Assembly (NCBI RefSeq): GCF_000313915.1
Contig: NZ_AMYT01000017.1
Coordinates: 1 to 64,000 of the forward strand
DNA: 64,000 nt
Origin: Catellicoccus marimammalium M35/04/3
Lineage (GTDB): Bacteria; Bacillota; Bacilli; Lactobacillales; Catellicoccaceae
Direction of reading: 5' to 3'
Both the position numbers and the translations under genes were made by a program. Shown here piece after piece: positions 1 to 64,000 of the stretch. How positions within the stretch are numbered: position 1 is the first letter of the stretch; every line of letters starts with the position of its first letter. The notes under the pieces were generated by a model. That model ran no database searches, was not told the origin of the DNA, and saw only the letters and a list, made by a program, of their open reading frames with translations.

Positions 1-270
1 TCTTTAGAAGATTCTTCGGATGAAGAACTATCTTTTGGATTTTCCACTTCTTTAGAAGATTCTTCGAATGAAGAAGTATCCTTTGGATTTTCCACTTCTT
101 TAGAAGATTCTTCGGATGAAGAAGTATCTTTTGAAGTTTCCACTTCTTTAGAAGATTCTTCCGGTGAAGAAGTATCTTTTGAAGTTTCTACTTCTTTAGA
201 AGATTCTTCGAATGAAGAAGTATCTTTTGAAGTTTCTACTTCTTTAGAAGCCTCTTCCGATGAAGAAGTC
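1..270 (-). repeat. 48-bp in-frame tandem repeat of the adhesin stalk
   Basis: Five full 48-bp units (1-48, 49-96, 97-144, 145-192, 193-240) and a degenerate one (241 to about 270) encode a 16-residue module of the type EESSKEVETSKDTSSS. The units alternate between ETSKDTSS and ENPKDSSS versions. The tract reaches the left edge, so its full copy number is unknown. It probably forms an extended, acidic, Ser-rich stalk that holds the thioester domain away from the cell wall, and it should vary in length by slippage. Confidence 0.9.
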
Positions 271-1253
271 ACAGGTTCTATTTTGATATCAATAGGTAAC
301 TTTTTCTTTTTAATATTTGCTTGAACCATATTTTGTAAACCAAATGGATAAGGGGAAGTAACATATTGATAAAAATAAGAATGATCCATTTTCATATATT
401 TAATATCTAAAGTACTCTCTTTTTGTTGTCCATTCGTTAATTCTGCATAATAGTACGTATTAGGTTTTAAAGTGGTGACTTCCTTATGAGACTGTTCTTC
501 TATAATTTTTACTTCTGTAGAAGGGTTCTCAATAGAAACTAATCCATTGTAATTTTTGATTTGGAATTGATCACTTTTTCTCGTTTTTTCATCGATAATC
601 ATTGGGTGCTGCGGATCAATAATTTCATTAGTATTGGTTTGAAAAATTAATTGATCATCATAAGCAGTTTGTTGATCTAATGGGTACTGTTTCCCATAAC
701 GATATAAAGCTTCTGCATAAGGATAATGGTCCGTATATTTTCCACGTGGTCGATCTGCTTTCCAAATAGCTCTTTGTGTCATTTCACGTTTGAAATCATC
801 AAAAGTATATGTATAATCACGATGTACTTTTTGATAGCATTCATAAGCATATCGATTCATTTGCTCACCTAATCCATCATTAGGGTATCCTGCCATTAAA
901 ATAGCAGCGATTTGATCAATTTTTTCTTTATTCCCACGATCAGTTCCTAAAGAATCCATTCCTTCATAAAAACCAAAACGATCAAAACGACATAATTTTT
1001 CAGCTGTCTCTTTATTAGATAAAGGTTGAGGTCGAGTAGCGTTATAGCAATAAACAATGGATTCTTTTCCGTTTTCATCCACCATGGTAAAAAAGTCATA
1101 TTCACTAATTGCCTCATTTTTCCCAGGAGCAGTGGTTCGATAACAATAATAATCTCCTTTTTCAATAGCTTCTGCATTCGATGAAAATGAAATACTTAAA
1201 AGACCAATCAAAGATAATAAAGAAACTGAAGTTCTATATTTTTTCACCAACAA
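1..1253 (-). CDS. Thioester-domain (TED/TQXA) surface adhesin, N-terminal part; C-terminus beyond window
   Basis: The protein probably attaches covalently to host surfaces through an internal Cys-Gln thioester. A signal peptide is visible at residues 1-29 (KK near the start, a hydrophobic core, then SNAEA). The thioester domain carries a candidate Cys in YCYNATRP (about residue 69), an AGYPNDGLG stretch (121-129) and the TQRAIW motif (159-164, Gln160), as known for TQXA-type domains. A Ser/Glu/Lys-rich repeat stalk follows and runs off the left edge, so any LPXTG anchor is not visible. There is no suitable ATG. In-frame TTG (1253), TTG (1250) and GTG (1247) compete; I chose TTG 1253 because it lies 6 nt from GGGAGG, while GTG 1247 is the alternative. 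A cre operator lies upstream. Confidence 0.8.
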   Translation of the reverse strand, partial: MLVKKYRTSVSLLSLIGLLSISFSSNAEAIEKGDYYCYRTTAPGKNEAISEYDFFTMVDENGKESIVYCYNATRPQPLSNKETAEKLCRFDRFGFYEGMDSLGTDRGNKEKIDQIAAILMAGYPNDGLGEQMNRYAYECYQKVHRDYTYTFDDFKREMTQRAIWKADRPRGKYTDHYPYAEALYRYGKQYPLDQQTAYDDQLIFQTNTNEIIDPQHPMIIDEKTRKSDQFQIKNYNGLVSIENPSTEVKIIEEQSHKEVTTLKPNTYYYAELTNGQQKESTLDIKYMKMDHSYFYQYVTSPYPFGLQNMVQANIKKKKLPIDIKIEPVTSSSEEASKEVETSKDTSSFEESSKEVETSKDTSSPEESSKEVETSKDTSSSEESSKEVENPKDTSSFEESSKEVENPKDSSSSEESSK

Positions 1254-1300
1254 TCATTTCCTCCCTTGTTAAGATATTAGTCATAATAGCACGTGAAAAT

Positions 1301-1329
1301 TTTATCTATGAACTAAATTGCATTTTCAA
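1301..1329 (-). promoter_or_regulatory. Candidate promoter of the adhesin gene
   Basis: On the minus strand TTGAAA (-35, 1324-1329) is followed after 17 bp by GATAAA (-10, 1301-1306). A second, weaker option nearer the gene pairs TTCATA with TATTAT (1284-1289) at an 18-bp spacer. Confidence 0.4.
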
Positions 1330-1371
1330 ATTTTACTTTCGGAAAAGAAAAAAATGATAAAAGTGTAATGT

Positions 1372-1385
1372 AGATAACGTTTTCA
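1372..1385 (-). promoter_or_regulatory. cre (CcpA-binding) site, full consensus match
   Basis: TGAAAACGTTATCT on the minus strand fits the Gram-positive consensus TGWAARCGYTWNCW at all 14 positions. It lies about 120 bp upstream of the adhesin start and 43 bp upstream of its best -35 box. That suggests control by CcpA with HPr-Ser-P; the upstream position could mean activation or repression. Confidence 0.65.
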
Positions 1386-1446
1386 TGTTGTAAAATAAAG
1401 TGTAACTTTAAAATTAAATAAATAATTTTAATGAAAAAGTGATGAT

Positions 1447-1476
1447 AATATTGTGGTTAATATCACAATATTTTTT
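1447..1476. repeat. 9-bp inverted repeat followed by T-run
   Basis: AATATTGTG (1447-1455) is repeated inverted as CACAATATT (1464-1472), with T's to 1476 on the plus strand. It lies between the oxidoreductase terminator and the adhesin control region. It may be an operator, or a weak plus-strand terminator with no obvious gene upstream. Confidence 0.4.
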
Positions 1477-1482
1477 AGTAAT

Positions 1483-1519
1483 AAAAAAAGTCTTAGAACT
1501 TATAGAAAGCCTAAGACTT
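1483..1519 (-). terminator. Rho-independent terminator of the oxidoreductase gene
   Basis: The stem AGTCTTAG / CTAAGACT (1489-1496 and 1511-1518) is followed on the minus strand by seven T's, just after the stop codon at 1528. Confidence 0.8.
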
Positions 1520-1527
1520 ATCGTTTT

Positions 1528-2472
1528 CTATTTCCATTGTTGGCGACAAGAATCAAATAATTGCATAATTTGTAAAACGTTTGAAATAAAAGGACTGCTT
1601 ACGCTTCCTTGTTCTAGCCAATGATTCATCGTTTGGTATTCATGAACAAAGGCATGCGTAGTATCTTTCGTTTCTATTAAATAATTAGTGCCGTCTGGGG
1701 TAGTAAAGGTAGCAGAAGTTGCTCGTGGATAATCATCGATGGTTAAATAGCCTTTTTCAAAAGCAACAATTGCTCGTTTCGGCATTTTTGCTCGGAAGGT
1801 TAAATTGATACTTGCGAGTTCTTCGTGATCATTTTTTAAAATAGTGCAACTGCTCTCATCTACACCAGAAGGATGATATTCTACAGTAGAAGCAAAAACT
1901 TTTGGAGAAGAAGTCATGAAATATTGACAAATACCAAAAGCATATGGACCAATGTCTAAAAGAGCTCCTCCAGCATCTTTTGGTGAAAAGAAGCGATTGT
2001 CTTCTTTATCTTCTTTAAAACTACCAAAGTTAGCTTGGACCATTTTTAATTTTCCAAATTGAGGCTGATACTCTTTTAATTTTTGATAAAGTGGCATATA
2101 AAAAATTGTGGTTCCTTCAGCTAGTAAACATTGATTTTCTTTACTAATTTCAATTAATTCTGCTAATTCTTTAGCATCCACTGTAATTGCTTTTTCACAA
2201 AAAACATGTTTTTGATGTTGTAATGCTTCTTTTACCATTTGGTAGTGAAAAGCATGTGGAGTAGCTAAGTAAATAATGTCTATTGTTGGATCTTCTAATA
2301 ATTCTTGATAAGAAGAATATACTTTTGGAATTTGAAAACGTTTCGCAAAAGCCTCTCCTTTTTCTGGACTACGAGATTGTACAGCGTAAATAGGTAGGTC
2401 CGCTTGTGTAATGGCTGTAGCAAATTCTTCCGCTACAGTTCCCAATCCAACAATTGCCCAATGATAGCTCAT
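1528..2472 (-). CDS. Gfo/Idh/MocA-family NAD(P)-dependent oxidoreductase
   Basis: A cytoplasmic sugar- or diol-type dehydrogenase of 314 residues, the usual family length. A Rossmann fold opens the protein (AIVGLGTVAEEFA, residues 6-18). The family's EK motif is present in VFCEKAI (about 90-96), followed by the C-terminal substrate domain with the DAGGALLDIGPYAFG segment (about 165-179). The family acts on sugars, inositols and trans-dihydrodiols; the substrate cannot be read from the sequence. The gene stands alone between its own terminator and the divergent yebC-like gene, so context does not help. Confidence 0.85.
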   Translation of the reverse strand: MSYHWAIVGLGTVAEEFATAITQADLPIYAVQSRSPEKGEAFAKRFQIPKVYSSYQELLEDPTIDIIYLATPHAFHYQMVKEALQHQKHVFCEKAITVDAKELAELIEISKENQCLLAEGTTIFYMPLYQKLKEYQPQFGKLKMVQANFGSFKEDKEDNRFFSPKDAGGALLDIGPYAFGICQYFMTSSPKVFASTVEYHPSGVDESSCTILKNDHEELASINLTFRAKMPKRAIVAFEKGYLTIDDYPRATSATFTTPDGTNYLIETKDTTHAFVHEYQTMNHWLEQGSVSSPFISNVLQIMQLFDSCRQQWK

Positions 2473-2571
2473 AATAAAACCTCCAAATCAATTTTTAAGT
2501 ATTAATATACCGTTAGTATACTGTATTTTTAGGTAAAAAAAGAGAATTTCATATCATTTACAATAATTTTC

Positions 2572-2600
2572 TTATCAAAAAATTGAATCTATGATACTAT
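2572..2600 (+). promoter_or_regulatory. Candidate promoter of the YebC-like gene
   Basis: TTATCA (2572-2577), a 17-bp spacer and TACTAT (2595-2600) stand 37 bp upstream of the start codon. Each box matches the consensus at four of six positions. Confidence 0.4.
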
Positions 2601-2636
2601 AACAATAGTAAAATTTTATAAGAAAGAGATGGATAT

Positions 2637-3356
2637 ATGGGACGTAAATGGTTTAATATCAAAGATAAAAAAGCTGCAAAAGAGCAAAACGCAAGTCGTG
2701 TAAATGCTAAATTCGGGATTGAAATTTATGCGGCAGCAAAAGCTGGAGAGCCAGATCCAGAAGCAAACCAAAAGTTAAAATTCGTAATTGAAAAAGCAAA
2801 AGCTGCTAACTGTCCAAAACACGTAATTGATCGTGCGATTGAAAAAGCAAAAGGTGTTGGCGGAGAAGATTATCAAGAATTACGTTATGAAGGTTTTGGA
2901 CCAAATGGCTCTATGATTATCGTAGATACATTAACAGATAATGTAAACCGTACTGCAGCAAACATCCGTGCTGCCTTTAAGAAAAATGGCGGAAACATGG
3001 GAGTAAAGGGTTCTGTTGATTACTTATTTGATAATACTGCAGTTTATGTATTTGATGGTACAGATGCAGATCATTATTTAGAAGTATTAATGGAAAATGA
3101 TGTGGATGTACGTGATGTAACAGAAGAAGAAGGAAAAATTGTTGTCTATGGAGAACCTTCAGAATTAATGCATATCAGTGATGTATTAAAAGCAGAAGGT
3201 ATCGAAAGTTTTGACGTGGCAGAATTAGAAATGGTACCACAAAATGAAGTAGTTTTAGAAGGCGACGATTTAGAAACCTTTGAAAAATTAATTGATGTGT
3301 TAGAAGATGACGAAGACGTACAAAAAGTACATCATAACGTAGATTTAGATGCTTAA
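2637..3356 (+). CDS. YebC/TACO1-family protein, YeeI (YebC2) subtype
   Basis: 239 residues. The N-terminus [16 protein letters not shown] marks the YeeN/YeeI branch rather than classical YebC, which begins MAGHSKW. The conserved core [17 protein letters not shown] (about 75-91) and the following [16 protein letters not shown] are typical. The family was long annotated as a DNA-binding regulator; more recent work, as I remember it, links YebC/YebC2 to relief of ribosome stalling at polyproline stretches. The gene is monocistronic, with a promoter 37 bp upstream and a terminator directly after the stop. The acidic C-terminus (EDDEDV) is normal for the family. Confidence 0.92.
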
Positions 3357-3375
3357 TTTATAGTCAATAAAAAAT

Positions 3376-3404
3376 AAAGAGTCTCGATACGAGACTTTTT
3401 ATTT
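3376..3404 (+). terminator. Terminator of the YebC-like gene
   Basis: A 7-bp stem AGTCTCG / CGAGACT (3380-3396) with an ATA loop is followed by TTTTTATTTT. Confidence 0.85.
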
Positions 3405-3545
3405 TGAGAATATTTGTTAAAAAATACAAAATAAATAATATTTAGTTTTATTAACAATCAATATTGAGAAAATTTATCTAATTCATCCAAAGTAGAAAAG
3501 ATTTTTAATGCTCGTAAATGGGCGGTATTAGTGCAATAAAAAAGA

Positions 3546-3580
3546 AAAAAGATATCCTCTAAAAAGAGGATATCTTTTTA
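3546..3580 (-). terminator. Terminator of the phosphotriesterase-like gene
   Basis: A strong stem AAAGATATCCTCT / AGAGGATATCTTT (3548-3577) immediately follows the stop codon at 3581, with a T-rich tail on the minus strand. It can also work on the plus strand. The 3405-3545 stretch before it shows nothing recognisable. Confidence 0.85.
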
Positions 3581-4537
3581 TTATGCTTCAAAAATATTTT
3601 TTGGATTTTGTTCTAACATTTGTAAAATTTGTTGATCAGAGACACCTAGTGCTTTCATTTTTGGTAAAGCTTGTTCGAATAAGAAGGTATAGTCAATTTT
3701 TGGATTAAATAGTTCATTTTTAGCAAATTCAGGCCAATAATCATAAACACCTATGAAGACAGCTAAATCATGAGATAGGAACATTTGGTCAGCATATCCT
3801 TTATCACATAATGTAGCAATCGTTTGAACGCGATGTTCTAAATCATTTCCCATATCACAATAACCAAAACGATCCATTCCAATATAACAGCCACGTTTTA
3901 ATAAAGATTCAATATAATCTAGGTCGTTGGTATCCCCTGTATGACCAATAATAATTTTGTTTGCCGGTACACCTACGTCTTCTAAAATATCCAAAATTTT
4001 ATTTCCACATTTTGTATCTGGATGGTGATGAGAGAAAATAGGTAAGTTTAATTTTGTAGCTACACGACCAATAGCGCGATGAAGTTTTTCTGTATAAGGA
4101 GTCACTCCTTCAGGTCCAGTAGCAGCTTTCATAATTCCTGGAATAATATTACTGTCTACCACCCCATTTGTGCACTCTTCTAATAATAATTCATAAATTT
4201 GATCTTCTGGACGATATTCTAGCGCAGGTTCTTGTTGATAATAAAATCCACTAGAAACAATAAAGTTTAATCCTGTACGTTCAGAAACTTCTTTAATTAA
4301 ATGTACATCACGACCGATATTAGGAACAGAGGCATCGACAACTGTTTTTACACCGTATTTTTTTAATTTAGAAAATTGTTCAACTGCTGCCTCTACGATT
4401 AAATCAGGTTCACAAAAATGATAACCAAAATTAGCACGCATTACCCAATCAGCATAAGTAATATGTTCATGCATCAAAGTAATTCCCAATTCTGTTGAAT
4501 CGATATCTCCATTGACAGTATGAATTTTCATATTCAT
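3581..4537 (-). CDS. php: Phosphotriesterase-family metal-dependent hydrolase
   Basis: 318 residues, an amidohydrolase-fold TIM barrel. The metal ligands can be read in order: HEH in GITLMHEHITY (about 22-25), the carboxylated-Lys candidate in GIMKAATG (about 135), His in SHHHPDTKCG (about 168), His in GHTGDTND (about 198) and Asp in LSHDLAVF (about 253). Bacterial homologues (PHP, lactonase-like) mostly hydrolyse lactones or esters and rarely phosphotriesters; the true substrate is unknown. The gene is alone between a strong terminator and the spacer shared with the divergent nanE. Confidence 0.85.
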   Translation of the reverse strand: MNMKIHTVNGDIDSTELGITLMHEHITYADWVMRANFGYHFCEPDLIVEAAVEQFSKLKKYGVKTVVDASVPNIGRDVHLIKEVSERTGLNFIVSSGFYYQQEPALEYRPEDQIYELLLEECTNGVVDSNIIPGIMKAATGPEGVTPYTEKLHRAIGRVATKLNLPIFSHHHPDTKCGNKILDILEDVGVPANKIIIGHTGDTNDLDYIESLLKRGCYIGMDRFGYCDMGNDLEHRVQTIATLCDKGYADQMFLSHDLAVFIGVYDYWPEFAKNELFNPKIDYTFLFEQALPKMKALGVSDQQILQMLEQNPKNIFEA

Positions 4538-4822
4538 TCCTCTTTTCTTTTATTGTCTATCGCGAATATACTCTTTTCCAATCGAAAAGAATAATAAAAA
4601 GGAAGGGAATTAAATCTGGAAAAACAAAACTTTTTTTATTAAGTTTATTTTTGTTTTTCTATTATTTTTTTATCCGTTTAAAATCAATGAAGATATTTTT
4701 TGAACAAAATTGTCTAATAAAAATTAGATTCCACTGAGGAAAAAAGAGAAGTGCTTTTCTTTTCAATTTATCAATGATACGATAAAAATAAGAAATTTGT
4801 CGAAGCAAGGATGGATGATTAA
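4538..4822. other. Divergent spacer between php-like gene and nanE
   Basis: This AT-rich spacer of 285 bp must hold promoters in both directions. I see no convincing consensus pair, no cre match and no ORF. A loose GATAAA lies near 4784 for nanE. Confidence 0.4.
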
Positions 4823-5512
4823 ATGGACAATATGCTAGAATCTTTTAAAGGAAAATTGATTGTTTCTTGTCAAGCATTAGAGGGAGAAGCAATGTATTCA
4901 GAGACAGGTGGAATTATGCCTCTATTTGCTTTAGCAGCTGAGCGTAGTGGAGCAAAAGCAATTCGTGCAAATTCTGTCCGTGATATTCAAGAAATCAAAG
5001 AAAAAGTAGATTTACCAATTATTGGCTTAATTAAAAAAGACTATCCGCCTCAAGAGCCTTACATCACAGCTACGATGAAAGAAGTGGATGAATTAGTGGC
5101 TGTAGGTACAGATATTATTGCTTTTGACGGAACACATCGTCCACGTTACGATGGTCGTACAGTAGAAGAATTTATTCAAGCAATTAAAGAAAAATATCCA
5201 AATCAAAAATTGATGGCAGATATTTCTACAGCAGAAGAAGGAATTTCTGCTTATCAAGCAGGAGCAGATCTTGTGGGAACTACATTAAATGGATATACAG
5301 AAGAAACAAAACCTGCGACAAAGGGTCCTAATTTCGAATTGTTAGAAGAATTAGTAGCTGCTGGTGTTCCAACGATTGCTGAAGGACGTATTCATACTCC
5401 ACAACAAGCAAAAGAAGCGTTAGAAAAAGGCGCTTATGCTGTAGTTGTTGGTGGTGCGATTACTCGTCCACAAGAAATTGCAACTCGATTTGTGCAAGAA
5501 ATGGAAGCTTAA
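4823..5512 (+). CDS. nanE: N-acylglucosamine-6-phosphate 2-epimerase
   Basis: Converts ManNAc-6-P to GlcNAc-6-P in sialic acid and N-acetylmannosamine use. 229 residues, a TIM barrel. [18 protein letters not shown] opens the protein, and [37 protein letters not shown] and the phosphate-binding [10 protein letters not shown] end are typical of NanE. Homologues usually begin at the second Met (4832), but no ribosome site favours it, so I keep 4823. No nanA, nanK or sialic acid transporter lies nearby, so this copy stands alone here. Its terminator follows directly. Confidence 0.93.
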
Positions 5513-5523
5513 TAATAAAGAAT

Positions 5524-5557
5524 AAAAAAATGAAGGAAATTACTCCTTCATTTTTTT
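5524..5557 (+). terminator. Terminator of nanE
   Basis: TGAAGGA (5531-5537) pairs with TCCTTCA (5544-5550), extended by flanking A/T pairs, and ends in seven T's. Confidence 0.9.
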
Positions 5558-5645
5558 ATTTTAGTTAATGAAATAAATTTGAATCCAATCGTTCACAAGA
5601 TTTGAAAATAAAGAAAAAATAGGAAAAATAATTTATAAAATATGG

Positions 5646-5675
5646 TTGACGCTTTGATTTGAAAAAGTGTACAAT
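5646..5675 (+). promoter_or_regulatory. Promoter of the valS T-box transcript
   Basis: TTGACG (5646-5651), an 18-bp spacer and TACAAT (5670-5675). This is a near-consensus sigma-A promoter just ahead of the T-box leader. Confidence 0.75.
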
Positions 5676-5679
5676 AAAT

Positions 5680-5892
5680 TCAACAACAAAGATCAAGAGG
5701 AAAAGTACAATTACAGAGAATGTATGCGTGTGCTGAGACATACATAAGTACGAAAAGTAGCTTGAGAGTTGGTCCACTTGGATCCGGTGAAGTAGCCGTT
5801 ATCTACATGAGAGGTAGTATGATACTACAAATTTGGGTGGTACCGCGAACAAGTTCGTCCTGAAGTGCATGGCACTTTAGGGCTTTTTTTAT
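5680..5892 (+). promoter_or_regulatory. T-box leader controlling valS
   Basis: This leader senses uncharged tRNA-Val and allows read-through into valS. The conserved T-box core TGGGTGGTACCGCGAA is at 5834-5849. The terminator follows: CCTGAAGTGC pairs with GCACTTTAGG (about 5859-5882) and ends in seven T's. Stem I occupies roughly 5690-5780 and contains AAGTACGAA on its 3' side (near 5750), where GTA would be a valine specifier codon. I assign the specifier from this pattern and the downstream gene, not from a folded model. Confidence 0.93.
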
Positions 5893-5919
5893 GATGAAAT
5901 GCAGAAAGGATATATAGTA

Positions 5920-8556
5920 ATGAAAGAATTAGCCTCAAAATATAATCCAAAAGAAGTGGAACAAGGCCGTTATGAAGAATGGTTAGATGAAAAATTATTT
6001 GAACCTAATGGCGATCGTTCTGTAGAACCTTATTCTATTGTTATTCCACCACCAAACGTAACTGGTAAATTACACTTAGGTCACGCTTGGGACACAACCT
6101 TGCAAGATATGATTATCCGTCAAAAACGTATGCAAGGATATGACACATTATATCTTCCAGGAATGGACCATGCAGGAATTGCGACTCAAGCAAAAGTAGA
6201 AGCAAAATTAGCCGAAGAAGGAATTTCTCGTTATGATTTAGGTCGTGAGAAATTTATCGAACAAGTTTGGGCTTGGAAAGATGAATATGCAGAAACTATT
6301 GAAGCGCAATGGGCAAAATTAGGTCTATCTTTAGATTATTCTCGTGAACGTTTTACTCTAGATGAAGGCTTATCTGAAGCAGTGAAAAAAGTCTTTGTAA
6401 CTCTTTATGAAAAAGGCTTAATTTATCGTGGAGAATACATTATTAACTGGGATCCAAAAGCAAGAACTGCTTTATCTGATATCGAAGTTATCCACAAAGA
6501 TGTAGAAGGTGCGTTCTACCATATTCGTTATGATTTAGCAGATGGTTCAGGTTCACTAGAAATTGCGACTACTCGTCCAGAAACAATGTTTGGGGATACA
6601 GCCGTTATTGTGAATCCAAATGATGAGCGCTATCAATCGTTCATTGGTAAGAAAGTAGTTTTACCAATTGTTAATAAAGAAATTCCTGTTTTAGCAGATG
6701 AGCACGCAGATATGGAAACAGGAACTGGAGTTGTAAAAATTACTCCTGCTCATGACCCAAATGACTTTGCAGTTGGAAATCGTCATGATTTACCACGTGT
6801 AAATGTTATGAATGATGATGCAACAATGAATGAAAATGCTGGCGAATTTGCAGGAATGGATCGTTTTGAAGCTCGTAAAGCATTGGTGAAAAAATTAGAA
6901 GAAACAGGTCACTTAATTAAAGTAGAAAAAATGGTACACTCTGTAGGGCATTCTGAACGTACTGGTGTCGTAGTAGAACCTCGTTTATCTACACAGTGGT
7001 TTGTTAAAATGGAACCATTAGCAAAAGCAGCGTTAGAAAACCAAAAATCAGAAAAACCAGTAAACTTCTTCCCACCACGTTTTGAACATACTTTTGAAAC
7101 TTGGATGGAAAATGTTCATGACTGGGTAATTTCTCGTCAATTATGGTGGGGTCATCGTATTCCTGCTTGGTATCATAAAGAAACAGGAGAAATGTACGTC
7201 GGTGTCAAAGCACCAAAAGATATTGAAAATTGGGAGCAAGATCCAGATGTATTAGATACTTGGTTTAGCTCTGCATTATGGCCATTTTCAACAATGGGTT
7301 GGCCAGAAGAAGAAGCTGAAGACTTTAAACGTTATTTCCCAACAAATACATTAGTAACCGGTTATGACATTATTTTCTTCTGGGTAAGTCGTATGATTTT
7401 CCAAAGTTTAGAATTTACAGGCGAACGTCCATTTGAAAATGTTTTAATCCATGGATTAATTCGTGATGAGCAAGGTCGTAAGATGAGTAAATCTCTAGGA
7501 AATGGTATTGACCCAATGGAAGTGATTGATCAATATGGAGCAGATGCATTACGTTGGTTCTTAGCAAATGGTTCTGCTCCAGGTCAAGATACACGCTTTA
7601 GTTATACAAAAATGGATGCTGCATGGAACTTTATTAATAAAATTTGGAATGCTAGCCGTTTTGTATTAATGAACTTAGATGAAAATATGACCGTTGAGGA
7701 TATCCAAATTGAAGGAAATCGTACTTTGCAAGATCGCTGGATTTTAACTCGTTTAAATCAAACGGTAGAACAAGTGACAGAATTATTCGATCGTTTTGAA
7801 TTTGGGGAAGCAGGTCGTATTTTATACAACTTTATTTGGGATGATTTCTGTGACTGGTATATCGAAATGAGTAAAGAAGTATTATATGGAGAAGACGAAG
7901 AACAAAAACGTTTAACACGTAGTATCTTAGTTTATACATTAGATCAAATCTTACGTCTATTACACCCAATTATGCCATTTGTAACAGAAGAAATTTGGCA
8001 AGCATTACCACATGAAGGAGAATCTATCGTTGTAGCAAAATATCCAGTAGTTCATGAAGAATTGAATGATGAACAAGCAGTAAAAGCAATGGATATGTTG
8101 ATTGAATTAATTCGTGCTGTTCGTAATATTCGTGCTGAAGTAAATACTCCTTTATCAAAACCAATCCACTTATTAATTAAAGCAAATGGAGAAGCAGAAA
8201 AAGCGTTATTAACTGAAAATATGAGTTACATTCAACGTTTCTGTAATCCTGAAGTTTTAAAAATTGATACAGAAGTAGAAGCACCAAATGACGCGATGAG
8301 TGCCGTAATTACTGGAACAGAAATTTATCTACCATTGGCAGATTTAATTAATATTGAAGAAGAAATTGCTCGTTTAGAGAAAGAATTGGAAAAATGGAAT
8401 AAAGAAGTAGCACGTGTACAAGGTAAATTATCAAATGAACGCTTTGTCAATAATGCACCAGAAGAAGTAGTAGCAGCAGAACGTGAAAAAGAAGTGACTT
8501 ATAAAGAAAAACAAGCCGCTGTTCAAGAACGTATTGCAAGTCTAAAGTCTTTATAA
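5920..8556 (+). CDS. valS: Valine--tRNA ligase
   Basis: Charges tRNA-Val. 878 residues from ATG 5920, the normal class Ia length. The HIGH-type motif HLGH (residues 52-55) and KMSKS (about 521-525) are intact. The CP1 editing domain contains [14 protein letters not shown]-terminal coiled-coil arm (about 815-878) is rich in [14 protein letters not shown]-type heptads. An in-frame ATG at 5899 adds seven residues, but it sits against the T-box terminator, whereas 5920 has AGAAAGG at a 10-nt spacing, so I chose 5920. It is the first gene of valS-folC-ypsA, controlled by the T-box upstream. Confidence 0.97.
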
Positions 8557-8585
8557 GCCTTTAACACGCGTGGAGGGAATAAATT

Positions 8586-9896
8586 ATGGATGTGTATACA
8601 GCAATTAATTGGATTCATGAACGTAAAAAGTTTTCAAAAAATCCAAATTTAACACGAGTACAACATTTATTACATCAATTAGGAAATCCTGAAAGAGATT
8701 TGAAAGTAATTCATGTTGCAGGAACAAACGGAAAGGGGTCTACTGTGGCCTATCTTTCCGCTTTATTCCAAGAATTAAACTATACCGTAGGATCTTTTAC
8801 ATCTCCTTACATTGAATCTTTTAATGAAAGAATTTGTTTAAATGGTCGTCCCATTTCAGATACTGAATTAATTGCTTTAATTTGTCGTATTCAACCTTTA
8901 GTCAAAGAGATGGATGAAATAGAAGATTTACAAGGATGTACAGAATTTGAAATTACTACTGCAATGATGTTTTGTTATTTCAAAGAAAAAGGAGTCGATA
9001 TTGCCCTAATTGAAGTGGGATTAGGTGGAATGTATGATTCTACAAATGTAGTTTGTAAACCTTTAGTGACAGGAATTTCTAGTATTGGCTATGATCATAT
9101 GCAATTGTTAGGAGATACTTTAGAAGAAATTGCTTCAGAGAAAATGGGGATTTTTAAACCTAATTGTCCTGTAGTATTAGGAAAAATGGAAGAATGTATT
9201 GAAAATTATTGTACAGATTATGCATTGAGTCTAAAATGTCCTGTTTATCGATATAATACAGAATATCGTGTGGATTACTTAGGTCGTAGTTCTAAAAAAG
9301 TAGGCGAAAAATTTAACTATAAAGATAATATGCGTAGTGCAAAACGCTTAGTTACTCCATTAATTGGACATCATCAAGTAGAAAATGCTAGTTTTGCTTT
9401 GCAAATTTTTGACATTGCTTTACATTATGAAAAACGTACACTTTCAAATAATGATGTTCAACATGCTTTAGCAAAAGTAAATTGGCCAGGACGTATGGAA
9501 ATTTACCAAAATGAACCATTAATCATCTTAGATGGAGCACATAATGCTCCAGCCATGAAACGTTTGGTAGAAACACTAGAAGATGAATATAAAGATTACG
9601 AAGTGCATGTCTTATTCTCAGCATTACAAGGAAAACAATATCCAGAAATGATTGCTGAATTACAAAAATTACCAAATGTTGATATTACATTAACTACATT
9701 TGATACACCAAAAGCATTACCAATAGAAGCTTTTGAATCTTATCGTGAAGGAGGATTAACGGTCACAGACAATTGGAAAAAAGCGTTCTTTGATTTACTA
9801 AAAGGAATGGATGATAGTAAAGAAATGGTTGTAGTGACAGGATCATTATATTTCTTATCACAAGTTCGTAACTTCCTAATGAGCGGGATTGTGTAA
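8586..9896 (+). CDS. folC: Folylpolyglutamate synthase / dihydrofolate synthase
   Basis: Adds glutamate to folates (Mur-ligase-like ATP-dependent ligase). 436 residues. The P-loop GTNGKGST is at 46-53, the Mg-binding region EVGLGGMYDSTN at about 139-150, and the C-terminal ligase motif DGAHNAPAM at about 317. Bacterial FolC often does both the dihydrofolate and folylpolyglutamate steps, which I cannot tell apart here. GGAGGG precedes the ATG. It lies 29 bp after valS with no terminator between, so it is likely co-transcribed under the T-box, an order common in Firmicutes. Confidence 0.95.
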   Translation: MDVYTAINWIHERKKFSKNPNLTRVQHLLHQLGNPERDLKVIHVAGTNGKGSTVAYLSALFQELNYTVGSFTSPYIESFNERICLNGRPISDTELIALICRIQPLVKEMDEIEDLQGCTEFEITTAMMFCYFKEKGVDIALIEVGLGGMYDSTNVVCKPLVTGISSIGYDHMQLLGDTLEEIASEKMGIFKPNCPVVLGKMEECIENYCTDYALSLKCPVYRYNTEYRVDYLGRSSKKVGEKFNYKDNMRSAKRLVTPLIGHHQVENASFALQIFDIALHYEKRTLSNNDVQHALAKVNWPGRMEIYQNEPLIILDGAHNAPAMKRLVETLEDEYKDYEVHVLFSALQGKQYPEMIAELQKLPNVDITLTTFDTPKALPIEAFESYREGGLTVTDNWKKAFFDLLKGMDDSKEMVVVTGSLYFLSQVRNFLMSGIV

Positions 9897-10453
9897 TGAA
9901 ATTATGGGTGACTGGATATTTGGCACATGAATTAAATTTATTCAACTATCAAGATGAAAGAGCACAATGGTTACAACGCTTTTTAACTTGTCGTTTACAA
10001 GAACAAATCGAAAATGGATATGATTGGTTTTTGTTTAAAGGTCAGTTAGGTGTGGAATATCTTGCTTTTCGTGCTCTTTTAGAATTAAGAACAGAATATC
10101 CAGAAATCAAAATAGCAGTCTTTTTCCCTTATTTGCAATATGGAGAAAATTGGAGTGAAAAAAACCAACTTCTTTTAAATGAATATAAAGAAAAGGCTGA
10201 TTATGTTGCAACTGTAAGTCAATATTCCTATCAAAATAAAGAACAGTTTATTCAACAAGAGAATTTTTTATTTCAACATAGTGAAGGGTTCTTTTGTATT
10301 TACGATGATGAAGTAAAAGGAGTCGTTCAATATACTTTGCGACGGGCAAGGCAATATCAAGAACAAGTAGATAACTATTCATTATTTATTTATTCTCTTT
10401 GTGATATCGATGAGTTTATTCGTGAACAAATGGTGGATGAATGGGTAGAATGA
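9896..10453 (+). CDS. ypsA: YpsA family (DUF1273, SLOG-fold) protein
   Basis: 185 residues. The start WVTGYLAHELNLF and the later KGQLGVEYLAFRALLELRTEYPEIKIAVFFPYLQYGENW are typical of YpsA, a SLOG-fold protein thought to bind a nucleotide or nucleotide-sugar-like ligand. In Bacillus and Staphylococcus it has been linked to cell-division control; the molecular role is open. The ATG shares its A with the last base of the folC stop, so translation is coupled. gpsB follows 120 bp later, the same ypsA-gpsB order as in Bacillus, which supports a division-related role. Confidence 0.9.
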   Translation: MKLWVTGYLAHELNLFNYQDERAQWLQRFLTCRLQEQIENGYDWFLFKGQLGVEYLAFRALLELRTEYPEIKIAVFFPYLQYGENWSEKNQLLLNEYKEKADYVATVSQYSYQNKEQFIQQENFLFQHSEGFFCIYDDEVKGVVQYTLRRARQYQEQVDNYSLFIYSLCDIDEFIREQMVDEWVE

Positions 10454-10498
10454 AATGATTAAAAATCTACAAAAATCAAAAAAGATATAGGTTTTCTA

Positions 10499-10528
10499 TT
10501 GACGACTTCTGTTTTATTTATGTAGAAT
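10499..10528 (+). promoter_or_regulatory. Promoter of gpsB
   Basis: TTGACG (10499-10504), an 18-bp spacer and TAGAAT (10523-10528). It separates gpsB from the valS operon. Confidence 0.65.
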
Positions 10529-10573
10529 ACATATTGTGATGAATGAGGGAAATGAAGGAAGTGAGGTGCCACG

Positions 10574-10885
10574 ATGCCAAAAGTTATTCATACGGCAGAC
10601 GAAATTTTACAAAAAGATTTTGATATTAAAATGCGTGGGTATGATCAAGTAGAAGTTGATCAATATTTAGATGAAATTATTAAAGATTATGGAACTTTTC
10701 AACGACAAATTGCGCAATTAAAAGATGAAAATGCGCGTTTAAAAGCAGAAGTTGAAAAATTAAATCGTGAACAAGAATTATATAGTCAAGCACCAAAACA
10801 AAATCAGACTGTAACAAATTTTGATATTTTAAAACGCCTGTCTAATTTAGAACGAAAAGTATTCGGAAATCAATTAGACCAATAA
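10574..10885 (+). CDS. gpsB: Cell division/cell wall regulator GpsB (DivIVA-like)
   Basis: A small adaptor that links the divisome, penicillin-binding proteins and Ser/Thr kinase signalling at the septum. 103 residues. The DivIVA-type N-terminal domain includes the membrane-binding region IKMRGYDQVEVDQYLDEI (about 18-35). A coiled coil (about 40-70) follows, then a short linker and the C-terminal trimerising helix with NLERKVFG. Length and order match GpsB rather than full DivIVA. It sits between ypsA and rnpB. Confidence 0.95.
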   Translation: MPKVIHTADEILQKDFDIKMRGYDQVEVDQYLDEIIKDYGTFQRQIAQLKDENARLKAEVEKLNREQELYSQAPKQNQTVTNFDILKRLSNLERKVFGNQLDQ

Positions 10886-10894
10886 TAAATGAAA

Positions 10895-11274
10895 TGGTAT
10901 ATTTTTAGGTAATTGCGGTTCATCTTGATGAGCTGAGGAAAGTCCATGCTCACACAACCTGCGATGGTTGTAGTGTTCGTGCTTAGCGAAATCATAAGCT
11001 AAGGCACTATGTAAATAGTGACGGCAGAGGAATAGGCTAAGGAGAAATCTATGTCTTAGTACTCTATAAAGTGCCATAGAGACGAGTCAACTTTGAAAGA
11101 AGTTGAGTGGAACGCGGTAAACCCCTCGAGTGAGCAACCCAAATTATGGTAGGGGCGCTCTTTTTAGTAGGAATTGAACGAAAGAAAGAGGCAGAAATGT
11201 AGATAGATAATTACCCATTATTTTTGTAACCTGGCAAAAATAAGGACAGAACATGGCTTATAGAAAATATACCC
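10895..11274 (+). ncRNA. rnpB: RNase P RNA, type B
   Basis: The catalytic RNA of RNase P, which trims tRNA 5' ends. The ends pair as helix P1: GGTATATTTT (10896-10905) with AAAATATACC (11264-11273). The universally conserved GAGGAAAGTCCATGCTC block lies at about 10934-10950 and the 3' partner GGACAGAACATGGCTTATAG at about 11244-11263. Internal extra helices place it in the Bacillus-like type B class. About 380 nt, with its own terminator. Ends are set from P1 and good to a few bases. Confidence 0.95.
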
Positions 11275-11278
11275 AGGT

Positions 11279-11307
11279 AGCCACAACAATTGTTGTGGCT
11301 TTTTTTA
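11279..11307 (+). terminator. Terminator of rnpB
   Basis: The perfect palindrome AGCCACAACAA / TTGTTGTGGCT (11279-11300) is followed by seven T's. Confidence 0.93.
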
Positions 11308-11339
11308 TAAAGAAAGAAAATGAAAGTAAGGATATTTAC

Positions 11340-12269
11340 ATGGAAAAAGCGTTATTAGAAGATTTAGTCCATTCGCTTCGTCTAGAAGTAGTTTATGGAG
11401 AAGATGAATTAAATCGTTATATTACAACTAGTGATATTTCACGTCCAGGGTTGGAATTGACAGGATATTTTAACTATTATCCAGCAGATCGTCTACAAAT
11501 GTTTGGGATGAAAGAAATTTCTTTTTGTGAAAAAATGGGGCATGAAGAACGTTGCATTATTATGCGTAAATTATGTAACCCTAAAGTGCCAGCCATTATT
11601 ATTGCACGTAATTTAGAAATTCCAGAAGAACTTTTAAAATGTGCAAAGAAAGCTAAAGTGCCGGTATTACGTTCTCCATTAGCTACATCGCGCCTTGGTG
11701 GAGATGTAACGAACTATTTAGAAGAAAAATTAGCAGTACGCTCTTCTGTCCATGGAGTTTTAATGGATATTTATGGGTTAGGTGTACTAATCCAAGGAGA
11801 TAGCGGAATTGGGAAGTCTGAAACAGGGCTAGAATTGATTAAAAAAGGACATCGATTGATTGCTGACGATCGCGTTGATGTTTTTCAACATGAATCAAAA
11901 GTTACAGGAGAAGCTCCAGATATTTTAAAAAATATGATGGAAATTCGAGGAGTAGGAATTATCGATGTAATGAATCTTTTTGGTGCGAGTGCTGTTCGTA
12001 AATCTGCCCGTATTCAATTGGTCGTTTATTTAGAAAATTGGACAAAGGATAAACAATTTGATCGATTAGGGCATGGAGATGAGACAACACGAATCGCAGA
12101 TGTTGATATTCCTAAAATTTCTATTCCTGTAAAAACTGGACGAAACGTAGCTACGATTATCGAAGTTGCGGCAATGAATTATCGTGCACGTAGTATGGGT
12201 TATGATGCAACAAAAATGTTTAATGATCGCTTATCTAAATTAATTGAAGAAAATGCAAAAAATGAATAA
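11340..12269 (+). CDS. hprK: HPr kinase/phosphorylase
   Basis: Phosphorylates and dephosphorylates HPr at serine in answer to glycolytic state; HPr-Ser-P is the co-effector of CcpA. 309 residues from ATG 11340. The Walker A loop GDSGIGKS is at 153-160, preceded by the conserved HGVLMDIYG (His about 137). The HprK signature EIRGVGIIDVMNLFG lies at about 201-215. The open frame reaches back to 11253, but that runs through the rnpB 3' end and terminator. ATG 11340 has AGTAAGGAT upstream and gives the family length. It heads hprK-lgt; the cre-like sites in this window make its presence relevant. Confidence 0.97.
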   Translation: MEKALLEDLVHSLRLEVVYGEDELNRYITTSDISRPGLELTGYFNYYPADRLQMFGMKEISFCEKMGHEERCIIMRKLCNPKVPAIIIARNLEIPEELLKCAKKAKVPVLRSPLATSRLGGDVTNYLEEKLAVRSSVHGVLMDIYGLGVLIQGDSGIGKSETGLELIKKGHRLIADDRVDVFQHESKVTGEAPDILKNMMEIRGVGIIDVMNLFGASAVRKSARIQLVVYLENWTKDKQFDRLGHGDETTRIADVDIPKISIPVKTGRNVATIIEVAAMNYRARSMGYDATKMFNDRLSKLIEENAKNE

Positions 12270-12289
12270 ATAGTAAAGAAGGAATCAAA

Positions 12290-13099
12290 ATGAATTATGT
12301 TGATCCCATTGCTTTAAAGCTTGGGCCACTAGAAATCCACTGGTATGCTTTATGTATTGTTACTGGAATTGTCTGTGCTGTCATTATGGCTGTACGTGAG
12401 GCAAAACGACTACAAATGTCAGAAGATGATATTTATGACTTTGTATTATGGGGGGTTCCTTTATCTTTTATTGGTGCTCGATTATACTATGTAGTTTTCC
12501 GTTTAGATTATTATATTGCTCATCCAGATCAAATTATTGCGATTTGGAATGGAGGAATTGCTATTTATGGTGGGTTAATTGCAGGAGCCATTTTTTTATA
12601 TTTCTTTTGTAAAAAACGTCATTTGAATATTTGGCGTTACTTAGATTTAGCAGCTCCTGGAGTCTTATTGGCTCAAGGGATTGGCCGTTGGGGAAATTTC
12701 TTTAACCATGAAGCTTACGGTAATATTGTTTCTCGTATAACTTTAGAAAAACAACATATTCCTAATTTTATTATTGAAAACATGAATATTGATGGCTATT
12801 ATCGTCAACCTACTTTCTTTTATGAAAGTGTCTGGGATATTTTAGGGGTAATTATGATGTGTATCTATCGTCATTTCCATAAAACTTTACATAATGGGGA
12901 AATTGCTAGTCTTTATTTAATGTGGTATTCTGTAGGACGCTTCTTTATTGAGGGATTGCGTTCGGATAGTCTTTATATTGGACATACTTCTTTACGTGTA
13001 TCACAATGTCTATCTGTCGTTTTATTTATTTTAGGAATTGTTTTATTTATCTATGTTCGTAAGAAGAAAAATAATACCTACCAACGTAATTATAAATGA
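12290..13099 (+). CDS. lgt: Phosphatidylglycerol--prolipoprotein diacylglyceryl transferase
   Basis: Integral membrane enzyme that adds diacylglycerol to the lipobox cysteine, the first step of lipoprotein maturation. 269 residues with about seven membrane segments. The Lgt signature GRWGNFFNHEAYG lies at about 132-144, and the conserved GLIAG and VGRFFIEGLRSDSL regions are present. It lies 20 bp after hprK with AGAAGGAA before the ATG. It would act on the two lipoproteins encoded at 19.6 and 26.2 kb. Confidence 0.96.
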   Translation: MNYVDPIALKLGPLEIHWYALCIVTGIVCAVIMAVREAKRLQMSEDDIYDFVLWGVPLSFIGARLYYVVFRLDYYIAHPDQIIAIWNGGIAIYGGLIAGAIFLYFFCKKRHLNIWRYLDLAAPGVLLAQGIGRWGNFFNHEAYGNIVSRITLEKQHIPNFIIENMNIDGYYRQPTFFYESVWDILGVIMMCIYRHFHKTLHNGEIASLYLMWYSVGRFFIEGLRSDSLYIGHTSLRVSQCLSVVLFILGIVLFIYVRKKKNNTYQRNYK

Positions 13100-13103
13100 A
13101 TTA

Positions 13104-13132
13104 TTAAGAGGGGATGAGACCCTCTTTTTTCT
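13104..13132 (+). terminator. Terminator of hprK-lgt
   Basis: AAGAGGG (13106-13112) pairs with CCCTCTT (13120-13126), followed by TTTT. Confidence 0.8.
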
Positions 13133-13154
13133 TTGTCTCGATGAATTTAAGTTG

Positions 13155-13163
13155 TGCTATAAT
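13155..13163 (+). promoter_or_regulatory. Extended -10 promoter of gpsA
   Basis: TGC-TATAAT at 13155-13163 is an extended -10. A poor -35 (TTGTCT near 13133) is about 19 bp upstream. Confidence 0.6.
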
Positions 13164-13212
13164 AAAGCTAAGAATAGAAGATACATCGTTGTATCAGAAA
13201 GTGAGAAAAGAA

Positions 13213-14226
13213 ATGGAACAGAAAAAAGTTGCTGTTTTAGGTGCAGGTTCATGGGGAACTGCCTTAGCAAAAGTATTAGTAGAAAATGGACATGATGTTC
13301 GTATTTGGGGAAATAACGAACAACAATTAGAAGAAATGAATCGTACCCATCAAAACCCTAATTACTTACCAGATATTCATTTACCAGAAGGATTAAAAGC
13401 TATTTTTGATTTGAAAGAGGCAGTAAAAGACGTTGATGCAGTATTATTTGTAGTACCTACAAAAGCAATTCGTCCAGTCGCAAAACAATTGGTAGAAGCA
13501 ATGAATACTAAACCTATAATTATTCACGCTTCTAAAGGATTAGAGCTAGGAACTCATAAACGATTAAGTGAGGTATTAGCCGAAGAAATTCCAGCAAATC
13601 TTCGCCAAGAAATCGTTGTTTTATCTGGACCTTCTCATGCAGAAGAAGTAGCAGTAGGAGATATTACAACGATTACTTCTGCTTGTGATAACATTGAAAC
13701 GGCAGAATTTGTTCAACGTTTATTTACAAATCATTATTTCCGTATTTATACCAATGCTGATGTAAAAGGAGTAGAAATTGGTGCTGCTCTTAAAAATATT
13801 ATTGCGATTGGTGCTGGTGCTATTCATGGTTTAGGATATGGAGATGATGCTAAAGCAGCATTAATGACTCGTGGATTAGCGGAAATTACTCGTTTTGGGG
13901 TTGCCTTAGGTGCCGATCCGTTAACCTTTATGGGCTTAAGTGGTGTAGGAGACTTGATTGTTACTTGTACTAGTGTGCATTCTAGAAACTGGCGTTGTGG
14001 AAACCAATTAGGACAAGGAAAAAGTTTAGATGAAATCTTAGATCATATGGGAATGATTGTAGAAGGTGTTTCTACAACAAAAGCCGTAACTGAACTAGCG
14101 CAACAACTAAAAATTTCTATGCCAATTACAGAAACGATTTATGATGTACTTTATAATGGTGTAGAAGCAAGAACAGCAGTAGAAAACTTAATGAAACGTG
14201 ATATGCGTTCAGAAAATGAATTTTAA
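13213..14226 (+). CDS. gpsA: Glycerol-3-phosphate dehydrogenase [NAD(P)+]
   Basis: Makes sn-glycerol-3-phosphate for phospholipid synthesis. 337 residues from ATG 13213. The Rossmann motif [14 protein letters not shown] is at residues 6-19, the catalytic Lys is in [13 protein letters not shown] (about 190), and [12 protein letters not shown] is conserved. The open frame extends to 13114, but the extended -10 promoter at 13155-13163 lies inside that extension, so 13213 is the likely start. hprK-lgt-gpsA is a common order in Lactobacillales; here gpsA has its own promoter after the lgt terminator. Confidence 0.96.
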
Positions 14227-14239
14227 CAGTAAATTAAAA

Positions 14240-14272
14240 AGAAAGGTATCTTTTTTAGGATACCTTTTTTCT
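14240..14272 (+). terminator. Terminator of gpsA
   Basis: AAAGGTATC pairs with GATACCTTT (14242-14267), and the T-run continues to 14270. Confidence 0.85.
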
Positions 14273-14284
14273 TATATTTTTTTA

Positions 14285-14293
14285 TGCTATGAT
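14285..14293 (+). promoter_or_regulatory. Extended -10 promoter of the S66 peptidase gene
   Basis: TGC-TATGAT at 14285-14293 stands 36 bp upstream of the ATG. There is no clear -35. Confidence 0.55.
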
Positions 14294-14329
14294 GGAACGT
14301 AATAATAAAGAAAAGGGAGAATAAAGAAA

Positions 14330-15364
14330 ATGAAAGATAAAATTGCAGTAATCTCTTTATCTAAAGGAATTTTAGGGGAATCTTATTGTCAATTTCAAAA
14401 AGAACTAGCAGAAAATAGAATTCAAGAATTAGGATTTTCTATTTATTATCCTACCCATGTGCTAGAGGGAGCAGAGGAACTGGCAGAACACCCAGAAAAA
14501 AGGGCAGAAGATTTAATAGAATGTTATAAAGAAAAAGATGTAAAGTGGATTTTCAGTGTAATTGGAGGAGAAGACGGATATAAAGTTATCCCCTATTTAT
14601 ACCAACAAAAAGAATTTTTTCAAAATCAGAAAAATAATCCAAAACCGTTCATTGGTTTTTCAGACTCTACTACTCATCATCTTTTTTTCTATCGTTTAGG
14701 GATTCCAACTTATTATGGGATGTCTATTTTAAATGATTTAGCTGAAGAAAAAGAAAATCTTTTATCCTATTCCAAATCACAATTAGTAAACGTCTTACAG
14801 CAGCAATCTTTACTAAAATTATCTTCTAGTCCTTATTGGTATGAAGAACGAAAAGATTTTTCTCCTCAAGGAATTAAACAAGCACGGGTTCAACACAAAG
14901 AATGCTTTGGCTATGAATGGTTAGGAAAGAGCTCTATGCAAGATTTTTCTGGTGCACTTTGGGGTGGATGTATCGAAACATTATCTCGTCTAATTGAAAA
15001 ACGAGAAGAATACCCAGACCTAAAGGATCTTTTAATGATTAAAGAAAAAGAGATTCTCTTATTTTTAGAACCTTCAGAAGTGAAATCAAAACCAACAAAA
15101 ATGATTACAATGGTCAAAGAAATCCTTTTTGAAGTTCAACAGCAAGGAGTCACCATTTGCGGTATCTTATTTGGTAAACCACAAGACGAATGTTTTTATG
15201 AAGAATATAAAAAAGAATTACAAAAAGAAATTTATTCTCTTCCTATTCTTTATAATGTAAACTTTGGACACGCGTATCCTCATAGCTTACTTCCTTATGG
15301 AGCAAAAGCAACTTTCCATGCCAAAGAAAAAGAAATTATTATTGAACAAAAAATAGAGGAGTAA
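14330..15364 (+). CDS. S66-family serine peptidase (LD-carboxypeptidase / MccF-like)
   Basis: 344 residues. The S66 triad can be read as Ser111 in FIGFSDST, Glu247 in LLFLEPSE and His314 in NVNFGHAYP. The family contains muramoyl-tetrapeptide LD-carboxypeptidases (peptidoglycan recycling) and MccF, which cleaves microcin C-type aminoacyl-nucleotides. The long N-terminal half (GGEDGYKVIPYL at about 80-90) and lack of a signal peptide look more like MccF, and indicate a cytoplasmic enzyme. The substrate is an inference only. An HD-hydrolase gene follows 4 bp after, so the two probably form an operon. Confidence 0.82.
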   Translation: MKDKIAVISLSKGILGESYCQFQKELAENRIQELGFSIYYPTHVLEGAEELAEHPEKRAEDLIECYKEKDVKWIFSVIGGEDGYKVIPYLYQQKEFFQNQKNNPKPFIGFSDSTTHHLFFYRLGIPTYYGMSILNDLAEEKENLLSYSKSQLVNVLQQQSLLKLSSSPYWYEERKDFSPQGIKQARVQHKECFGYEWLGKSSMQDFSGALWGGCIETLSRLIEKREEYPDLKDLLMIKEKEILLFLEPSEVKSKPTKMITMVKEILFEVQQQGVTICGILFGKPQDECFYEEYKKELQKEIYSLPILYNVNFGHAYPHSLLPYGAKATFHAKEKEIIIEQKIEE

Positions 15365-15368
15365 AATT

Positions 15369-16004
15369 ATGGATGCACTGATTCAATATGTCAAACAATG
15401 CTTCAAAGAAGAATATACGGGTCATGATTTTTTTCATGCGCAACGAGTAGTTTCTTTAGCTGAAAAAATATATGAAAAAGAAGTATCTTTTCCTAAAGAA
15501 GAAGAATTACGTTTGATAAAAGCAATCGGATACTTACATGATGTAGTGGATGAAAAATTGACGAGCAAACGAAAAGAACGTTATCAAGAAATAAACTCTC
15601 TTTTAGAACAAGAGGGATTTTCACCAAAAGAGCAAGAAGAAATTCTTTATGTTATTGAGCATCTTTCTTTTTCTAAAAATCAAAAGGAACGTGCTTCTTT
15701 AAGTTTATTAGGTCAAATTGTCCAGGATGCGGATCGTTTAGATGCAATAGGGGCAATCGGTATTGCTCGTGCTTTTGCGTTTGGTGGAAGAAAAGATCAA
15801 GCTTTATATGATGAACGAGTCCCTCTGATTAAAAAAATCCCTGAAAAACGTTCTTCTTCAACCTTACATCATTTCTATGAAAAATTATTTTTTATTGAAA
15901 ATCAAATGAATACCAAAATCGGTCAAGCAATTGCTAAAGAACGGACACAATATCTTAAAAAATTTATTGAAGAATTTTTAAAAGAATGGCAACAAAAAAA
16001 CTAG
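15369..16004 (+). CDS. HD-domain phosphohydrolase (YpgQ-like)
   Basis: 211 residues. The metal-binding HD signature is visible as GHDFFHAQRV (His19, His23), LHDVVDE (His57-Asp58) and QDADRLDAIGAIGIARAFAFGG (about 118-139). The last motif is the hallmark of the YpgQ/YedJ group. B. subtilis YpgQ is reported as a nucleotide pyrophosphohydrolase; the substrate here is not known. The gene lies 4 bp after the S66 peptidase and has an AGAGGAG ribosome site. Its TAG stop sits inside the stem of the following terminator. Confidence 0.85.
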   Translation: MDALIQYVKQCFKEEYTGHDFFHAQRVVSLAEKIYEKEVSFPKEEELRLIKAIGYLHDVVDEKLTSKRKERYQEINSLLEQEGFSPKEQEEILYVIEHLSFSKNQKERASLSLLGQIVQDADRLDAIGAIGIARAFAFGGRKDQALYDERVPLIKKIPEKRSSSTLHHFYEKLFFIENQMNTKIGQAIAKERTQYLKKFIEEFLKEWQQKN

Positions 16005-16032
16005 TCTCCTATAGAAAGAGACTAGTTTTTAT
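15997..16032. terminator. Bidirectional terminator between the HD gene and malY
   Basis: AACTAGTCTC (15999-16008) pairs with GAGACTAGTT (16018-16027), with T's on both strands. It serves the convergent genes on either side. Confidence 0.88.
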
Positions 16033-16044
16033 TATGTTTTAAAA

Positions 16045-17256
16045 TTAACGTTGAGATTGATATTGATATTGTTCCATAGCTTCTTTGAAGCGATCTAACA
16101 TTTGGCGAATGCTTTCTGTTGAGGCAGCTAAGTTGATACGTTCAAATCCTTCTCCAGAAGGGCCAAAGATATATCCTTGGTCAAAGAAATCTAATGCTTC
16201 TTGATTTAAGAATTCTTCTAATTCAGAAACTCCAAAACCTAAAGCACGCATATCAATCCATTGTAAGTAAGTTCCTTCTAGATCAAAGACTTTTACTTCT
16301 GGATAGTTTTGTGCGAAAAATTCTTTAATTACGCGATGATTTTCCACGACTAATTCTAAAAATCCATCAAGCCAACCACCTGCACGTTCATAGGCAATTT
16401 TTGTTGTTGCTAATCCTAAAGCACTAACGGTTTTAATTCCGTAACTTTCTTTTTCAGCAATAAAGCGTTCACGCATTTCTTTATTTGGAATAATAATATT
16501 AGAAACGCATTGTCCAGCGATATTAAAAGTTTTACTTGCTGCAGTACAAACGACTACTTGTTGTTCAATTTCTTTAGAAATAGTAGCCATTACTGTATGT
16601 TTATGTCCTGGTAAAATCAAATCAGAGTGAATTTCATCAGAAACAAGATAAACATCATAGCGAATACATAATTCCGCAATTTTTTCTAGTTCTTCTCTTG
16701 TCCAAACACGACCTACAGGATTATGAGGACTACATAAAACAAGCATTGTATTTTGTGGTTGTTTTAATTTATGTTCTAAATGTTCAAAATCAATTTCGTA
16801 ATGAGTTCCTTGGTTAATTAAAGGACTTTCTGTAATATGACGTTTGGCGTGTTTAATTGTATCATAAAATGGATAATATACAGGAGGCATAATTACAATA
16901 CCATCCCCTTCACGTGTTAACGCACGAATCGCAAAGTTAATGGCAGGAACTACTCCTGGAGTTTGTACAATCCATTCTGCTTTTGGCGTGAAATTGTGAT
17001 GCTTTGTCATCCAATTTTGAACAGCAGAGGTATAAGCTTCATCTGCATGTGTATAACCTAAAGAAAGGTCATTAGTGATAAATTCTTGTAATCCTTCGAT
17101 AATTTCTGGAGCTAAACGTAAATCAGAGTCTGCGACAGAGAAAGGATAAACTTCTTGTGGTACATTTGGGTTCCATTCTTTCATTTCATCCCATTTGACA
17201 GACCCAGTTTTTGTACGATTAATCATTGTGTTGTAATCATATTTTTGTTCGTTCAT
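16045..17256 (-). CDS. MalY/PatB-family PLP-dependent C-S lyase
   Basis: A cystathionine beta-lyase-type enzyme that cleaves C-S bonds of cystathionine or cysteine conjugates. 403 residues, aminotransferase fold I. Conserved sites are FSVADSDL (39-46), SPHNPVGRVW (176-185), SDEIHSDL (206-213) and the PLP lysine K242 in AASKTFNIAG. The VADxD and NPVGRxW forms separate MalY/PatB from ordinary aminotransferases. It stands alone between a bidirectional terminator and a spacer with a cre-like site. Whether it works in methionine synthesis or cysteine breakdown cannot be decided here. Confidence 0.9.
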   Translation of the reverse strand: MNEQKYDYNTMINRTKTGSVKWDEMKEWNPNVPQEVYPFSVADSDLRLAPEIIEGLQEFITNDLSLGYTHADEAYTSAVQNWMTKHHNFTPKAEWIVQTPGVVPAINFAIRALTREGDGIVIMPPVYYPFYDTIKHAKRHITESPLINQGTHYEIDFEHLEHKLKQPQNTMLVLCSPHNPVGRVWTREELEKIAELCIRYDVYLVSDEIHSDLILPGHKHTVMATISKEIEQQVVVCTAASKTFNIAGQCVSNIIIPNKEMRERFIAEKESYGIKTVSALGLATTKIAYERAGGWLDGFLELVVENHRVIKEFFAQNYPEVKVFDLEGTYLQWIDMRALGFGVSELEEFLNQEALDFFDQGYIFGPSGEGFERINLAASTESIRQMLDRFKEAMEQYQYQSQR

Positions 17257-17329
17257 AGTTATATCTCCTAATACATAAATAAAAATTAAAATAATTCCAT
17301 CAATATGATAGCATAATTAGAATACAAAA

Positions 17330-17343
17330 AGAAAGCGTTAACA
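17330..17343 (+). promoter_or_regulatory. cre-like site between malY and the membrane gene
   Basis: AGAAAGCGTTAACA matches TGWAARCGYTWNCW at 13 of 14 positions (the first base is off). It lies 74 bp upstream of the malY start and about 100 bp upstream of the membrane gene, so either could be CcpA-controlled. Confidence 0.5.
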
Positions 17344-17394
17344 AAATATTTTTTCTAGCGTTTTTTATTGATTAAAAATATAGCATCTATTTGT

Positions 17395-17425
17395 TTGAAC
17401 AACATTTTTCCTAATAAGATATAAT
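17395..17425 (+). promoter_or_regulatory. Candidate promoter of the 17.4-kb membrane gene
   Basis: TTGAAC (17395-17400) and a perfect TATAAT (17420-17425) are separated by a somewhat long 19-bp spacer. Confidence 0.5.
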
Positions 17426-17445
17426 AAAGAGGAAAGGAGTTACTC

Positions 17446-19056
17446 ATGAAAAGTAAAAAATATTATATTCATATTCTTTTTTTGATACTAAGTGTCTTAG
17501 GAATTTGGATTATTACTTTAGGAAATGAACCTGTGATGAAAACAAGTTTGCAGGGATTGGATGCAGCTTTTCATTTTTCCAGAATTGCTAGCTTATCGGA
17601 TATTTGGACTAGCCCTGTAAACTTTGATTATTTCAATCATGTGGGAAGTATGGTGAATTTATTTTATCCTTGGCTATTCGTTTATCCGATGTATTTCATT
17701 TATTTGGTAACGCAAAATTTAGTGTTGAGTTTTTATTTGTATTTTATGCTCATGACTTTTGTAACTTTAGAGATCACTTATTTTTGCGCCAAACGAATGA
17801 ATATCACAGGAAAATATGCGCTTTTAGCGGCGATTCTTTATGCTTTTTCTCTATGTCGGATCTCCAATATTTATTTTCGAGTGGCAGTAGGGGAGGCAGT
17901 CGCAATGACTTTTTTACCTCTCGTTGTCTATGGGTGTTATGAATTATTCTTTAATAATGTGAAACGATGGGGATATTTAACTGCAGGAATGGTATGTATT
18001 ATTTATAGTCATGTTATTTCTACTTTATTAGCAGCAATTTTAGTTTTATTTTTCTTCGTTGGAAGCATTGTTTTGAAAAAATGGAATAAACAAAGAGGAA
18101 TCTCATTTCTCAAATGTATTGCTTGGAGTATAGTTCTTGGCTTAGGATTCTTTGGACCAATGTTAGAAATGATGGTTACTACTAAGATTTCTGTCCCTAT
18201 GGTTTATCATTTATTAGAATCGGCAGTATCACCACAGGATTTAGTTTTACAATCTTTAAATAATAATGCTGGATCTGTAAATACTTATGGTCTTATCTTT
18301 TTGATTCTATTAATCTTTTTAGTCATAAATTATCAAAAATTAAATTCATGGTATCGTTTATGTACCATTGGTATTGGAATCTTTACATTATTAGCAACAA
18401 AACTTTTCCCGTGGGATTTTTTCCAATCGAGTTTAATGATGATTCAATTCCCTTGGCGCTTTTTAGCAATTGGTACTGTTTTAATTGCTTTTAGTGCTAG
18501 TTATCTTTGTATGCAATTTGAATCTTCTTCTCCTCATTTATGGTTAATTTTCATTGCTAGTACTTTATTTTTACAAACAAGTTTACTGCAAAATATTAAG
18601 ACCGTAGATGGTACAACAGTAGGTTATACCAATGAACAAGTTCAACAATTGATTCGTGGAAATCAAGGATTTAATGGGGATAGAGATTATCTACCAAAAG
18701 AAGGAACAGAGGATTTTCCAATGATTAAAGCACAAAAAATAAAAGAAAAGAATCAATGGAAAGAAGGAAATTGCTCTTTTACTGCAACAACTGCGACTTT
18801 TGAAGTCCAAGCAAAACAGAATGGAACTATAATTTTACCAATTTATCACTATATAGGAGAAAAGGTAGAATATAATGGTAAACCTATCTCTGTTCATAAA
18901 GCAGAAAATGGAGCAACCAAGGTTCCAATTAAAAAAGGAAGTAATCAATATATCATTCGCTATAACTACACGTTGTGGGCACGCATTTGCCAAATGATTA
19001 GTGGGGGTAGTTTACTTGTGGCGTTTTATCTTTTAATGAAAAAATATAATGATTAA
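17446..19056 (+). CDS. Polytopic membrane protein, PTPS-related / GT-C type
   Basis: 536 residues. An N-terminal membrane anchor (about 8-27) is followed by LDAAFHFSRIASL (38-50), whose acidic residue and H-x-x-R at the outer face are a hallmark of the 6-pyruvoyl-tetrahydropterin-synthase-related membrane family, a GT-C-like fold. I count roughly 10 further membrane helices. A soluble, probably extracellular beta-rich domain (about 400-505) and a last helix close the protein. The family name is misleading; transfer of sugars from a lipid carrier to the cell surface is likely but unproven. AAAGGAG precedes the ATG. The stop codon sits at the junction of a 20-bp tandem duplication. Confidence 0.75.
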   Translation: MKSKKYYIHILFLILSVLGIWIITLGNEPVMKTSLQGLDAAFHFSRIASLSDIWTSPVNFDYFNHVGSMVNLFYPWLFVYPMYFIYLVTQNLVLSFYLYFMLMTFVTLEITYFCAKRMNITGKYALLAAILYAFSLCRISNIYFRVAVGEAVAMTFLPLVVYGCYELFFNNVKRWGYLTAGMVCIIYSHVISTLLAAILVLFFFVGSIVLKKWNKQRGISFLKCIAWSIVLGLGFFGPMLEMMVTTKISVPMVYHLLESAVSPQDLVLQSLNNNAGSVNTYGLIFLILLIFLVINYQKLNSWYRLCTIGIGIFTLLATKLFPWDFFQSSLMMIQFPWRFLAIGTVLIAFSASYLCMQFESSSPHLWLIFIASTLFLQTSLLQNIKTVDGTTVGYTNEQVQQLIRGNQGFNGDRDYLPKEGTEDFPMIKAQKIKEKNQWKEGNCSFTATTATFEVQAKQNGTIILPIYHYIGEKVEYNGKPISVHKAENGATKVPIKKGSNQYIIRYNYTLWARICQMISGGSLLVAFYLLMKKYND

Positions 19057-19072
19057 TGAAAAAATATAATGA
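19033..19072 (+). repeat. Exact 20-bp tandem duplication at the gene's 3' end
   Basis: TTAATGAAAAAATATAATGA occurs at 19033-19052 and again at 19053-19072. The first copy encodes the last residues of the protein. The TAA stop at 19054-19056 lies at the start of the second copy. This looks like a slippage duplication. Confidence 0.9.
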
Positions 19073-19076
19073 TAAA

Positions 19077-19106
19077 AAAAGAGGGCTTTAATAAGCCCTC
19101 TTTTGG
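19077..19106 (+). terminator. Terminator of the 17.4-kb membrane gene
   Basis: AAGAGGGCTT (19079-19088) pairs with AAGCCCTCTT (19093-19102) around a TAAT loop. Confidence 0.85.
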
Positions 19107-19487
19107 CAATGATAAGAAGGAGAAAAAGATCATTTTGACGCATAAGAACAACTACATTTTATCTTTATTTAATGGATTCTAATCATCATTTTCTAAGTAT
19201 TTCTCTATCGCACCCTAGAAATCACTACAGAATTACCTATCTCAAAGTTACAAAAAAAGAAATTTTGTTCGCTAGACGGTTATTTTTTGTTGTTTTCTTT
19301 TTTATCGCTTCGAGTAAGGAATGAAAAGAAATCAATTAAAAGAAGATAAATTACTATTATCTTTTCTCCTTCAGCTAAATTATAACATACAAAAAATAAA
19401 ATTAAAATTAGCTTATTGGTTGTTTTAATTCACATAATAAAAAGATTTTTTCTTTTAAAGGGCAAAGAGAAAAAGATAGAGCTTGAG
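19107..19487. other. Gene-free AT-rich stretch upstream of the lipoprotein gene
   Basis: About 380 bp. I see one 7-bp inverted repeat (AAGATAA / TTATCTT near 19343-19363) and a 35-codon open frame at 19321-19428 with a ribosome site too close to its ATG. Neither is convincing as a gene. Confidence 0.4.
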
Positions 19488-19516
19488 TTCACTAAATGAT
19501 ATTTTCCACGTATAAT
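19488..19516 (+). promoter_or_regulatory. Promoter of the lipoprotein gene
   Basis: TTCACT (19488-19493), a 17-bp spacer and a perfect TATAAT (19511-19516), 37 bp before the start codon. Confidence 0.65.
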
Positions 19517-19553
19517 GGAAGAGCAATAGTAATTTTCAAAAGGAGAAGTAAAA

Positions 19554-20528
19554 GTGAAAAAAGGGATTATACAAGGAGCTGTGCTTTTATCCTTGCTTAC
19601 TTTAGCGGGTTGTGGTGCAAATTCAACAGAAGAAACAAAATCTAGTTCTGAAGTTTCTTCTAAAACAGAATCATCCAAAGAAAGTAATGTTTCAATGGAA
19701 ACGGTAGAGGAAAAAATTAATAATGAAGACTGGAATCAAGCACTGCAACAATTAGAAGAGTTAGAAAATCAAGGAGATAAAAAGGCGAAAGGATATATTG
19801 CTGAAATCAAAGAATTTCAAAAAGTAAAAGATCTTTATCGCAAAGGTAAATATGCAGAAGCGAAAAAAGCATTAGGTAAATTAAAAGCAACTTTACCTGC
19901 ATTAAAAGACCAAAAAGACCAATTGAGTGATAAAATTAGTGAAAAATTAGCTCAAGAACAAGAAAAACAGGAAAAAACAAATACAGAAAAAGCAACAACC
20001 CAAAATAAGAATCAATCGAAGACTATCACTCCTAAGAGTTATTCAATGGGACAAATGGAAGCAATGAATGCACAATTTTTAAACTGGGCAATTCCAAGAG
20101 CACAAACCGCTAAAATGGCAGTAACAGACGCATATAATGTTCATGGTGCAGTTTCTGCAGATGACTTATATATTAATACCCCAGATGGAAAAGTTTTAAT
20201 TCAGGGGCATTATAATCCAAATGTGTATGTGGGAGAGGCCGTAGCAGGATTGATTTTCTGTCATGCAAAAGATGGAGTGACTGGAGAACTTCCTTTAGGA
20301 GGTTGTACAGCGACTACATTTGAAAATGTAGAAATGGATGAAATGGCAAATAAATATATTTTAGCTTCGAATGGTGTCGTTTATGAATTAAAAGGACCAG
20401 CCAGTGAAATTGTAGGTGTTGGTGGAGTGAATCAAGGAACTAATACCACTTCATTGAGTGGAAACTGGATTGTTTCAGAAGATGCTGCAGCACAACAAGA
20501 AGCACAAAACATTTTATCTCAGTATTAA
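19554..20528 (+). CDS. Lipoprotein of unknown function
   Basis: 324 residues, GTG start with AAAGGAG upstream. The signal peptide ends in a lipobox LAGC (Cys20), so it should be lipid-anchored on the outer face. A Ser/Glu linker (about 22-45) precedes a charged helical, TPR-like segment (about 50-140; EDWNQALQQLEELENQGDKKA and a similar second unit YRKGKYAEAKKALGKLKA). A Lys/Gln/Thr linker follows, then a globular C-terminal domain (about 165-324) starting MGQMEAMNAQFLNWAIPRAQ and holding two cysteines (FCHAKDG, LGGCTATTF). I do not recognise this domain with certainty. It is monocistronic. Confidence 0.75.
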   Translation: MKKGIIQGAVLLSLLTLAGCGANSTEETKSSSEVSSKTESSKESNVSMETVEEKINNEDWNQALQQLEELENQGDKKAKGYIAEIKEFQKVKDLYRKGKYAEAKKALGKLKATLPALKDQKDQLSDKISEKLAQEQEKQEKTNTEKATTQNKNQSKTITPKSYSMGQMEAMNAQFLNWAIPRAQTAKMAVTDAYNVHGAVSADDLYINTPDGKVLIQGHYNPNVYVGEAVAGLIFCHAKDGVTGELPLGGCTATTFENVEMDEMANKYILASNGVVYELKGPASEIVGVGGVNQGTNTTSLSGNWIVSEDAAAQQEAQNILSQY

Positions 20529-20533
20529 TTCAA

Positions 20534-20567
20534 AAAAAGAACCTCCCTTCAAAGGAGGTTCTTTTTA
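20534..20567. terminator. Bidirectional terminator between the lipoprotein and choloylglycine-hydrolase-family genes
   Basis: AAAGAACCTCC (20537-20546 region) pairs with GGAGGTTCTTT (20554-20564), with T's on both sides. It serves both convergent genes. Confidence 0.88.
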
Positions 20568-20570
20568 TTC

Positions 20571-21689
20571 TTATTGATGATTTGTTATTTTTTGTGCTGT
20601 ATTTGGTTTAATTTCAAGCATAGGTTGTTTTTGATCTAATTCAAAGAATAAATAATCGTCATAATCTAACAATTGATTTAAATCAACGTATTGAATCATT
20701 TGATTATCATAGGTTGTCCAATAGTAGCGTTTAGATTCTGCGCAAGTAATACAAGTATAGACAGAGTAATCATAATCTAGTGTATTGTCATCTGCAGAAG
20801 TATCAATGTACTTTTCATCGATATTATTTTCATTTCCGCATAGACGAACTAAACCTAGTGGGAAAGCTACTTCTTCAAAACAACGGAACATTCGTTGTAC
20901 TCCTTGTTCTTCGTTTTCTCCAGGAAGTGCATGTTGTTTTAATAAACTCAAACGCACAAAGCGAGAAATCGAGCTCCAATCTCCAGGAACTCCTCTCATA
21001 CCCGTTCCTGAAAAACAAGCGGTATATGGATTTCCTGTGAAAGGTACTTCATCTGTATCTTGAGGAGTTAATGTAACGTAATTTAAGAGATTTTTTTCAT
21101 GCCAAGCATAATCTGGACTATTGGTTAGCACTCCTGAATGATTCTTATAGAAATTCAAACCAGTCGCATCACTTTCAACAATCAATGTATCTCCTTTGGC
21201 ATCACTAAAAATCCAATGTAACTCTGCGAGAGTACCAAAAATCTTTTCATTAATGATGGTTACTTCTTCTTTTAAGTAATGCATCACTTCATCTACTGTA
21301 GCACAGTGAGCTAAGGCAGTGAATAGTAAAAACATAGGTTGAACGCCACGAGTTCCTTCCTTAGCTGTTTCTTCATATTTGGCAAAAGTACGATAATTCA
21401 ATTCGCCACCGCTTAGTCCAGCATCATTAATTCCATCATAAATTAAAGGAGTAGAACCCATAGATAAAGAACCCATTCCTACTAATGCGTGTTCAGTAGT
21501 CGCTTTTCCTTTTTCTGTATGAGTAAAACTACAACCTTGTAAATAAAACTCTTTTCCTTTTGGGACGTATAAAATGCCAGAACCTTGAGCAATCGTATTG
21601 TAATCAAAATTACGACCCCATAAATGAGAATGGTCTTTGGTCTCCCAAGCAAAACTACTACAACCAGCATCCATTATTTCTTGTTTCAT
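20571..21689 (-). CDS. Choloylglycine hydrolase / penicillin V acylase family amidase
   Basis: An Ntn-hydrolase that cleaves linear amides, such as conjugated bile salts, penicillin V or N-acyl homoserine lactones. 372 residues. The nucleophile is Cys10 in DAGCSSFAWE, with RNFDY (Asp29), TNSPDY (about 190) and the conserved Arg in SSISRFVR (about 244). In most relatives the catalytic Cys directly follows Met; here 9 residues (or 4 from Met6) must be removed to free it, as in acylases with a short propeptide. AAGGAGG at 8 nt supports the longer start. Bile salt specificity cannot be read from sequence. It is divergent from a beta-glucuronidase gene. Confidence 0.85.
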   Translation of the reverse strand: MKQEIMDAGCSSFAWETKDHSHLWGRNFDYNTIAQGSGILYVPKGKEFYLQGCSFTHTEKGKATTEHALVGMGSLSMGSTPLIYDGINDAGLSGGELNYRTFAKYEETAKEGTRGVQPMFLLFTALAHCATVDEVMHYLKEEVTIINEKIFGTLAELHWIFSDAKGDTLIVESDATGLNFYKNHSGVLTNSPDYAWHEKNLLNYVTLTPQDTDEVPFTGNPYTACFSGTGMRGVPGDWSSISRFVRLSLLKQHALPGENEEQGVQRMFRCFEEVAFPLGLVRLCGNENNIDEKYIDTSADDNTLDYDYSVYTCITCAESKRYYWTTYDNQMIQYVDLNQLLDYDDYLFFELDQKQPMLEIKPNTAQKITNHQ

Positions 21690-21808
21690 TAGAAAATCCT
21701 CCTTAAACTTTCATTTCCATCTTTAATGTACTTCTTTTTTTCTCATTTACCAAAAGAAATGAAGTGATAGATACATCATTGTATATTTATATGAAAAGAG
21801 AGATTCTT

Positions 21809-21836
21809 TTGGTTTGTCCTAAAAGATTGCTACAAT
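21809..21836 (+). promoter_or_regulatory. Promoter of the beta-glucuronidase gene
   Basis: TTGGTT (21809-21814), a 16-bp spacer and TACAAT (21831-21836) with an extended TGC just before it. Confidence 0.6.
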
Positions 21837-21865
21837 AAAAAGAGAAATGAAAAGGAGTGATGATG

Positions 21866-23659
21866 ATGAAATCACTATTGTATCCACAAGTCAATTGTTG
21901 TCGTAAAAAAGAATCTTTAGATGGTCTTTGGTATTTTTCTTTTGATCCTAAAAAAGAATATGCCTCAGTAATTAAAGGAAAAGAAATTCCAAAAGATACT
22001 TGGATGCCTGTTCCAGGAAGTTTTTCTGATGTTTTTATGACCGCAGAAGAAAAAAATTATGTAGGAGATTTTTGGTATGAGCGAGAATTTGTTGTTCATG
22101 ATTTTTCAAAAGAAGAAAGTGTTTTCTTACGTTTTGATAGCGCAACCCATCGCGCAAAAATCTATTTAGATGGTGAATGCATTGGTGAACACGAAGGTGG
22201 TTTTTTACCTTTTGAACTCGATATCACAGACCGAGTACAACCAGGTCATACTTATCGTTTGAGTGTTCAATTGAATAATGAATTACACGGAGATACTTTA
22301 CCTGCAGGAATGACGATTGAGCATGAAGATGGAAGAAAAGAGGTAAAACCTTTCTTTGACTTTTTTAATTATTCTGGATTACAGCGCTCTGTTTCTTTGT
22401 TATATATGCCAAAAGAAAGAATTATCGATTTTTCAACTTCAACCGAATTGAGAGATGGAATAGCAATATTACATTATGAAATGATAATGAATACTACGAA
22501 TGAATCTCTTTCTTTCCAAGCACAATTATATGACAAAAAAGGGAAAAATGTAGGTTCTTGTCCGCAAAAAGAAGGAACGATTGAAGTTCAATCCCCTCAT
22601 CTTTGGGAAGTAGGTCAAGGATATCTATATACTTTAGTTTTAGAAGTGAAAAAAGAAGAAACTCTGATAGATACCTATGCTCAAAAAATTGGATTGAGAA
22701 CTTTTGAAATAAAGGGAGATACTTTTTATTTGAATCAACATTCAATTTATTTGCAAGGATTTGGAAAACATGAAGATTTTTATTTAACAGGACGTAGCTA
22801 TCAACCTTTAGTTTGGAAAAAGGATTTTGAAGCGATGAAATGGATGGGAGCAAACTGTTTTCGAACTTCTCATTATCCTTATGCCGAAGAAGTATATCAG
22901 ATGGCAGATGAAGAGGGAATCTTAATTATTGATGAAGTCCCTGCAGTAGGATTTACAGGAGCAACGATGAATGTTCTTGGTGGACATCAAACGACTTCAT
23001 TTTTTGCAGGAAAACCTAAACTTAAAGAACGTCATAAAGAAGCAATTGCAGATATGATTCAAAGAGATAAAAATCATCCCTCTGTTATTGCTTGGAGTTT
23101 AATGAATGAGCCAGAATCGACGACAAAAGAAGCAAAAGAATATTTCACAGATCTCTTTTCTTTTGCAAGAACGAAAGATCCTGAACATCGTCCTTGCACT
23201 TTTACAATGATTATGACTGAATCTTATCAAAATAGTCAATGTTATGATTTATGCGATTTTATTTCTTTAAATCGTTACTATGGTTGGTACATTGATAGTG
23301 GAGATTTGAAAAAAGGAATGGAGGACTTAAAGGCGGAATTAAAAGGATGGGAACAAGCATATCCTCATCATCCAATTATTTTTACTGAATTTGGTGCAGA
23401 TACTTTACAAGGGAATAGTGACGTTACAGGCGGAATGTGGTCTGAACAATATCAAATCCAATTATTAAAAGCTTATACCGAAGTATTTGATAAGACTCCT
23501 TTTGTACAAGGAGAATTACTATGGAATTTTGCAGATTTTGCGACTGATCCAAGTATTTTACGAGCAAAAGGAAATCGAAAAGGGATTTTTACAAGAGAAA
23601 GAGATCCGAAAATGGCTGCTTATGTAATGAAAGAGCGTTGGCAAGGAAAAAGAGAATAA
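21866..23659 (+). CDS. uidA: Beta-glucuronidase, GH2 family
   Basis: Hydrolyses beta-D-glucuronides, as made by hosts for excretion. 597 residues, near the E. coli enzyme's length. The sugar-binding and Ig-like domains (1 to about 275) precede the TIM barrel. The acid/base Glu415 lies in SLMNEPES and the nucleophile Glu508 in TEFGAD. N570 and K572 in GNRKGIFTRERDP form the NxK carboxylate-recognition motif that separates glucuronidases from galactosidases. There is no signal peptide, so it is cytoplasmic and needs a transporter not seen here. AAAGGAG is 8 nt from the ATG chosen; GTG 21857 and two nearer ATGs are in frame. Confidence 0.94.
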   Translation: MKSLLYPQVNCCRKKESLDGLWYFSFDPKKEYASVIKGKEIPKDTWMPVPGSFSDVFMTAEEKNYVGDFWYEREFVVHDFSKEESVFLRFDSATHRAKIYLDGECIGEHEGGFLPFELDITDRVQPGHTYRLSVQLNNELHGDTLPAGMTIEHEDGRKEVKPFFDFFNYSGLQRSVSLLYMPKERIIDFSTSTELRDGIAILHYEMIMNTTNESLSFQAQLYDKKGKNVGSCPQKEGTIEVQSPHLWEVGQGYLYTLVLEVKKEETLIDTYAQKIGLRTFEIKGDTFYLNQHSIYLQGFGKHEDFYLTGRSYQPLVWKKDFEAMKWMGANCFRTSHYPYAEEVYQMADEEGILIIDEVPAVGFTGATMNVLGGHQTTSFFAGKPKLKERHKEAIADMIQRDKNHPSVIAWSLMNEPESTTKEAKEYFTDLFSFARTKDPEHRPCTFTMIMTESYQNSQCYDLCDFISLNRYYGWYIDSGDLKKGMEDLKAELKGWEQAYPHHPIIFTEFGADTLQGNSDVTGGMWSEQYQIQLLKAYTEVFDKTPFVQGELLWNFADFATDPSILRAKGNRKGIFTRERDPKMAAYVMKERWQGKRE

Positions 23660-23667
23660 AAATAAAA

Positions 23668-23706
23668 AATAAGCATCGTCTTAATCGCGATGCTTATTTT
23701 TTTTAT
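23668..23706. terminator. Bidirectional terminator overlapping the end of the yfhO-like gene
   Basis: AATAAGCATCG pairs with CGATGCTTATT (about 23669-23700), with T-runs on both strands. The hairpin contains the last six codons and the stop of the convergent gene at 23681. Confidence 0.88.
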
Positions 23707-26146
23707 TATAGTAAAGACAAATACCTTCAATCACTACAGCAAAAGAAGAAAGAATCACACCAAAATAAAAGAGTTTAGGTACGTAATGTAATGTAATCTC
23801 ATTTTTTCCTTTTTCTAAAGGAAGTTCCATCAGTCCAAGTTCTGATTCTTTTGGGATTACTTTTTTCCCATTGATAGTGGCTTGCCAATCTTTATCATAA
23901 AGAACAGAAAGTAAAGCAATTTCTCCTTTTTTTCTTCCTTGTAAAGAGGTAGTTAATGTTAAGTGATTGATTTTCACTTTTTGTTTTGGGACCGAATCTA
24001 TCTTTTGTTTCCAGCGATTTACATTAAAAGTCGCAAATTTAACTTCTTTTAGATGTGTATTTTCTTTAGAATCAATTCTAATTTGTATTTTTTCTCCTTG
24101 TCGAATGTTTCCACAAGGGATGAGTGTAGTATTACAAATCTCAAGTGGTAAAGGTATCTCTTTTCCATTTCTAAAAACATGATATTGGCGAGATTCACTC
24201 ACAGCAATCGGTGGTAATTCGATATAAAGAAGACCATCTTTTTGTGCTTGAATCTCTGTTTGATTACTAGAATCAGTGATTTTTTGTTTTTGAATGGTTA
24301 CCGCATCAAATACTGAAGCTTGGAAAAGTGCCGTTGCGATTTGATTTTGGTTGGTAATTGCATCCTTTTTGTTTAAAGAAATGTCTTTTGTTAAGACAAA
24401 AGCCCCATTGTCATTTTTTAATCTTTGAGTGGTAATCGCTTGTCCTTTTTGTACTAAACGGTGATTTACTGCTAATAAAGTATCAGTGAGTGGAGTGGAA
24501 CCAAAGTAACTGATTCTTCGCTCATTCCAACTATAAAGACCTAAGCTTTTTGCTAGTTGTAGGTTTTCTGTAGAAAGCGTAGACGTATAAGCACTCGTTC
24601 CTCGATAGTTAAACCACATTCCATTATTATATCCAGTTAATTCTAATCCGAATTTTTTTTCATCCACCCATGTATTATCTATTCTTGTTAAGTAATCATT
24701 TTCTTTTGGTAAAGCTTTTTGATAAGTACGACAAAAGGTTTGCATATCTTTTTGTGTGACCATTGGAATATCTTGTAAAGTCATCACAGATTGCCCCCAT
24801 ACTTCTATTAAAGAACCAAAAATAAAGACAAAGAATAGAGAGCGAAGAGATAACGAACATAAAAGGAACCAAATTCCACATAGAATTACAGAAGAAATGA
24901 GTCCTTGAGCTAAATAAGGCTGCGTTGCATCTAAGTGATCTCTAAAAAGATATAATCCACTAAAAAAGACAGCCATTGCTAAAAGCGTGAATTGAACCTT
25001 TCTTTTTTCTAATCGTTGATCTTGAATTCCTTCGCATAAGATTCCAATGAGAAAGAAAACGATAAGATAAGTGGAGCGAAATGGGAATCCCGCGGTTTCT
25101 TGAAACAATTGGAAAACCATTGCCAAAGGTGTCAATACCACACAAGCAAGCAATAAAAAGAAAAATCCAATATCTAGTTTTCTTGTTTGATGACGAGTAA
25201 ACAGGCTGGTTAAAGATAAGGCTAATGGAAGTAATCCAAAATAGAAACTTGGGATATGAGAAAGACGCATCTCGTAATTACTCATTCCAAAACCAAAGCC
25301 AGCCCAACCATACCATTTTGTCTGTGTCAAAGGCTCAATTAAAGATTGAAATTCAAAGTTTCCTTTTCCTGTGGATAACATACTAACAATCGTTGGTAAG
25401 TAAAGCCAACTAAGTAGTAAGACTAAAAGAACGGAATGGAAAAGGAAAGAGAAAAATAGACGGTAATCTTTTATTATGACCTCTTTTAACGATTGATGCG
25501 TTGTCTTCATGCGATAATAGAAAAAATAGAAAAAGATAAATAAACAAACCATCCAAGCCATATAGTAATTGGATAAGAGTAAGAAAAATAAACTCCATTG
25601 ATAAAGACCTTTTTTATTTTCGGTAATATATCGTTCTAAACCTGCAATAATTAAAGGAAGCCAGATTAAAACATCCATCCATAAGGTATTGTAAAAATAA
25701 AGAGCTGAGAAACCACAAAAACTATAACAAATACTTAATAGTGGAGTAGAAAAGGACTGCATCTTTTTTTGTGTAATTAGATAATAGCTCATCGTTAAAC
25801 TTGCTAATATAAGTTTTAAGGCAATTAAAAAGAGTACTCCTCCAAGAAGTTGATTTTCTTTTAAAAAGAGTAAAAGAAAATTCAAGGGACTAGCGATATA
25901 GTAACTAATTAAAGATAACATACCACTACCAAGACCATTATGGAAAGAGTAAAGCCATTGTGTTGGATCTTGAATCAACTGTTTAAATTCTTGAATAAAT
26001 GGCATATATTGTGATGCTAAATCTCCTGGAAAAAAGAAGTCTTTTCCTAAAGGATAGATATGATAAACAAACATAATCCCTAAAATAAAGATTATAGAAA
26101 AACTGAATGTCATCCAATAAAGATGTGCTTTTTTTATTTTTTTCAT
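23681..26146 (-). CDS. yfhO: YfhO-family membrane glycosyltransferase-like protein
   Basis: 821 residues. The N-terminal helix is followed by PGDLASQYMPFIQEFK (about 40-55), the conserved outer acidic motif of YfhO, and about 12 further membrane helices to around residue 470. A soluble extracytoplasmic part (about 480-790) and a last helix (about 795-815) follow. YfhO proteins decorate lipoteichoic or wall teichoic acids, using sugar-phospholipids made by CsbB/GtcA-type partners. No such partners lie in this window. The gene sits 12 bp after the cyclophilin lipoprotein gene and is probably co-transcribed with it. Its final codons form part of a shared terminator. Confidence 0.85.
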   Translation of the reverse strand: MKKIKKAHLYWMTFSFSIIFILGIMFVYHIYPLGKDFFFPGDLASQYMPFIQEFKQLIQDPTQWLYSFHNGLGSGMLSLISYYIASPLNFLLLFLKENQLLGGVLFLIALKLILASLTMSYYLITQKKMQSFSTPLLSICYSFCGFSALYFYNTLWMDVLIWLPLIIAGLERYITENKKGLYQWSLFFLLLSNYYMAWMVCLFIFFYFFYYRMKTTHQSLKEVIIKDYRLFFSFLFHSVLLVLLLSWLYLPTIVSMLSTGKGNFEFQSLIEPLTQTKWYGWAGFGFGMSNYEMRLSHIPSFYFGLLPLALSLTSLFTRHQTRKLDIGFFFLLLACVVLTPLAMVFQLFQETAGFPFRSTYLIVFFLIGILCEGIQDQRLEKRKVQFTLLAMAVFFSGLYLFRDHLDATQPYLAQGLISSVILCGIWFLLCSLSLRSLFFVFIFGSLIEVWGQSVMTLQDIPMVTQKDMQTFCRTYQKALPKENDYLTRIDNTWVDEKKFGLELTGYNNGMWFNYRGTSAYTSTLSTENLQLAKSLGLYSWNERRISYFGSTPLTDTLLAVNHRLVQKGQAITTQRLKNDNGAFVLTKDISLNKKDAITNQNQIATALFQASVFDAVTIQKQKITDSSNQTEIQAQKDGLLYIELPPIAVSESRQYHVFRNGKEIPLPLEICNTTLIPCGNIRQGEKIQIRIDSKENTHLKEVKFATFNVNRWKQKIDSVPKQKVKINHLTLTTSLQGRKKGEIALLSVLYDKDWQATINGKKVIPKESELGLMELPLEKGKNEITLHYVPKLFYFGVILSSFAVVIEGICLYYNKKNKHRD

Positions 26147-26158
26147 TTCAAACTAAAA

Positions 26159-26941
26159 TTATTTCTCTTTTTTAGGTGTTTGTAGAATAGAAATGGAACG
26201 AATTTTAATCGTTTGTTTTGGTTTATCATTACTATCTGTAGGGGTTGCTGCAATTTTATCGACCACATTCATACCAGAGATTACTTGTCCAAACACTGTA
26301 TAGTCATTAGGCATACTTTTATTACAATAGTCTAGATCAGGATTTCCTCCTTTTTTATAAGCATCAATAATCTTTTGTGGATATTCATCAATTAATAAGC
26401 CATCACTTTTATCTTCTTTATTTTGATTGATGAAAAATTGACTTCCATTGGTATCTGGACCTGAATTTGCCATCGCGATTGCTCCACGAAGATTATATAG
26501 GTTTTCATTCAATTCATCATCAAATGGTTTCTTCCATTTACTTTCTCCTCCTGTACCATCGCCTTTAGGATCTCCTGTTTGAATCATAAAATTATTAATG
26601 ACGCGATGGAAGGTTAATCCATCATAATATCCTCCTTTTGCTAGAGAAACAAAATTTTCTACTGCTTTAGGTGCTAACTTAGGGAATAATCTAGCTTTGA
26701 TATTTCCTTCGGTTGTTTTAATTTCTACCACATATTCATCTTTTCTTGGGTTTTTATCTAATTGTGGTAAATCCATTTTATTTAAATCTTTAATTTTTTG
26801 TTCACGATCTGTACTTTTTTCTGCCTTTTGTTCTGATTTTTCTGTGGAATTTGTAGCTTGTTTTGTGTTTTCTTTATCTGATCCACAACCAGTAAGTAAC
26901 ATCGTGCTACATAATGCCGCAATGATCCATGCTTTTTTCAT
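26159..26941 (-). CDS. Cyclophilin-type peptidyl-prolyl isomerase lipoprotein
   Basis: Catalyses prolyl isomerisation on exported proteins at the outer membrane face. 260 residues from ATG 26941. A lipobox LLTGC (Cys19) ends the signal peptide; a Lys/Glu/Thr-rich linker runs to about residue 45. The cyclophilin domain (about 65-255) contains FHRVINNFMIQTGDP and NGSQFFINQ. AAGGAG lies 6 nt from ATG 26941; an in-frame GTG at 26959 has no ribosome site. It resembles the PpiA/SlrA lipoproteins of lactococci and pneumococci. It is the first gene of a ppi-yfhO pair. Confidence 0.92.
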   Translation of the reverse strand: MKKAWIIAALCSTMLLTGCGSDKENTKQATNSTEKSEQKAEKSTDREQKIKDLNKMDLPQLDKNPRKDEYVVEIKTTEGNIKARLFPKLAPKAVENFVSLAKGGYYDGLTFHRVINNFMIQTGDPKGDGTGGESKWKKPFDDELNENLYNLRGAIAMANSGPDTNGSQFFINQNKEDKSDGLLIDEYPQKIIDAYKKGGNPDLDYCNKSMPNDYTVFGQVISGMNVVDKIAATPTDSNDKPKQTIKIRSISILQTPKKEK

Positions 26942-27015
26942 AATATTCTCCTTCTTCACTAAATTCTCCTATAGTTTACCATACTTTAGAAAAGGGAAGA
27001 AGAGTAGCATTGGTC

Positions 27016-27044
27016 TAGACGGATTTATTGATTTTTCGTATAAT
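27016..27044 (+). promoter_or_regulatory. Candidate promoter of mupG
   Basis: TAGACG (27016-27021), a 17-bp spacer and TATAAT (27039-27044), 37 bp before the start codon. Confidence 0.55.
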
Positions 27045-27081
27045 GTAATCGTATTCATTAAAAGAAAAAGAGGAGAAGAGT

Positions 27082-28173
27082 ATGGGACGTATTGGTATAT
27101 CCATTTATCCAGAAAAATCTACACCAGAGAAGGATATTGCTTATTTAGAATTAGCAAAAAAATATGGATTCACTCGTGTGTTTACGAGTTTATTACAAAT
27201 TAAAGAAAATAAAGAAGAAGTTTTACATCAATTTAAAACAGTAATCCAAAAAGCAAAAGAATTAGGGTTTGACGTAATGGTAGATATCAATCCAGATTTA
27301 TTTGCACAATTAGGAATTTCCTATGATGATTTAAGTTTTTTTTCTGAACTAGGAGCGGATGGTATTCGGTTAGACTTAGGATTTACAGGTCAAGAAGAAG
27401 CAAAGATGACACGAAATCCTTATGGGTTAAAAATCGAAATTAATATGAGTCAAGGAACGAATTATGTAGATAATATTATGAGTTATTCTCCAAAAGCAGA
27501 AAATTTATATGGCTCACACAATTTTTATCCCCATCGTTATTCAGGATTAAGCGAAGAACATTTTAATTATTGTACTGAAAAATTCAATAAGTATCGTTTA
27601 AATACTATGGCTTTTGTAAATGCTCCTAGTGGAACGTTTGGACCTTGGGAAACTTCAGATGGTTTATGTACACTGGAAGAACATCGTGATTTACCATTAG
27701 CAACTCAAGTGAAACACTATTGTTTGATGGGAACTATCCAAGATATTACGATTGGAAATGCTTATGCTTCTGAAGAAGATTTAAAAGCAATGTCGGAAGT
27801 ATTTTTTGCTCCAATGCCAACTTTACTTGTCGAGTGTAAGGAAGAAACAACATCATTAGAAAAAGAAGTTTTATTTAATAATTTACATAGTTATCGTGGA
27901 GATCGTAGTGAGTATTTATTACGTTCTACACAAACACGAGTAAAATATAAAGATCAAGATTTCCCTCCACATACTACAGAGAATATGAAACGAGGCGATG
28001 TTTTGATTGATAATGAAGGATATGGACAATATAAAGGAGAAACACAAATTGCATTAAAAGAAATGCATAATGATGGCCGTGTCAACGTTGTAGGAAGAAT
28101 TGTTCCTCATGAGATTTTCTTGTTATCTTATTTACAGCCTTGGTCCTCCTTCCAATTGAAAGAATTCCGTTAA
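27082..28173 (+). CDS. mupG: MupG-type 6-phospho-N-acetylmuramidase (DUF871)
   Basis: 363 residues. The start MGRIGISIYPEKSTPEKD, then GFTRVFTSLLQ, DVMVDINPDLF and GADGIRLDLGFTG (about 91-103) are typical of DUF871, a TIM barrel. In S. aureus MupG splits MurNAc-6-P-GlcNAc taken up during wall turnover. The C-terminal cyclophilin-like beta domain (about 240-363) includes STQTRVKYKDQDFPP. No murQ, murR or PTS gene for MurNAc is adjacent, so the role rests on the family alone. It is monocistronic, with a GAGGAGAAGAG ribosome site. Confidence 0.85.
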   Translation: MGRIGISIYPEKSTPEKDIAYLELAKKYGFTRVFTSLLQIKENKEEVLHQFKTVIQKAKELGFDVMVDINPDLFAQLGISYDDLSFFSELGADGIRLDLGFTGQEEAKMTRNPYGLKIEINMSQGTNYVDNIMSYSPKAENLYGSHNFYPHRYSGLSEEHFNYCTEKFNKYRLNTMAFVNAPSGTFGPWETSDGLCTLEEHRDLPLATQVKHYCLMGTIQDITIGNAYASEEDLKAMSEVFFAPMPTLLVECKEETTSLEKEVLFNNLHSYRGDRSEYLLRSTQTRVKYKDQDFPPHTTENMKRGDVLIDNEGYGQYKGETQIALKEMHNDGRVNVVGRIVPHEIFLLSYLQPWSSFQLKEFR

Positions 28174-28188
28174 ATCATAAAAAATAAG

Positions 28189-28218
28189 AAAAAAGAGTCT
28201 CTTTTTGAGGCTCTTTTA
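28189..28218 (+). terminator. Terminator of mupG
   Basis: GAGTCTC pairs with GAGGCTC (to 28213) around a TTTTT loop, flanked by A- and T-runs. Confidence 0.85.
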
Positions 28219-28331
28219 TCATGAGGACATGAACTTTTCGACAAAGGTTATTGTCCTTTTATGTTTTGTCTACAGTACAAATATGATAAAATGTCAGTAG
28301 GATTAAGTCGGATTAAAGGGAGGATTTATAC

Positions 28332-29639
28332 ATGTCCATGTTTTTGGATCAAGTAAACATTGAAGTAAAAGCCGGAAAAGGCGGAGATGGAATGGTTTCA
28401 TTCCGTCGTGAAAAATACGTTCCGAATGGCGGACCTTCTGGAGGAGATGGCGGAAAAGGGGGAAGTATCATCTTAAAAGTAGATGAGGGCTTACGTACCT
28501 TAATGGATTTCCGCTATAATCGTCATTTCAAAGCCAAAAGTGGTGAAAAAGGAATGAATAAAGGGATGCATGGACGCGGAGCAGAAGATTTGATTGTCAA
28601 AGTTCCTGCAGGGACAACTGTGCGCGATGCAAATACAGGTCAATTATTAGGAGACCTAGTAGAAAATGGACAAGAATTAGTGGTTGCTCGTGGAGGCCGT
28701 GGAGGTCGTGGAAATATCCGTTTTGCGACTGCTAGAAATACAGCACCTGAAATTGCTGAAAATGGAGAACCAGGTGAAGAGCGGACATTAAATCTTGAAT
28801 TAAAAGTACTTGCTGATGTAGGTCTTGTTGGTTTCCCTTCTGTTGGGAAATCTACTTTATTGTCTGTAGTCTCTAAAGCTCGCCCTAAAATTGGGGATTA
28901 TCATTTTACTACCTTAGTTCCTAATGTAGGAATGGTATTTTTAAAAGATGGTGAAAGCTTTGTTATGGCAGATATGCCAGGATTAATCGAAGGAGCTTCT
29001 CAAGGAGTAGGATTAGGAGATCAATTTTTACGCCATATTGAGCGAACACGTGTTTTATTACATGTGATTGATATGAGTGGGCTAGAAGGAAGAGATCCTT
29101 ATGAAGATTATGTTACAATTAATCAAGAGTTGAAATCCTATGATTTACGTTTATTAGAACGTCCACAAATTATCGTTGCCAATAAAATGGATATGCCAGA
29201 TGCCAAAGAAAATTTAGAGCAGTTTAAAGCGCACTTAGCAGAAGAATTTTCAGAAGAAGAAATGCCACAAATTTTCCCAATTTCAGGGATTACAAAACAA
29301 GGGGTAGAACCATTATTAGAGGCAACTGCACAATTACTAAATGAAACTCCAGAATTTCCATTGTATACTGAAGAAGAAATGGAAGAAACTGTACAGTATG
29401 GTTTACAAGAAGAAGAACCTGCTTTCTACATTACAAGAAATTCCGATGGTTCTTGGAATTTATCTGGAGATAAGATTGAAAAATTATACAAGATGACAAA
29501 CTTCGATCATGATGAAAGTAGTATGCGTTTTGCTCGCCAATTACGTGCTATGGGAGTGGATGAAGCATTACGTGCTCGCGGAGCTAAAGATGGAGATTAT
29601 ATTTATTTAGATGACTTTATTTTTGAATTTATTGAGTAG
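28332..29639 (+). CDS. obg: GTPase Obg/CgtA
   Basis: An essential GTPase of 50S ribosome assembly and the stringent response. 435 residues. A Gly-rich Obg fold (1 to about 158; [22 protein letters not shown]) comes first, then the GTPase domain with G1 GFPSVGKST (about 166-174), G3 DMPGLIEGA and G4 NKMD. The Gram-positive C-terminal OCT domain (about 355-435; ADGDYIY-like end) closes it. GGGAGG precedes the ATG. It is followed by a 56-bp gap without a hairpin and then ciaR. Confidence 0.97.
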
Positions 29640-29695
29640 TCTTGGTCGATAATCAAGAAACAAGAAATATGAATGAGAAATGAGGAAACCCAAAA

Positions 29696-30385
29696 ATGAA
29701 AATGTTAAAATTTTTAGTTATTGAAGATGAGCGTAATTTATCAGATAGTATCGCAGATATGTTACGTCGTCTAGGAAAAGTAGAACAAGTTTTTAACGGA
29801 GAAGATGGCTTATATCAAGCAGAAAAAGGAGTTTACGACTTAATTATTTTAGACTTAATGTTACCAGGATTAGATGGTTTTACTATCTTGAATGAATTAC
29901 GTCGTAAAAAAATTAATACACCTGTTTTAATTTTATCTGCTAAAGACAGCTTAGAAGATAAAGTACGTGCTTTTAAAGATGGTACGGATGATTACTTAAC
30001 AAAACCATTCCATCGCGAAGAATTAATGTTACGTGTTAAAGCGTTATTAAAACGTTCTATGGGAATTGAAGAAAGTAATGTAATTGAAAATGGAAACTTA
30101 AAAATTAATCTAAATAATCACGTAGTTACTTATGAAGATCGTATTATTCAATTACAAGGAAAAGAATTTGACTTATTATTATATCTTGTACAAAACAAAG
30201 ATGTAATTGTTACAAAAGAACAAATCTTCGACCGAATCTGGGGATTTGATTCTAGTACTTCTATTACCGTTGTTGAAGTGTATATGAGTAATTTACGTAA
30301 ACAATTGAAAAAACAAAATGTACCAAACATGATCCGTACATTACGTAATGTGGGCTATATCTGGGAAAATCCATCGGAAGACTAA
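29696..30385 (+). CDS. ciaR: OmpR-family response regulator, CiaR-like
   Basis: 229 residues: a receiver (1-120) with Asp53 in LIILDLMLP and Lys in LTKPF (about 102), then a winged-helix DNA-binding domain (about 130-226). The stretches QVFNGEDGLYQAEKGVYDLI and KEFDLLLYL...IFDRIWGFDSSTSITVVEVY are close to streptococcal CiaR as I remember it. There CiaRH acts in cell-wall stress, competence and small-RNA control. Whether the regulon is shared is inference. It is translationally coupled to the kinase by a 1-base overlap. Confidence 0.85.
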   Translation: MKMLKFLVIEDERNLSDSIADMLRRLGKVEQVFNGEDGLYQAEKGVYDLIILDLMLPGLDGFTILNELRRKKINTPVLILSAKDSLEDKVRAFKDGTDDYLTKPFHREELMLRVKALLKRSMGIEESNVIENGNLKINLNNHVVTYEDRIIQLQGKEFDLLLYLVQNKDVIVTKEQIFDRIWGFDSSTSITVVEVYMSNLRKQLKKQNVPNMIRTLRNVGYIWENPSED

Positions 30386-31662
30386 TGGATAGTCGTATTC
30401 GCAAACAAGAGAAACATCTGTTACTTTCTAATATTTTGATTTTTTCTTTTCTCTTTATTTGTTTTGGTATGATTATTTATCATATGACAAAAACTACTAT
30501 TTATTTCCAGGTTGATAATGTAATCGAGCAAATTTTCCAAAATAAAGATATTACAGAAGATAAAAGAATTCGTCAGGTAGAAAAGACCTCGCGCTATACG
30601 ATTCGTATTGTGCGATGGTCTGATGATGGAAAAATTTTAAATGATGAAACGATTGATGATCGCAATATGTCGGACTCATTGTTTAAACAGCTCTCGTTGG
30701 ATAAAAATGATTTAAATCGTTTTGTCTGTAAAGAATACAAAGATGACGATTCTAATGTATATTATCGATCGATGACAAAACCTTATATGGTAAAAGGGAA
30801 GAAAACTTATGTTGAAGTATTAGTTGCGATTACGCAAATTCATGAAGCAGCAGGTCGTTTCCGAAAATCATTATTTTTCTATTTGATTATTTTTACGCTG
30901 CTGTCTTTTATTATCAGTTATTATTTAGCCAAATTAGCAATGAAACCTATCATTCGTTCTTGGAGAAGTCAACAACGCTTTGTGGAAGATGCTTCTCATG
31001 AATTACGAACTCCATTAACCGTCATTCAAGCTAAATTAGAACAATTGTTTACTCATCCTCGACATACGATTATCGAAGAAAGCGAGAATATTGCTATTTC
31101 TTTAAATGAAGTTCGTCGTTTAGAGCAATTGATTAAAGATTTATCTTTCTTAGCTAAATCAGATAGTAGTGCATTGGTAATTCATGAAGAATTACATGAT
31201 ATTCATCAATTTATTGACCAGGCAGTCTCTCCTTATTGTGAAATTGCGGAAATGAAAGACCGTCATTTGACGATAGAGAATCATACACCACATTTAAAAT
31301 TATGGTTTGATTCACAAAAAATCCATCAATTGTTGGTAATTTTGATTGATAACGCGATGAAATATACAGAAGACGAAGGACAAATTGTTGTCGTATCAAA
31401 AACAACTCCTAAACATTGGATTATTGAAGTAAAAGATAATGGAATCGGAGCAAGTGATGAAGATAAACAACATTTATTTGACCGTTTTTACCGTGTAGAT
31501 TCTTCTCGTTCTCGTGAGACTGGAGGAACAGGATTAGGGTTATCTATTGCACAATGGATTGTCAATTCACATGATGGCACAATTACAGCATTAGATAATT
31601 CGCCAAAAGGTTTAATTATTCGTGTTGTATTACCATTACAGACAGAGGAAAGAAATAATTAA
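30385..31662 (+). CDS. ciaH: Sensor histidine kinase, CiaH-like
   Basis: 425 residues. Membrane helix 1 (about 12-34), an extracellular sensor of about 135 residues and helix 2 (about 170-190) are followed by the dimerisation box [11 protein letters not shown] (His205). The ATPase boxes are NAMKYT (N), DNGIGAS (G1) and [11 protein letters not shown] (G2). The ATG shares one base with the ciaR stop. It probably senses a cell-envelope signal and phosphorylates the CiaR-like partner. The rnz gene follows 19 bp later without a terminator. Confidence 0.88.
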
Positions 31663-31681
31663 AATAGGAAAGAGTTTATTT

Positions 31682-32650
31682 ATGGAATTACAATTTTTAG
31701 GCACTGGTGCTGGTGTCCCAGCTACCTCAAGAAATGTAACCAGCATTGCATTAAAGTTATTAGATGAATGTAATGAGATTTGGTTATTTGATTGTGGAGA
31801 AGGAACTCAGCAACAAATATTAAAGACACATATACGTCCACGAAAAATTAATAAAATTTTTATTACTCATTTACATGGAGATCATATTTTTGGTTTACCT
31901 GGATTATTAAGTAGTCGTTCTTTCCAAGGGGGCGATGAAAATCTAGTGATTTATGGACCAAAAGGAATTAAAAAATTTGTTGAAACAACATTAAAAATTT
32001 CAGAATCAAGATTAAGTTATAAAATTTCTTATGTTGAGTTAGATGCCTTTGAAGGGGTAAAAACTATTATTGATAATAAAAAGTTTAAAGTTGAAGTTGC
32101 TTTGCTAGATCATCGTATTCATTCTTTTGGTTACCGCATCATTGAAAAAGATTTGCCTGGAGAATTATTAATCGATAAAGTAAAAGCTGCAAATATTCCA
32201 CAAGGTCCGGTTTACTCACAATTGAAAAAAGGAGAAATCGTGACTTTAGAAGATGGTAGAACTTTTGATGGGAAAGATTTTATTGGTCAACCGAAAAAAG
32301 GACGCATCGTTACTATTTTAGGGGATACAAGAAAAACGCCAAATGTGGAAATTTTAGCAAAAGATGCAGATGTTTTAGTCCATGAAAGTACTTTTGGTAA
32401 AGATGAACAAAAATTAGCAGCCAATTACTACCATTCTACAAGTACGCAAGCAGCGACTGTAGCGAAAAATGCGAATGTAAAACGTTTGTTCTTAACTCAT
32501 ATTAGTGCTCGCTATGTTGGAAAATTAGCTTATCAATTACAAAAAGAAGCACGTAGTATTTTCAAAAATACAAAAATTGCTTGGGACTTTGACGTTTTTG
32601 AAATTCCAAGTATTAAAGAAACAAATAAAAAAGAGGGCGACAAAAAATGA
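31682..32650 (+). CDS. rnz: Ribonuclease Z
   Basis: The tRNA 3' endonuclease of the metallo-beta-lactamase fold. 322 residues from ATG 31682. The zinc motif HLHGDH is at 63-68, the exosite region RPRKINKIF precedes it, and LGDTRKT and HESTFGKDE carry further ligands. The open frame reaches 31622 inside the kinase gene, but AGGAAAGAG and homologue length favour 31682. Both tRNA genes seen in this window lack an encoded CCA, the kind of substrate RNase Z matures. It is third in the ciaR-ciaH-rnz-lapA-tetR run. Confidence 0.95.
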
Positions 32651-33042
32651 AGAAAAATTGGAAAATGATTATTGGGTTAATTTTAGCCTTTATCGTAGTA
32701 ATCTTTGCGATTTTAAATCGAGAAGAAGCTGTAATTAACTTTGGCTTTGTACAATTGAAACAGCCTTTAATTATTTTAATTTTAGGATCAACCTTACTTG
32801 GAGCATTAATTAGCTTCTTATTATCTTCAGCTAGTCTATTTGGAAAAAATCGTCAAATTAAAAACTTACAAAAAGAAATGACTGAATTAAAAGCAAGTCA
32901 AAGTCGAAAAATTGATGCAAAAGTAGAAGATGCTAAAAAAGAATATGAACAATTATTAGGAGAAAAAGAAGAAGCGATTCATGCATTGGAAGAAAAATTA
33001 GCACAACATTCTTCTTTACAAGAAAATCATGACCAAGTCTAA
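32647..33042 (+). CDS. LapA-domain (DUF1049) membrane protein
   Basis: 131 residues. Two membrane helices (about 5-24 and 40-62) with the short [18 protein letters not shown] link between them fit the LapA_dom family. A basic turn and a coiled coil (about 75-128; [14 protein letters not shown]) face the cytoplasm. In E. coli the related LapA takes part in lipopolysaccharide control; in Gram-positives the role is unknown. The ATG overlaps the rnz TGA by four bases (ATGA), so it is translationally coupled. Confidence 0.85.
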
Positions 33043-33619
33043 TTTCTATCATTTAACGGAAGAAAAACAACAGAGAATTGAAGAAGCGATTTATTGCGAA
33101 TTTTCTGAATATGGTTATGAACAAGCTTCCATTAATCGAATGATTAAAGAAGCAAAAATTTCTCGTGGTGCATTTTATCTTTATTTTGAAGATAAAAAAG
33201 ATGCATTCCATCACATATTAACGGTGACATTTATTAATCCGTTAAAAGAAGAAATGGAAAAAGTAGTGCCACAAAGATATAATGTTTTAGATTATACAGC
33301 TTTATGCTTTCAAGCTTTATATCCTTTATTGCTACAACACCAAACTTTTTCTATGTCTTGGTTGAATGAAGTAAGTTTTTTAGAATGGGATTGGTTTATT
33401 CAAAAACTTCAAGAAGAAAAAATTTACCAGTGGGAGCGAACAAAGTTAGATACTTTACGCTTCCGAAGTAAATATGAACAACAAGAAATTTTCTTTTTAC
33501 TATCTTCCGTTTTATTCCATCAATTGCAACGTAATTTAATGGAAAAGAAAACTCCGGAATTAGCAAAAACGGATTTGTTAAAATCGTTATTGATTCTAAA
33601 AGTTGGATTTCAACGTTAA
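33029..33619 (+). CDS. TetR/AcrR-family transcriptional regulator
   Basis: 196 residues. The N-terminal helix-turn-helix (about 12-58) reads IEEAIYCEFSEYGYEQASINRMIKEAKISRGAFYLYFEDKKDAF, cut here by position, with the typical G-FYxYF-xKxD signature. The rest is an all-helical ligand domain without recognisable motifs. It overlaps lapA by 14 bases and ends the five-gene operon. No efflux pump is adjacent, so its target is unknown. It may regulate its own operon. Confidence 0.87.
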   Translation: MTKSNFYHLTEEKQQRIEEAIYCEFSEYGYEQASINRMIKEAKISRGAFYLYFEDKKDAFHHILTVTFINPLKEEMEKVVPQRYNVLDYTALCFQALYPLLLQHQTFSMSWLNEVSFLEWDWFIQKLQEEKIYQWERTKLDTLRFRSKYEQQEIFFLLSSVLFHQLQRNLMEKKTPELAKTDLLKSLLILKVGFQR

Positions 33620-33660
33620 AAAATATCCTCTAAACATAATGGTTTAGAGGATATTTTGTT
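33619..33660 (+). terminator. Terminator of the ciaR-tetR operon
   Basis: A 15-bp stem (33621-33635 with 33642-33656; core ATATCCTCTAAAC / GTTTAGAGGATAT) with a 6-nt loop. Confidence 0.88.
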
Positions 33661-33678
33661 ATATTCAGTTTTAATTTA

Positions 33679-33687
33679 TGCTATAAT
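33679..33687 (+). promoter_or_regulatory. Extended -10 promoter of ppaC
   Basis: TGC-TATAAT at 33679-33687, 37 bp upstream of the start codon. The -35 is not clear. Confidence 0.6.
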
Positions 33688-33724
33688 AAATTCATATATG
33701 TATGACTAAAGGAGATAAGAACTC

Positions 33725-34651
33725 ATGGAAAAAGTTTTAGTTTTCGGACATTTAAATCCAGATACAGATTCAATCGCTTCAGCGATTTCATTTGCTTATT
33801 TACAACAACAATTAGGAGTAAATGCAGAAGCTGTTGCTTTAGGAACACCAAATGAAGAAACAGAATATGCATTAAATACATTTGGTTTTGAACCATTACG
33901 TGTAATTGAAACTGCTGCTAACGAAGTAAAAGAAGTAATGTTAGTAGACCATAATGAAGCACAACAAACAGTAAAAGATATTAAAGATGTACGTGTTTCT
34001 TACGTTGTCGATCATCACCGTATTGCTTTTGAATGTGCAGAACCATTATTCTATCGTGCTGAACCAGTAGGATGCACAAACACAATTATTTATAAATTAT
34101 ATCAAGAACATAATGTAGAAATTCCAGCAAACATTGCCGGAATGATGCTATCTGCTATTATTTCAGATACTTTATTATTCAAATCTCCAACATGTACACC
34201 ATTTGATGTAGAAGTTGCGAAAAAATTAGCAGAAATTGCTGGTGTAGATGCAGAAACTTACGGTTTAGAAATGTTAAAAGCAGGTACAAATTTAGCAACT
34301 AAAACAGAAAAAGAATTACTAAATGCAGATGCTAAAAGCTTTGATATGAACGGAGTTACAGTTCGTATCGACCAAGTAAATACTGTCGACTTTGCAGATG
34401 TATTATCTCGTAAAGATGCTCTAGAAGCAGAAATGTTAAAAGAAAACGAAGAAGAAGGCTATGATTTATTTGTGTTATTAATTACAAATATTTTAGATAG
34501 TGATTCAATCGTAATTGCGTTAGGTGAGGGAGTAGATAAAGTAGAAGCCGCATTTGAAACTACTTTAGAAGAAAATCAATCTCTATTAAAAGGGGTTGTA
34601 TCTCGTAAAAAACAAGTGGTTCCTCCACTAACAGAAGCATTTAATGGTTAA
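33725..34651 (+). CDS. ppaC: Manganese-dependent inorganic pyrophosphatase (class II)
   Basis: Hydrolyses pyrophosphate to drive biosynthesis. 308 residues, a DHH-family enzyme. Metal ligands are visible in GHLNPDTDS (8-16), MLVDHNE (about 72-78) and the DHHR motif (about 96-99). The C-terminal substrate site SRKKQVVPPL lies at about 291-300. AAAGGAG precedes the ATG. There are no CBS domains, so it is the unregulated form. The next gene starts 8 bases before its stop. Confidence 0.96.
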   Translation: MEKVLVFGHLNPDTDSIASAISFAYLQQQLGVNAEAVALGTPNEETEYALNTFGFEPLRVIETAANEVKEVMLVDHNEAQQTVKDIKDVRVSYVVDHHRIAFECAEPLFYRAEPVGCTNTIIYKLYQEHNVEIPANIAGMMLSAIISDTLLFKSPTCTPFDVEVAKKLAEIAGVDAETYGLEMLKAGTNLATKTEKELLNADAKSFDMNGVTVRIDQVNTVDFADVLSRKDALEAEMLKENEEEGYDLFVLLITNILDSDSIVIALGEGVDKVEAAFETTLEENQSLLKGVVSRKKQVVPPLTEAFNG

Positions 34652-35579
34652 TCTAGTTTATCCATTACAAATGAAAAGCTCTAACGAGGCGGATTTGCGT
34701 TTATATGCTCATCCGCTTACGAAAGAGCTTATTTTTTATCTTTTAGATTCACCTCAGGCTTCTTTAAAAGAAATTCGAGCGGCGTTTCCTGAAGTGAACC
34801 GCAAAAAATTAGATGAACAAATTCAAAAATTGATAGATTGTCAAGTGATAGAGCGAAAAGAGCGTACATACTCTGTAATTTTACCTATTTATACAAAAGA
34901 TCAATTTCAGGCAGATCAAAAACTTGCTAAAGAAAAAGTAACAGGGATTCTTTCTTCATGGAAGGAAAAAATGATGACTGAAGAATGGAAAGAAGGATTG
35001 GATAAGGATGCCTTTTCTTATTTTATTGCTAAAGTAATTCCTGAAAATCAAGAGTTATTATTGTTAGAAGAGGGAATAGAGATGCAGCGTTGGATTTCTA
35101 TTTCTTCAGAAAAAGCAATTTTTGCGAGCTATCAATCTCTTTCTGTTTGGGAACAAGATTGGGTCTCTTATTTTTTAGCTTTGCATGCACAATGTCCATT
35201 AGTGACAGCATATAGCCAAGAGATTTATCCTTATACAGGCGATGTAGAAACAAGTTTCTTTTTAGATCGTTGTCTACGCCTTATTCGTCAAATGAATCGT
35301 GCTACGGGTGATTTAGAAAAACAAAAACAATCTATTTTTTATCAAGCATTGTCTGCTGCACATTGGATTCAAAATGATCAACTGACAATTCGTCTTTTCC
35401 GTAAAAAATTACGTAAACAATGGGAGCTATGGGAAGAAAAATATCAAGAGAACTTAAAAGAGTTACAACATCTTTTTTCTATATCCTCTCCTATGCAAAA
35501 TTACTGTCTATTATCTGAGCTTTATCAACAGTTGGATATTCTACCGATATCTGAATCATCAATGGTTATTGAGAAATAA
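34644..35579 (+). CDS. DUF1803-like protein coupled to ppaC
   Basis: 311 residues, function unknown. The N-terminal part (about 20-80), with LTKELIFYLLDSPQASLKEI, AAFPEVNRKKLDEQIQKLI and QVIERKERTYSV, looks like a winged helix and recalls the DUF1803 protein that lies next to ppaC in streptococci. The remaining 230 residues are helical and rich in Trp and Gln, with no motif I know. The start at 34644 overlaps ppaC by 8 bases. A Met at 34671 is possible; neither has a good ribosome site, so coupling to ppaC translation is likely. Confidence 0.7.
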   Translation: MVNLVYPLQMKSSNEADLRLYAHPLTKELIFYLLDSPQASLKEIRAAFPEVNRKKLDEQIQKLIDCQVIERKERTYSVILPIYTKDQFQADQKLAKEKVTGILSSWKEKMMTEEWKEGLDKDAFSYFIAKVIPENQELLLLEEGIEMQRWISISSEKAIFASYQSLSVWEQDWVSYFLALHAQCPLVTAYSQEIYPYTGDVETSFFLDRCLRLIRQMNRATGDLEKQKQSIFYQALSAAHWIQNDQLTIRLFRKKLRKQWELWEEKYQENLKELQHLFSISSPMQNYCLLSELYQQLDILPISESSMVIEK

Positions 35580-35607
35580 AAAGTCCTCTTTTTATTTCTC
35601 TTTTTTT
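35573..35607 (+). terminator. Terminator of ppaC and its partner
   Basis: GAAATAAAAAG (35573-35583) pairs with CTTTTTATTTC (35588-35598), followed by TCTTTTTTT. The stop codon of the upstream gene lies in the stem. Confidence 0.8.
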
Positions 35608-35608
35608 A

Positions 35609-35617
35609 TGATATAAT
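35609..35617 (+). promoter_or_regulatory. Extended -10 promoter of the tRNA pair
   Basis: TGA-TATAAT (35609-35617), 13 bp before the first tRNA. There is no clear -35. Confidence 0.55.
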
Positions 35618-35630
35618 TTCAATGATATAG

Positions 35631-35704
35631 CGGTCGTTAGCTCAGTTGGATAGAGCACAAGTTTCCGGTGCTTGGTGTCGCGGGTTCGAATCCTGTACGA
35701 CCGG
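35631..35704 (+). tRNA. tRNA-Arg (anticodon CCG)
   Basis: A full cloverleaf. The acceptor CGGTCGT pairs with ACGACCG, the D stem GCTC with GAGC, the anticodon stem CAAGT with GCTTG around loop TTCCGGT, and the T arm carries TTCGAAT. Anticodon CCG reads CGG. The discriminator is G and no CCA is encoded. Confidence 0.95.
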
Positions 35705-35707
35705 TTA

Positions 35708-35794
35708 CGATGGTTACCCAAGTGGCTAAAGGGGTCGCTCTCGAAAAGCGATAGGCGAGAATATCGTGCGTGGGTTCAAATCCCACACCATCGG
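35708..35794 (+). tRNA. tRNA-Ser (anticodon CGA)
   Basis: A class II tRNA. The acceptor CGATGGT pairs with ACCATCG, the anticodon stem TCGCT with AGCGA around loop CTCGAAA (anticodon CGA, reads UCG), then a long variable arm and T stem GTGGG / CCCAC. It starts 3 nt after tRNA-Arg, so both are made from one transcript. No CCA is encoded. Confidence 0.95.
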
Positions 35795-35847
35795 TTGAAA
35801 TAGATCTTATGAGATGAGGAATAATCCTCATCTAAAAAATGATATCC

Positions 35848-35879
<32 letters not shown>

Positions 35880-35888
35880 GGAAATAAG

Positions 35889-35932
35889 AAAAAAATAGAG
35901 GCTTGATATTTTCATCTCTCCTCTATTTTTAT
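35889..35932 (+). terminator. Terminator of the tRNA transcript
   Basis: AAAAATAGAGG (35891-35901) pairs with CCTCTATTTTT (35920-35930) around an 18-nt loop. The 95-bp stretch after the tRNAs holds nothing else. Confidence 0.75.
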
Positions 35933-35939
35933 TATTGGC

Positions 35940-35974
35940 ATTTTATTTATGGATTCATCATTAATCCATAAAAA
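35940..35974 (-). terminator. Possible terminator of glf
   Basis: TTTATGGATT pairs with AATCCATAAA (35946-35972). The T-tail on the minus strand is weak, so this is only a likely 3' hairpin. Confidence 0.45.
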
Positions 35975-36002
35975 GATAAAAATGCATCTTAAAATTTATG
36001 AA

Positions 36003-37121
36003 TTATTTAAGTTCATTCTCGACGGTTTTAAGAGCTTGTTCCACAATTTTATCCATATCATAGTAACGATAAGTGCCTAAGCGTCCGCCAAAAATAATAT
36101 TAGGAAATTCTGCTGCTTTTTGAGCATAACGCTGATATAAAGCATTATTTTCATCATTATTTACTGGATAATATGGTTCGATTCCAGGTTCCCAATCTGC
36201 AGGATATTCTTTAGTAATCATTGTACCAGAAATTGATTCTGGTTGATTGGTTTGGAAATGTTTATGTTCAATAATTCTTGTATAAGCTGGTGTAACATCT
36301 GTATAGTTAACAACAGCGTTTCCTTGATAGTTATCAATGTTATTTAAATACTCATGTTCGAAACGTAAAGAACGATAAGCCAAGGTTCCATATTCATAAT
36401 TAAAGAATTGATCAATCATTCCTGTAAAAATTAATTTTTCTCCTTGATTTAGCCAATGTTCGCGGTTTTCAAAGAAATCAATTCCTAATTCTACAGAGAT
36501 ATTTGGATGATTTAACATATTTTCTACAATAGCGGTATAGCCATTTGTAGGAATTCCTTGATAAATATCGTTGAAATAATTGTTATTATATGTATAACGA
36601 ACTGGCAAACGTTTAATGATAAAACTTGGAAGTTTAGTTGCTTTTTCCCCCCATTGTTTTTCTGTATATCCTTTGATCAACTTCTGATAAATATCTGTTC
36701 CGACAAGAGAAATCGCTTGCTCTTCTAAATTTTGTGGTTCTTTATCCCCTAAAGCTTCTTTCTTTTGTTGTTCAATTTTTTCTTGAGCTTCTTGTGGTGT
36801 TACCACTCCCCATAATTTGTTAAAAGTATTCATATTGAAAGGTAAGTTATAAATTTCGCCACGGAAATTTGCAATCGGTGAATTGATAAAAGGATGGAAC
36901 GTTGTAAATTGATTGATATAGCGCCATACTTGTTCATTACTTGTATGGAAAATATGAGCACCATATTCATGAACATGAATTCCCTCTACTTCTTTTGTAT
37001 AAATATTTCCTGCAATATGATTGCGTTTTTCAATTACTTTAATTTTTTTCCCTTGCAGCGCTAGTTCATGGGCACAAATAGCACCGAACAACCCTGCTCC
37101 GACAATGACGTAATCGTACAT
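36003..37121 (-). CDS. glf: UDP-galactopyranose mutase
   Basis: Interconverts UDP-galactopyranose and UDP-galactofuranose for cell-surface polysaccharides. 372 residues from ATG 37121, with AAAGGAG at 6 nt. The FAD-binding motif VIVGAGLFGA is at 5-14, EKRNHIAGNIY (about 38-48) and HEYGAHIFHTS follow, and the C-terminal FAD segment FGGRLGTYRYYDMDK is near 340-354. The open frame extends 11 residues upstream through the apt terminator, which I reject. No glycosyltransferase or Galf polymer cluster is adjacent; the cpsC/cpsD pair lies 3 kb away. Confidence 0.95.
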   Translation of the reverse strand: MYDYVIVGAGLFGAICAHELALQGKKIKVIEKRNHIAGNIYTKEVEGIHVHEYGAHIFHTSNEQVWRYINQFTTFHPFINSPIANFRGEIYNLPFNMNTFNKLWGVVTPQEAQEKIEQQKKEALGDKEPQNLEEQAISLVGTDIYQKLIKGYTEKQWGEKATKLPSFIIKRLPVRYTYNNNYFNDIYQGIPTNGYTAIVENMLNHPNISVELGIDFFENREHWLNQGEKLIFTGMIDQFFNYEYGTLAYRSLRFEHEYLNNIDNYQGNAVVNYTDVTPAYTRIIEHKHFQTNQPESISGTMITKEYPADWEPGIEPYYPVNNDENNALYQRYAQKAAEFPNIIFGGRLGTYRYYDMDKIVEQALKTVENELK

Positions 37122-37142
37122 TTGTTTCTCCTTTCTTTTAAA

Positions 37143-37177
37143 AAGAAAAAGCATGAGAAATCGGTCTCATGCTTTTA
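37143..37177 (-). terminator. Terminator of recJ-apt
   Basis: AAAAGCATGAGA (37147-37158) pairs with TCTCATGCTTTT (37165-37176), with T's on the minus strand. Confidence 0.85.
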
Positions 37178-37184
37178 AGGTTTA

Positions 37185-37697
37185 TTAATATTCCATTAAT
37201 ACTTTAATGTCATAATCTTTGATGTTGTCACGACCGTGTAAGTCTGTTAATTCAATTAAAAAGGCACATCCAACAACAATTCCGCCTAATTCTTCTACTA
37301 ATTTAATCGTTGCAGCAATCGTACCGCCAGTAGCTAATAAGTCATCTGTAATTAATACACGTTGACCTGGTTTGATGGCATCTTTGTGAATTGTTAATGT
37401 ATCCATTCCATATTCTTTTTCGTAGCTTACTTCGATTGTTTCACGAGGTAATTTTCCTGGTTTGCGGACTGGAGCAAATCCAATGCTCATTTCATAAGCG
37501 ACAGGACATCCAACGATAAATCCACGTGCTTCTGGTCCTACTACCATATCTACTTCTTTTTCTTTTGCATATTCTACAATGGCTTGTGTCGCAGCACGAT
37601 AGGCCTCACCATCTGCCATTAACGGTGAAATATCACGGAAAACAATTCCTTCTTTTGGGTAGTTTTCAATGCTTGCGATATAATTTTTTAAATCCAT
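37185..37697 (-). CDS. apt: Adenine phosphoribosyltransferase
   Basis: Makes AMP from adenine and PRPP (purine salvage). 170 residues. The PRPP motif [16 protein letters not shown] lies at about 119-134; the N-terminal [14 protein letters not shown] and [12 protein letters not shown] are conserved. The gene starts 1 bp after the recJ stop region, so recJ-apt form one unit, a conserved Firmicute neighbourhood usually followed by relA. Here relA is missing and a terminator and glf follow. Confidence 0.96.
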
Positions 37698-37698
37698 T

Positions 37699-40020
37699 TT
37701 ATTTTTCTTCCTCCTGTTGTTGAAACCAATGAAATAAGCTATCTATTGTTTCGTATAATAAGAAAGCTTCACTTTGAATTAAGGTTTCACGTTCTTGATA
37801 AATCGTACTACTATCTAATGGTCGTTTTGTTGGATTTGGTACTGGATTTAAGATTCCATTTTGAATGCGAACAAAATCCAAGTCCCTAAATAAATTTATC
37901 ATAAATATCAAGTTTTGCATAGGGATTTTTAGCATCTGACTCAATTGTTTTAATTGATGATGGACATCCAAATCTTTTTGTTTTTTCAAATATTGGAAAA
38001 CATAAGTGAATTGTTCTCGACTTGGCATTCCATTAAGATATGCTTCTTCAAAGTCATGAGCGACTAAAACGTACTCTTGATCTTTATGTTTATGAATTAC
38101 TTGAGCAAGCTCTTCTAAATGAGTAGGAAGATCTAATAGAATCACTTGAGTAACATCGTCTTCTTGTGTTAAATAAGTGGTCACATCTAGTAAAGTCGCT
38201 TCTGGATAATACATTTGTAAGCGACGTTTATGCAACGGATTGAAATATAGATAAAGAGCATCGGATTGTACATAATCTTCAGATAAAAAGCGTTGTCCAC
38301 GAGCATCAAACAATTGTAAAGTAGGAATCTCATAATCTTTCAAACGTAATTGTAACGTTTGCTTTCCTTGCCATTCATTACAGTCCAATTCTCCAATGAC
38401 ATTCACTTTAGTACTACTTAATAGATCTCTTTGGGAGCCACGATAAGAAAAATAAATAAACGGTAATTTACTTATTTTTTCTTCTTCTTTTTGGACAATT
38501 AGCCCTTTCATATGTGCTTGATTTTTACCAAAAGTTTTAGGATTTTCGATAGAGACTCCTTGTAATTCTAAACAAGGGATAGGATTTCCTTTCCCAAAAG
38601 GAGCAAGGATTTGTAACTCATCAAAAAAGTCCATTGTGCAATCTTCTACGGATAAAATAAGGTCGATTTCTTGCTCTTTTTTTCCTTTTTCAAAAGCTTC
38701 TACTTCTGGTAGTTGGTTGATTTTTTGACGAAAGGCTTCCAAATTTTCAGTGGTAATTGTTAAACCTGCCGCGGCAGGATGTCCACCAAAAGTCACTAAA
38801 AGGTCAGAACATTGTTCTAGTAAAGAAACAATGGATAAAGATTCCACGCTACGAGCAGAGCCTTTTGCTTCTCCACTTAATGGATCTAAATGTAAAGCTA
38901 AACAAGGACAGCCTGTTTGATCCATAATCTTTCCTGCCACAATTCCTAAAATACCTTCCGGCCATTCTGTGCTTGTAACGATTTGAATTTTATCTTCGGT
39001 TAACTGTTCTTTCGCTTCTTCTACTGCTTTTTCTACGTATTCTTTACGCTCTGTATTCAATGCATTAATTTCTTTAGCATATTGTTGTGCTACTTCATCG
39101 TCAAAAGTTGTCAACATTTCAACAGCAATATTTGCATCTCCTAATCGTCCTGGTGCATTCAATCGAGGAGCGATTTGGAAAGAAACTTGCTCAGAGGTAA
39201 TCGTTTCTAGAGAAAGATTAGCAAAATGCGCTAATTGTTGTAATCCCATTCGTTCAGAATGACGCATCGCGTCCAATCCTAAAGCCACTAGTGTGCGATT
39301 TTCTCCAGTTAATGGCATCAAATCAGCAATCGTTCCTAAAGCCACCATATCTAGCACTTCAGTTGGGATACCATCTACTAAAGCACAAGCAAGTTTAAAG
39401 GCTACCCCTACCCCTGCTAAATGCTTCTCTGGATAGTCTGTTCCAGGTAGAAGTGGATGAATAATAGCATAGGCTTCAGGAAGCTCTTCTTTTAATTGAT
39501 GGTGATCAGTAACAATAACATCGACCCCTTGTTCTTTCGCATAAGCCAAAGCTTCAAATCCTGTAATCCCATTATCTACAGTAATAATTAAATCAATTCC
39601 TGATTGAATATAATATTTATAAACAGATAAATTTGGTCCATATCCATCGGTTGTTCGATCTGGTAGGAAATATTCTACTTCTGCTCCCATCGCGTCTAAG
39701 ACATCTTTTAAAACGACAGTACTAGAAATCCCATCACAGTCATAATCTCCATAGATTAAAATTCGCTGATTATTTTCAATCGCAAAAAGAATACGAGCGA
39801 CTGCTTTTGCCATATCTGGGAATAAAAAAGGATCATGTAAATCTTCTATTCTTGGATGAATCCATGCTTCATAATCGGCTTTTGTCTGAATGCCACGACG
39901 CCATAATAATTCGGCTAAGGGACCTGCAATGGATAAATCAGAAGCAAAAATAGAAATTTGTTCTTTTTCTTCGTTCGTTAATTCCTTTGGTTGTTTCCAT
40001 TGGTACATGGATGATTGCAA
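37699..40020 (-). CDS. recJ: Single-stranded-DNA-specific exonuclease RecJ
   Basis: A 5'-3' ssDNA exonuclease in recombination and repair. 773 residues. The DHH motifs include [13 protein letters not shown] (about 88-100), [19 protein letters not shown] (about 170-180) and the DHHA1 glycine motif [14 protein letters not shown] Gram-positive C-terminal extension (about 560-773) is present. The strongest ribosome site, GAGGGGG, is 7 nt from a TTG at 40020, which I take as the start; ATG 40008 gives a four-residue-shorter protein. Confidence 0.95.
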
Positions 40021-40067
40021 AATAAAGCCCCCTCTCTAAGTCTTTCACAATTATTTATTCTAACATA

Positions 40068-40106
40068 AAAGAAAGAAGTTTACCCTAAAAAGTAAACTTC
40101 TTTTCT
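40068..40106 (-). terminator. Terminator of the rqcH-aro-cps operon
   Basis: AAAGAAGTTTAC (40072-40083) pairs with GTAAACTTCTTT (40092-40103), with a T-rich tail. It is the first clear terminator on the minus strand after rqcH starts at 48512. Confidence 0.82.
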
Positions 40107-40176
40107 TTTTCTTCTATTTCTTTGTTCATCTTACAGATATTTATCTCATTTTAGAAATATATTTTTCGTTCTATCA

Positions 40177-40791
40177 TTAAGACTTAAATTCATTTTCGAC
40201 GATTGCAATAGGAATATCACAACGTTTTAATTTTTTAAAGGCTCTCTGTACCTCTTTTTGTTCTGAATATTTTTTTCGTGCAATAAATAGAGTTAATTCA
40301 CTTTCTTGGATAAATTCTAAAGAAAGATCAGAAACATCTAGTGCACTCGTATCGATAATAATTCGGCGATAATATTTTTTCGCTTCTTCTAACAACTGTT
40401 CCAAATTTTGACGATAATTTTGTGCTTTCGCTAAATGAGGACCACTTGTTAATAAATCAAGTGTGCGAATGTATCCTGAAGGTAAAGTAAAACGCTGTAA
40501 TAGCGGAGATTCTTCTTCTAGATAAGTGGATACTCCTTTATAATTTTGTAAATCAAAAATTGTATCTTGCATTGGAGAAGTTAAATTGGCATCAATTAAT
40601 AAGGTTTGGAACCCTTCCTTAGCATAAGTAAAAGCTAAATTTGCCGCAATCGTTGATTTCCCTTCTCCTTTTTGACTAGAAGTCACCGCAATAATTTGTT
40701 TATGTTCAAAATTCAAATCAATATTTTCTGCTAATTGTCGAAAAGACGCCACTTCAGTTTCGTTATTTACTAATGGGGGAATTGTACTCAT
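40177..40791 (-). CDS. cpsD: CpsD/CapB-type bacterial tyrosine kinase, C-terminal Tyr cluster absent
   Basis: 204 residues. BY-kinase motifs are Walker A SSQKGEGKST (38-47), Walker A' LLIDANL (about 63-69) and Walker B IIIDTSAL (about 143-150). Such kinases autophosphorylate a C-terminal Tyr cluster to set polysaccharide chain length with CpsC. Here the protein ends IAIVENEFKS with no Tyr cluster, and the usual DADLR-type Walker A' has Asn and lacks Arg. It may be a shortened or signalling-deficient variant. Its ATG overlaps the cpsC stop by four bases. Confidence 0.85.
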   Translation of the reverse strand: MSTIPPLVNNETEVASFRQLAENIDLNFEHKQIIAVTSSQKGEGKSTIAANLAFTYAKEGFQTLLIDANLTSPMQDTIFDLQNYKGVSTYLEEESPLLQRFTLPSGYIRTLDLLTSGPHLAKAQNYRQNLEQLLEEAKKYYRRIIIDTSALDVSDLSLEFIQESELTLFIARKKYSEQKEVQRAFKKLKRCDIPIAIVENEFKS

Positions 40792-41582
40792 CTTTTTCTT
40801 TTGCGTCGAGAACGAGTCAATGTTTCTAGATGTTGTGTTTCTCCTAATAAACGCTCATCTACCATAGCATTATGTTCTTCTACTTGACGCTCTCCTTCCT
40901 TTTGATACATTGGTTTTTGGGTAACTTCCGTTAAGGTAGGAATAGAACCAATCACTGGAGCAGATAAAGTTTGTAAATAGCGATGTTGGACATATTTCTT
41001 TTTCCGTTGTCCTAATCGGAGTAATAAGCCAATCATTGCACCAAGGATAACCCCAATGATTGCTCCTATTCCTAATTGTAAAGGTACATTAGGCTGAATT
41101 GGTTTTGGTGAAAACGTAGGGTCTTTTACCCAATGTAATCCTTGAATTTTTAATTTTTGTGGCAAAACTTCCATCCATGTTTTTCCCATTGCTTGAAGTT
41201 CATCTTGTGCCCATAGTGGGTTCGATGACTGAGCGCGGAAAGATAATTCTTTTCCATTATCTTCTAAAGAAACATGAATCTCTTTTTGTAAGGTAGAAAT
41301 ACTTGGTTGGAAGTCTTTTGACATTTGTTTTTTTGTCATAGCCAAGATTTCTTTATTTTTGGCAATCGCTTGAAAATTATCTTCTAACGATTGCTGCATT
41401 TTCTTATCTTGAGCGACACTTTCTTCTTGGTCTTTAGAAAGCTCAATACGCATGGTAGCTGTGGATTGATATTCTTTAGGACAAATCCAATAGGTATAAA
41501 TCCCAGAAATTCCCACGCCAATGATTCCTAAAAATAAAATCCAAAAGAGAAATTGTCCTTTCTTCTTTTGTTGCTTTTGCAC
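40788..41582 (-). CDS. cpsC: CpsC/Wzz-type chain-length determinant and kinase activator
   Basis: 264 residues. Membrane helix 1 (about 11-31), an extracellular Wzz-like domain with YQSTATMRIEL after it, a Pro-rich segment (PTFSPKPIQPNVP, about 155-167) and helix 2 (about 172-190) precede a cytoplasmic tail of about 70 residues that normally activates CpsD. The tail is longer than usual and very basic at its end (TRSRRKRKR). It starts 34 bp after aroA without a hairpin between. No cpsA, cpsB or glycosyltransferases follow. Confidence 0.82.
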   Translation of the reverse strand: MQKQQKKKGQFLFWILFLGIIGVGISGIYTYWICPKEYQSTATMRIELSKDQEESVAQDKKMQQSLEDNFQAIAKNKEILAMTKKQMSKDFQPSISTLQKEIHVSLEDNGKELSFRAQSSNPLWAQDELQAMGKTWMEVLPQKLKIQGLHWVKDPTFSPKPIQPNVPLQLGIGAIIGVILGAMIGLLLRLGQRKKKYVQHRYLQTLSAPVIGSIPTLTEVTQKPMYQKEGERQVEEHNAMVDERLLGETQHLETLTRSRRKRKR

Positions 41583-41616
41583 TATTCTTCTCCTTCGTTC
41601 GGTTTATTTTTATTTA

Positions 41617-42909
41617 TCATATCATAAACTCTTCATACAAAACAGATTGTAAATTGTTCATAAAAGATGGATAAGAAATCTCCATTGCTTGTTCATCTGT
41701 TAAAAAGACAGGTTCTGGAATCAACAAAGCAGCAATCATCAGCATCATCGCGATTCGATGATCTTGGTGGCTTTCTACCTTGCCTCCATGTAATAAAGAA
41801 TCTCCTGCAATTTCCCATCCATCTTCTTTAACTACAATCTCTGCTCCTAGTTTTTTCAATTCTGTAGCGGTAGATAAAATACGATTGGATTCTTTTACTT
41901 TCAATTCTTCTGCGTTACGAACTATCGTCTTTCCTTCTGCTTGTGTTGCTACTAAGGCAAGTAATGGTAGTTCATCGATTAATTGGGGAATTTCTTTTCC
42001 CTCTACAATCGTTCCTTTTAGGTTTGGACTATATTGGCAATGCAGTTGATATAATCCATTTTCTTGTGGAATCCACTCCAAATGAGCACCCATTCTTAGT
42101 AGAACCTCAACCAAACCATTTCTTGTTTTGTTTTTTGTTAGATCCATTAAGTACAAGTCACTTTTGGGGGTTAAAATTGCTCCTACGATAAAAAATGCCG
42201 CAGAAGAAATATCGGCCGGTACAAATAGTTCTGTCCCCTCTAACTCTTGATTTCCTACAAGTTGAATTTCTGTATGTTCTTCTTTTTCTTGAACTTCAAC
42301 CCTACCTCCAAAGAAAGGTAACATTTCTTCTGTGTGATTTCTAGTAGGAATTGTTTCTATCACTGTTGTGTCTCCTTTTGCGGATAATCCTGCCAGTAAA
42401 ATTGCAGATTTTACTTGCGCACTAGCAACAGGTAATGAATACGTCATTCCTTGTAACTCCATACTAGAAAAAGCAAAAGGTAACTTCATATTTTGAGTGG
42501 TAAAATGAACGCCCATTTTTTCTAAAGGATCAATAATCCGTTTCATAGGGCGTTGTTGTAATGACTCATCTCCTGTGAAATGATACGTTTTTGTAGTGTT
42601 AGCAAAAAGACCGGATAAAAGACGAGCAGAAGTTCCTGAATTTCCTAAATCAAAAAAGAGCTCTTCTTCTTTCCATTGACGATTGCATCCTTCTACTATG
42701 ATTCTACCGTTGTCTTCAGTGATCATTGCCCCTGCTTTTTGTAAAGCCTCTTTTGTAGAAGTGATATCTTTTGCTTGTAATAAGTGATGAATCTCTGTTT
42801 TACCTTTACTATATGCACCAAGCATCAAAGCGCGATGAGAGATTGATTTGTCACTAGCTACTCGTAGTTTTCCCTTTAAATAGGGGTGAGAAAAACGAAG
42901 ATTCATCAT
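41617..42909 (-). CDS. aroA: 3-phosphoshikimate 1-carboxyvinyltransferase (EPSP synthase)
   Basis: Sixth step of the shikimate pathway. 430 residues. The start KLRVASDKSISHRALMLGA (about 14-32) binds shikimate-3-P and PEP; LGNSGTSARLL (about 92-102), SAQVKSAILLAGL and the later KVKESNRI and HQDHRIAM are diagnostic. The sequence keeps Gly-Asn-Ser-Gly-Thr, unlike some class II enzymes. Its ATG overlaps the aroC TGA. Confidence 0.96.
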   Translation of the reverse strand: MMNLRFSHPYLKGKLRVASDKSISHRALMLGAYSKGKTEIHHLLQAKDITSTKEALQKAGAMITEDNGRIIVEGCNRQWKEEELFFDLGNSGTSARLLSGLFANTTKTYHFTGDESLQQRPMKRIIDPLEKMGVHFTTQNMKLPFAFSSMELQGMTYSLPVASAQVKSAILLAGLSAKGDTTVIETIPTRNHTEEMLPFFGGRVEVQEKEEHTEIQLVGNQELEGTELFVPADISSAAFFIVGAILTPKSDLYLMDLTKNKTRNGLVEVLLRMGAHLEWIPQENGLYQLHCQYSPNLKGTIVEGKEIPQLIDELPLLALVATQAEGKTIVRNAEELKVKESNRILSTATELKKLGAEIVVKEDGWEIAGDSLLHGGKVESHQDHRIAMMLMIAALLIPEPVFLTDEQAMEISYPSFMNNLQSVLYEEFMI

Positions 42910-44042
42910 AAGTCTTGTCCTCTTTTTCTTTGTTTTTCAACCGCTTCTTTTAATTGTTCTACTGTGTCACTTGTAAATTGTTCGCAAAGAATTTCGACTA
43001 AAGTTGTCGCTACGACCGCTTCTACTACGTAACTAGCACTTGGTACAGCGCAATGATCGCTACGTTCGACACTAGCTTGATAAATTTCTTTTGTTCGTAC
43101 ATCTACGGTTTGTAGTGGATGATATTGTGTAGGGATAGGTTTCATATACGCTTGTAAGCGAATTGGCATTCCAGTAGACATACCCCCTTCAATTCCTCCA
43201 AGATGATTAGAAAGACGATAATAGCCTTCCTCTTCTTTCCAAGCGATTTCATCCATCACGTCTTTTCCAAAAGATTGAATTAAGGAAATACCATCTCCAA
43301 AAGTAACACCTTTCATCGCGTTAATACTCATCACCGCATAACTTAGACGAGCATCTAATTTTCGATTCCACTGCGTATAGTCGCCAACTCCTGCAGGCAT
43401 TCCTTTAACAATAACTTCTATGCCTCCACCTAATGTAGTTCCTTCTTCTTTGGCTTTTTGAATCCAGTTTTTCATTTCCTCGGCTACTGCTTCATGGACA
43501 ACACGTAAGTCATTATGAGTGGTAAATTCATCTTCGACTACAAGATCTTTTACTGGGCCAATTTGAAAAACGCGTCCTTGCAAAGTAATGCCCAATACTT
43601 CTAGTAATTGAGTACATAAGGCTCCAATAGCAACTCGCATTGCTGTTTCGCGAGCAGAAGAACGTTCTAACACATTGCGCATATCTTCTTGTCCATATTT
43701 AATCCCACCAACTAAATCTGCATGTCCTGGTCTTGGTGTATAGACTCCACGTTTTGTTTCATAAGGTTCTAAAGCAGACATTTCTTTTTGCCAATTTTTA
43801 AAATCTCGATTTTCAATTTGAAAAGTAATTGGGCTTCCCATTGTTTTTTGGTGACGAATCCCAGATAAAATTTGAACTTTGTCTTGTTCGATTTTCATTC
43901 TTCCACCACGGCCATATCCTTTTTGGCGCTGGGCTAACGCTTGATTGATCTTTTCAATATCTACCGTTAATCCTGCTGGAAAGTGATCAATGATTCCTGT
44001 AAGGCAAGGTCCATGAGATTCACCTGCAGTAATAAAATTCAT
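42906..44042 (-). CDS. aroC: Chorismate synthase
   Basis: Makes chorismate from EPSP, using reduced FMN. 378 residues. The signatures GESHGPCLTGIIDHFPAG (about 7-24), the Gly/Arg-rich RQKGYGRGGRM (about 39-49), RPGHADLVGGIKYG and RSSARETAMRVA are intact. It starts 10 bp after aroB ends. The central position in aroE-aroF-aroB-aroC-aroA matches the enterococcal order. Confidence 0.97.
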   Translation of the reverse strand: MNFITAGESHGPCLTGIIDHFPAGLTVDIEKINQALAQRQKGYGRGGRMKIEQDKVQILSGIRHQKTMGSPITFQIENRDFKNWQKEMSALEPYETKRGVYTPRPGHADLVGGIKYGQEDMRNVLERSSARETAMRVAIGALCTQLLEVLGITLQGRVFQIGPVKDLVVEDEFTTHNDLRVVHEAVAEEMKNWIQKAKEEGTTLGGGIEVIVKGMPAGVGDYTQWNRKLDARLSYAVMSINAMKGVTFGDGISLIQSFGKDVMDEIAWKEEEGYYRLSNHLGGIEGGMSTGMPIRLQAYMKPIPTQYHPLQTVDVRTKEIYQASVERSDHCAVPSASYVVEAVVATTLVEILCEQFTSDTVEQLKEAVEKQRKRGQDL

Positions 44043-44052
44043 AATTTCTCCT

Positions 44053-45117
44053 CTATTCTAAGATTTCCCATAATTCTTCATAAGAAATCGTTTTAAAAAA
44101 GCTTTGACCAATTTCGTTCACTAAAACAAGTGTGATTTCATCTTTCATTCCTTTTTTATCACGAACGATGTATTCAAAAATTTCATCCATACCGACTTCA
44201 TCATATTCGGTTGGTAAGTGGAATTTTTCTAATAATTGAATTAATTCTTCAATCATGGTTTCGTTTTCAATCCATTGTTCTTTATACGCAAGCTGTAGAA
44301 TAGCAACCATACCGATGGCTACAGCTGCCCCATGGCGAAGTCCTTTATAATCGTCAATGGCTTCTAATGCATGAGCAATTGTATGGCCAAAGTTCAATTT
44401 GCGACGTAAACCATAATCATAAGGATCTTGTCTTACAATATCTGCTTTTTGTTGGCAAGCTCGAGTGATGATATAAGGTAATTGAGCAAAGAATGCTTCT
44501 TTTTCCAATGGTAAAGTTTGTAAATGTTCCCAAAGTTCTTTATCGCCAATCATTGCCATTTTAATGACTTCCGCTAATCCTTCTGCTAAATAAGGCCATT
44601 CTAAGGTTTGTAGCATAATTGGATCAATAAAGACCGCATCTGGTTGATAAAACGCTCCTACTAAGTTTTTGCCAAAAGGTAAATTAACCGCAGTTTTTCC
44701 TCCAATACTGCTATCGACTTGAGCTAATAAAGTTGTTGGAATTTGTAAAAAAGGAATTCCACGCATATAAGTAGCTGCGACAAATCCAGTTAAATCACCG
44801 ACAACTCCTCCTCCTAAAGCGATAATGCCATCTCCACGATTGAATCCTTGTTCAGCTAATCCTTCATATAATTGTTCCGCGATTTCTAGACTTTTGTTTC
44901 GTTCCCCTTCAGGAAATGAAAACAAGAATACTTCAAACCCTTCTTTTTGTAATTGTTCTTGTAATTCATCATAATACAGCGCTTGAACCGTATAATCGGT
45001 GACTACCATTACTTTTCTTGGTGTCCAATAGTGACGAATTTCTTTTCCAATTGTTTGAAAAAGATGATTTTCAATTTTTACTTGATAATTCGGTTGGGTG
45101 TTTACTTCTACTTCCAT
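44053..45117 (-). CDS. aroB: 3-dehydroquinate synthase
   Basis: Second shikimate step (NAD, Zn). 354 residues from ATG 45117. EGERNKSLE (about 70), GDGIIALGGGVVGDLTGFVA and RRKLNFGHTIAHALEA (Zn His) are conserved. The open frame goes 17 residues further into aroF, but AAGGA lies 8 nt before ATG 45117, which starts 1 nt after the aroF stop. Confidence 0.96.
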   Translation of the reverse strand: MEVEVNTQPNYQVKIENHLFQTIGKEIRHYWTPRKVMVVTDYTVQALYYDELQEQLQKEGFEVFLFSFPEGERNKSLEIAEQLYEGLAEQGFNRGDGIIALGGGVVGDLTGFVAATYMRGIPFLQIPTTLLAQVDSSIGGKTAVNLPFGKNLVGAFYQPDAVFIDPIMLQTLEWPYLAEGLAEVIKMAMIGDKELWEHLQTLPLEKEAFFAQLPYIITRACQQKADIVRQDPYDYGLRRKLNFGHTIAHALEAIDDYKGLRHGAAVAIGMVAILQLAYKEQWIENETMIEELIQLLEKFHLPTEYDEVGMDEIFEYIVRDKKGMKDEITLVLVNEIGQSFFKTISYEELWEILE

Positions 45118-45118
45118 T

Positions 45119-45967
45119 TTAGGAATCCTTTCTATCATAAATCGATTGAACAACGGGGAGTAAGGCATCTACCTTTTGAGAAAGTGAAGCCCATTGTTTT
45201 AAAGATAAAGATTGTTCTCCATCACTCAATGCTTCTTCTGGGTGTGGATGAATCTCAATAATAAATCCATCTGCTCCTGCGGCAACCCCAGCTAACGTTA
45301 AAGGTTCTACATATTCTTTTTTCCCTGCAGCATGACTTGGGTCGACTAAAATAGGATAGTGACTCAAGCGATGAATCACAGGAACCGCACTGACATCAAA
45401 GGTATTTCTTGTTTTTGTTTCAAACGTACGAATTCCACGTTCGACAAGAATAATTTGTCGATTTCCTTCGTTTGCGATATATTCTGCGGCACTTAGCCAT
45501 TCATCAATGGTGGCACTTAATCCACGTTTTAAAAGCACTGGCTTGTCTTCTTTTCCAATGGCTTCTAATAAACGATAATTTTGCATGTTTCTTGCCCCAA
45601 TTTGAAAAATATCGGTATATTCTCGAACCATCGCGATGTGTCCTTCATCCATCACTTCAGTTACGACTTTTAATCCATATTGATCTGCGGCTTTACGCAA
45701 TAATTGTAGCCCCTCTAATCCCAATCCTTGGAAAGAATAAGGATTTGTTCTTGGTTTAAAGGCTCCTCCACGTAGTACTTGTCCCCCTGCTTCTTTTACT
45801 GCTTTTGCGGTTTGTAAAATTTGCTCTTCACTTTCCACAGAGCAAGGGCCTGCCATTTTTACAAAATGACCGCCACCGATTTTACAATCCCCAAGATCGA
45901 TGATGGTATCTTCTTTTTGATATTCTCTACTTCCCAAATAATAGGGATGATTTCTTTTATTTTCCAT
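45119..45967 (-). CDS. aroF: 3-deoxy-7-phosphoheptulonate synthase (DAHP synthase)
   Basis: First shikimate step: PEP plus erythrose-4-P. 282 residues, the type Ibeta form. [13 protein letters not shown] (about 37-49), [17 protein letters not shown], the metal Cys in AGPCS and DPSHAAGK (about 218) are typical. It has neither a chorismate mutase domain nor an ACT/ferredoxin-like regulatory domain, so feedback control by aromatic amino acids is not evident. It lies 33 bp after aroE. Confidence 0.95.
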
Positions 45968-46000
45968 TTTTTCCTTTATTCCTTTTCTATTGATCTTTCT

Positions 46001-46834
46001 TTATTTTTCTTCTAACATTGGCCATATCTCTTTTGTTGGTAATGGATGATGGCACCATTTTTCAAAGGCTAATGCTCCTTGAAATACTAACATTCCTAGT
46101 CCATTCATTGTCTCTTTACCTTGTGCTTTTGCCTCTTTTAAAAACGTTGAGCATTTCGGTACATAATTTAAATCCAAAATGAGTGCATCTGGATATTGTA
46201 AAGAATCTCTTTTCCTTCGTAATAAACTATCTGCGGTTGTATTGACAAAAAAATCTGTCTTTTCTTTCCTAAAATCTTGCGACGTATACGGAAGCAATTG
46301 ATAGGAAAAAGGAGTTTCTTTTTGTAAAAAATCTAGTTTTTCCTTTGTATTTTGATAATAGGATTCCTTTGTATAGTACACATAGATATTTGTAATTCCA
46401 AAAAAAGGAGCTTGTTCAATGATGGAAATTGCGGCACTACCACTTCCTAAAAGAGTCAATGTTTTTCCTTTTAGTTCATACCCTTTTTCTTTTAGCGCCA
46501 AGAAAAAGCCTTTCCCATCAGTATTATAAGCTTTCCATAGTCCTTGTTCTTTTACAATGGTGTTGCCTGCCCCTACTCTTTGGACTGTAGAATCTTTGAT
46601 ATCTGCTAACGTAAGCATTGCTTTTTTATTCGGAAAAGAAAAATTCGCACCAATAAATTGTTCTCCATATTGTGCTTCTAACTTTTGAAAATCTTTTTGC
46701 AAGGTTTCAGGTGTACTTTGAACTAAAAGATATTCTGCATCTATGTTCCAAGTTTGAAAACCATAAGTGTGCATCCTAGGGGAGAAACTATGAGCCACAG
46801 GATCAGCAAATAAAGCTATAATTTTTTTACTCAT
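46001..46834 (-). CDS. aroE: Shikimate dehydrogenase, divergent
   Basis: Reduces 3-dehydroshikimate with NADPH. 277 residues. Shikimate-binding serines are in HSFSPRMH (15-22), the catalytic Lys70 in ANFSFPNKK and Asp106 in YNTDGKGF. The usual NVTxPxK reads NFSFPNK, and the dinucleotide loop GAGGAA reads GSGSAA (130-135), so the protein is clearly diverged yet keeps the key Lys/Asp pair. It may accept related substrates (YdiB-like) but lies in the aro cluster. It begins 8 bases before the rqcH stop. Confidence 0.88.
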   Translation of the reverse strand: MSKKIIALFADPVAHSFSPRMHTYGFQTWNIDAEYLLVQSTPETLQKDFQKLEAQYGEQFIGANFSFPNKKAMLTLADIKDSTVQRVGAGNTIVKEQGLWKAYNTDGKGFFLALKEKGYELKGKTLTLLGSGSAAISIIEQAPFFGITNIYVYYTKESYYQNTKEKLDFLQKETPFSYQLLPYTSQDFRKEKTDFFVNTTADSLLRRKRDSLQYPDALILDLNYVPKCSTFLKEAKAQGKETMNGLGMLVFQGALAFEKWCHHPLPTKEIWPMLEEK

Positions 46835-48512
46835 CTTTTAATGCCTCTACTTTTTCTTTTGTTGGCGTGACCACGGTTGATTTTTGTCCTTCATAAACGA
46901 CAAAACCTGGTTTTGCGCCATTAGGTTTTCGTAAATGTTTGACTTGAATATAATCTACCGGTACATTGGCTGCTTTTTGGTATTTTGAATAGTAGGCAGC
47001 TAATGTCGCTGCTTCTACAATTTCTTCATCCGTAGGTGTACTTGTTTTTAAAATGACATGAGAGCCAGGGATATTTTTAGCATGTAGCCAGTAGTCATTT
47101 TTTTGCGCTTTTTTCAAAGATAGTTCATCATTTTGTAAATTATTACGTCCTACATAAATCGGAGTCCCTTTAGAAGTATGGAATTGTAAAGGCTGAGATT
47201 TTTTTGTCTTCATACGACGATGTTTCTTTTCTTTTAAAAATCCTTGAGCATACAATTCTTCTTGAATCGCTGGTAAATCTTCTGGAGTCGCAATCTCCAT
47301 TTGCGCCAAGATACTTTCTAAATATTGATTTTCTTCTTTAGTTTGAGTAATTTGTTGTTGGACAATTTTTACACTTTTTTTCAATTTTTGATATTTTTGG
47401 AAATATTTTTGTGCATTTTTATTGGGAGAATATGCAGGATCTAAAGGAATGATGGCATCTTTTCCTTCTTCATTATAATAGTTAGGTAAGGAAACTTCTG
47501 TAGCCCCTTTAGGAACTAAATGTAAATAAGTAGTTAACAACTCTCCATATTGTCTCCATTGTTCTGCATCGTTTGCTTCTGATAATTGTTCTTCCAACTT
47601 TTGAATTTTTAAAGTGTTTTTTTCCACAATATGACGTAAACGATGAGCAATATCCCCAATTTGTTGTTGCACTCGTGCTTGTTGGACACGTTCACCATAA
47701 TAAACATCTAATAACTCACTATAAGAAGAAAAGAATTCATTTTCTCCTGGTAAAGACTGATAAGGCATTGGCAATAAATAGTCTTTTCCTTCATAGGTCG
47801 TCAATGTAGGAGTTCCTTTTTCTAATTCTTGGAAAAATTGATTCCAAATCATCACTTTTTCTTTTTCTTCATCTAAACGTAAGAAAAGCTCATGAGCTGT
47901 ATCTTTTCCGATTCCTTGTAATGCAGTTTGAATCTCTTTTGCTGAATGTGCTTCTGTATGTAAAAACTGGAACACTTCTTCTTTTGTCATTTGGAAAGGA
48001 TTTTTCTTATCTTGGTGAGGTACAGAAAGATAGATTGCACCTGGTAACAAGGTTCGATAAGAATTTTGATGAATTCCTACATGTTTTAAGCAATCAATGA
48101 TTTTATTTGTTTCTTTTTCTACTAATAGGAGATTACTATGTCGTCCCATAATTTCTAAAATTAATTGATAATATTTTTGATCACCAATTTCATCTCTTCT
48201 TGTTAAAGAAAGACAAATCACACGGTCATTTCCTTGCTGTTCAATTTTTTCAATAAATGCCCCATCAATATATTTGCGTAAGGTCATACAAAACAAAGAA
48301 GGTTGTTCTTGATTTAAATAAGGTAATGTAGTGCATTGAATACGAGCATATTGCGCATGAGTACATAATAGTAATTTATGATTTTTACCTTTTGCTCGTA
48401 CAGTTAAAATAATTTCGTTTTCATAAGGACTTTGTACTTTCGTAATTCGTCCTGTTTCTAGTTCTTGCAATTCTTGTTGTACTTGATGTAAAAAAATTCC
48501 ATCGAATGACAT
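46827..48512 (-). CDS. rqcH: Rqc2/RqcH ribosome-quality-control factor (NFACT/FbpA family)
   Basis: Binds split 50S subunits with stuck peptidyl-tRNA and directs alanine tailing. 561 residues from ATG 48512. The NFACT-N domain starts SFDGIFLHQVQQEL and contains EIMGRHSNLLLV (about 125-136). A long coiled coil (about 275-410) and the NFACT-R domain with GRNNLQNDELSLK, DYWLHAKNIPGSHVIL (about 465-490) follow. The family is also called fibronectin-binding FbpA/PavA. The GTG at 48521 overlaps the GGGGTG ribosome site, so 48512 is preferred. It heads the aro operon. Confidence 0.95.
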   Translation of the reverse strand: MSFDGIFLHQVQQELQELETGRITKVQSPYENEIILTVRAKGKNHKLLLCTHAQYARIQCTTLPYLNQEQPSLFCMTLRKYIDGAFIEKIEQQGNDRVICLSLTRRDEIGDQKYYQLILEIMGRHSNLLLVEKETNKIIDCLKHVGIHQNSYRTLLPGAIYLSVPHQDKKNPFQMTKEEVFQFLHTEAHSAKEIQTALQGIGKDTAHELFLRLDEEKEKVMIWNQFFQELEKGTPTLTTYEGKDYLLPMPYQSLPGENEFFSSYSELLDVYYGERVQQARVQQQIGDIAHRLRHIVEKNTLKIQKLEEQLSEANDAEQWRQYGELLTTYLHLVPKGATEVSLPNYYNEEGKDAIIPLDPAYSPNKNAQKYFQKYQKLKKSVKIVQQQITQTKEENQYLESILAQMEIATPEDLPAIQEELYAQGFLKEKKHRRMKTKKSQPLQFHTSKGTPIYVGRNNLQNDELSLKKAQKNDYWLHAKNIPGSHVILKTSTPTDEEIVEAATLAAYYSKYQKAANVPVDYIQVKHLRKPNGAKPGFVVYEGQKSTVVTPTKEKVEALKDE

Positions 48513-48550
48513 TTTTTTCACCCCATATCCGCCTAATTTATACTGTTTTC

Positions 48551-48579
48551 ATCATACGTGATTTTTATCTATTTGCCAA
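48551..48579 (-). promoter_or_regulatory. Promoter of the rqcH-aro-cps operon
   Basis: On the minus strand TTGGCA (-35, 48574-48579), a 17-bp spacer and TATGAT (-10, 48551-48556), with one mismatch in each box. I find no other minus-strand promoter of this quality before aroE. Confidence 0.7.
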
Positions 48580-48639
48580 ATGTTCAATCTCCTATTATAT
48601 AGGAAAATAAAAAAATTTTATTTTGCCTTATTCTTTGTC

Positions 48640-48681
48640 TTTTTAAGCTAGAAAAAATAAAATATTTTTCTCGCTTAAAAA
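48640..48681. repeat. 17-bp imperfect inverted repeat in the rqcH-ald spacer
   Basis: TTTTTAAGCTAGAAAAA (48640-48656) faces TTTTTCTCGCTTAAAAA (48665-48681), with one mismatch and an 8-nt loop. It lies upstream of both divergent promoters, with no T-tail typical of a terminator. Confidence 0.75.
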
Positions 48682-48783
48682 ACAATTATCCCTTATTATT
48701 GTTCTTCATTTCATCATTTTCTCTTCTTTTTATCATTTTCATTGCCTTTTCATTTTATGGAAAATATCTTAATTTGATGAAAA

Positions 48784-48797
48784 ACAAAACGCTTAAA
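48784..48797 (-). promoter_or_regulatory. Weak cre-like site upstream of ald
   Basis: TTTAAGCGTTTTGT (minus strand) matches 12 of 14 positions of TGWAARCGYTWNCW. It is listed because a better site lies 100 bp nearer ald. Confidence 0.35.
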
Positions 48798-48885
48798 TCT
48801 TTTATTTTATATGGAAAATAAAGGTTATTTTCTCTTTTTCATTTTTATGATGAATGAAAATAGACGAAGTGCAGATAAATCACAA

Positions 48886-48899
48886 ATAAAACGCTTTCA
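48886..48899 (-). promoter_or_regulatory. cre-like site upstream of ald
   Basis: TGAAAGCGTTTTAT (minus strand) matches 13 of 14 positions of the cre consensus. It lies about 50 bp upstream of the ald -10 region, which suggests CcpA control of the amino-acid catabolic operon. Confidence 0.5.
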
Positions 48900-48948
48900 T
48901 GTTTTTAAAATAATCTTATATAAATCGTATCAGTAATGATTTTTATCG

Positions 48949-48957
48949 TGTTATAAT
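48949..48957 (+). promoter_or_regulatory. Extended -10 promoter of ald
   Basis: TGT-TATAAT at 48949-48957, flanked by CGTAT and ATACG arms that could be an operator. The start codon is 32 bp downstream with AAGGAGG. Confidence 0.6.
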
Positions 48958-48989
48958 ACGAATGTATCAACGATAAGGAGGAACTTACG

Positions 48990-50087
48990 ATGAAAATTGG
49001 AGTAATTAAAGACCCTAAACAAGGAGAAGGTCGCGTAGGAATGACCCCTGAAAATGTCAAAATTTTGACAGCAGAAGGTCATGAAGTTTTAGTCGATCGC
49101 GATGCCGGAATTGGTGCAGGTTTTTCAAATGAAGAATATCAAGCTGCTGGAGCAAAAATTGTTGACACAGAAGAAGCTTGGACTGCTCCTTTAATTGTAA
49201 AAGTAAAAGAACCTATGCCTAGTGAATATGGTTACTTTAAAGAAGGACAAATCATTTGGGGATTCTTGCATTTAGCCGCTAATAAAGAATGTACAGAAGA
49301 AATGATGAAAAAAAATATGTACGCAGTATCAGCTGAAAATTTAATCGTTGATGGAGTACAAACTTTATTAAAACCAATGAGTGCCTTAGCAGGTCGTCGT
49401 GCTGCTTATCTAGGTGCTAACTACCTAGAAGCACAATACGGTGGTGAAGGATTATTACTTCCAGGAATTCCAGGAATTGAAGCCGGAACTGCAGTTATCT
49501 TAGGTGGAGGAAACGCTGCGGTCAATGCTTGTGACATGTTAATCGGTATGGGTTGCCATGTCATTATTTTAGAAAAGAGCGAAAAACAAATCGCGTATTT
49601 AGAAGATCGTTACACCAATGATTCTGTAGAAATCATCCCTTCTACCCAAGAATCATTAGCAGAAAACATTAAAAAAGCAGATGTCTTCATCTCTACTCTT
49701 TTAATTCCAGGAGCAAAACCACCAAAATTAGTTACAACCGAAATGGTTCAATCTATGAAAAAAGGTTCTGTTATCATTGATATTGCCATTGACCAAGGAG
49801 GTACAGTAGCAACGATTGAAGCACCTACTTCTCATGCTGATCCTATCTTTGTCAAATATGGTGTGGTTCATTACGCAGTACCAAATATGCCTGGAGCTGT
49901 TCCTCGTACAGCAACCATTGCTTTATCAAAAGGAAATATTGAATACTTAGTAGATATTGCCAATAAAGGAATCGAAGAAGCAGTAAAAACAAATGAACCA
50001 ATTCATACCGCAATGAGCGTTTATGATGGAAAAGTAGTTTCTAAAGCTTTAGCAGATTCTATCGGTACAGAATATACCGAATTATAA
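48990..50087 (+). CDS. ald: Alanine dehydrogenase
   Basis: Oxidative deamination of L-alanine to pyruvate with NAD. 365 residues. The pyruvate-site residues Lys73 in KVKEPMP and His94 in GFLHLAAN are in place. The Rossmann motif ILGGGNAAVNA (about 170-180) and DIAIDQGG (about 263-270) are typical; the usual reading is GGGxxG/VGxNAA with minor variation. It is the first gene of ald-tdcB-permease and probably feeds pyruvate into energy metabolism. Cre-like sites lie upstream. Confidence 0.95.
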   Translation: MKIGVIKDPKQGEGRVGMTPENVKILTAEGHEVLVDRDAGIGAGFSNEEYQAAGAKIVDTEEAWTAPLIVKVKEPMPSEYGYFKEGQIIWGFLHLAANKECTEEMMKKNMYAVSAENLIVDGVQTLLKPMSALAGRRAAYLGANYLEAQYGGEGLLLPGIPGIEAGTAVILGGGNAAVNACDMLIGMGCHVIILEKSEKQIAYLEDRYTNDSVEIIPSTQESLAENIKKADVFISTLLIPGAKPPKLVTTEMVQSMKKGSVIIDIAIDQGGTVATIEAPTSHADPIFVKYGVVHYAVPNMPGAVPRTATIALSKGNIEYLVDIANKGIEEAVKTNEPIHTAMSVYDGKVVSKALADSIGTEYTEL

Positions 50088-50140
50088 AAATGATAAATAC
50101 AAAATAATGATGATAATGATGATGAAAAGAGGAATATATA

Positions 50141-51133
50141 ATGACGAACTGGAAAAAATTACCCGTTAATATTACAGATATTCATGAAGCAAAAAATGTG
50201 ATTAAACCTTATGCCCGCTTCACTCCCCTAATTAAATCTTATTTTATGTCTAGTCGCTATGATGGGGATATTTATTTGAAATTAGAAAATATGCAATTAA
50301 CTGGATCTTTCAAATTCCGTGGTGCATTCAATTGCATTTCTCATTTATCTGAAGAAGAAAAAAAACGTGGCGTCATTGCTTGTTCTGCTGGGAACCATGC
50401 ACAAGGGGTTGCCCTATCTTGTAAATTATTAGGTGTTAAAGCAACAATTGTTATGCCTGAAACCGCACCACAATCAAAAGTCGATGCCACCCGTGGCTAT
50501 GGTGCTGAAGTAATTTTACATGGTGAATTTTTCGATGAAGCAAAAGAAAAATGCGCTCAATTAGTTGAAGAAAGTGGTCTAGTCTTTATTCCACCTTATG
50601 ATGATAAATATGTCATGGCAGGTCAAGGAACGATTGGACTAGAAATTTTAGAACAATTATGGGATGTCGATAATATTATTGTTCCTGTTGGTGGTGGAGG
50701 AATGATTTCTGGTATTGCGGTAGCAGCCAAATCATTTAATCCAAACATTAAAATTATCGGTGTACAATCAGAAAATATTCACGGAATGACTGCTTCTTAT
50801 CGTGAAGGAAAAATTACTTCTCACAAAGAAGATAAAACCTTAGCTGACGGCTGTGCAGTAGCTGTACCTGGTACATTAACTTTTGATGTAGTTACAGAAA
50901 TCGTAGATGATATGATTTTAGTAGATGAAGAAGATATCCAATGCGCGATGAAAGATTTAATTCAACGTGCAAAAATCGTTTGTGAAGGTGCAGGTGCCCT
51001 TCCAACCGCTGCTATTGTTAGTGGAAAAATCGATCCTGAAATCTTAAAAGGAAAGAAAACAGTTGCCCTTGTGTCTGGAGGAAATATTGACCTTTCAAAA
51101 ATCGATGAAGTGGTACAACACTTTATTCGTTAA
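50141..51133 (+). CDS. tdcB: Catabolic threonine/serine dehydratase
   Basis: PLP enzyme that turns threonine into 2-oxobutyrate and ammonia, and often serine into pyruvate. 330 residues. The PLP Lys58 is in GSFKFRGA, the phosphate loop is PVGGGGMISG (about 183-192), and ACSAGNHAQGVA is conserved. There is no C-terminal ACT-like domain, so it is the catabolic, isoleucine-insensitive form (TdcB) rather than biosynthetic IlvA. It lies 53 bp after ald without a terminator. Confidence 0.93.
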   Translation: MTNWKKLPVNITDIHEAKNVIKPYARFTPLIKSYFMSSRYDGDIYLKLENMQLTGSFKFRGAFNCISHLSEEEKKRGVIACSAGNHAQGVALSCKLLGVKATIVMPETAPQSKVDATRGYGAEVILHGEFFDEAKEKCAQLVEESGLVFIPPYDDKYVMAGQGTIGLEILEQLWDVDNIIVPVGGGGMISGIAVAAKSFNPNIKIIGVQSENIHGMTASYREGKITSHKEDKTLADGCAVAVPGTLTFDVVTEIVDDMILVDEEDIQCAMKDLIQRAKIVCEGAGALPTAAIVSGKIDPEILKGKKTVALVSGGNIDLSKIDEVVQHFIR

Positions 51134-51159
51134 TATAGATCTTAATAGACAATAAATAC

Positions 51160-51199
51160 GGGAGAAGAGGAGAACTCTAGTATCCCCTCTTCTCTTTTC
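51160..51199 (+). terminator. Hairpin between tdcB and the permease
   Basis: GAGAAGAGG (51162-51170) pairs with CCTCTTCTC (51186-51194), followed by TTTTCTT. It may end most ald-tdcB transcripts and lower permease expression. Confidence 0.7.
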
Positions 51200-51227
51200 T
51201 TATGGATAAAGTAAGGAGATGAATGTT

Positions 51228-52565
51228 ATGACAGAAGAAGTAACCTTAAAAAAAGAAATTGGCTTTTCGGCCGCTCTATCAACCGTAGTTGGAACAGTAA
51301 TTGGTGCTGGTGTATTCTTTAAAGCTTCTGCCGTTTATGCCACCACTGGGAATGCTGGTCTTGGATTATTAGCATGGCTATTAGGAGGAATTATTACTAT
51401 CTGTGCCGGATTAACAGGTGCTGAATTAGCAGCAGCAATTCCAAAAACAGGTGGGATGATTGCTTACATTGAACATACTTATGGTACATTAGCATCACAT
51501 CTTTTAGGATGGGCTCAAACGATTATTTATTATCCAGCAAATATTGCTGCGTTAGCTATTATTTTTGGTACTCAATTTACAAATTTATTCGGTTTAAGTC
51601 CTAAAGCAATTTTAATTGTCGGTGCCATTGCTGCCATTTCTTTAACATTTTTAAACTGTTTAGGAAGTAAAATGGGTGGACTAGTACAAACAATTTCTAC
51701 CATTTGTAAGTTAATTCCTTTAGCTTTAATTATTATTTTTGGTTTGATGCAAAAAAATCCAGAGCATCTATCTTTATTCCCAATGACACCAAAAGATCCA
51801 AGTACAAATGCTTTAACAGCATTAGGTTCAGGATTATTAGCAACAATGTTTGCTTATGATGGTTGGATTAACGTCGGAAATATCGCTGGAGAAATGAAAA
51901 ATCCAAAACGCGATTTACCAAAAGCGATTTCTATTGGTTTAATTTGTATTATGGTTGTTTATGTATTAATCAACATTGCCTTCTTAATGACTTTATCTAT
52001 TGGATCTATTGCTGGTAACAGCAATGCTGCTAGTGATGTAGCAATGAAATTATTTGGTCCTTTGGGTGGTAAATTAGTTACTATCGGTATTTTAATTAGT
52101 GTTTACGGTACAATTAATGGATATACAATGACAGGAATGCGTATCCCTTACGTAATGGCTAAAGAAAATCGTTTACCATTCAGTAACTTATGGAGCAAAC
52201 TTTCTAAAAAATCACAAGTTCCTGTGAATTCAGCATTATTAATTTTAGGAATTGCGATTATTTATATGTTATCTGGTCAATTTGATATGTTAACAGATAT
52301 GTTAGTTTTCGTAATTTGGATTTTCTACACAATGACTTTCTTAGCTGTCTTTATCTTACGTAAACGTGAGCCAAGTCTAGAACGTCCATATAAAGTTCCA
52401 CTATATCCAATTGTTCCTGCGATTGCATTATTAGGTGGTTTATTCATTGTTATTAATACTTTATTTGCACAAACAGGACTAGCTATCTTAGGAATTGTAG
52501 TTACTTTAGTTGGACTTGTTTTCTACAAAAAAGATAAAGCTAAAGTCCCAGTGACTGAATCTTAA
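51228..52565 (+). CDS. APC-family amino acid permease, SteT/LAT-like
   Basis: 445 residues with 12 membrane helices. The start GFSAALSTVVGTVIGAGVFFK (about 10-30), with its unwound GxGxG-like helix 1, is the APC substrate site. GLTGAELAAAIPKTGG (about 62-77) and FAYDGWINVGNIAGEMKNPKRDLP are typical of the SteT (Ser/Thr exchanger) and LAT branch. AAGGAG is 9 nt from ATG 51228; ATG 51219 overlaps it. Clustering with alanine dehydrogenase and threonine dehydratase suggests uptake of Ala, Ser or Thr. Confidence 0.88.
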   Translation: MTEEVTLKKEIGFSAALSTVVGTVIGAGVFFKASAVYATTGNAGLGLLAWLLGGIITICAGLTGAELAAAIPKTGGMIAYIEHTYGTLASHLLGWAQTIIYYPANIAALAIIFGTQFTNLFGLSPKAILIVGAIAAISLTFLNCLGSKMGGLVQTISTICKLIPLALIIIFGLMQKNPEHLSLFPMTPKDPSTNALTALGSGLLATMFAYDGWINVGNIAGEMKNPKRDLPKAISIGLICIMVVYVLINIAFLMTLSIGSIAGNSNAASDVAMKLFGPLGGKLVTIGILISVYGTINGYTMTGMRIPYVMAKENRLPFSNLWSKLSKKSQVPVNSALLILGIAIIYMLSGQFDMLTDMLVFVIWIFYTMTFLAVFILRKREPSLERPYKVPLYPIVPAIALLGGLFIVINTLFAQTGLAILGIVVTLVGLVFYKKDKAKVPVTES

Positions 52566-52575
52566 TTCGAATACA

Positions 52576-52614
52576 ATAAATAGAGTACTTCGATAGAGGT
52601 ACTCTATTTTTTTA
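52576..52614 (+). terminator. Terminator of the ald-tdcB-permease operon
   Basis: AAATAGAGTAC (52578-52588) pairs with GTACTCTATTT (52599-52609), with seven T's. Confidence 0.9.
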
Positions 52615-52868
52615 TGCTCTCATGGCAGGTAATTTGATCTGCCTCTACCCTTTAGATAACAATGAATATTAATCTATGAGTTTATTGATAAAAAATCCAG
52701 ATTCAATCAATAACGAGCAATTTCGTTCATTATTTGCTTGATGTTTCCTAATAAATGAACTAGTAAAGAAATTTTTTTCTACTATAATAAGTGATGTAGT
52801 TATCACAAATATAATTTATTTGAATGATCCCTTCAAAACTAAAGGGAAGCACTATTAAATTGTTTCCG

Positions 52869-52901
52869 TAGTTTAATTATAGTTATTCTATAATCAAACT
52901 A
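52869..52901. repeat. 14-bp near-perfect dyad over a TATAAT
   Basis: TAGTTTAATTATAG (52869-52882) and CTATAATCAAACTA (52888-52901) are inverted with one mismatch and a 5-nt centre. The right arm includes TATAAT (52889-52894). It may be an operator on the small-RNA promoter, or a 5' hairpin of a longer RNA. Confidence 0.6.
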
Positions 52902-53031
52902 ACTATTTATACCCTATATTTATATATCTGTTAACCATTTTACCCCAACCTTTTTTAAATGGTTAACAGAGCTCTTTTATCCATTACCCCTAATACCCTA
53001 TTATCGATAAAAGAGTTACCCTGAAAGATAC

Positions 53032-53063
53032 AAGCTAGCAATAATTATTGCTAGCTTTTTTTA
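53032..53063 (+). terminator. Terminator ending the gene-free segment
   Basis: AAGCTAGCAATAA / TTATTGCTAGCTT is a perfect palindrome followed by TTTTT. Since no ORF lies between it and the permease terminator, it implies a separate transcript. Confidence 0.9.
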
Positions 53064-53308
53064 TACTAAAAAAACAATTCAGAATTTTCTCCTTTTGACA
53101 ATTACTCTTCTTTTTTCTATTTATTTTTTTCTTTATGAGAAACAAATGAAATAAAAAAATAAATTTTTTTGCAAAATTCCTTCTATATCAATAAAAATCA
53201 ATGATAAATGATAAAATTCTAATTTTATAGAGAATAAATAATGGTGAACATCTCCAAGATATGACAAAACGATAGTAAAAATTCGATAGAGAACTTATAT
53301 AATATTCA

Positions 53309-53337
53309 TTGTTTTTTTAATTTCTTTTTGTTACAAT
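53309..53337 (+). promoter_or_regulatory. Promoter of the Mga-like regulator
   Basis: TTGTTT (53309-53314), a 17-bp spacer and TACAAT (53332-53337) with an upstream TGT. The 53070-53308 stretch before it is AT-rich and without a clear feature. Confidence 0.55.
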
Positions 53338-53427
53338 CGTGTCGAATTATTGTTATAAAAAAATTAAAAAAGAAGAGTGAATTTATCTCATCTTCCATTA
53401 TTTTACAGTGGAAAGGAGTTTTGGACG

Positions 53428-54867
53428 TTGGATTTTTATATTGAAAAGGACGTTATTCGTCGTATTAAATTGGTAGAATTCATCTATTCTCATAATCATT
53501 GCTTGGTAGATGAAATTTTAAATGAATTGAAAATTAGTTTACAGACGCTAAAAAATGATTTTAAACGTGTTAATATTGATATCGAAGAGTTTATTTTAAC
53601 AAGTCATATTAATTCAAAAGAAATTAGTATTACTTTTAAAACAAATATTCCTCTATTACAAATTACCCAAAAATTATATAATGAATCAAAATTTGTCCGC
53701 TCGTTATATCGAGCATTACATACTTCAGACTTAACAATTGCAGAGCTGCGTGAAGCTGAATTTATATCAGAAAGTAATGCCTTTCGTATTTTAAGTAATG
53801 TTAAATTATATTTAACAGAGCATGATATTTTAAAAAATGAAGTACGCTATCGAATGTTAGTAAATGCAACTTATGCTAGAATTGATTTTGCTGATGAGTA
53901 CATTGATCAGTTTTTATGGCACAAAGCTAAGATAATACTAGAAAACATTATTGACAAACGGACCGTTCATTTTAATGATTTTGATGCTAAAATCGTCATT
54001 ATGAATATTTATTTAGCCTTATCTAGAAATGAAGAACATCCATTGCAAATTAGTTTACGTCAATTTGCTTTCCTTTTAGAGGATCCAACTTATCCAAAAT
54101 TAAAAAGAGAATATGAGAAAGAAATGTCTAAAGAAAAAGCCGAAATTGAAGCTGTCTTAACAACTTTAGTCTATCATCAATTTGCAAACTATAAAGATTA
54201 TACAGTATCTCAACCTTTTCAAAAGACACATTGGAATGCTCTAACTGCACAACATAATCAAGTTTATGCTTTATATATTCAATTAATCACTTTAAGCAGT
54301 CGAACAATCATTGATGAAAGTTCTTTCCAACGTCAATTTGAGCGAGTTTTATTTAATGGTTGGGTTGGTATAAATTTATTTACACCACATTTTTTAATTG
54401 ATAGTCATTCTTTTAACTATCAACAATTCCGCCAGGTTATCCTACGTTGGAATGCTGAAAACCCTATTGCTTTGAATTTACAAGAAAATAGCATTAAAGG
54501 CTTTTATTATTTATATAAAAATATTTTAGCAACGCATGATAATTATTATGTATGTAATATTGTCGCAACCAATCAAGACCAGTTTACGTTTATTTTTAAT
54601 TTCTTTTTCAAATATATTAGTAGTGCACAATTTAAAATCAATTCAACGATTTATTATACTTTGGACGAACTACCAGAAGAATATTTTAATTATCCTTATA
54701 TTATTATTTGCGACCATTCATTGTATAAAGAGAATTATAAAAATGCGAAGAATTTATTTCCGTTTGCTGTAGATACTATTCGTCAAGATACTCAAAGATT
54801 GATTGATTCTATCTTTGAAGATGTCAATTCTTTAAAGACAACTATGGATAAAGATTATTTATCATAA
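53428..54867 (+). CDS. Mga/AtxA-family transcriptional regulator
   Basis: 479 residues from TTG 53428. Winged-helix domains come first: RRIKLVEFIYSHNHCLVDEILNEL and a second HTH around LTIAELREAEFISESNAFRIL (about 110-130). PRD-like helical regions follow (about 160-380), and a C-terminal EIIB-like fold (about 395-479; YYVCNIVATNQDQF, PYIIICDHSLY). Such proteins control virulence or surface genes and may be phosphorylated by the PTS. AAAGGAG stands 9 nt from TTG 53428; the GTG at 53377 gives 17 more residues but has a poor ribosome site. The target is unknown; no surface gene is adjacent. Confidence 0.82.
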   Translation: MDFYIEKDVIRRIKLVEFIYSHNHCLVDEILNELKISLQTLKNDFKRVNIDIEEFILTSHINSKEISITFKTNIPLLQITQKLYNESKFVRSLYRALHTSDLTIAELREAEFISESNAFRILSNVKLYLTEHDILKNEVRYRMLVNATYARIDFADEYIDQFLWHKAKIILENIIDKRTVHFNDFDAKIVIMNIYLALSRNEEHPLQISLRQFAFLLEDPTYPKLKREYEKEMSKEKAEIEAVLTTLVYHQFANYKDYTVSQPFQKTHWNALTAQHNQVYALYIQLITLSSRTIIDESSFQRQFERVLFNGWVGINLFTPHFLIDSHSFNYQQFRQVILRWNAENPIALNLQENSIKGFYYLYKNILATHDNYYVCNIVATNQDQFTFIFNFFFKYISSAQFKINSTIYYTLDELPEEYFNYPYIIICDHSLYKENYKNAKNLFPFAVDTIRQDTQRLIDSIFEDVNSLKTTMDKDYLS

Positions 54868-54899
54868 AAAAGAAGCGAGTATTTTACTCGCTTCTTTTT
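54867..54899. terminator. Bidirectional terminator between the regulator and folA
   Basis: AGCGAGTA pairs with TACTCGCT (54874-54892), extended by A/T pairs. The folA stop codon (54884-54886) lies in the hairpin. Confidence 0.88.
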
Positions 54900-55375
54900 C
54901 TTTGCCAAGTCTCAAAGGTAATTTGTGGATAAGGTTTCGTCTGACTTTTTTCTTCTTTTACTTCCACTCTTTCCCATTGTTTATTATCGATATGAGGAGC
55001 TTGTACATCTCCTGGATAAGAATGGTGGATGATTGTTCGATAAATAGTATGGCAATAAGGGAAAAATTGTTCAAAAATTTCTTTTCCCCCAATAACATAG
55101 ACTTCTACTTCTTTCTTGTCTTGCAAATAAGATAATACTTCTTTGATAGAAGAAAAAGTAAGACATCCAGGAATTTCTTTTTCTGTTCGACTTAAAATAA
55201 TATTGACACGGTTGGGTAAAGGATGTCCTATCCCTTCCCAAGTTTTTCGTCCCATAATCACAATATTTCCACTTGTTTTTTCTTTAAAAAAGCGAAGGTC
55301 CTCTGGAACATGCCATGGTAATTTTCCTTGATATCCCATCCAACCTTGGTTATCTTCTGCCCAAATTGCTTTCAT
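54884..55375 (-). CDS. folA: Dihydrofolate reductase
   Basis: Reduces dihydrofolate with NADPH; trimethoprim target. 163 residues. AIWAEDNQGWMG (3-14), LPWHVPEDLRFFK (about 19-31; the Asp of chromosomal enzymes is replaced by Glu in PEDL context as in Gram-positives), MGRKTWEGIG and VIGGKEIFEQF are conserved. The GWMG in place of GxIG is a mild change near the active site. thyA, the usual neighbour, is not next to it. Confidence 0.95.
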   Translation of the reverse strand: MKAIWAEDNQGWMGYQGKLPWHVPEDLRFFKEKTSGNIVIMGRKTWEGIGHPLPNRVNIILSRTEKEIPGCLTFSSIKEVLSYLQDKKEVEVYVIGGKEIFEQFFPYCHTIYRTIIHHSYPGDVQAPHIDNKQWERVEVKEEKSQTKPYPQITFETWQRKRSE

Positions 55376-55399
55376 TATCGTTTCTCTTCTTTCTATAGA

Positions 55400-55434
55400 T
55401 TAAAAGAGTCATTCTTAAAGAATGACTCTTTGTT
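55400..55434 (-). terminator. Terminator of nrdHEF
   Basis: AAAGAGTCATTCTT (55403-55416) pairs with AAGAATGACTCTTT (55418-55431), directly after the nrdF stop. Confidence 0.85.
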
Positions 55435-56406
55435 TTATTCATCAAATAAATGGTAATCGTCTTCTGACATTGGTTCTACTTCACCCATTAAGTAACCATT
55501 CCCTACTTGTGAGAAGAAATCATGGTTATTTGTGCTTGTAGAAATTCCGTTCATAATAATTGGATTTACATCTTCCTCTGTCTCAAGGAATAATGGATCA
55601 AATCCTAAGTTCTTCAAGGCCACATTAGCATTGTAATTCATGTATTTAATGACATCTTCTGTCCAGCCCATTCCATCATATAGTTGGTGAGCATATTGAA
55701 CTTCATTTTCATATAATTCATAAAGATAATTATACGTCCACATTTTTAAGCGTTCTTGTTCTTCTTCTGATTGTTCTTGATAGCTTAATTGGAATTTATA
55801 GCCAATATAAGTACCATGAACAAACTCATCACGAATAATTAATTTAATGACTTCTGCTACATTTGGTAGTTTATTATTTCCTAAATAATATAAAGGAGTA
55901 TAGAATCCAGAATAGAATAGGAAGGATTCTAGAAAAACACTAGCCACTTTCTTTTGTAGACCATCTCCATATAAATATACTTCATTAATTAATTTTGCTT
56001 TCTTTTGTAAAAATTCATTATTATTTGTCCATTCAAAGATTTCTTCAATTTCTTTCATTGTATTTAAAGTACTAAAAATAGAAGAATAACTTTTCGCATG
56101 AACAGATTCCATAAATTGAATATTATTTAGTACTGCTTCTTCTTGGGGAGTACGAATATCTTTACGAATATGTTCGATTCCACTTTCAGATTGCATAGTG
56201 TCTAATAAAGTTAATCCACCAAAGACACGTTGTACTAATTCTTTTTCTTGGGGGGATAATGCTGCCCAGTCGTCTAAGTCGTTAGAAATAGGAATACGCG
56301 TATCTAACCAAAATTGAGAAGTTAATTTTTCCCAAGCTAATTTATCAACTTCATCAGGTAATTCATTCCAGTTAATTGCATCATAATAATTTGTTTTTTC
56401 TGTCAT
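55435..56406 (-). CDS. nrdF: Class Ib ribonucleotide reductase, beta subunit
   Basis: Holds the Mn or Fe tyrosyl-radical cofactor. 323 residues. The ligand motifs LLDTMQSESGIEHIR-type (E about 68, with MESVHAKSYS at about 95-104) and IRDEFVHGTYIGYK (about 190-203) match NrdF. It starts 1 nt after nrdE. NrdI, which loads the Mn cofactor, is not in this cluster. Confidence 0.96.
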   Translation of the reverse strand: MTEKTNYYDAINWNELPDEVDKLAWEKLTSQFWLDTRIPISNDLDDWAALSPQEKELVQRVFGGLTLLDTMQSESGIEHIRKDIRTPQEEAVLNNIQFMESVHAKSYSSIFSTLNTMKEIEEIFEWTNNNEFLQKKAKLINEVYLYGDGLQKKVASVFLESFLFYSGFYTPLYYLGNNKLPNVAEVIKLIIRDEFVHGTYIGYKFQLSYQEQSEEEQERLKMWTYNYLYELYENEVQYAHQLYDGMGWTEDVIKYMNYNANVALKNLGFDPLFLETEEDVNPIIMNGISTSTNNHDFFSQVGNGYLMGEVEPMSEDDYHLFDE

Positions 56407-56407
56407 T

Positions 56408-58567
56408 TTAAATCACACAACTTTCACAAGTACTTGTTCCTACTTCACGTTTATCTGCCGTATAAGTACGAACATAATAGATAGATTTAATTCCTTTTTT
56501 ATAAGCGTAATTACGTAACAACGTTAAATCACGAGTGGTTTGTTTCGTTCCTTTTTTCCATGGATACAATCCTTCTGGAATTTCAGAACGGACAAATAGA
56601 GTTAAACTCATTCCTTGATCGACATGTTTTTGTGCAGTAGCATATGTATCAATCACTTTACACATATTCATATCATAGGCAGAAGTATAATATGGATATG
56701 TTTTATTAGAAAGTTTAGGTGCAGGATAATACACTTTTCCAATTTTCTTTTCTTGACGTTCTTCAATGATATTGGTAATTGGCTGTAAACTAGCACTTGT
56801 ATCGTTGATATAAGAAATAGACCCATTTGGAGCTACTGCTAAACGATTTTGATGATATAAACCATAAGTTTGCACTTCTTCTTTCAATTGTTCCCAGTCT
56901 TCTCTTGTTGGAATAAAGATTCCAGCGAATAATTCAGCACCTTTTTCTGTGGTTGGGAAATGATCTTGTTCTAAATAAGGAGCGAAATATTCTCCAGTCG
57001 CATAAGTACTCTTTTCAAAATGAATAAAGGTTTCTTTGCGCTCTTTTGCAATTTGACAACTTTCTTTTAATGTCCAGTAATTTAGGAGCATGAAATAAAT
57101 ATCGACAAAATCTAATGCTTCTTTTGAACCGTATTCGATTTCATTTTCTGCTAAATAAGTATGTAAGCCCATTGCACCAAGACCAATCGTATGGCGTTCA
57201 GAGTTTCCTTTATCAATCGTTGGGACTCCTTTAATATGAGTTTGATCCGTAACAAAAGTTAAGGCACGAACCATTGCAGCAACCGATTTTCCAAAATCAG
57301 GACTTTGCATCAAATTCCCAATATTTGTAGAACCAAGGTTACAACTAATATCTGCACCTACAACTTCATAAGATTCATCATCGTTAATTACAGATGGAGT
57401 CTGTACTTGTAAAATTTCAGAACATAGATTACTCATAATAATAGTGCCATCAATCGGATTATTACGATTGGCAGTATCAATATTTACTACGTAAGGATAA
57501 CCAGACTCTTGTTGTAATTTACTAATTTCTTCTTCTAAATGACGAGCAGACATCGTATATTTACGAATGTTAGGATTTTCTACTAAATGATCGTATTCTT
57601 TTGTAATGTCGACATAAGAGAAAGGAACTCCATATTCTTTTTCTACATCACAAGGAGAAAATAGATACATTTGTTCATTATTACGACATAACTCATAAAA
57701 TTTATCTGGAATTAAAATTCCTAAAGATAGAGTTTTTACTCGGATTTTTTCGTCCGCATTTTCTTTTTTCGTAGATAAAAAGGCCATAATATCTGGATGG
57801 AAAACATTTAAATATACTGCCCCTGCTCCTGGACGTTGCCCTAAGCGTTTACTATAACTAATGGCATCTTCAAAGAGTTTCATCACTGGAACAACACCAT
57901 TGGCAGAATTTTCTATTCCACGAATTGGAGATCCGTTTTCACGTAAATTATTTAGAGAAATTCCGACTCCTCCACCTAAATTTCCTAATTGAATAGCAGA
58001 GTGAATCCCACGAGCAATACTATTTAGGTTATCTTCTAGCTGAATTAAAAAGCAAGAAACTAATTCTCCGCGTACTGCTTTTCCTGCACTAGCAAAGGAA
58101 GGAGTTGCTGGTTGGTAGCGTTGAGTAATCATCTCTTCGGCTAAGGCAGTAGCTAATTTTTCATTCCCATTAGCAAAAAATAAAGCATTCCATAAAACAC
58201 GTTCTGCGAAATCTTCTAAATAATACGCATTATCACGCGTCATTAACGCGTATTGATGATAGAACTTGTAAGCAGCCATAAAAGATTGAAATTGAAAATG
58301 GTGGGATTGCAATTGTTCATATAATCGTTGAATAAAAGAAAAATCATACTTTTCAATCATTTGACGATCAAGATAATTTTCTTGAAGTAAATACGTCACT
58401 TTTTCTTCAAAAGTGGGAAATGTAAGTGTATTTGGTATAATCGTCTCATTAAAGTAAGCTTCTAGCGCTTCTTTATCTTTGTGTAAGAGGATCTTCCCCT
58501 CTTTCTTTTGGTTTAATTCGTTGTTGAGACGAAAGTAAGATACGTCTTGTTTATCTTTTAAGCTCAT
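56408..58567 (-). CDS. nrdE: Class Ib ribonucleotide reductase, alpha subunit
   Basis: Reduces ribonucleoside diphosphates. 719 residues from ATG 58567, with GAGGGA upstream. ATPASFASAGKAVRGELVSCFL holds an active-site Cys (position about 175), SNLCSEIL the radical Cys, and the C-terminal CESC pair is re-reduced by NrdH. It lacks the N-terminal ATP cone, as normal for class Ib. The open frame extends 18 residues into nrdH, which I reject. Confidence 0.96.
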   Translation of the reverse strand: MSLKDKQDVSYFRLNNELNQKKEGKILLHKDKEALEAYFNETIIPNTLTFPTFEEKVTYLLQENYLDRQMIEKYDFSFIQRLYEQLQSHHFQFQSFMAAYKFYHQYALMTRDNAYYLEDFAERVLWNALFFANGNEKLATALAEEMITQRYQPATPSFASAGKAVRGELVSCFLIQLEDNLNSIARGIHSAIQLGNLGGGVGISLNNLRENGSPIRGIENSANGVVPVMKLFEDAISYSKRLGQRPGAGAVYLNVFHPDIMAFLSTKKENADEKIRVKTLSLGILIPDKFYELCRNNEQMYLFSPCDVEKEYGVPFSYVDITKEYDHLVENPNIRKYTMSARHLEEEISKLQQESGYPYVVNIDTANRNNPIDGTIIMSNLCSEILQVQTPSVINDDESYEVVGADISCNLGSTNIGNLMQSPDFGKSVAAMVRALTFVTDQTHIKGVPTIDKGNSERHTIGLGAMGLHTYLAENEIEYGSKEALDFVDIYFMLLNYWTLKESCQIAKERKETFIHFEKSTYATGEYFAPYLEQDHFPTTEKGAELFAGIFIPTREDWEQLKEEVQTYGLYHQNRLAVAPNGSISYINDTSASLQPITNIIEERQEKKIGKVYYPAPKLSNKTYPYYTSAYDMNMCKVIDTYATAQKHVDQGMSLTLFVRSEIPEGLYPWKKGTKQTTRDLTLLRNYAYKKGIKSIYYVRTYTADKREVGTSTCESCVI

Positions 58568-58569
58568 GA

Positions 58570-58791
58570 TTATCCCTCGCTTTTTTCTAATACTTTTTGA
58601 GGTTGAAAACCAAGAATCCATTCTCCATCGATAAATACCGCAGGAACTTGGCGAATTTGATTTTCTAATAAATAATCTTTCGCAGATTCATCTTCTTCAA
58701 TGTTAATTTCCTCAAAGTCTAACTGATGTTCTGTTAAGAAACGTTTCATTAGCATACATTGTGGGCATTGATTTTTTGTATATAATTTCAT
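58570..58791 (-). CDS. nrdH: NrdH glutaredoxin-like redoxin
   Basis: 73 residues. The active site CPQC (Cys9, Cys12) and the C-terminal WILGFQP, near the W-S/G-F-xP form of NrdH, are seen. It delivers electrons to NrdE. nrdE begins 2 nt after its stop. It is the first gene of the operon, with an extended -10 upstream. Confidence 0.94.
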   Translation of the reverse strand: MKLYTKNQCPQCMLMKRFLTEHQLDFEEINIEEDESAKDYLLENQIRQVPAVFIDGEWILGFQPQKVLEKSEG

Positions 58792-58818
58792 CTCATCACC
58801 TCGTCATATTGATGTTAC

Positions 58819-58827
58819 TATCATAGC
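58819..58827 (-). promoter_or_regulatory. Extended -10 promoter of nrdHEF
   Basis: On the minus strand TGC-TATGAT (58819-58827), 28 bp before the nrdH start. No clear -35 and no convincing NrdR box. Confidence 0.55.
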
Positions 58828-58850
58828 ATCGAAAAAAATAGAATAGTAGT

Positions 58851-59025
58851 GTTGTAATAAATTACTTTTGTGGTATGATATGAGTTTTCTCTTCTTTTTT
58901 GTTGTGGATAAATATTATTTTTATTAAAAAGAAATAGATAAAACAACAGAAACCTTTTATAAAATTCGCTATTGTATTTTGTGATAAACAAAGAAAAAGA
59001 GTCCCTATTTTAGAGACTCTTTTTG
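58851..59025 (+). other. Possible plus-strand short transcript between nrdH and tex
   Basis: TTGTAA (58851-58856), a 16-bp spacer and TATGAT (58873-58878, with TGG before it) form a plus-strand promoter. No ORF follows, and the hairpin at 58992-59025 has T's on this strand too. A transcript of about 140 nt is possible. Confidence 0.25.
58992..59025 (-). terminator. Terminator of rlmCD-tex
   Basis: AAAAAGAGTC pairs with GACTCTTTTT around a 7-12 nt centre, 37 bp after the tex stop. Confidence 0.75.
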
Positions 59026-59062
59026 TATAAAATAGATTCTATATTTATAAATCTACCTTTTA

Positions 59063-61222
59063 TTATTTTTCATTTTCGATAGGTAATAAAGATAAAGCAA
59101 TTCTTTGTTTTTGTTGATCCACATCATCCACCCAAACCGTTACAATATCTCCTACTGCTACAACTTCAGAAGGATGATGAATAAATTTTTTACTCATTTT
59201 AGAAAGATGCACTAATCCATCTTGTTTTACTCCAATATCGACAAACGCACCAAAATCGACGACATTTCGAATGGTACCTTGTAGTTTCATTCCTTTTTGT
59301 AAATCACTCATCGATAAAACATCTTGTCGTAAAATTGGTTTTTCTGAAGCTTCTCGAATATCACGACCTGGTTTTTGTAGGGCTGTCAAAATATCTTTTG
59401 TTGTTTCTAGTCCCAAATTATAGGTTTGGGCAATTTCTTTAGCAGAAAGGTGTGCGAGTTGTTCTGAAACCTCTTTTGTTCCTAACTCTTGTAAAGAAAT
59501 ATTTTCTTCTTGCAATAATTCTTGAGCTGCTGAATAGCTATCTGGATGGATCTCCGTTTGGTCTAGTGGATTTTTCCCATCAAAAATACGTAAAAAGCCA
59601 ATCGCTTGTTCATAAGATTTTGGTCCAAGTCGAGAAACGTTTTTCAATTCTTTTCGCTCTGTAAATGGACCATGCTCTTCTCGATAAGCCACAATATTTT
59701 TCGCCGTAGTGGCTGTTAAGCCAGAAACGTATTCCAATAATGCTGTACTAGCGGTATTTACATCTACTCCTACTTTGTTTACAGCCGTTTCTACCACAAA
59801 ACGTAACGCTTGTTCTAACTCTTTTTGGCTTACATCGTGTTGATATTGTCCCACACCTACTGCTTTTGGTTCAATCTTCACAAGTTCTGCCAATGGATCT
59901 TGTAAACGACGAGCAATGCTAATTGCTGAGCGTTCTTCAACGGCTAATTCTGGAAACTCTTTTCTTGCAGCTTCACTGGCAGAATAAACAGAAGCCCCTG
60001 CTTCATTAACAATTGTATAATATATTGGTAAGTGGAATTCTTGGATACATTCACTAATAAATTGCTCCGATTCACGACTGGCAGTTCCATTTCCAATCGC
60101 AATCATTTCCACTTGGTATTTTTCCACCAATTGACGAATTTTTTCTTTTGCTTTTGGAATATCCTGTTTTGGTGAAGCTGTTGGATAAATCACAGCAATT
60201 TCTAACACTTTTCCTGTAGAATCAATTACTGCCAGCTTACATCCTGTACGATATGCAGGATCTAGTCCTAAGATTACTTTGCCTTGTAATGGGGCTTGCA
60301 ATAATAAGTGATATAAATTTAGACCAAAAATATCAATCGCTTGTTTTTCTGCTTTTTGTGTTAGTTCTTGTTGAATTTCTCTTTCTAAAGAAGGATATAA
60401 AAAGCGAGTTAATCCTTCATGAATTCCTTGACGAATTAAGGCAGAAACCGTTGTATCTTCTGTCGCTTTTGCTTTTTTAACAAAGAAGTTTTCGATTTTT
60501 TCTTTATCATAAAGGAATTGAATTTGTAAAACCTTTTCTTTTTTCCCACGATTCATAGCTAACACACGGTGAGAAGGTACACTCTTAATAGGTTCTTGAT
60601 ACTCATAGTACATTTGAAAGACTGCTTTTTCATCTTCGGCCTCTTTTTTCTTTGTACTTGCAATTGAACCATGTTGCCAAATTTCTTTACGAACCCAATC
60701 TCTTTCTTTTCTTTGTTGACTGACTCTTTCAGCAATGATTTCTATCGCACCTTGTTCTACTTCTTCTTTTGTTGACACTTCGTCAGATAGATATTTTTCC
60801 CATTGCGTTTCAATTTCTTCTTGAGGATGGGCGAGTAACCATAGAGCAAAAGGCTCTAATCCATGTTCTTTTGCTATCATCGCTTTTGTTTTGCGTTTTT
60901 GTTTATATGGACGATAAATATCTTCTACTTCTTGAAGCGTTTTGGCTTCTTTTAATTGTTGCGCTAATTCCTTTGTCCATTGCTTTTGTTTTTCTAATTG
61001 TTGTTGAATCGTTTGTTTACGTTTTTCTAGTTGTTCTTCTTCTTGATAAGTATCTGCAATCTCTTTAATGGCAACTTCATCTAAAGAGCCTGTTCGCTCT
61101 TTACGATAACGAGCAATAAAAGGAATGGTATTGTCTTCCTCTAATAGTTGTTGGACTGCTTCTACCTGCCAAGGTTTATAAGAAAGGCGTGCTTGCACAC
61201 GTTGTAAAATCAATTCTTCCAC
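59063..61222 (-). CDS. tex: Tex-family S1 RNA-binding transcription accessory protein
   Basis: 719 residues, an Spt6-like nucleic-acid-binding protein. The N-terminal helical region holds IPFIARYRKERTGSLDE (about 34-50). The YqgF-like RNase H fold follows (about 315-450; VILGLDPAYRTGCKLAV), then helix-hairpin-helix motifs (NTASTALLEYVSGL, VSRLGPKSYEQAIGFLRI) and a C-terminal S1 domain (about 640-712; GTIRNVVDFGAFVDIGVKQDG). All match Tex. It lies 18 bp after rlmCD. Confidence 0.95.
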   Translation of the reverse strand: MEELILQRVQARLSYKPWQVEAVQQLLEEDNTIPFIARYRKERTGSLDEVAIKEIADTYQEEEQLEKRKQTIQQQLEKQKQWTKELAQQLKEAKTLQEVEDIYRPYKQKRKTKAMIAKEHGLEPFALWLLAHPQEEIETQWEKYLSDEVSTKEEVEQGAIEIIAERVSQQRKERDWVRKEIWQHGSIASTKKKEAEDEKAVFQMYYEYQEPIKSVPSHRVLAMNRGKKEKVLQIQFLYDKEKIENFFVKKAKATEDTTVSALIRQGIHEGLTRFLYPSLEREIQQELTQKAEKQAIDIFGLNLYHLLLQAPLQGKVILGLDPAYRTGCKLAVIDSTGKVLEIAVIYPTASPKQDIPKAKEKIRQLVEKYQVEMIAIGNGTASRESEQFISECIQEFHLPIYYTIVNEAGASVYSASEAARKEFPELAVEERSAISIARRLQDPLAELVKIEPKAVGVGQYQHDVSQKELEQALRFVVETAVNKVGVDVNTASTALLEYVSGLTATTAKNIVAYREEHGPFTERKELKNVSRLGPKSYEQAIGFLRIFDGKNPLDQTEIHPDSYSAAQELLQEENISLQELGTKEVSEQLAHLSAKEIAQTYNLGLETTKDILTALQKPGRDIREASEKPILRQDVLSMSDLQKGMKLQGTIRNVVDFGAFVDIGVKQDGLVHLSKMSKKFIHHPSEVVAVGDIVTVWVDDVDQQKQRIALSLLPIENEK

Positions 61223-61240
61223 CGTTTTTCCTCTTTTCCC

Positions 61241-62596
61241 TTAATTTTGTTTATATAAAACGCCTACACATTCGACATGTGTTGTTTGTGGGAACATATC
61301 ATAAGGATATACTTCATCCAATCGATATCCTGCTTCTTTAAATAAAGCGACATCACGGGCAAAGGTAGCTGGATTACAAGAAATATAAGCAATTTTTTCT
61401 GGTGCTAATTCAATTGTTGTTTCCACAAAAGAGCGAGCTAATCCTTTACGTGGTGGATCCACAAAGACAACATCTGGTTGAATTCCTTCTTCTTGCCATT
61501 TTGGTAGTACTTCTTCTGCTTTTCCAACGGCAAAATGAACATTTGTCATTTCATTTTCTTTCGCATTTTCTTTGGCATTATCAATCGCTGGAGCAACGAC
61601 TTCGACCCCATAAATTTCTTTTACGTGAGGAGCTACTGATAATGTAATCGTTCCAATTCCACAATACGCATCAATAGCGATCATATCTTTAGATAAATGA
61701 GCTAAGTCAATAGCTTTTTGATACATGGCTTCAGCTTGTGGTGTATTTACTTGATAGAATGAAGGCGCAGAAATTTGGAAAGTATGTCCCAACATTTCAT
61801 CTTCAATTCTTCCTTTTCCAGCTAAACAAATTGTCTTTTCTCCCATAATCACATTTGTTTTTTGGTCGTTAATATTTTGCATCACAGAAACAACGGTTGG
61901 AATTTCTTCAATAATACGTTGTGCAAGTTGTTGTCCTTGGAATAATTTTTTCTTACGTGTGACTAAAGTAACCATCATCTCTTTACTATAGTAGCCTTGA
62001 CGAACGATAATATGGCGTAATACTCCTTCATGACGCTCTTCATTATAAGCAGAAACACCAAATTCTGTTAAAATACGAGCAATCACTTGTAAGGCATCAT
62101 CAATATCTTCTTGTTGGATGCCAAAATTTTGAATAGAGATAAATTGATGACTATTTTTACGATAGAACCCTACTTCCATCTTTCCATCTACTACACGAAC
62201 AGGAACTTGAGCTTTATTACGATAATGCATTTGTTGTGGAGAAGGTGTCGTATCATGAACTTGAACCTCATCACAATGCATTTTATGTAGGCATTCTTCT
62301 ACTTGACGTTTTTTAAATGCTAACTGAGCTTCATAACGCATATGTTGAAGAGGAGCGATTCCTGTTTGGGTCCATTTCTTTTCTTCACTAGGAATACGAT
62401 CTGGGCTTGTTTTATAAAATTCCATCACTTTCCCAAAGCCAAATTTTTTGCCAACTTTAAGTACTTTAATGCGAACTTCTTCTCCAGGCAATGTATTTTC
62501 AATAAATAAAGGATAATGGTCAATTTTAGCTACTCCCATCCCTTCATATGTTAAATCAACAATGGTTACATCATATTCTTGGTTTTTTTGTATCAT
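61241..62596 (-). CDS. rlmCD: 23S rRNA (uracil-C5)-methyltransferase RlmCD
   Basis: SAM-dependent m5U methylation of 23S rRNA (U747/U1939 in Gram-positives). 451 residues. An N-terminal TRAM domain (about 1-62), a central domain and the methyltransferase core with IDAYCGIGTITL (about 305-316), VDPPRKGL (about 375) and catalytic Cys in ISCNPATFARD are seen. The iron-sulphur cysteines of E. coli RumA are missing; the region reads QTGIAPLQHMRYEAQ, as in other Lactobacillales. E. coli-type TrmA is excluded by the TRAM domain. Confidence 0.93.
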   Translation of the reverse strand: MIQKNQEYDVTIVDLTYEGMGVAKIDHYPLFIENTLPGEEVRIKVLKVGKKFGFGKVMEFYKTSPDRIPSEEKKWTQTGIAPLQHMRYEAQLAFKKRQVEECLHKMHCDEVQVHDTTPSPQQMHYRNKAQVPVRVVDGKMEVGFYRKNSHQFISIQNFGIQQEDIDDALQVIARILTEFGVSAYNEERHEGVLRHIIVRQGYYSKEMMVTLVTRKKKLFQGQQLAQRIIEEIPTVVSVMQNINDQKTNVIMGEKTICLAGKGRIEDEMLGHTFQISAPSFYQVNTPQAEAMYQKAIDLAHLSKDMIAIDAYCGIGTITLSVAPHVKEIYGVEVVAPAIDNAKENAKENEMTNVHFAVGKAEEVLPKWQEEGIQPDVVFVDPPRKGLARSFVETTIELAPEKIAYISCNPATFARDVALFKEAGYRLDEVYPYDMFPQTTHVECVGVLYKQN

Positions 62597-62611
62597 TTTG
62601 TTCTCCTATGA

Positions 62612-62643
62612 ATAAAAAAGGTGGAGATTGCCTCCACCCTTTT
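62612..62643 (-). terminator. Terminator of gatB
   Basis: GGTGGAG (62620-62626) pairs with CTCCACC (62632-62638), followed on the minus strand by TTTTTT, right after the gatB stop at 62646. Confidence 0.88.
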
Positions 62644-62645
62644 GA

Positions 62646-64000
62646 TTAACGTTTTTCTAATTCTTCTTTGATTAATTGGTTAACCACACCTGGGTTTGCT
62701 TGTCCTTTTGTCGCTTTCATTACTTGACCGACTAAGAAACCAACTGCGCGATCTTTTCCTTTTTTGAATAGTTCTACAGATTCCGGGTGTTCATCAACAA
62801 TACCTGCTACGATTGGTTGTAATTGTGCAGGATCAGATAATTGAACTAATCCTTTTGCTTCTACTACTTCTTTGGCATCTCCACCATTCGTAATTAATTC
62901 ACGGAAGACTTTTTTCGCCATTTTAGAAGAAATTGTACCATCCGCAATTAATTGAATCATTTGTGCTAAGTTTTGTGGAGTTAATTTTGTTTCGCTTAAT
63001 TCTAATTTCTTCTCGTTTAAGTACGCAGAAACTTCACCCATTAACCAGTTTGCTACTTGTTTTGCATCTGCTCCTTCTTTTACTGCTGCATCGAAGAAGT
63101 CAGACATTTCTACAGATAAAGTCAAGACCATTGCATCATATTCTGGTAAGCCTAATTCTTGTGTATAACGTTGACGACGAGATTGTGGAGATTCAGGCAT
63201 TGTTTCTTTAATTTCCGCAATCCATTCATCAGAAATATGATAGAATGGTAGATCTGGTTCTGGGAAGTAACGATAATCACTCGCTCCTTCTTTTACACGC
63301 ATTAAGATAGTTGTATTTGTGCTATCATCATAACGACGTGTTTCTTGTTGGATTTCTCCACCAGAAAGTAAGATTTTTGCTTGACGATTTTGTTCAAAAG
63401 CAATCCCTTTTTTCACGTTAGAAATAGAGTTTAAGTTTTTCAACTCTGTTTTTGTACCAAACTCTTTTGCACCATAAGGACGTAAAGATACATTGGCATC
63501 ACAACGCATAGAACCTTCTTCCATTTTCACATCACTTACGCCAGTGAATTGAATGATTTGACGTAATGCTTCTAAATAAGCATACGCTTCTTCTGGACTG
63601 CGCATATCTGCTTCAGACACGATTTCAATTAATGGTGTACCTTGACGGTTTAAATCGACATAAGAGTAACCATCGGTACCGTGTGTATTTTTCCCAGCAT
63701 CTTCTTCTACGTGAATACGTTCAATACGGATTTTTTTCTTTTGTCCTTCAACTTCAATTTCAATCCAACCATCATAACCAATTGGATATTTATCTTGGGT
63801 AATTTGGTATGCTTTTGGATTATCTGGATAGAAATAATGTTTACGATCAAACATTGTATCTTGGTTAATCTTACAATTTAAGGCTAATGCAGCGCGCATT
63901 CCAAATTCTAATGCCCCTTTATTGACTGTAGGTAATGTTCCTGGATATCCCCAGTCAATGACATTTGTACTTGTATTTGGATCTTCTCCATAAGTTACAG
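62646..64000 (-). CDS. gatB: Asp-tRNA(Asn)/Glu-tRNA(Gln) amidotransferase subunit B, N-terminus beyond window
   Basis: GatB activates Glu-tRNA-Gln or Asp-tRNA-Asn for amidation within GatCAB. 451 codons are visible out of about 476, so only about 25 N-terminal residues are missing. Seen are [20 protein letters not shown] at the right edge, [17 protein letters not shown] (Mg and ATP site), [25 protein letters not shown] and the C-terminal YqeY-like tail (about 300 on). The open frame goes on past 64000 with no stop, so gatA and gatC should lie upstream to the right. Confidence 0.96.

Follow-up and report, generated by a model that had tools for sequence, protein, structure and literature searches.

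What is encoded by a spacer of about 420 bases in Catellicoccus marimammalium M35/04/3 that is bounded on one side by the terminator of a gene for an amino-acid permease and on the other by a gene for an Mga-like regulator, and that holds no convincing open reading frame? Catellicoccus is a dominant bacterium of the gull gut and a marker of water quality, and its genome is reduced. The spacer belongs to a stretch of 64,000 nucleotides (contig NZ_AMYT01000017.1, positions 1 to 64,000), which is referred to here as the window. The spacer most likely contains the gene for a small RNA, which would be one of three of its kind in the genome. This RNA probably tunes which surface proteins are made and, if this is true, would to our knowledge be the first regulatory RNA to be reported from Catellicoccus. 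The gene downstream (53377..54867, plus strand; its start may be 53416) is Mga-like or AcpB-EbpR-MafR-like, with matches to Pfam Mga (E=4e-7) and to NCBIfam NF053736 (E=7e-15, below the cut-off). It is regarded as a context neighbour and, at most, as a candidate part of the sRNA system.

Five copies of TACCC are found within 112 bases of the spacer (52910, 52941, 52985, 52994, and 53017), exactly where a preliminary description of this DNA had placed them. This density exceeds chance, as none of 5000 dinucleotide shuffles of the 282 bases reaches five copies in 112, and any other 112-base stretch of the window contains two at most. The RNA is also strongly structured, with minimum free energy z-scores of -7.7 (282 nt) and -10.0 (52900-53064) and no shuffle folding equally well. 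Each TACCC is unpaired with a probability of 0.83-0.98 (mean 0.92-0.96); the corresponding mean for other GC-rich 5-mers of the same RNA is 0.13-0.24. The only open reading frame of at least 40 aa that starts between the two flanking terminators is one of 45 aa with a GTG start on the opposite strand. The preliminary description, which had reported dense structure, motifs confined to loops or unpaired joints and the lack of a credible open reading frame, is borne out in each of these respects.

All elements of the locus lie on the plus strand. An intrinsic terminator at 52578..52609 (14 pairs and a T run in the terminator scan) separates the amino-acid permease gene from the proposed sRNA gene of about 270 nt at 52793..53064, which is delimited by the structure z-score, the terminator and the paralogs described below. 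Promoter scoring points to a putative -10 box, TATAAT, at 52783..52788 with a weak -35 box, TAGTAA, at a spacing of 16, and the RNA would accordingly start at about 52795. A 22-nt 5' module (TAAATTGTTTCCGTAGTTTAAT; 52856..52877) aligns with a copy in a second array on contig C11 (TAAATTGTTTTCGTAATTTAAT). Folding predicts hairpin A (GTAGTTTAATTATAG/CTATAATCAAACTAAC) at 52869..52901, followed by a single-stranded linker at 52904..52922 (TATTTATACCCTATATTTA; unpaired probability 0.83-0.95) that carries motif 1. Hairpin B (52927..52970) combines a perfect stem of 14 bp (52927-52940/52957-52970) with a 16-nt loop carrying motif 2 (TACCCC at 52941), and hairpin C (52971..53016) combines a stem of 11 bp (52971-52981/53006-53016) with a 24-nt loop carrying motifs 3 and 4 (52985, 52994). 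Motif 5, identified by motif count and unpaired probability, occupies the joint at 53017..53021 before the intrinsic terminator at 53032..53063 (11-bp stem, U run). The stem of hairpin B had been described as a perfect 13-bp stem and is indeed perfect, with 14 bp rather than 13; hairpin C accounts for the stem of 10-12 bp, and the palindromic terminator corresponds to a 26-nt DNA palindrome at 53032-53057. Two perfect terminators had also been claimed, and both are present, the upstream one with a G-U wobble and therefore not strictly perfect.

When the whole genome was searched for places with three TACCC in 75 bases, only two further arrays emerged, on contigs C11 and C15 (C15:239.5k), while the reversed motif used as a control gave no match. 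The C11 array (C11:9.35-9.8 kb, minus strand) carries nine motifs, which lie in the loops of consecutive hairpins and in the linkers; it folds with z = -11.3 and has a promoter of the form TTGACA-18-TATTAT, and the predicted RNA is about 430 nt long. The C15:239.5k array has four motifs and z = -5.1. Across the three arrays, with 5, 9, and 4 motifs, the average unpaired probability is 0.84-0.96. The terminators are clear; the promoter match is weak for the window array (9/12 positions) and strong for the C11 array (11/12). The stems vary from hairpin to hairpin, while the loop motif is constant and always on the strand running into the terminator. In 295 genomes, the 22-nt module (TAAATTGTTTYCGTARTTTAAT) matches exactly only at its window and C11 copies. 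Together, the arrays and the 5' module shared by two of them are the signature of a loop-centred RNA function. Some analyses used genome stretches totalling about 86%; in 858 kb of the genome, YACCCY lies in the loop of a strong intergenic hairpin in 12 of its 370 occurrences, as compared with 0-7 of 263-1107 occurrences for ten control motifs. An attempt to derive a loop model from a MAFFT alignment of 12 hairpins was dropped, the alignment being too poor.

The comparative evidence comes from these paralogs inside the genome, in place of relatives. Searches of 60 and 295 genomes of the order by BLASTN and a single-sequence covariance model yielded no homolog of the arrays, the matches being chance or terminator-level and devoid of TACCC. 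Likewise, the pattern of three TACCC gave no hairpin array in up to 395 order-mates outside the family, where its matches are coding or repeat sequences, often regular iteron-like repeats of 22 bp, and none was found around permease homologs at 80 named loci. No csRNA, RsaE/RoxS, or LhrC family of Rfam matches the window region. For LhrC there is no match at gathering, and none in the window region to E=10 or in the C11 and C15:239.5k stretches to E=1; streptococcal sRNA families give only sub-threshold, terminator-level matches (SpF36 22 bits vs 48).

The closest working model is nonetheless LhrC, which in Listeria is induced by LisRK under envelope stress. The LhrC family of Listeria monocytogenes (LhrC1-5, Rli22, Rli33-1) is multicopy, with five LhrC copies, and presents three redundant C-rich sites (UCCC) in loops and a single-stranded joint, which target the start region of the cell-wall adhesin gene lapB, where Hfq is dispensable (PMC4132741). 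The family described here is similarly multicopy, carries redundant C-rich unpaired motifs (5, 9, and 4 per array) and has predicted targets that include the start region of a collagen-binding adhesin gene. It differs in lacking any sequence or covariance relation to LhrC, in its seed, (A)UACCCY with the complement GGGUAU rather than UCCC, in its four to nine motifs per RNA and in the length of the C11 copy (about 430 nt). The window RNA is thus LhrC-like but neither homologous to LhrC nor a member of its family. RsaE/RoxS and FsrA-type RNAs of Firmicutes also aim C-rich unpaired seeds at G-rich ribosome-binding sites; however, they have few seeds, no Rfam match links them to the window RNA, and the candidate targets here are surface genes rather than genes of metabolism or iron.

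The seed is complementary to GGGUA, which often occurs as AUAGGGGUAU or AUAGGGUAU. The leading predicted partners are all envelope genes, with pairings of 10-14 bp and with the Pfam families WxL, WxLIP, Collagen_bind, and Sortase among them. In an operon for WxL and WxL-interacting proteins (C8:96-99 kb), the leaders of the first WxL gene and of a gene of 115 aa both carry GATAGGGGTAT, and the latter has an additional AGGGTA in codons 3-4. The candidates on contig C19 comprise three LPXTG proteins, two of which are clustered with Mga-like paralogs; on contig C20, a Big_8/Collagen_bind adhesin gene adjoins a gene for a PNAG-synthase-like glycosyltransferase, and a sortase gene on C7 has two GGGUA within its first 11 codons. 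The linker at 52904..52922 is the best predicted pairing segment, with 12-nt pairings to the starts at C19:2388, C20:60067, and C20:61397. Unbroken pairings of 12 nt are predicted for 52906-52917 with the C19:2388 leader, for 52904-52915 over the adhesin ribosome site, for 52911-52922 with the initial codons of the glycosyltransferase gene and for 52991-53002, in the loop of hairpin C, with the sortase codons. As a separate observation, two Mga-like paralogs of the window regulator flank a group of four LPXTG genes at C19:26.6-34.3 kb. Three genes of the group are of a repeated type, and two LPXTG genes carry AAAAAGGGTATT-type leaders.

An association between GGGTA and signal-peptide genes was examined in 858 kb with 764 called genes, counting GGGTA at -45..+40 relative to the start. 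Signal peptides are predicted, by a home-made heuristic, for 10 of the 26 genes with GGGTA near the start vs 89 of 764 overall (p=3e-4), a value for a motif chosen post hoc, after the arrays and a few candidate leaders had been seen, that would not survive correction over all 5-mers and that includes two paralogous LPXTG genes with like leaders. Start sites were called by script, and the sortase gene, whose start was called too long, was left out of the count. GGGTA ranks first among 20 letter permutations and first among 783 5-mers. With a hold-out of about 234 kb added, the figures are 11/30 vs 115/984 (p=2.8e-4); the hold-out alone has only four genes with GGGTA, one of them with a signal peptide (p=0.40), and is too small to be informative. 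For [AG]GGGTAT near starts, the proportion is 7 of 12 genes (p=1.2e-4). The association is absent from two order-mates in which no array was found (5/29 in 800 kb, p=0.19). No bulk enrichment of GGGTA exists near all starts, and any regulon is therefore small. When all starts were ranked by ungapped stacking energies with the array loops, the top 25 included 8 signal-peptide genes, against a mean of 2.4 and a maximum of 6 in 100 shuffled-loop sets, and the two highest ranks went to the 115-aa gene of the WxL operon and to an LPXTG protein. Judged from sequence, and for a motif selected post hoc, the RNAs thus appear to be complementary to a coherent group of mRNA starts to a greater extent than chance would give.

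It is therefore proposed, with moderate confidence, that a trans-acting sRNA, one of three, has its own gene at 52793-53064 and that its seeds pair with surface-gene starts and block translation. Stable hairpins and linkers would display repeated copies of one seed, (A)UACCC(C/U)(U/A)A. These copies would pair with (A/G)GGGUAU elements on or close to the ribosome-binding sites and initial codons of the WxL operon and of genes for LPXTG proteins, the collagen-binding adhesin, sortase and the PNAG-type glycosyltransferase. With several copies in pre-formed loops, one RNA could contact an mRNA twice, or several mRNAs in turn. Pairing would block translation initiation, as does LhrC in Listeria; repression rather than activation is assumed because of the position of the sites. 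The earlier suggestion of a C-rich, multi-loop, terminator-ended sRNA able to pair with G-rich starts gains support from the two paralogous arrays and, as regards pairing, from the association of GGGUA with surface-gene starts.

The same architecture could belong to a sponge RNA of the CsrB/RsmZ design, in which UACCC loops titrate an RNA-binding protein without any pairing to mRNA. A loop motif that stays constant while the stems vary, repeated over many hairpins and up to nine times per RNA, is the classic layout of such RNAs. However, the loop motif is UACCC and not GGA, no candidate protein is known, and a Pfam search of the genome found no CsrA gene (PF02599; control families were detected). 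The same kind of search found no Hfq gene, and the absence of both proteins fits direct pairing and counts against a CsrA sponge. Titration also does not predict the association of GGGUA with surface-gene starts. This explanation is considered unlikely.

Less likely still is a cis-acting leader or attenuator of the Mga-like gene, with a conditional terminator at 53032 under the control of the loops. The window array does lie directly upstream of this gene and is codirectional with it. Yet neither paralogous array serves as the leader of a gene of this type: the array at C15:239.5k and a YqeY-like gene converge, and the C11 array stops about 750 bases short of pyrB, a gene with a PyrR-type site of its own. 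Furthermore, no alternative antiterminator fold is evident.

Repeated DNA sites, operators or iterons, that form hairpins by chance would be a very improbable source of the arrays. Although TACCC-type 22-bp iteron-like direct repeats occur in contigs of other Lactobacillales, the spacing here is irregular and without any iteron resemblance, and all motifs lie on one strand, in the loops of different perfect stems, with a terminator after them. Variable stems bearing a constant, strand-biased loop motif argue for function as RNA rather than as DNA.

That the RNA is a CiaR-dependent csRNA, as the preliminary description proposed, is hardly credible, for although genes for an OmpR-type two-component pair are present in the window (29696-31662) and the csRNAs of streptococci are likewise intergenic, terminator-ended, C-rich and multicopy (PMC8186281, PMC3091779), the CiaR direct repeat TTTAAG-N5-TTTAAG is absent upstream of all three arrays (best 8/12 positions), no Rfam family matches, and the two-component pair falls below every NCBIfam name cut-off among the matches listed.

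Returning to the trans-acting sRNA, a broader and distinctly tentative suggestion is a lineage-specific control of surface display, in which the three multi-loop RNAs, one of them with nine seeds, would form a dosage-graded hub acting on several GGGUAU elements around the ribosome site of each mRNA and would jointly control WxL, LPXTG, sortase and polysaccharide genes by multivalent pairing without Hfq. Examples would be the 115-aa gene of the WxL operon and the sortase gene, with two such elements each. If the sRNA reading is true, control of surface genes by redundant C-rich seeds, in the style of LhrC, arose outside Listeria as well, on unrelated sequence and apparently without Hfq, and the C11 RNA, with its many seeds, would offer a way to learn how sRNA action is tuned by the number of seeds.

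Several minor features were noted alongside the arrays. With the arrays removed, the motif is not commoner than control motifs in terminator loops elsewhere in the genome (C15:40081, C11:20962). An isolated hairpin with a TACCCTA loop (aaaagaaagaagtt TACCCTAAAAAGTA aacttcttttcttt) lies in the window at 40068-40109 (plus strand), between a recJ-like gene and a capsule-regulator-like gene; such hairpins are no more frequent than those of control motifs, and it is perhaps a chance occurrence. Just upstream of the C11 array promoter, a perfect terminator-like hairpin of 19 bp carries CACCCTA in its loop (C11:9.80-9.85 kb; L067 2800-2852, minus strand), and a sub-threshold PyrR-binding-site-like leader precedes pyrB (L067 1624-1804, minus strand). 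In other Lactobacillales, regular 22-bp direct repeats containing TACCC resemble plasmid iterons (L083, L086-L088, L090, and similar). Finally, the G+C content of the window is 33%, as opposed to 42.0% in the genome announcement of the strain (PMC3569323), and the published value looks wrong.
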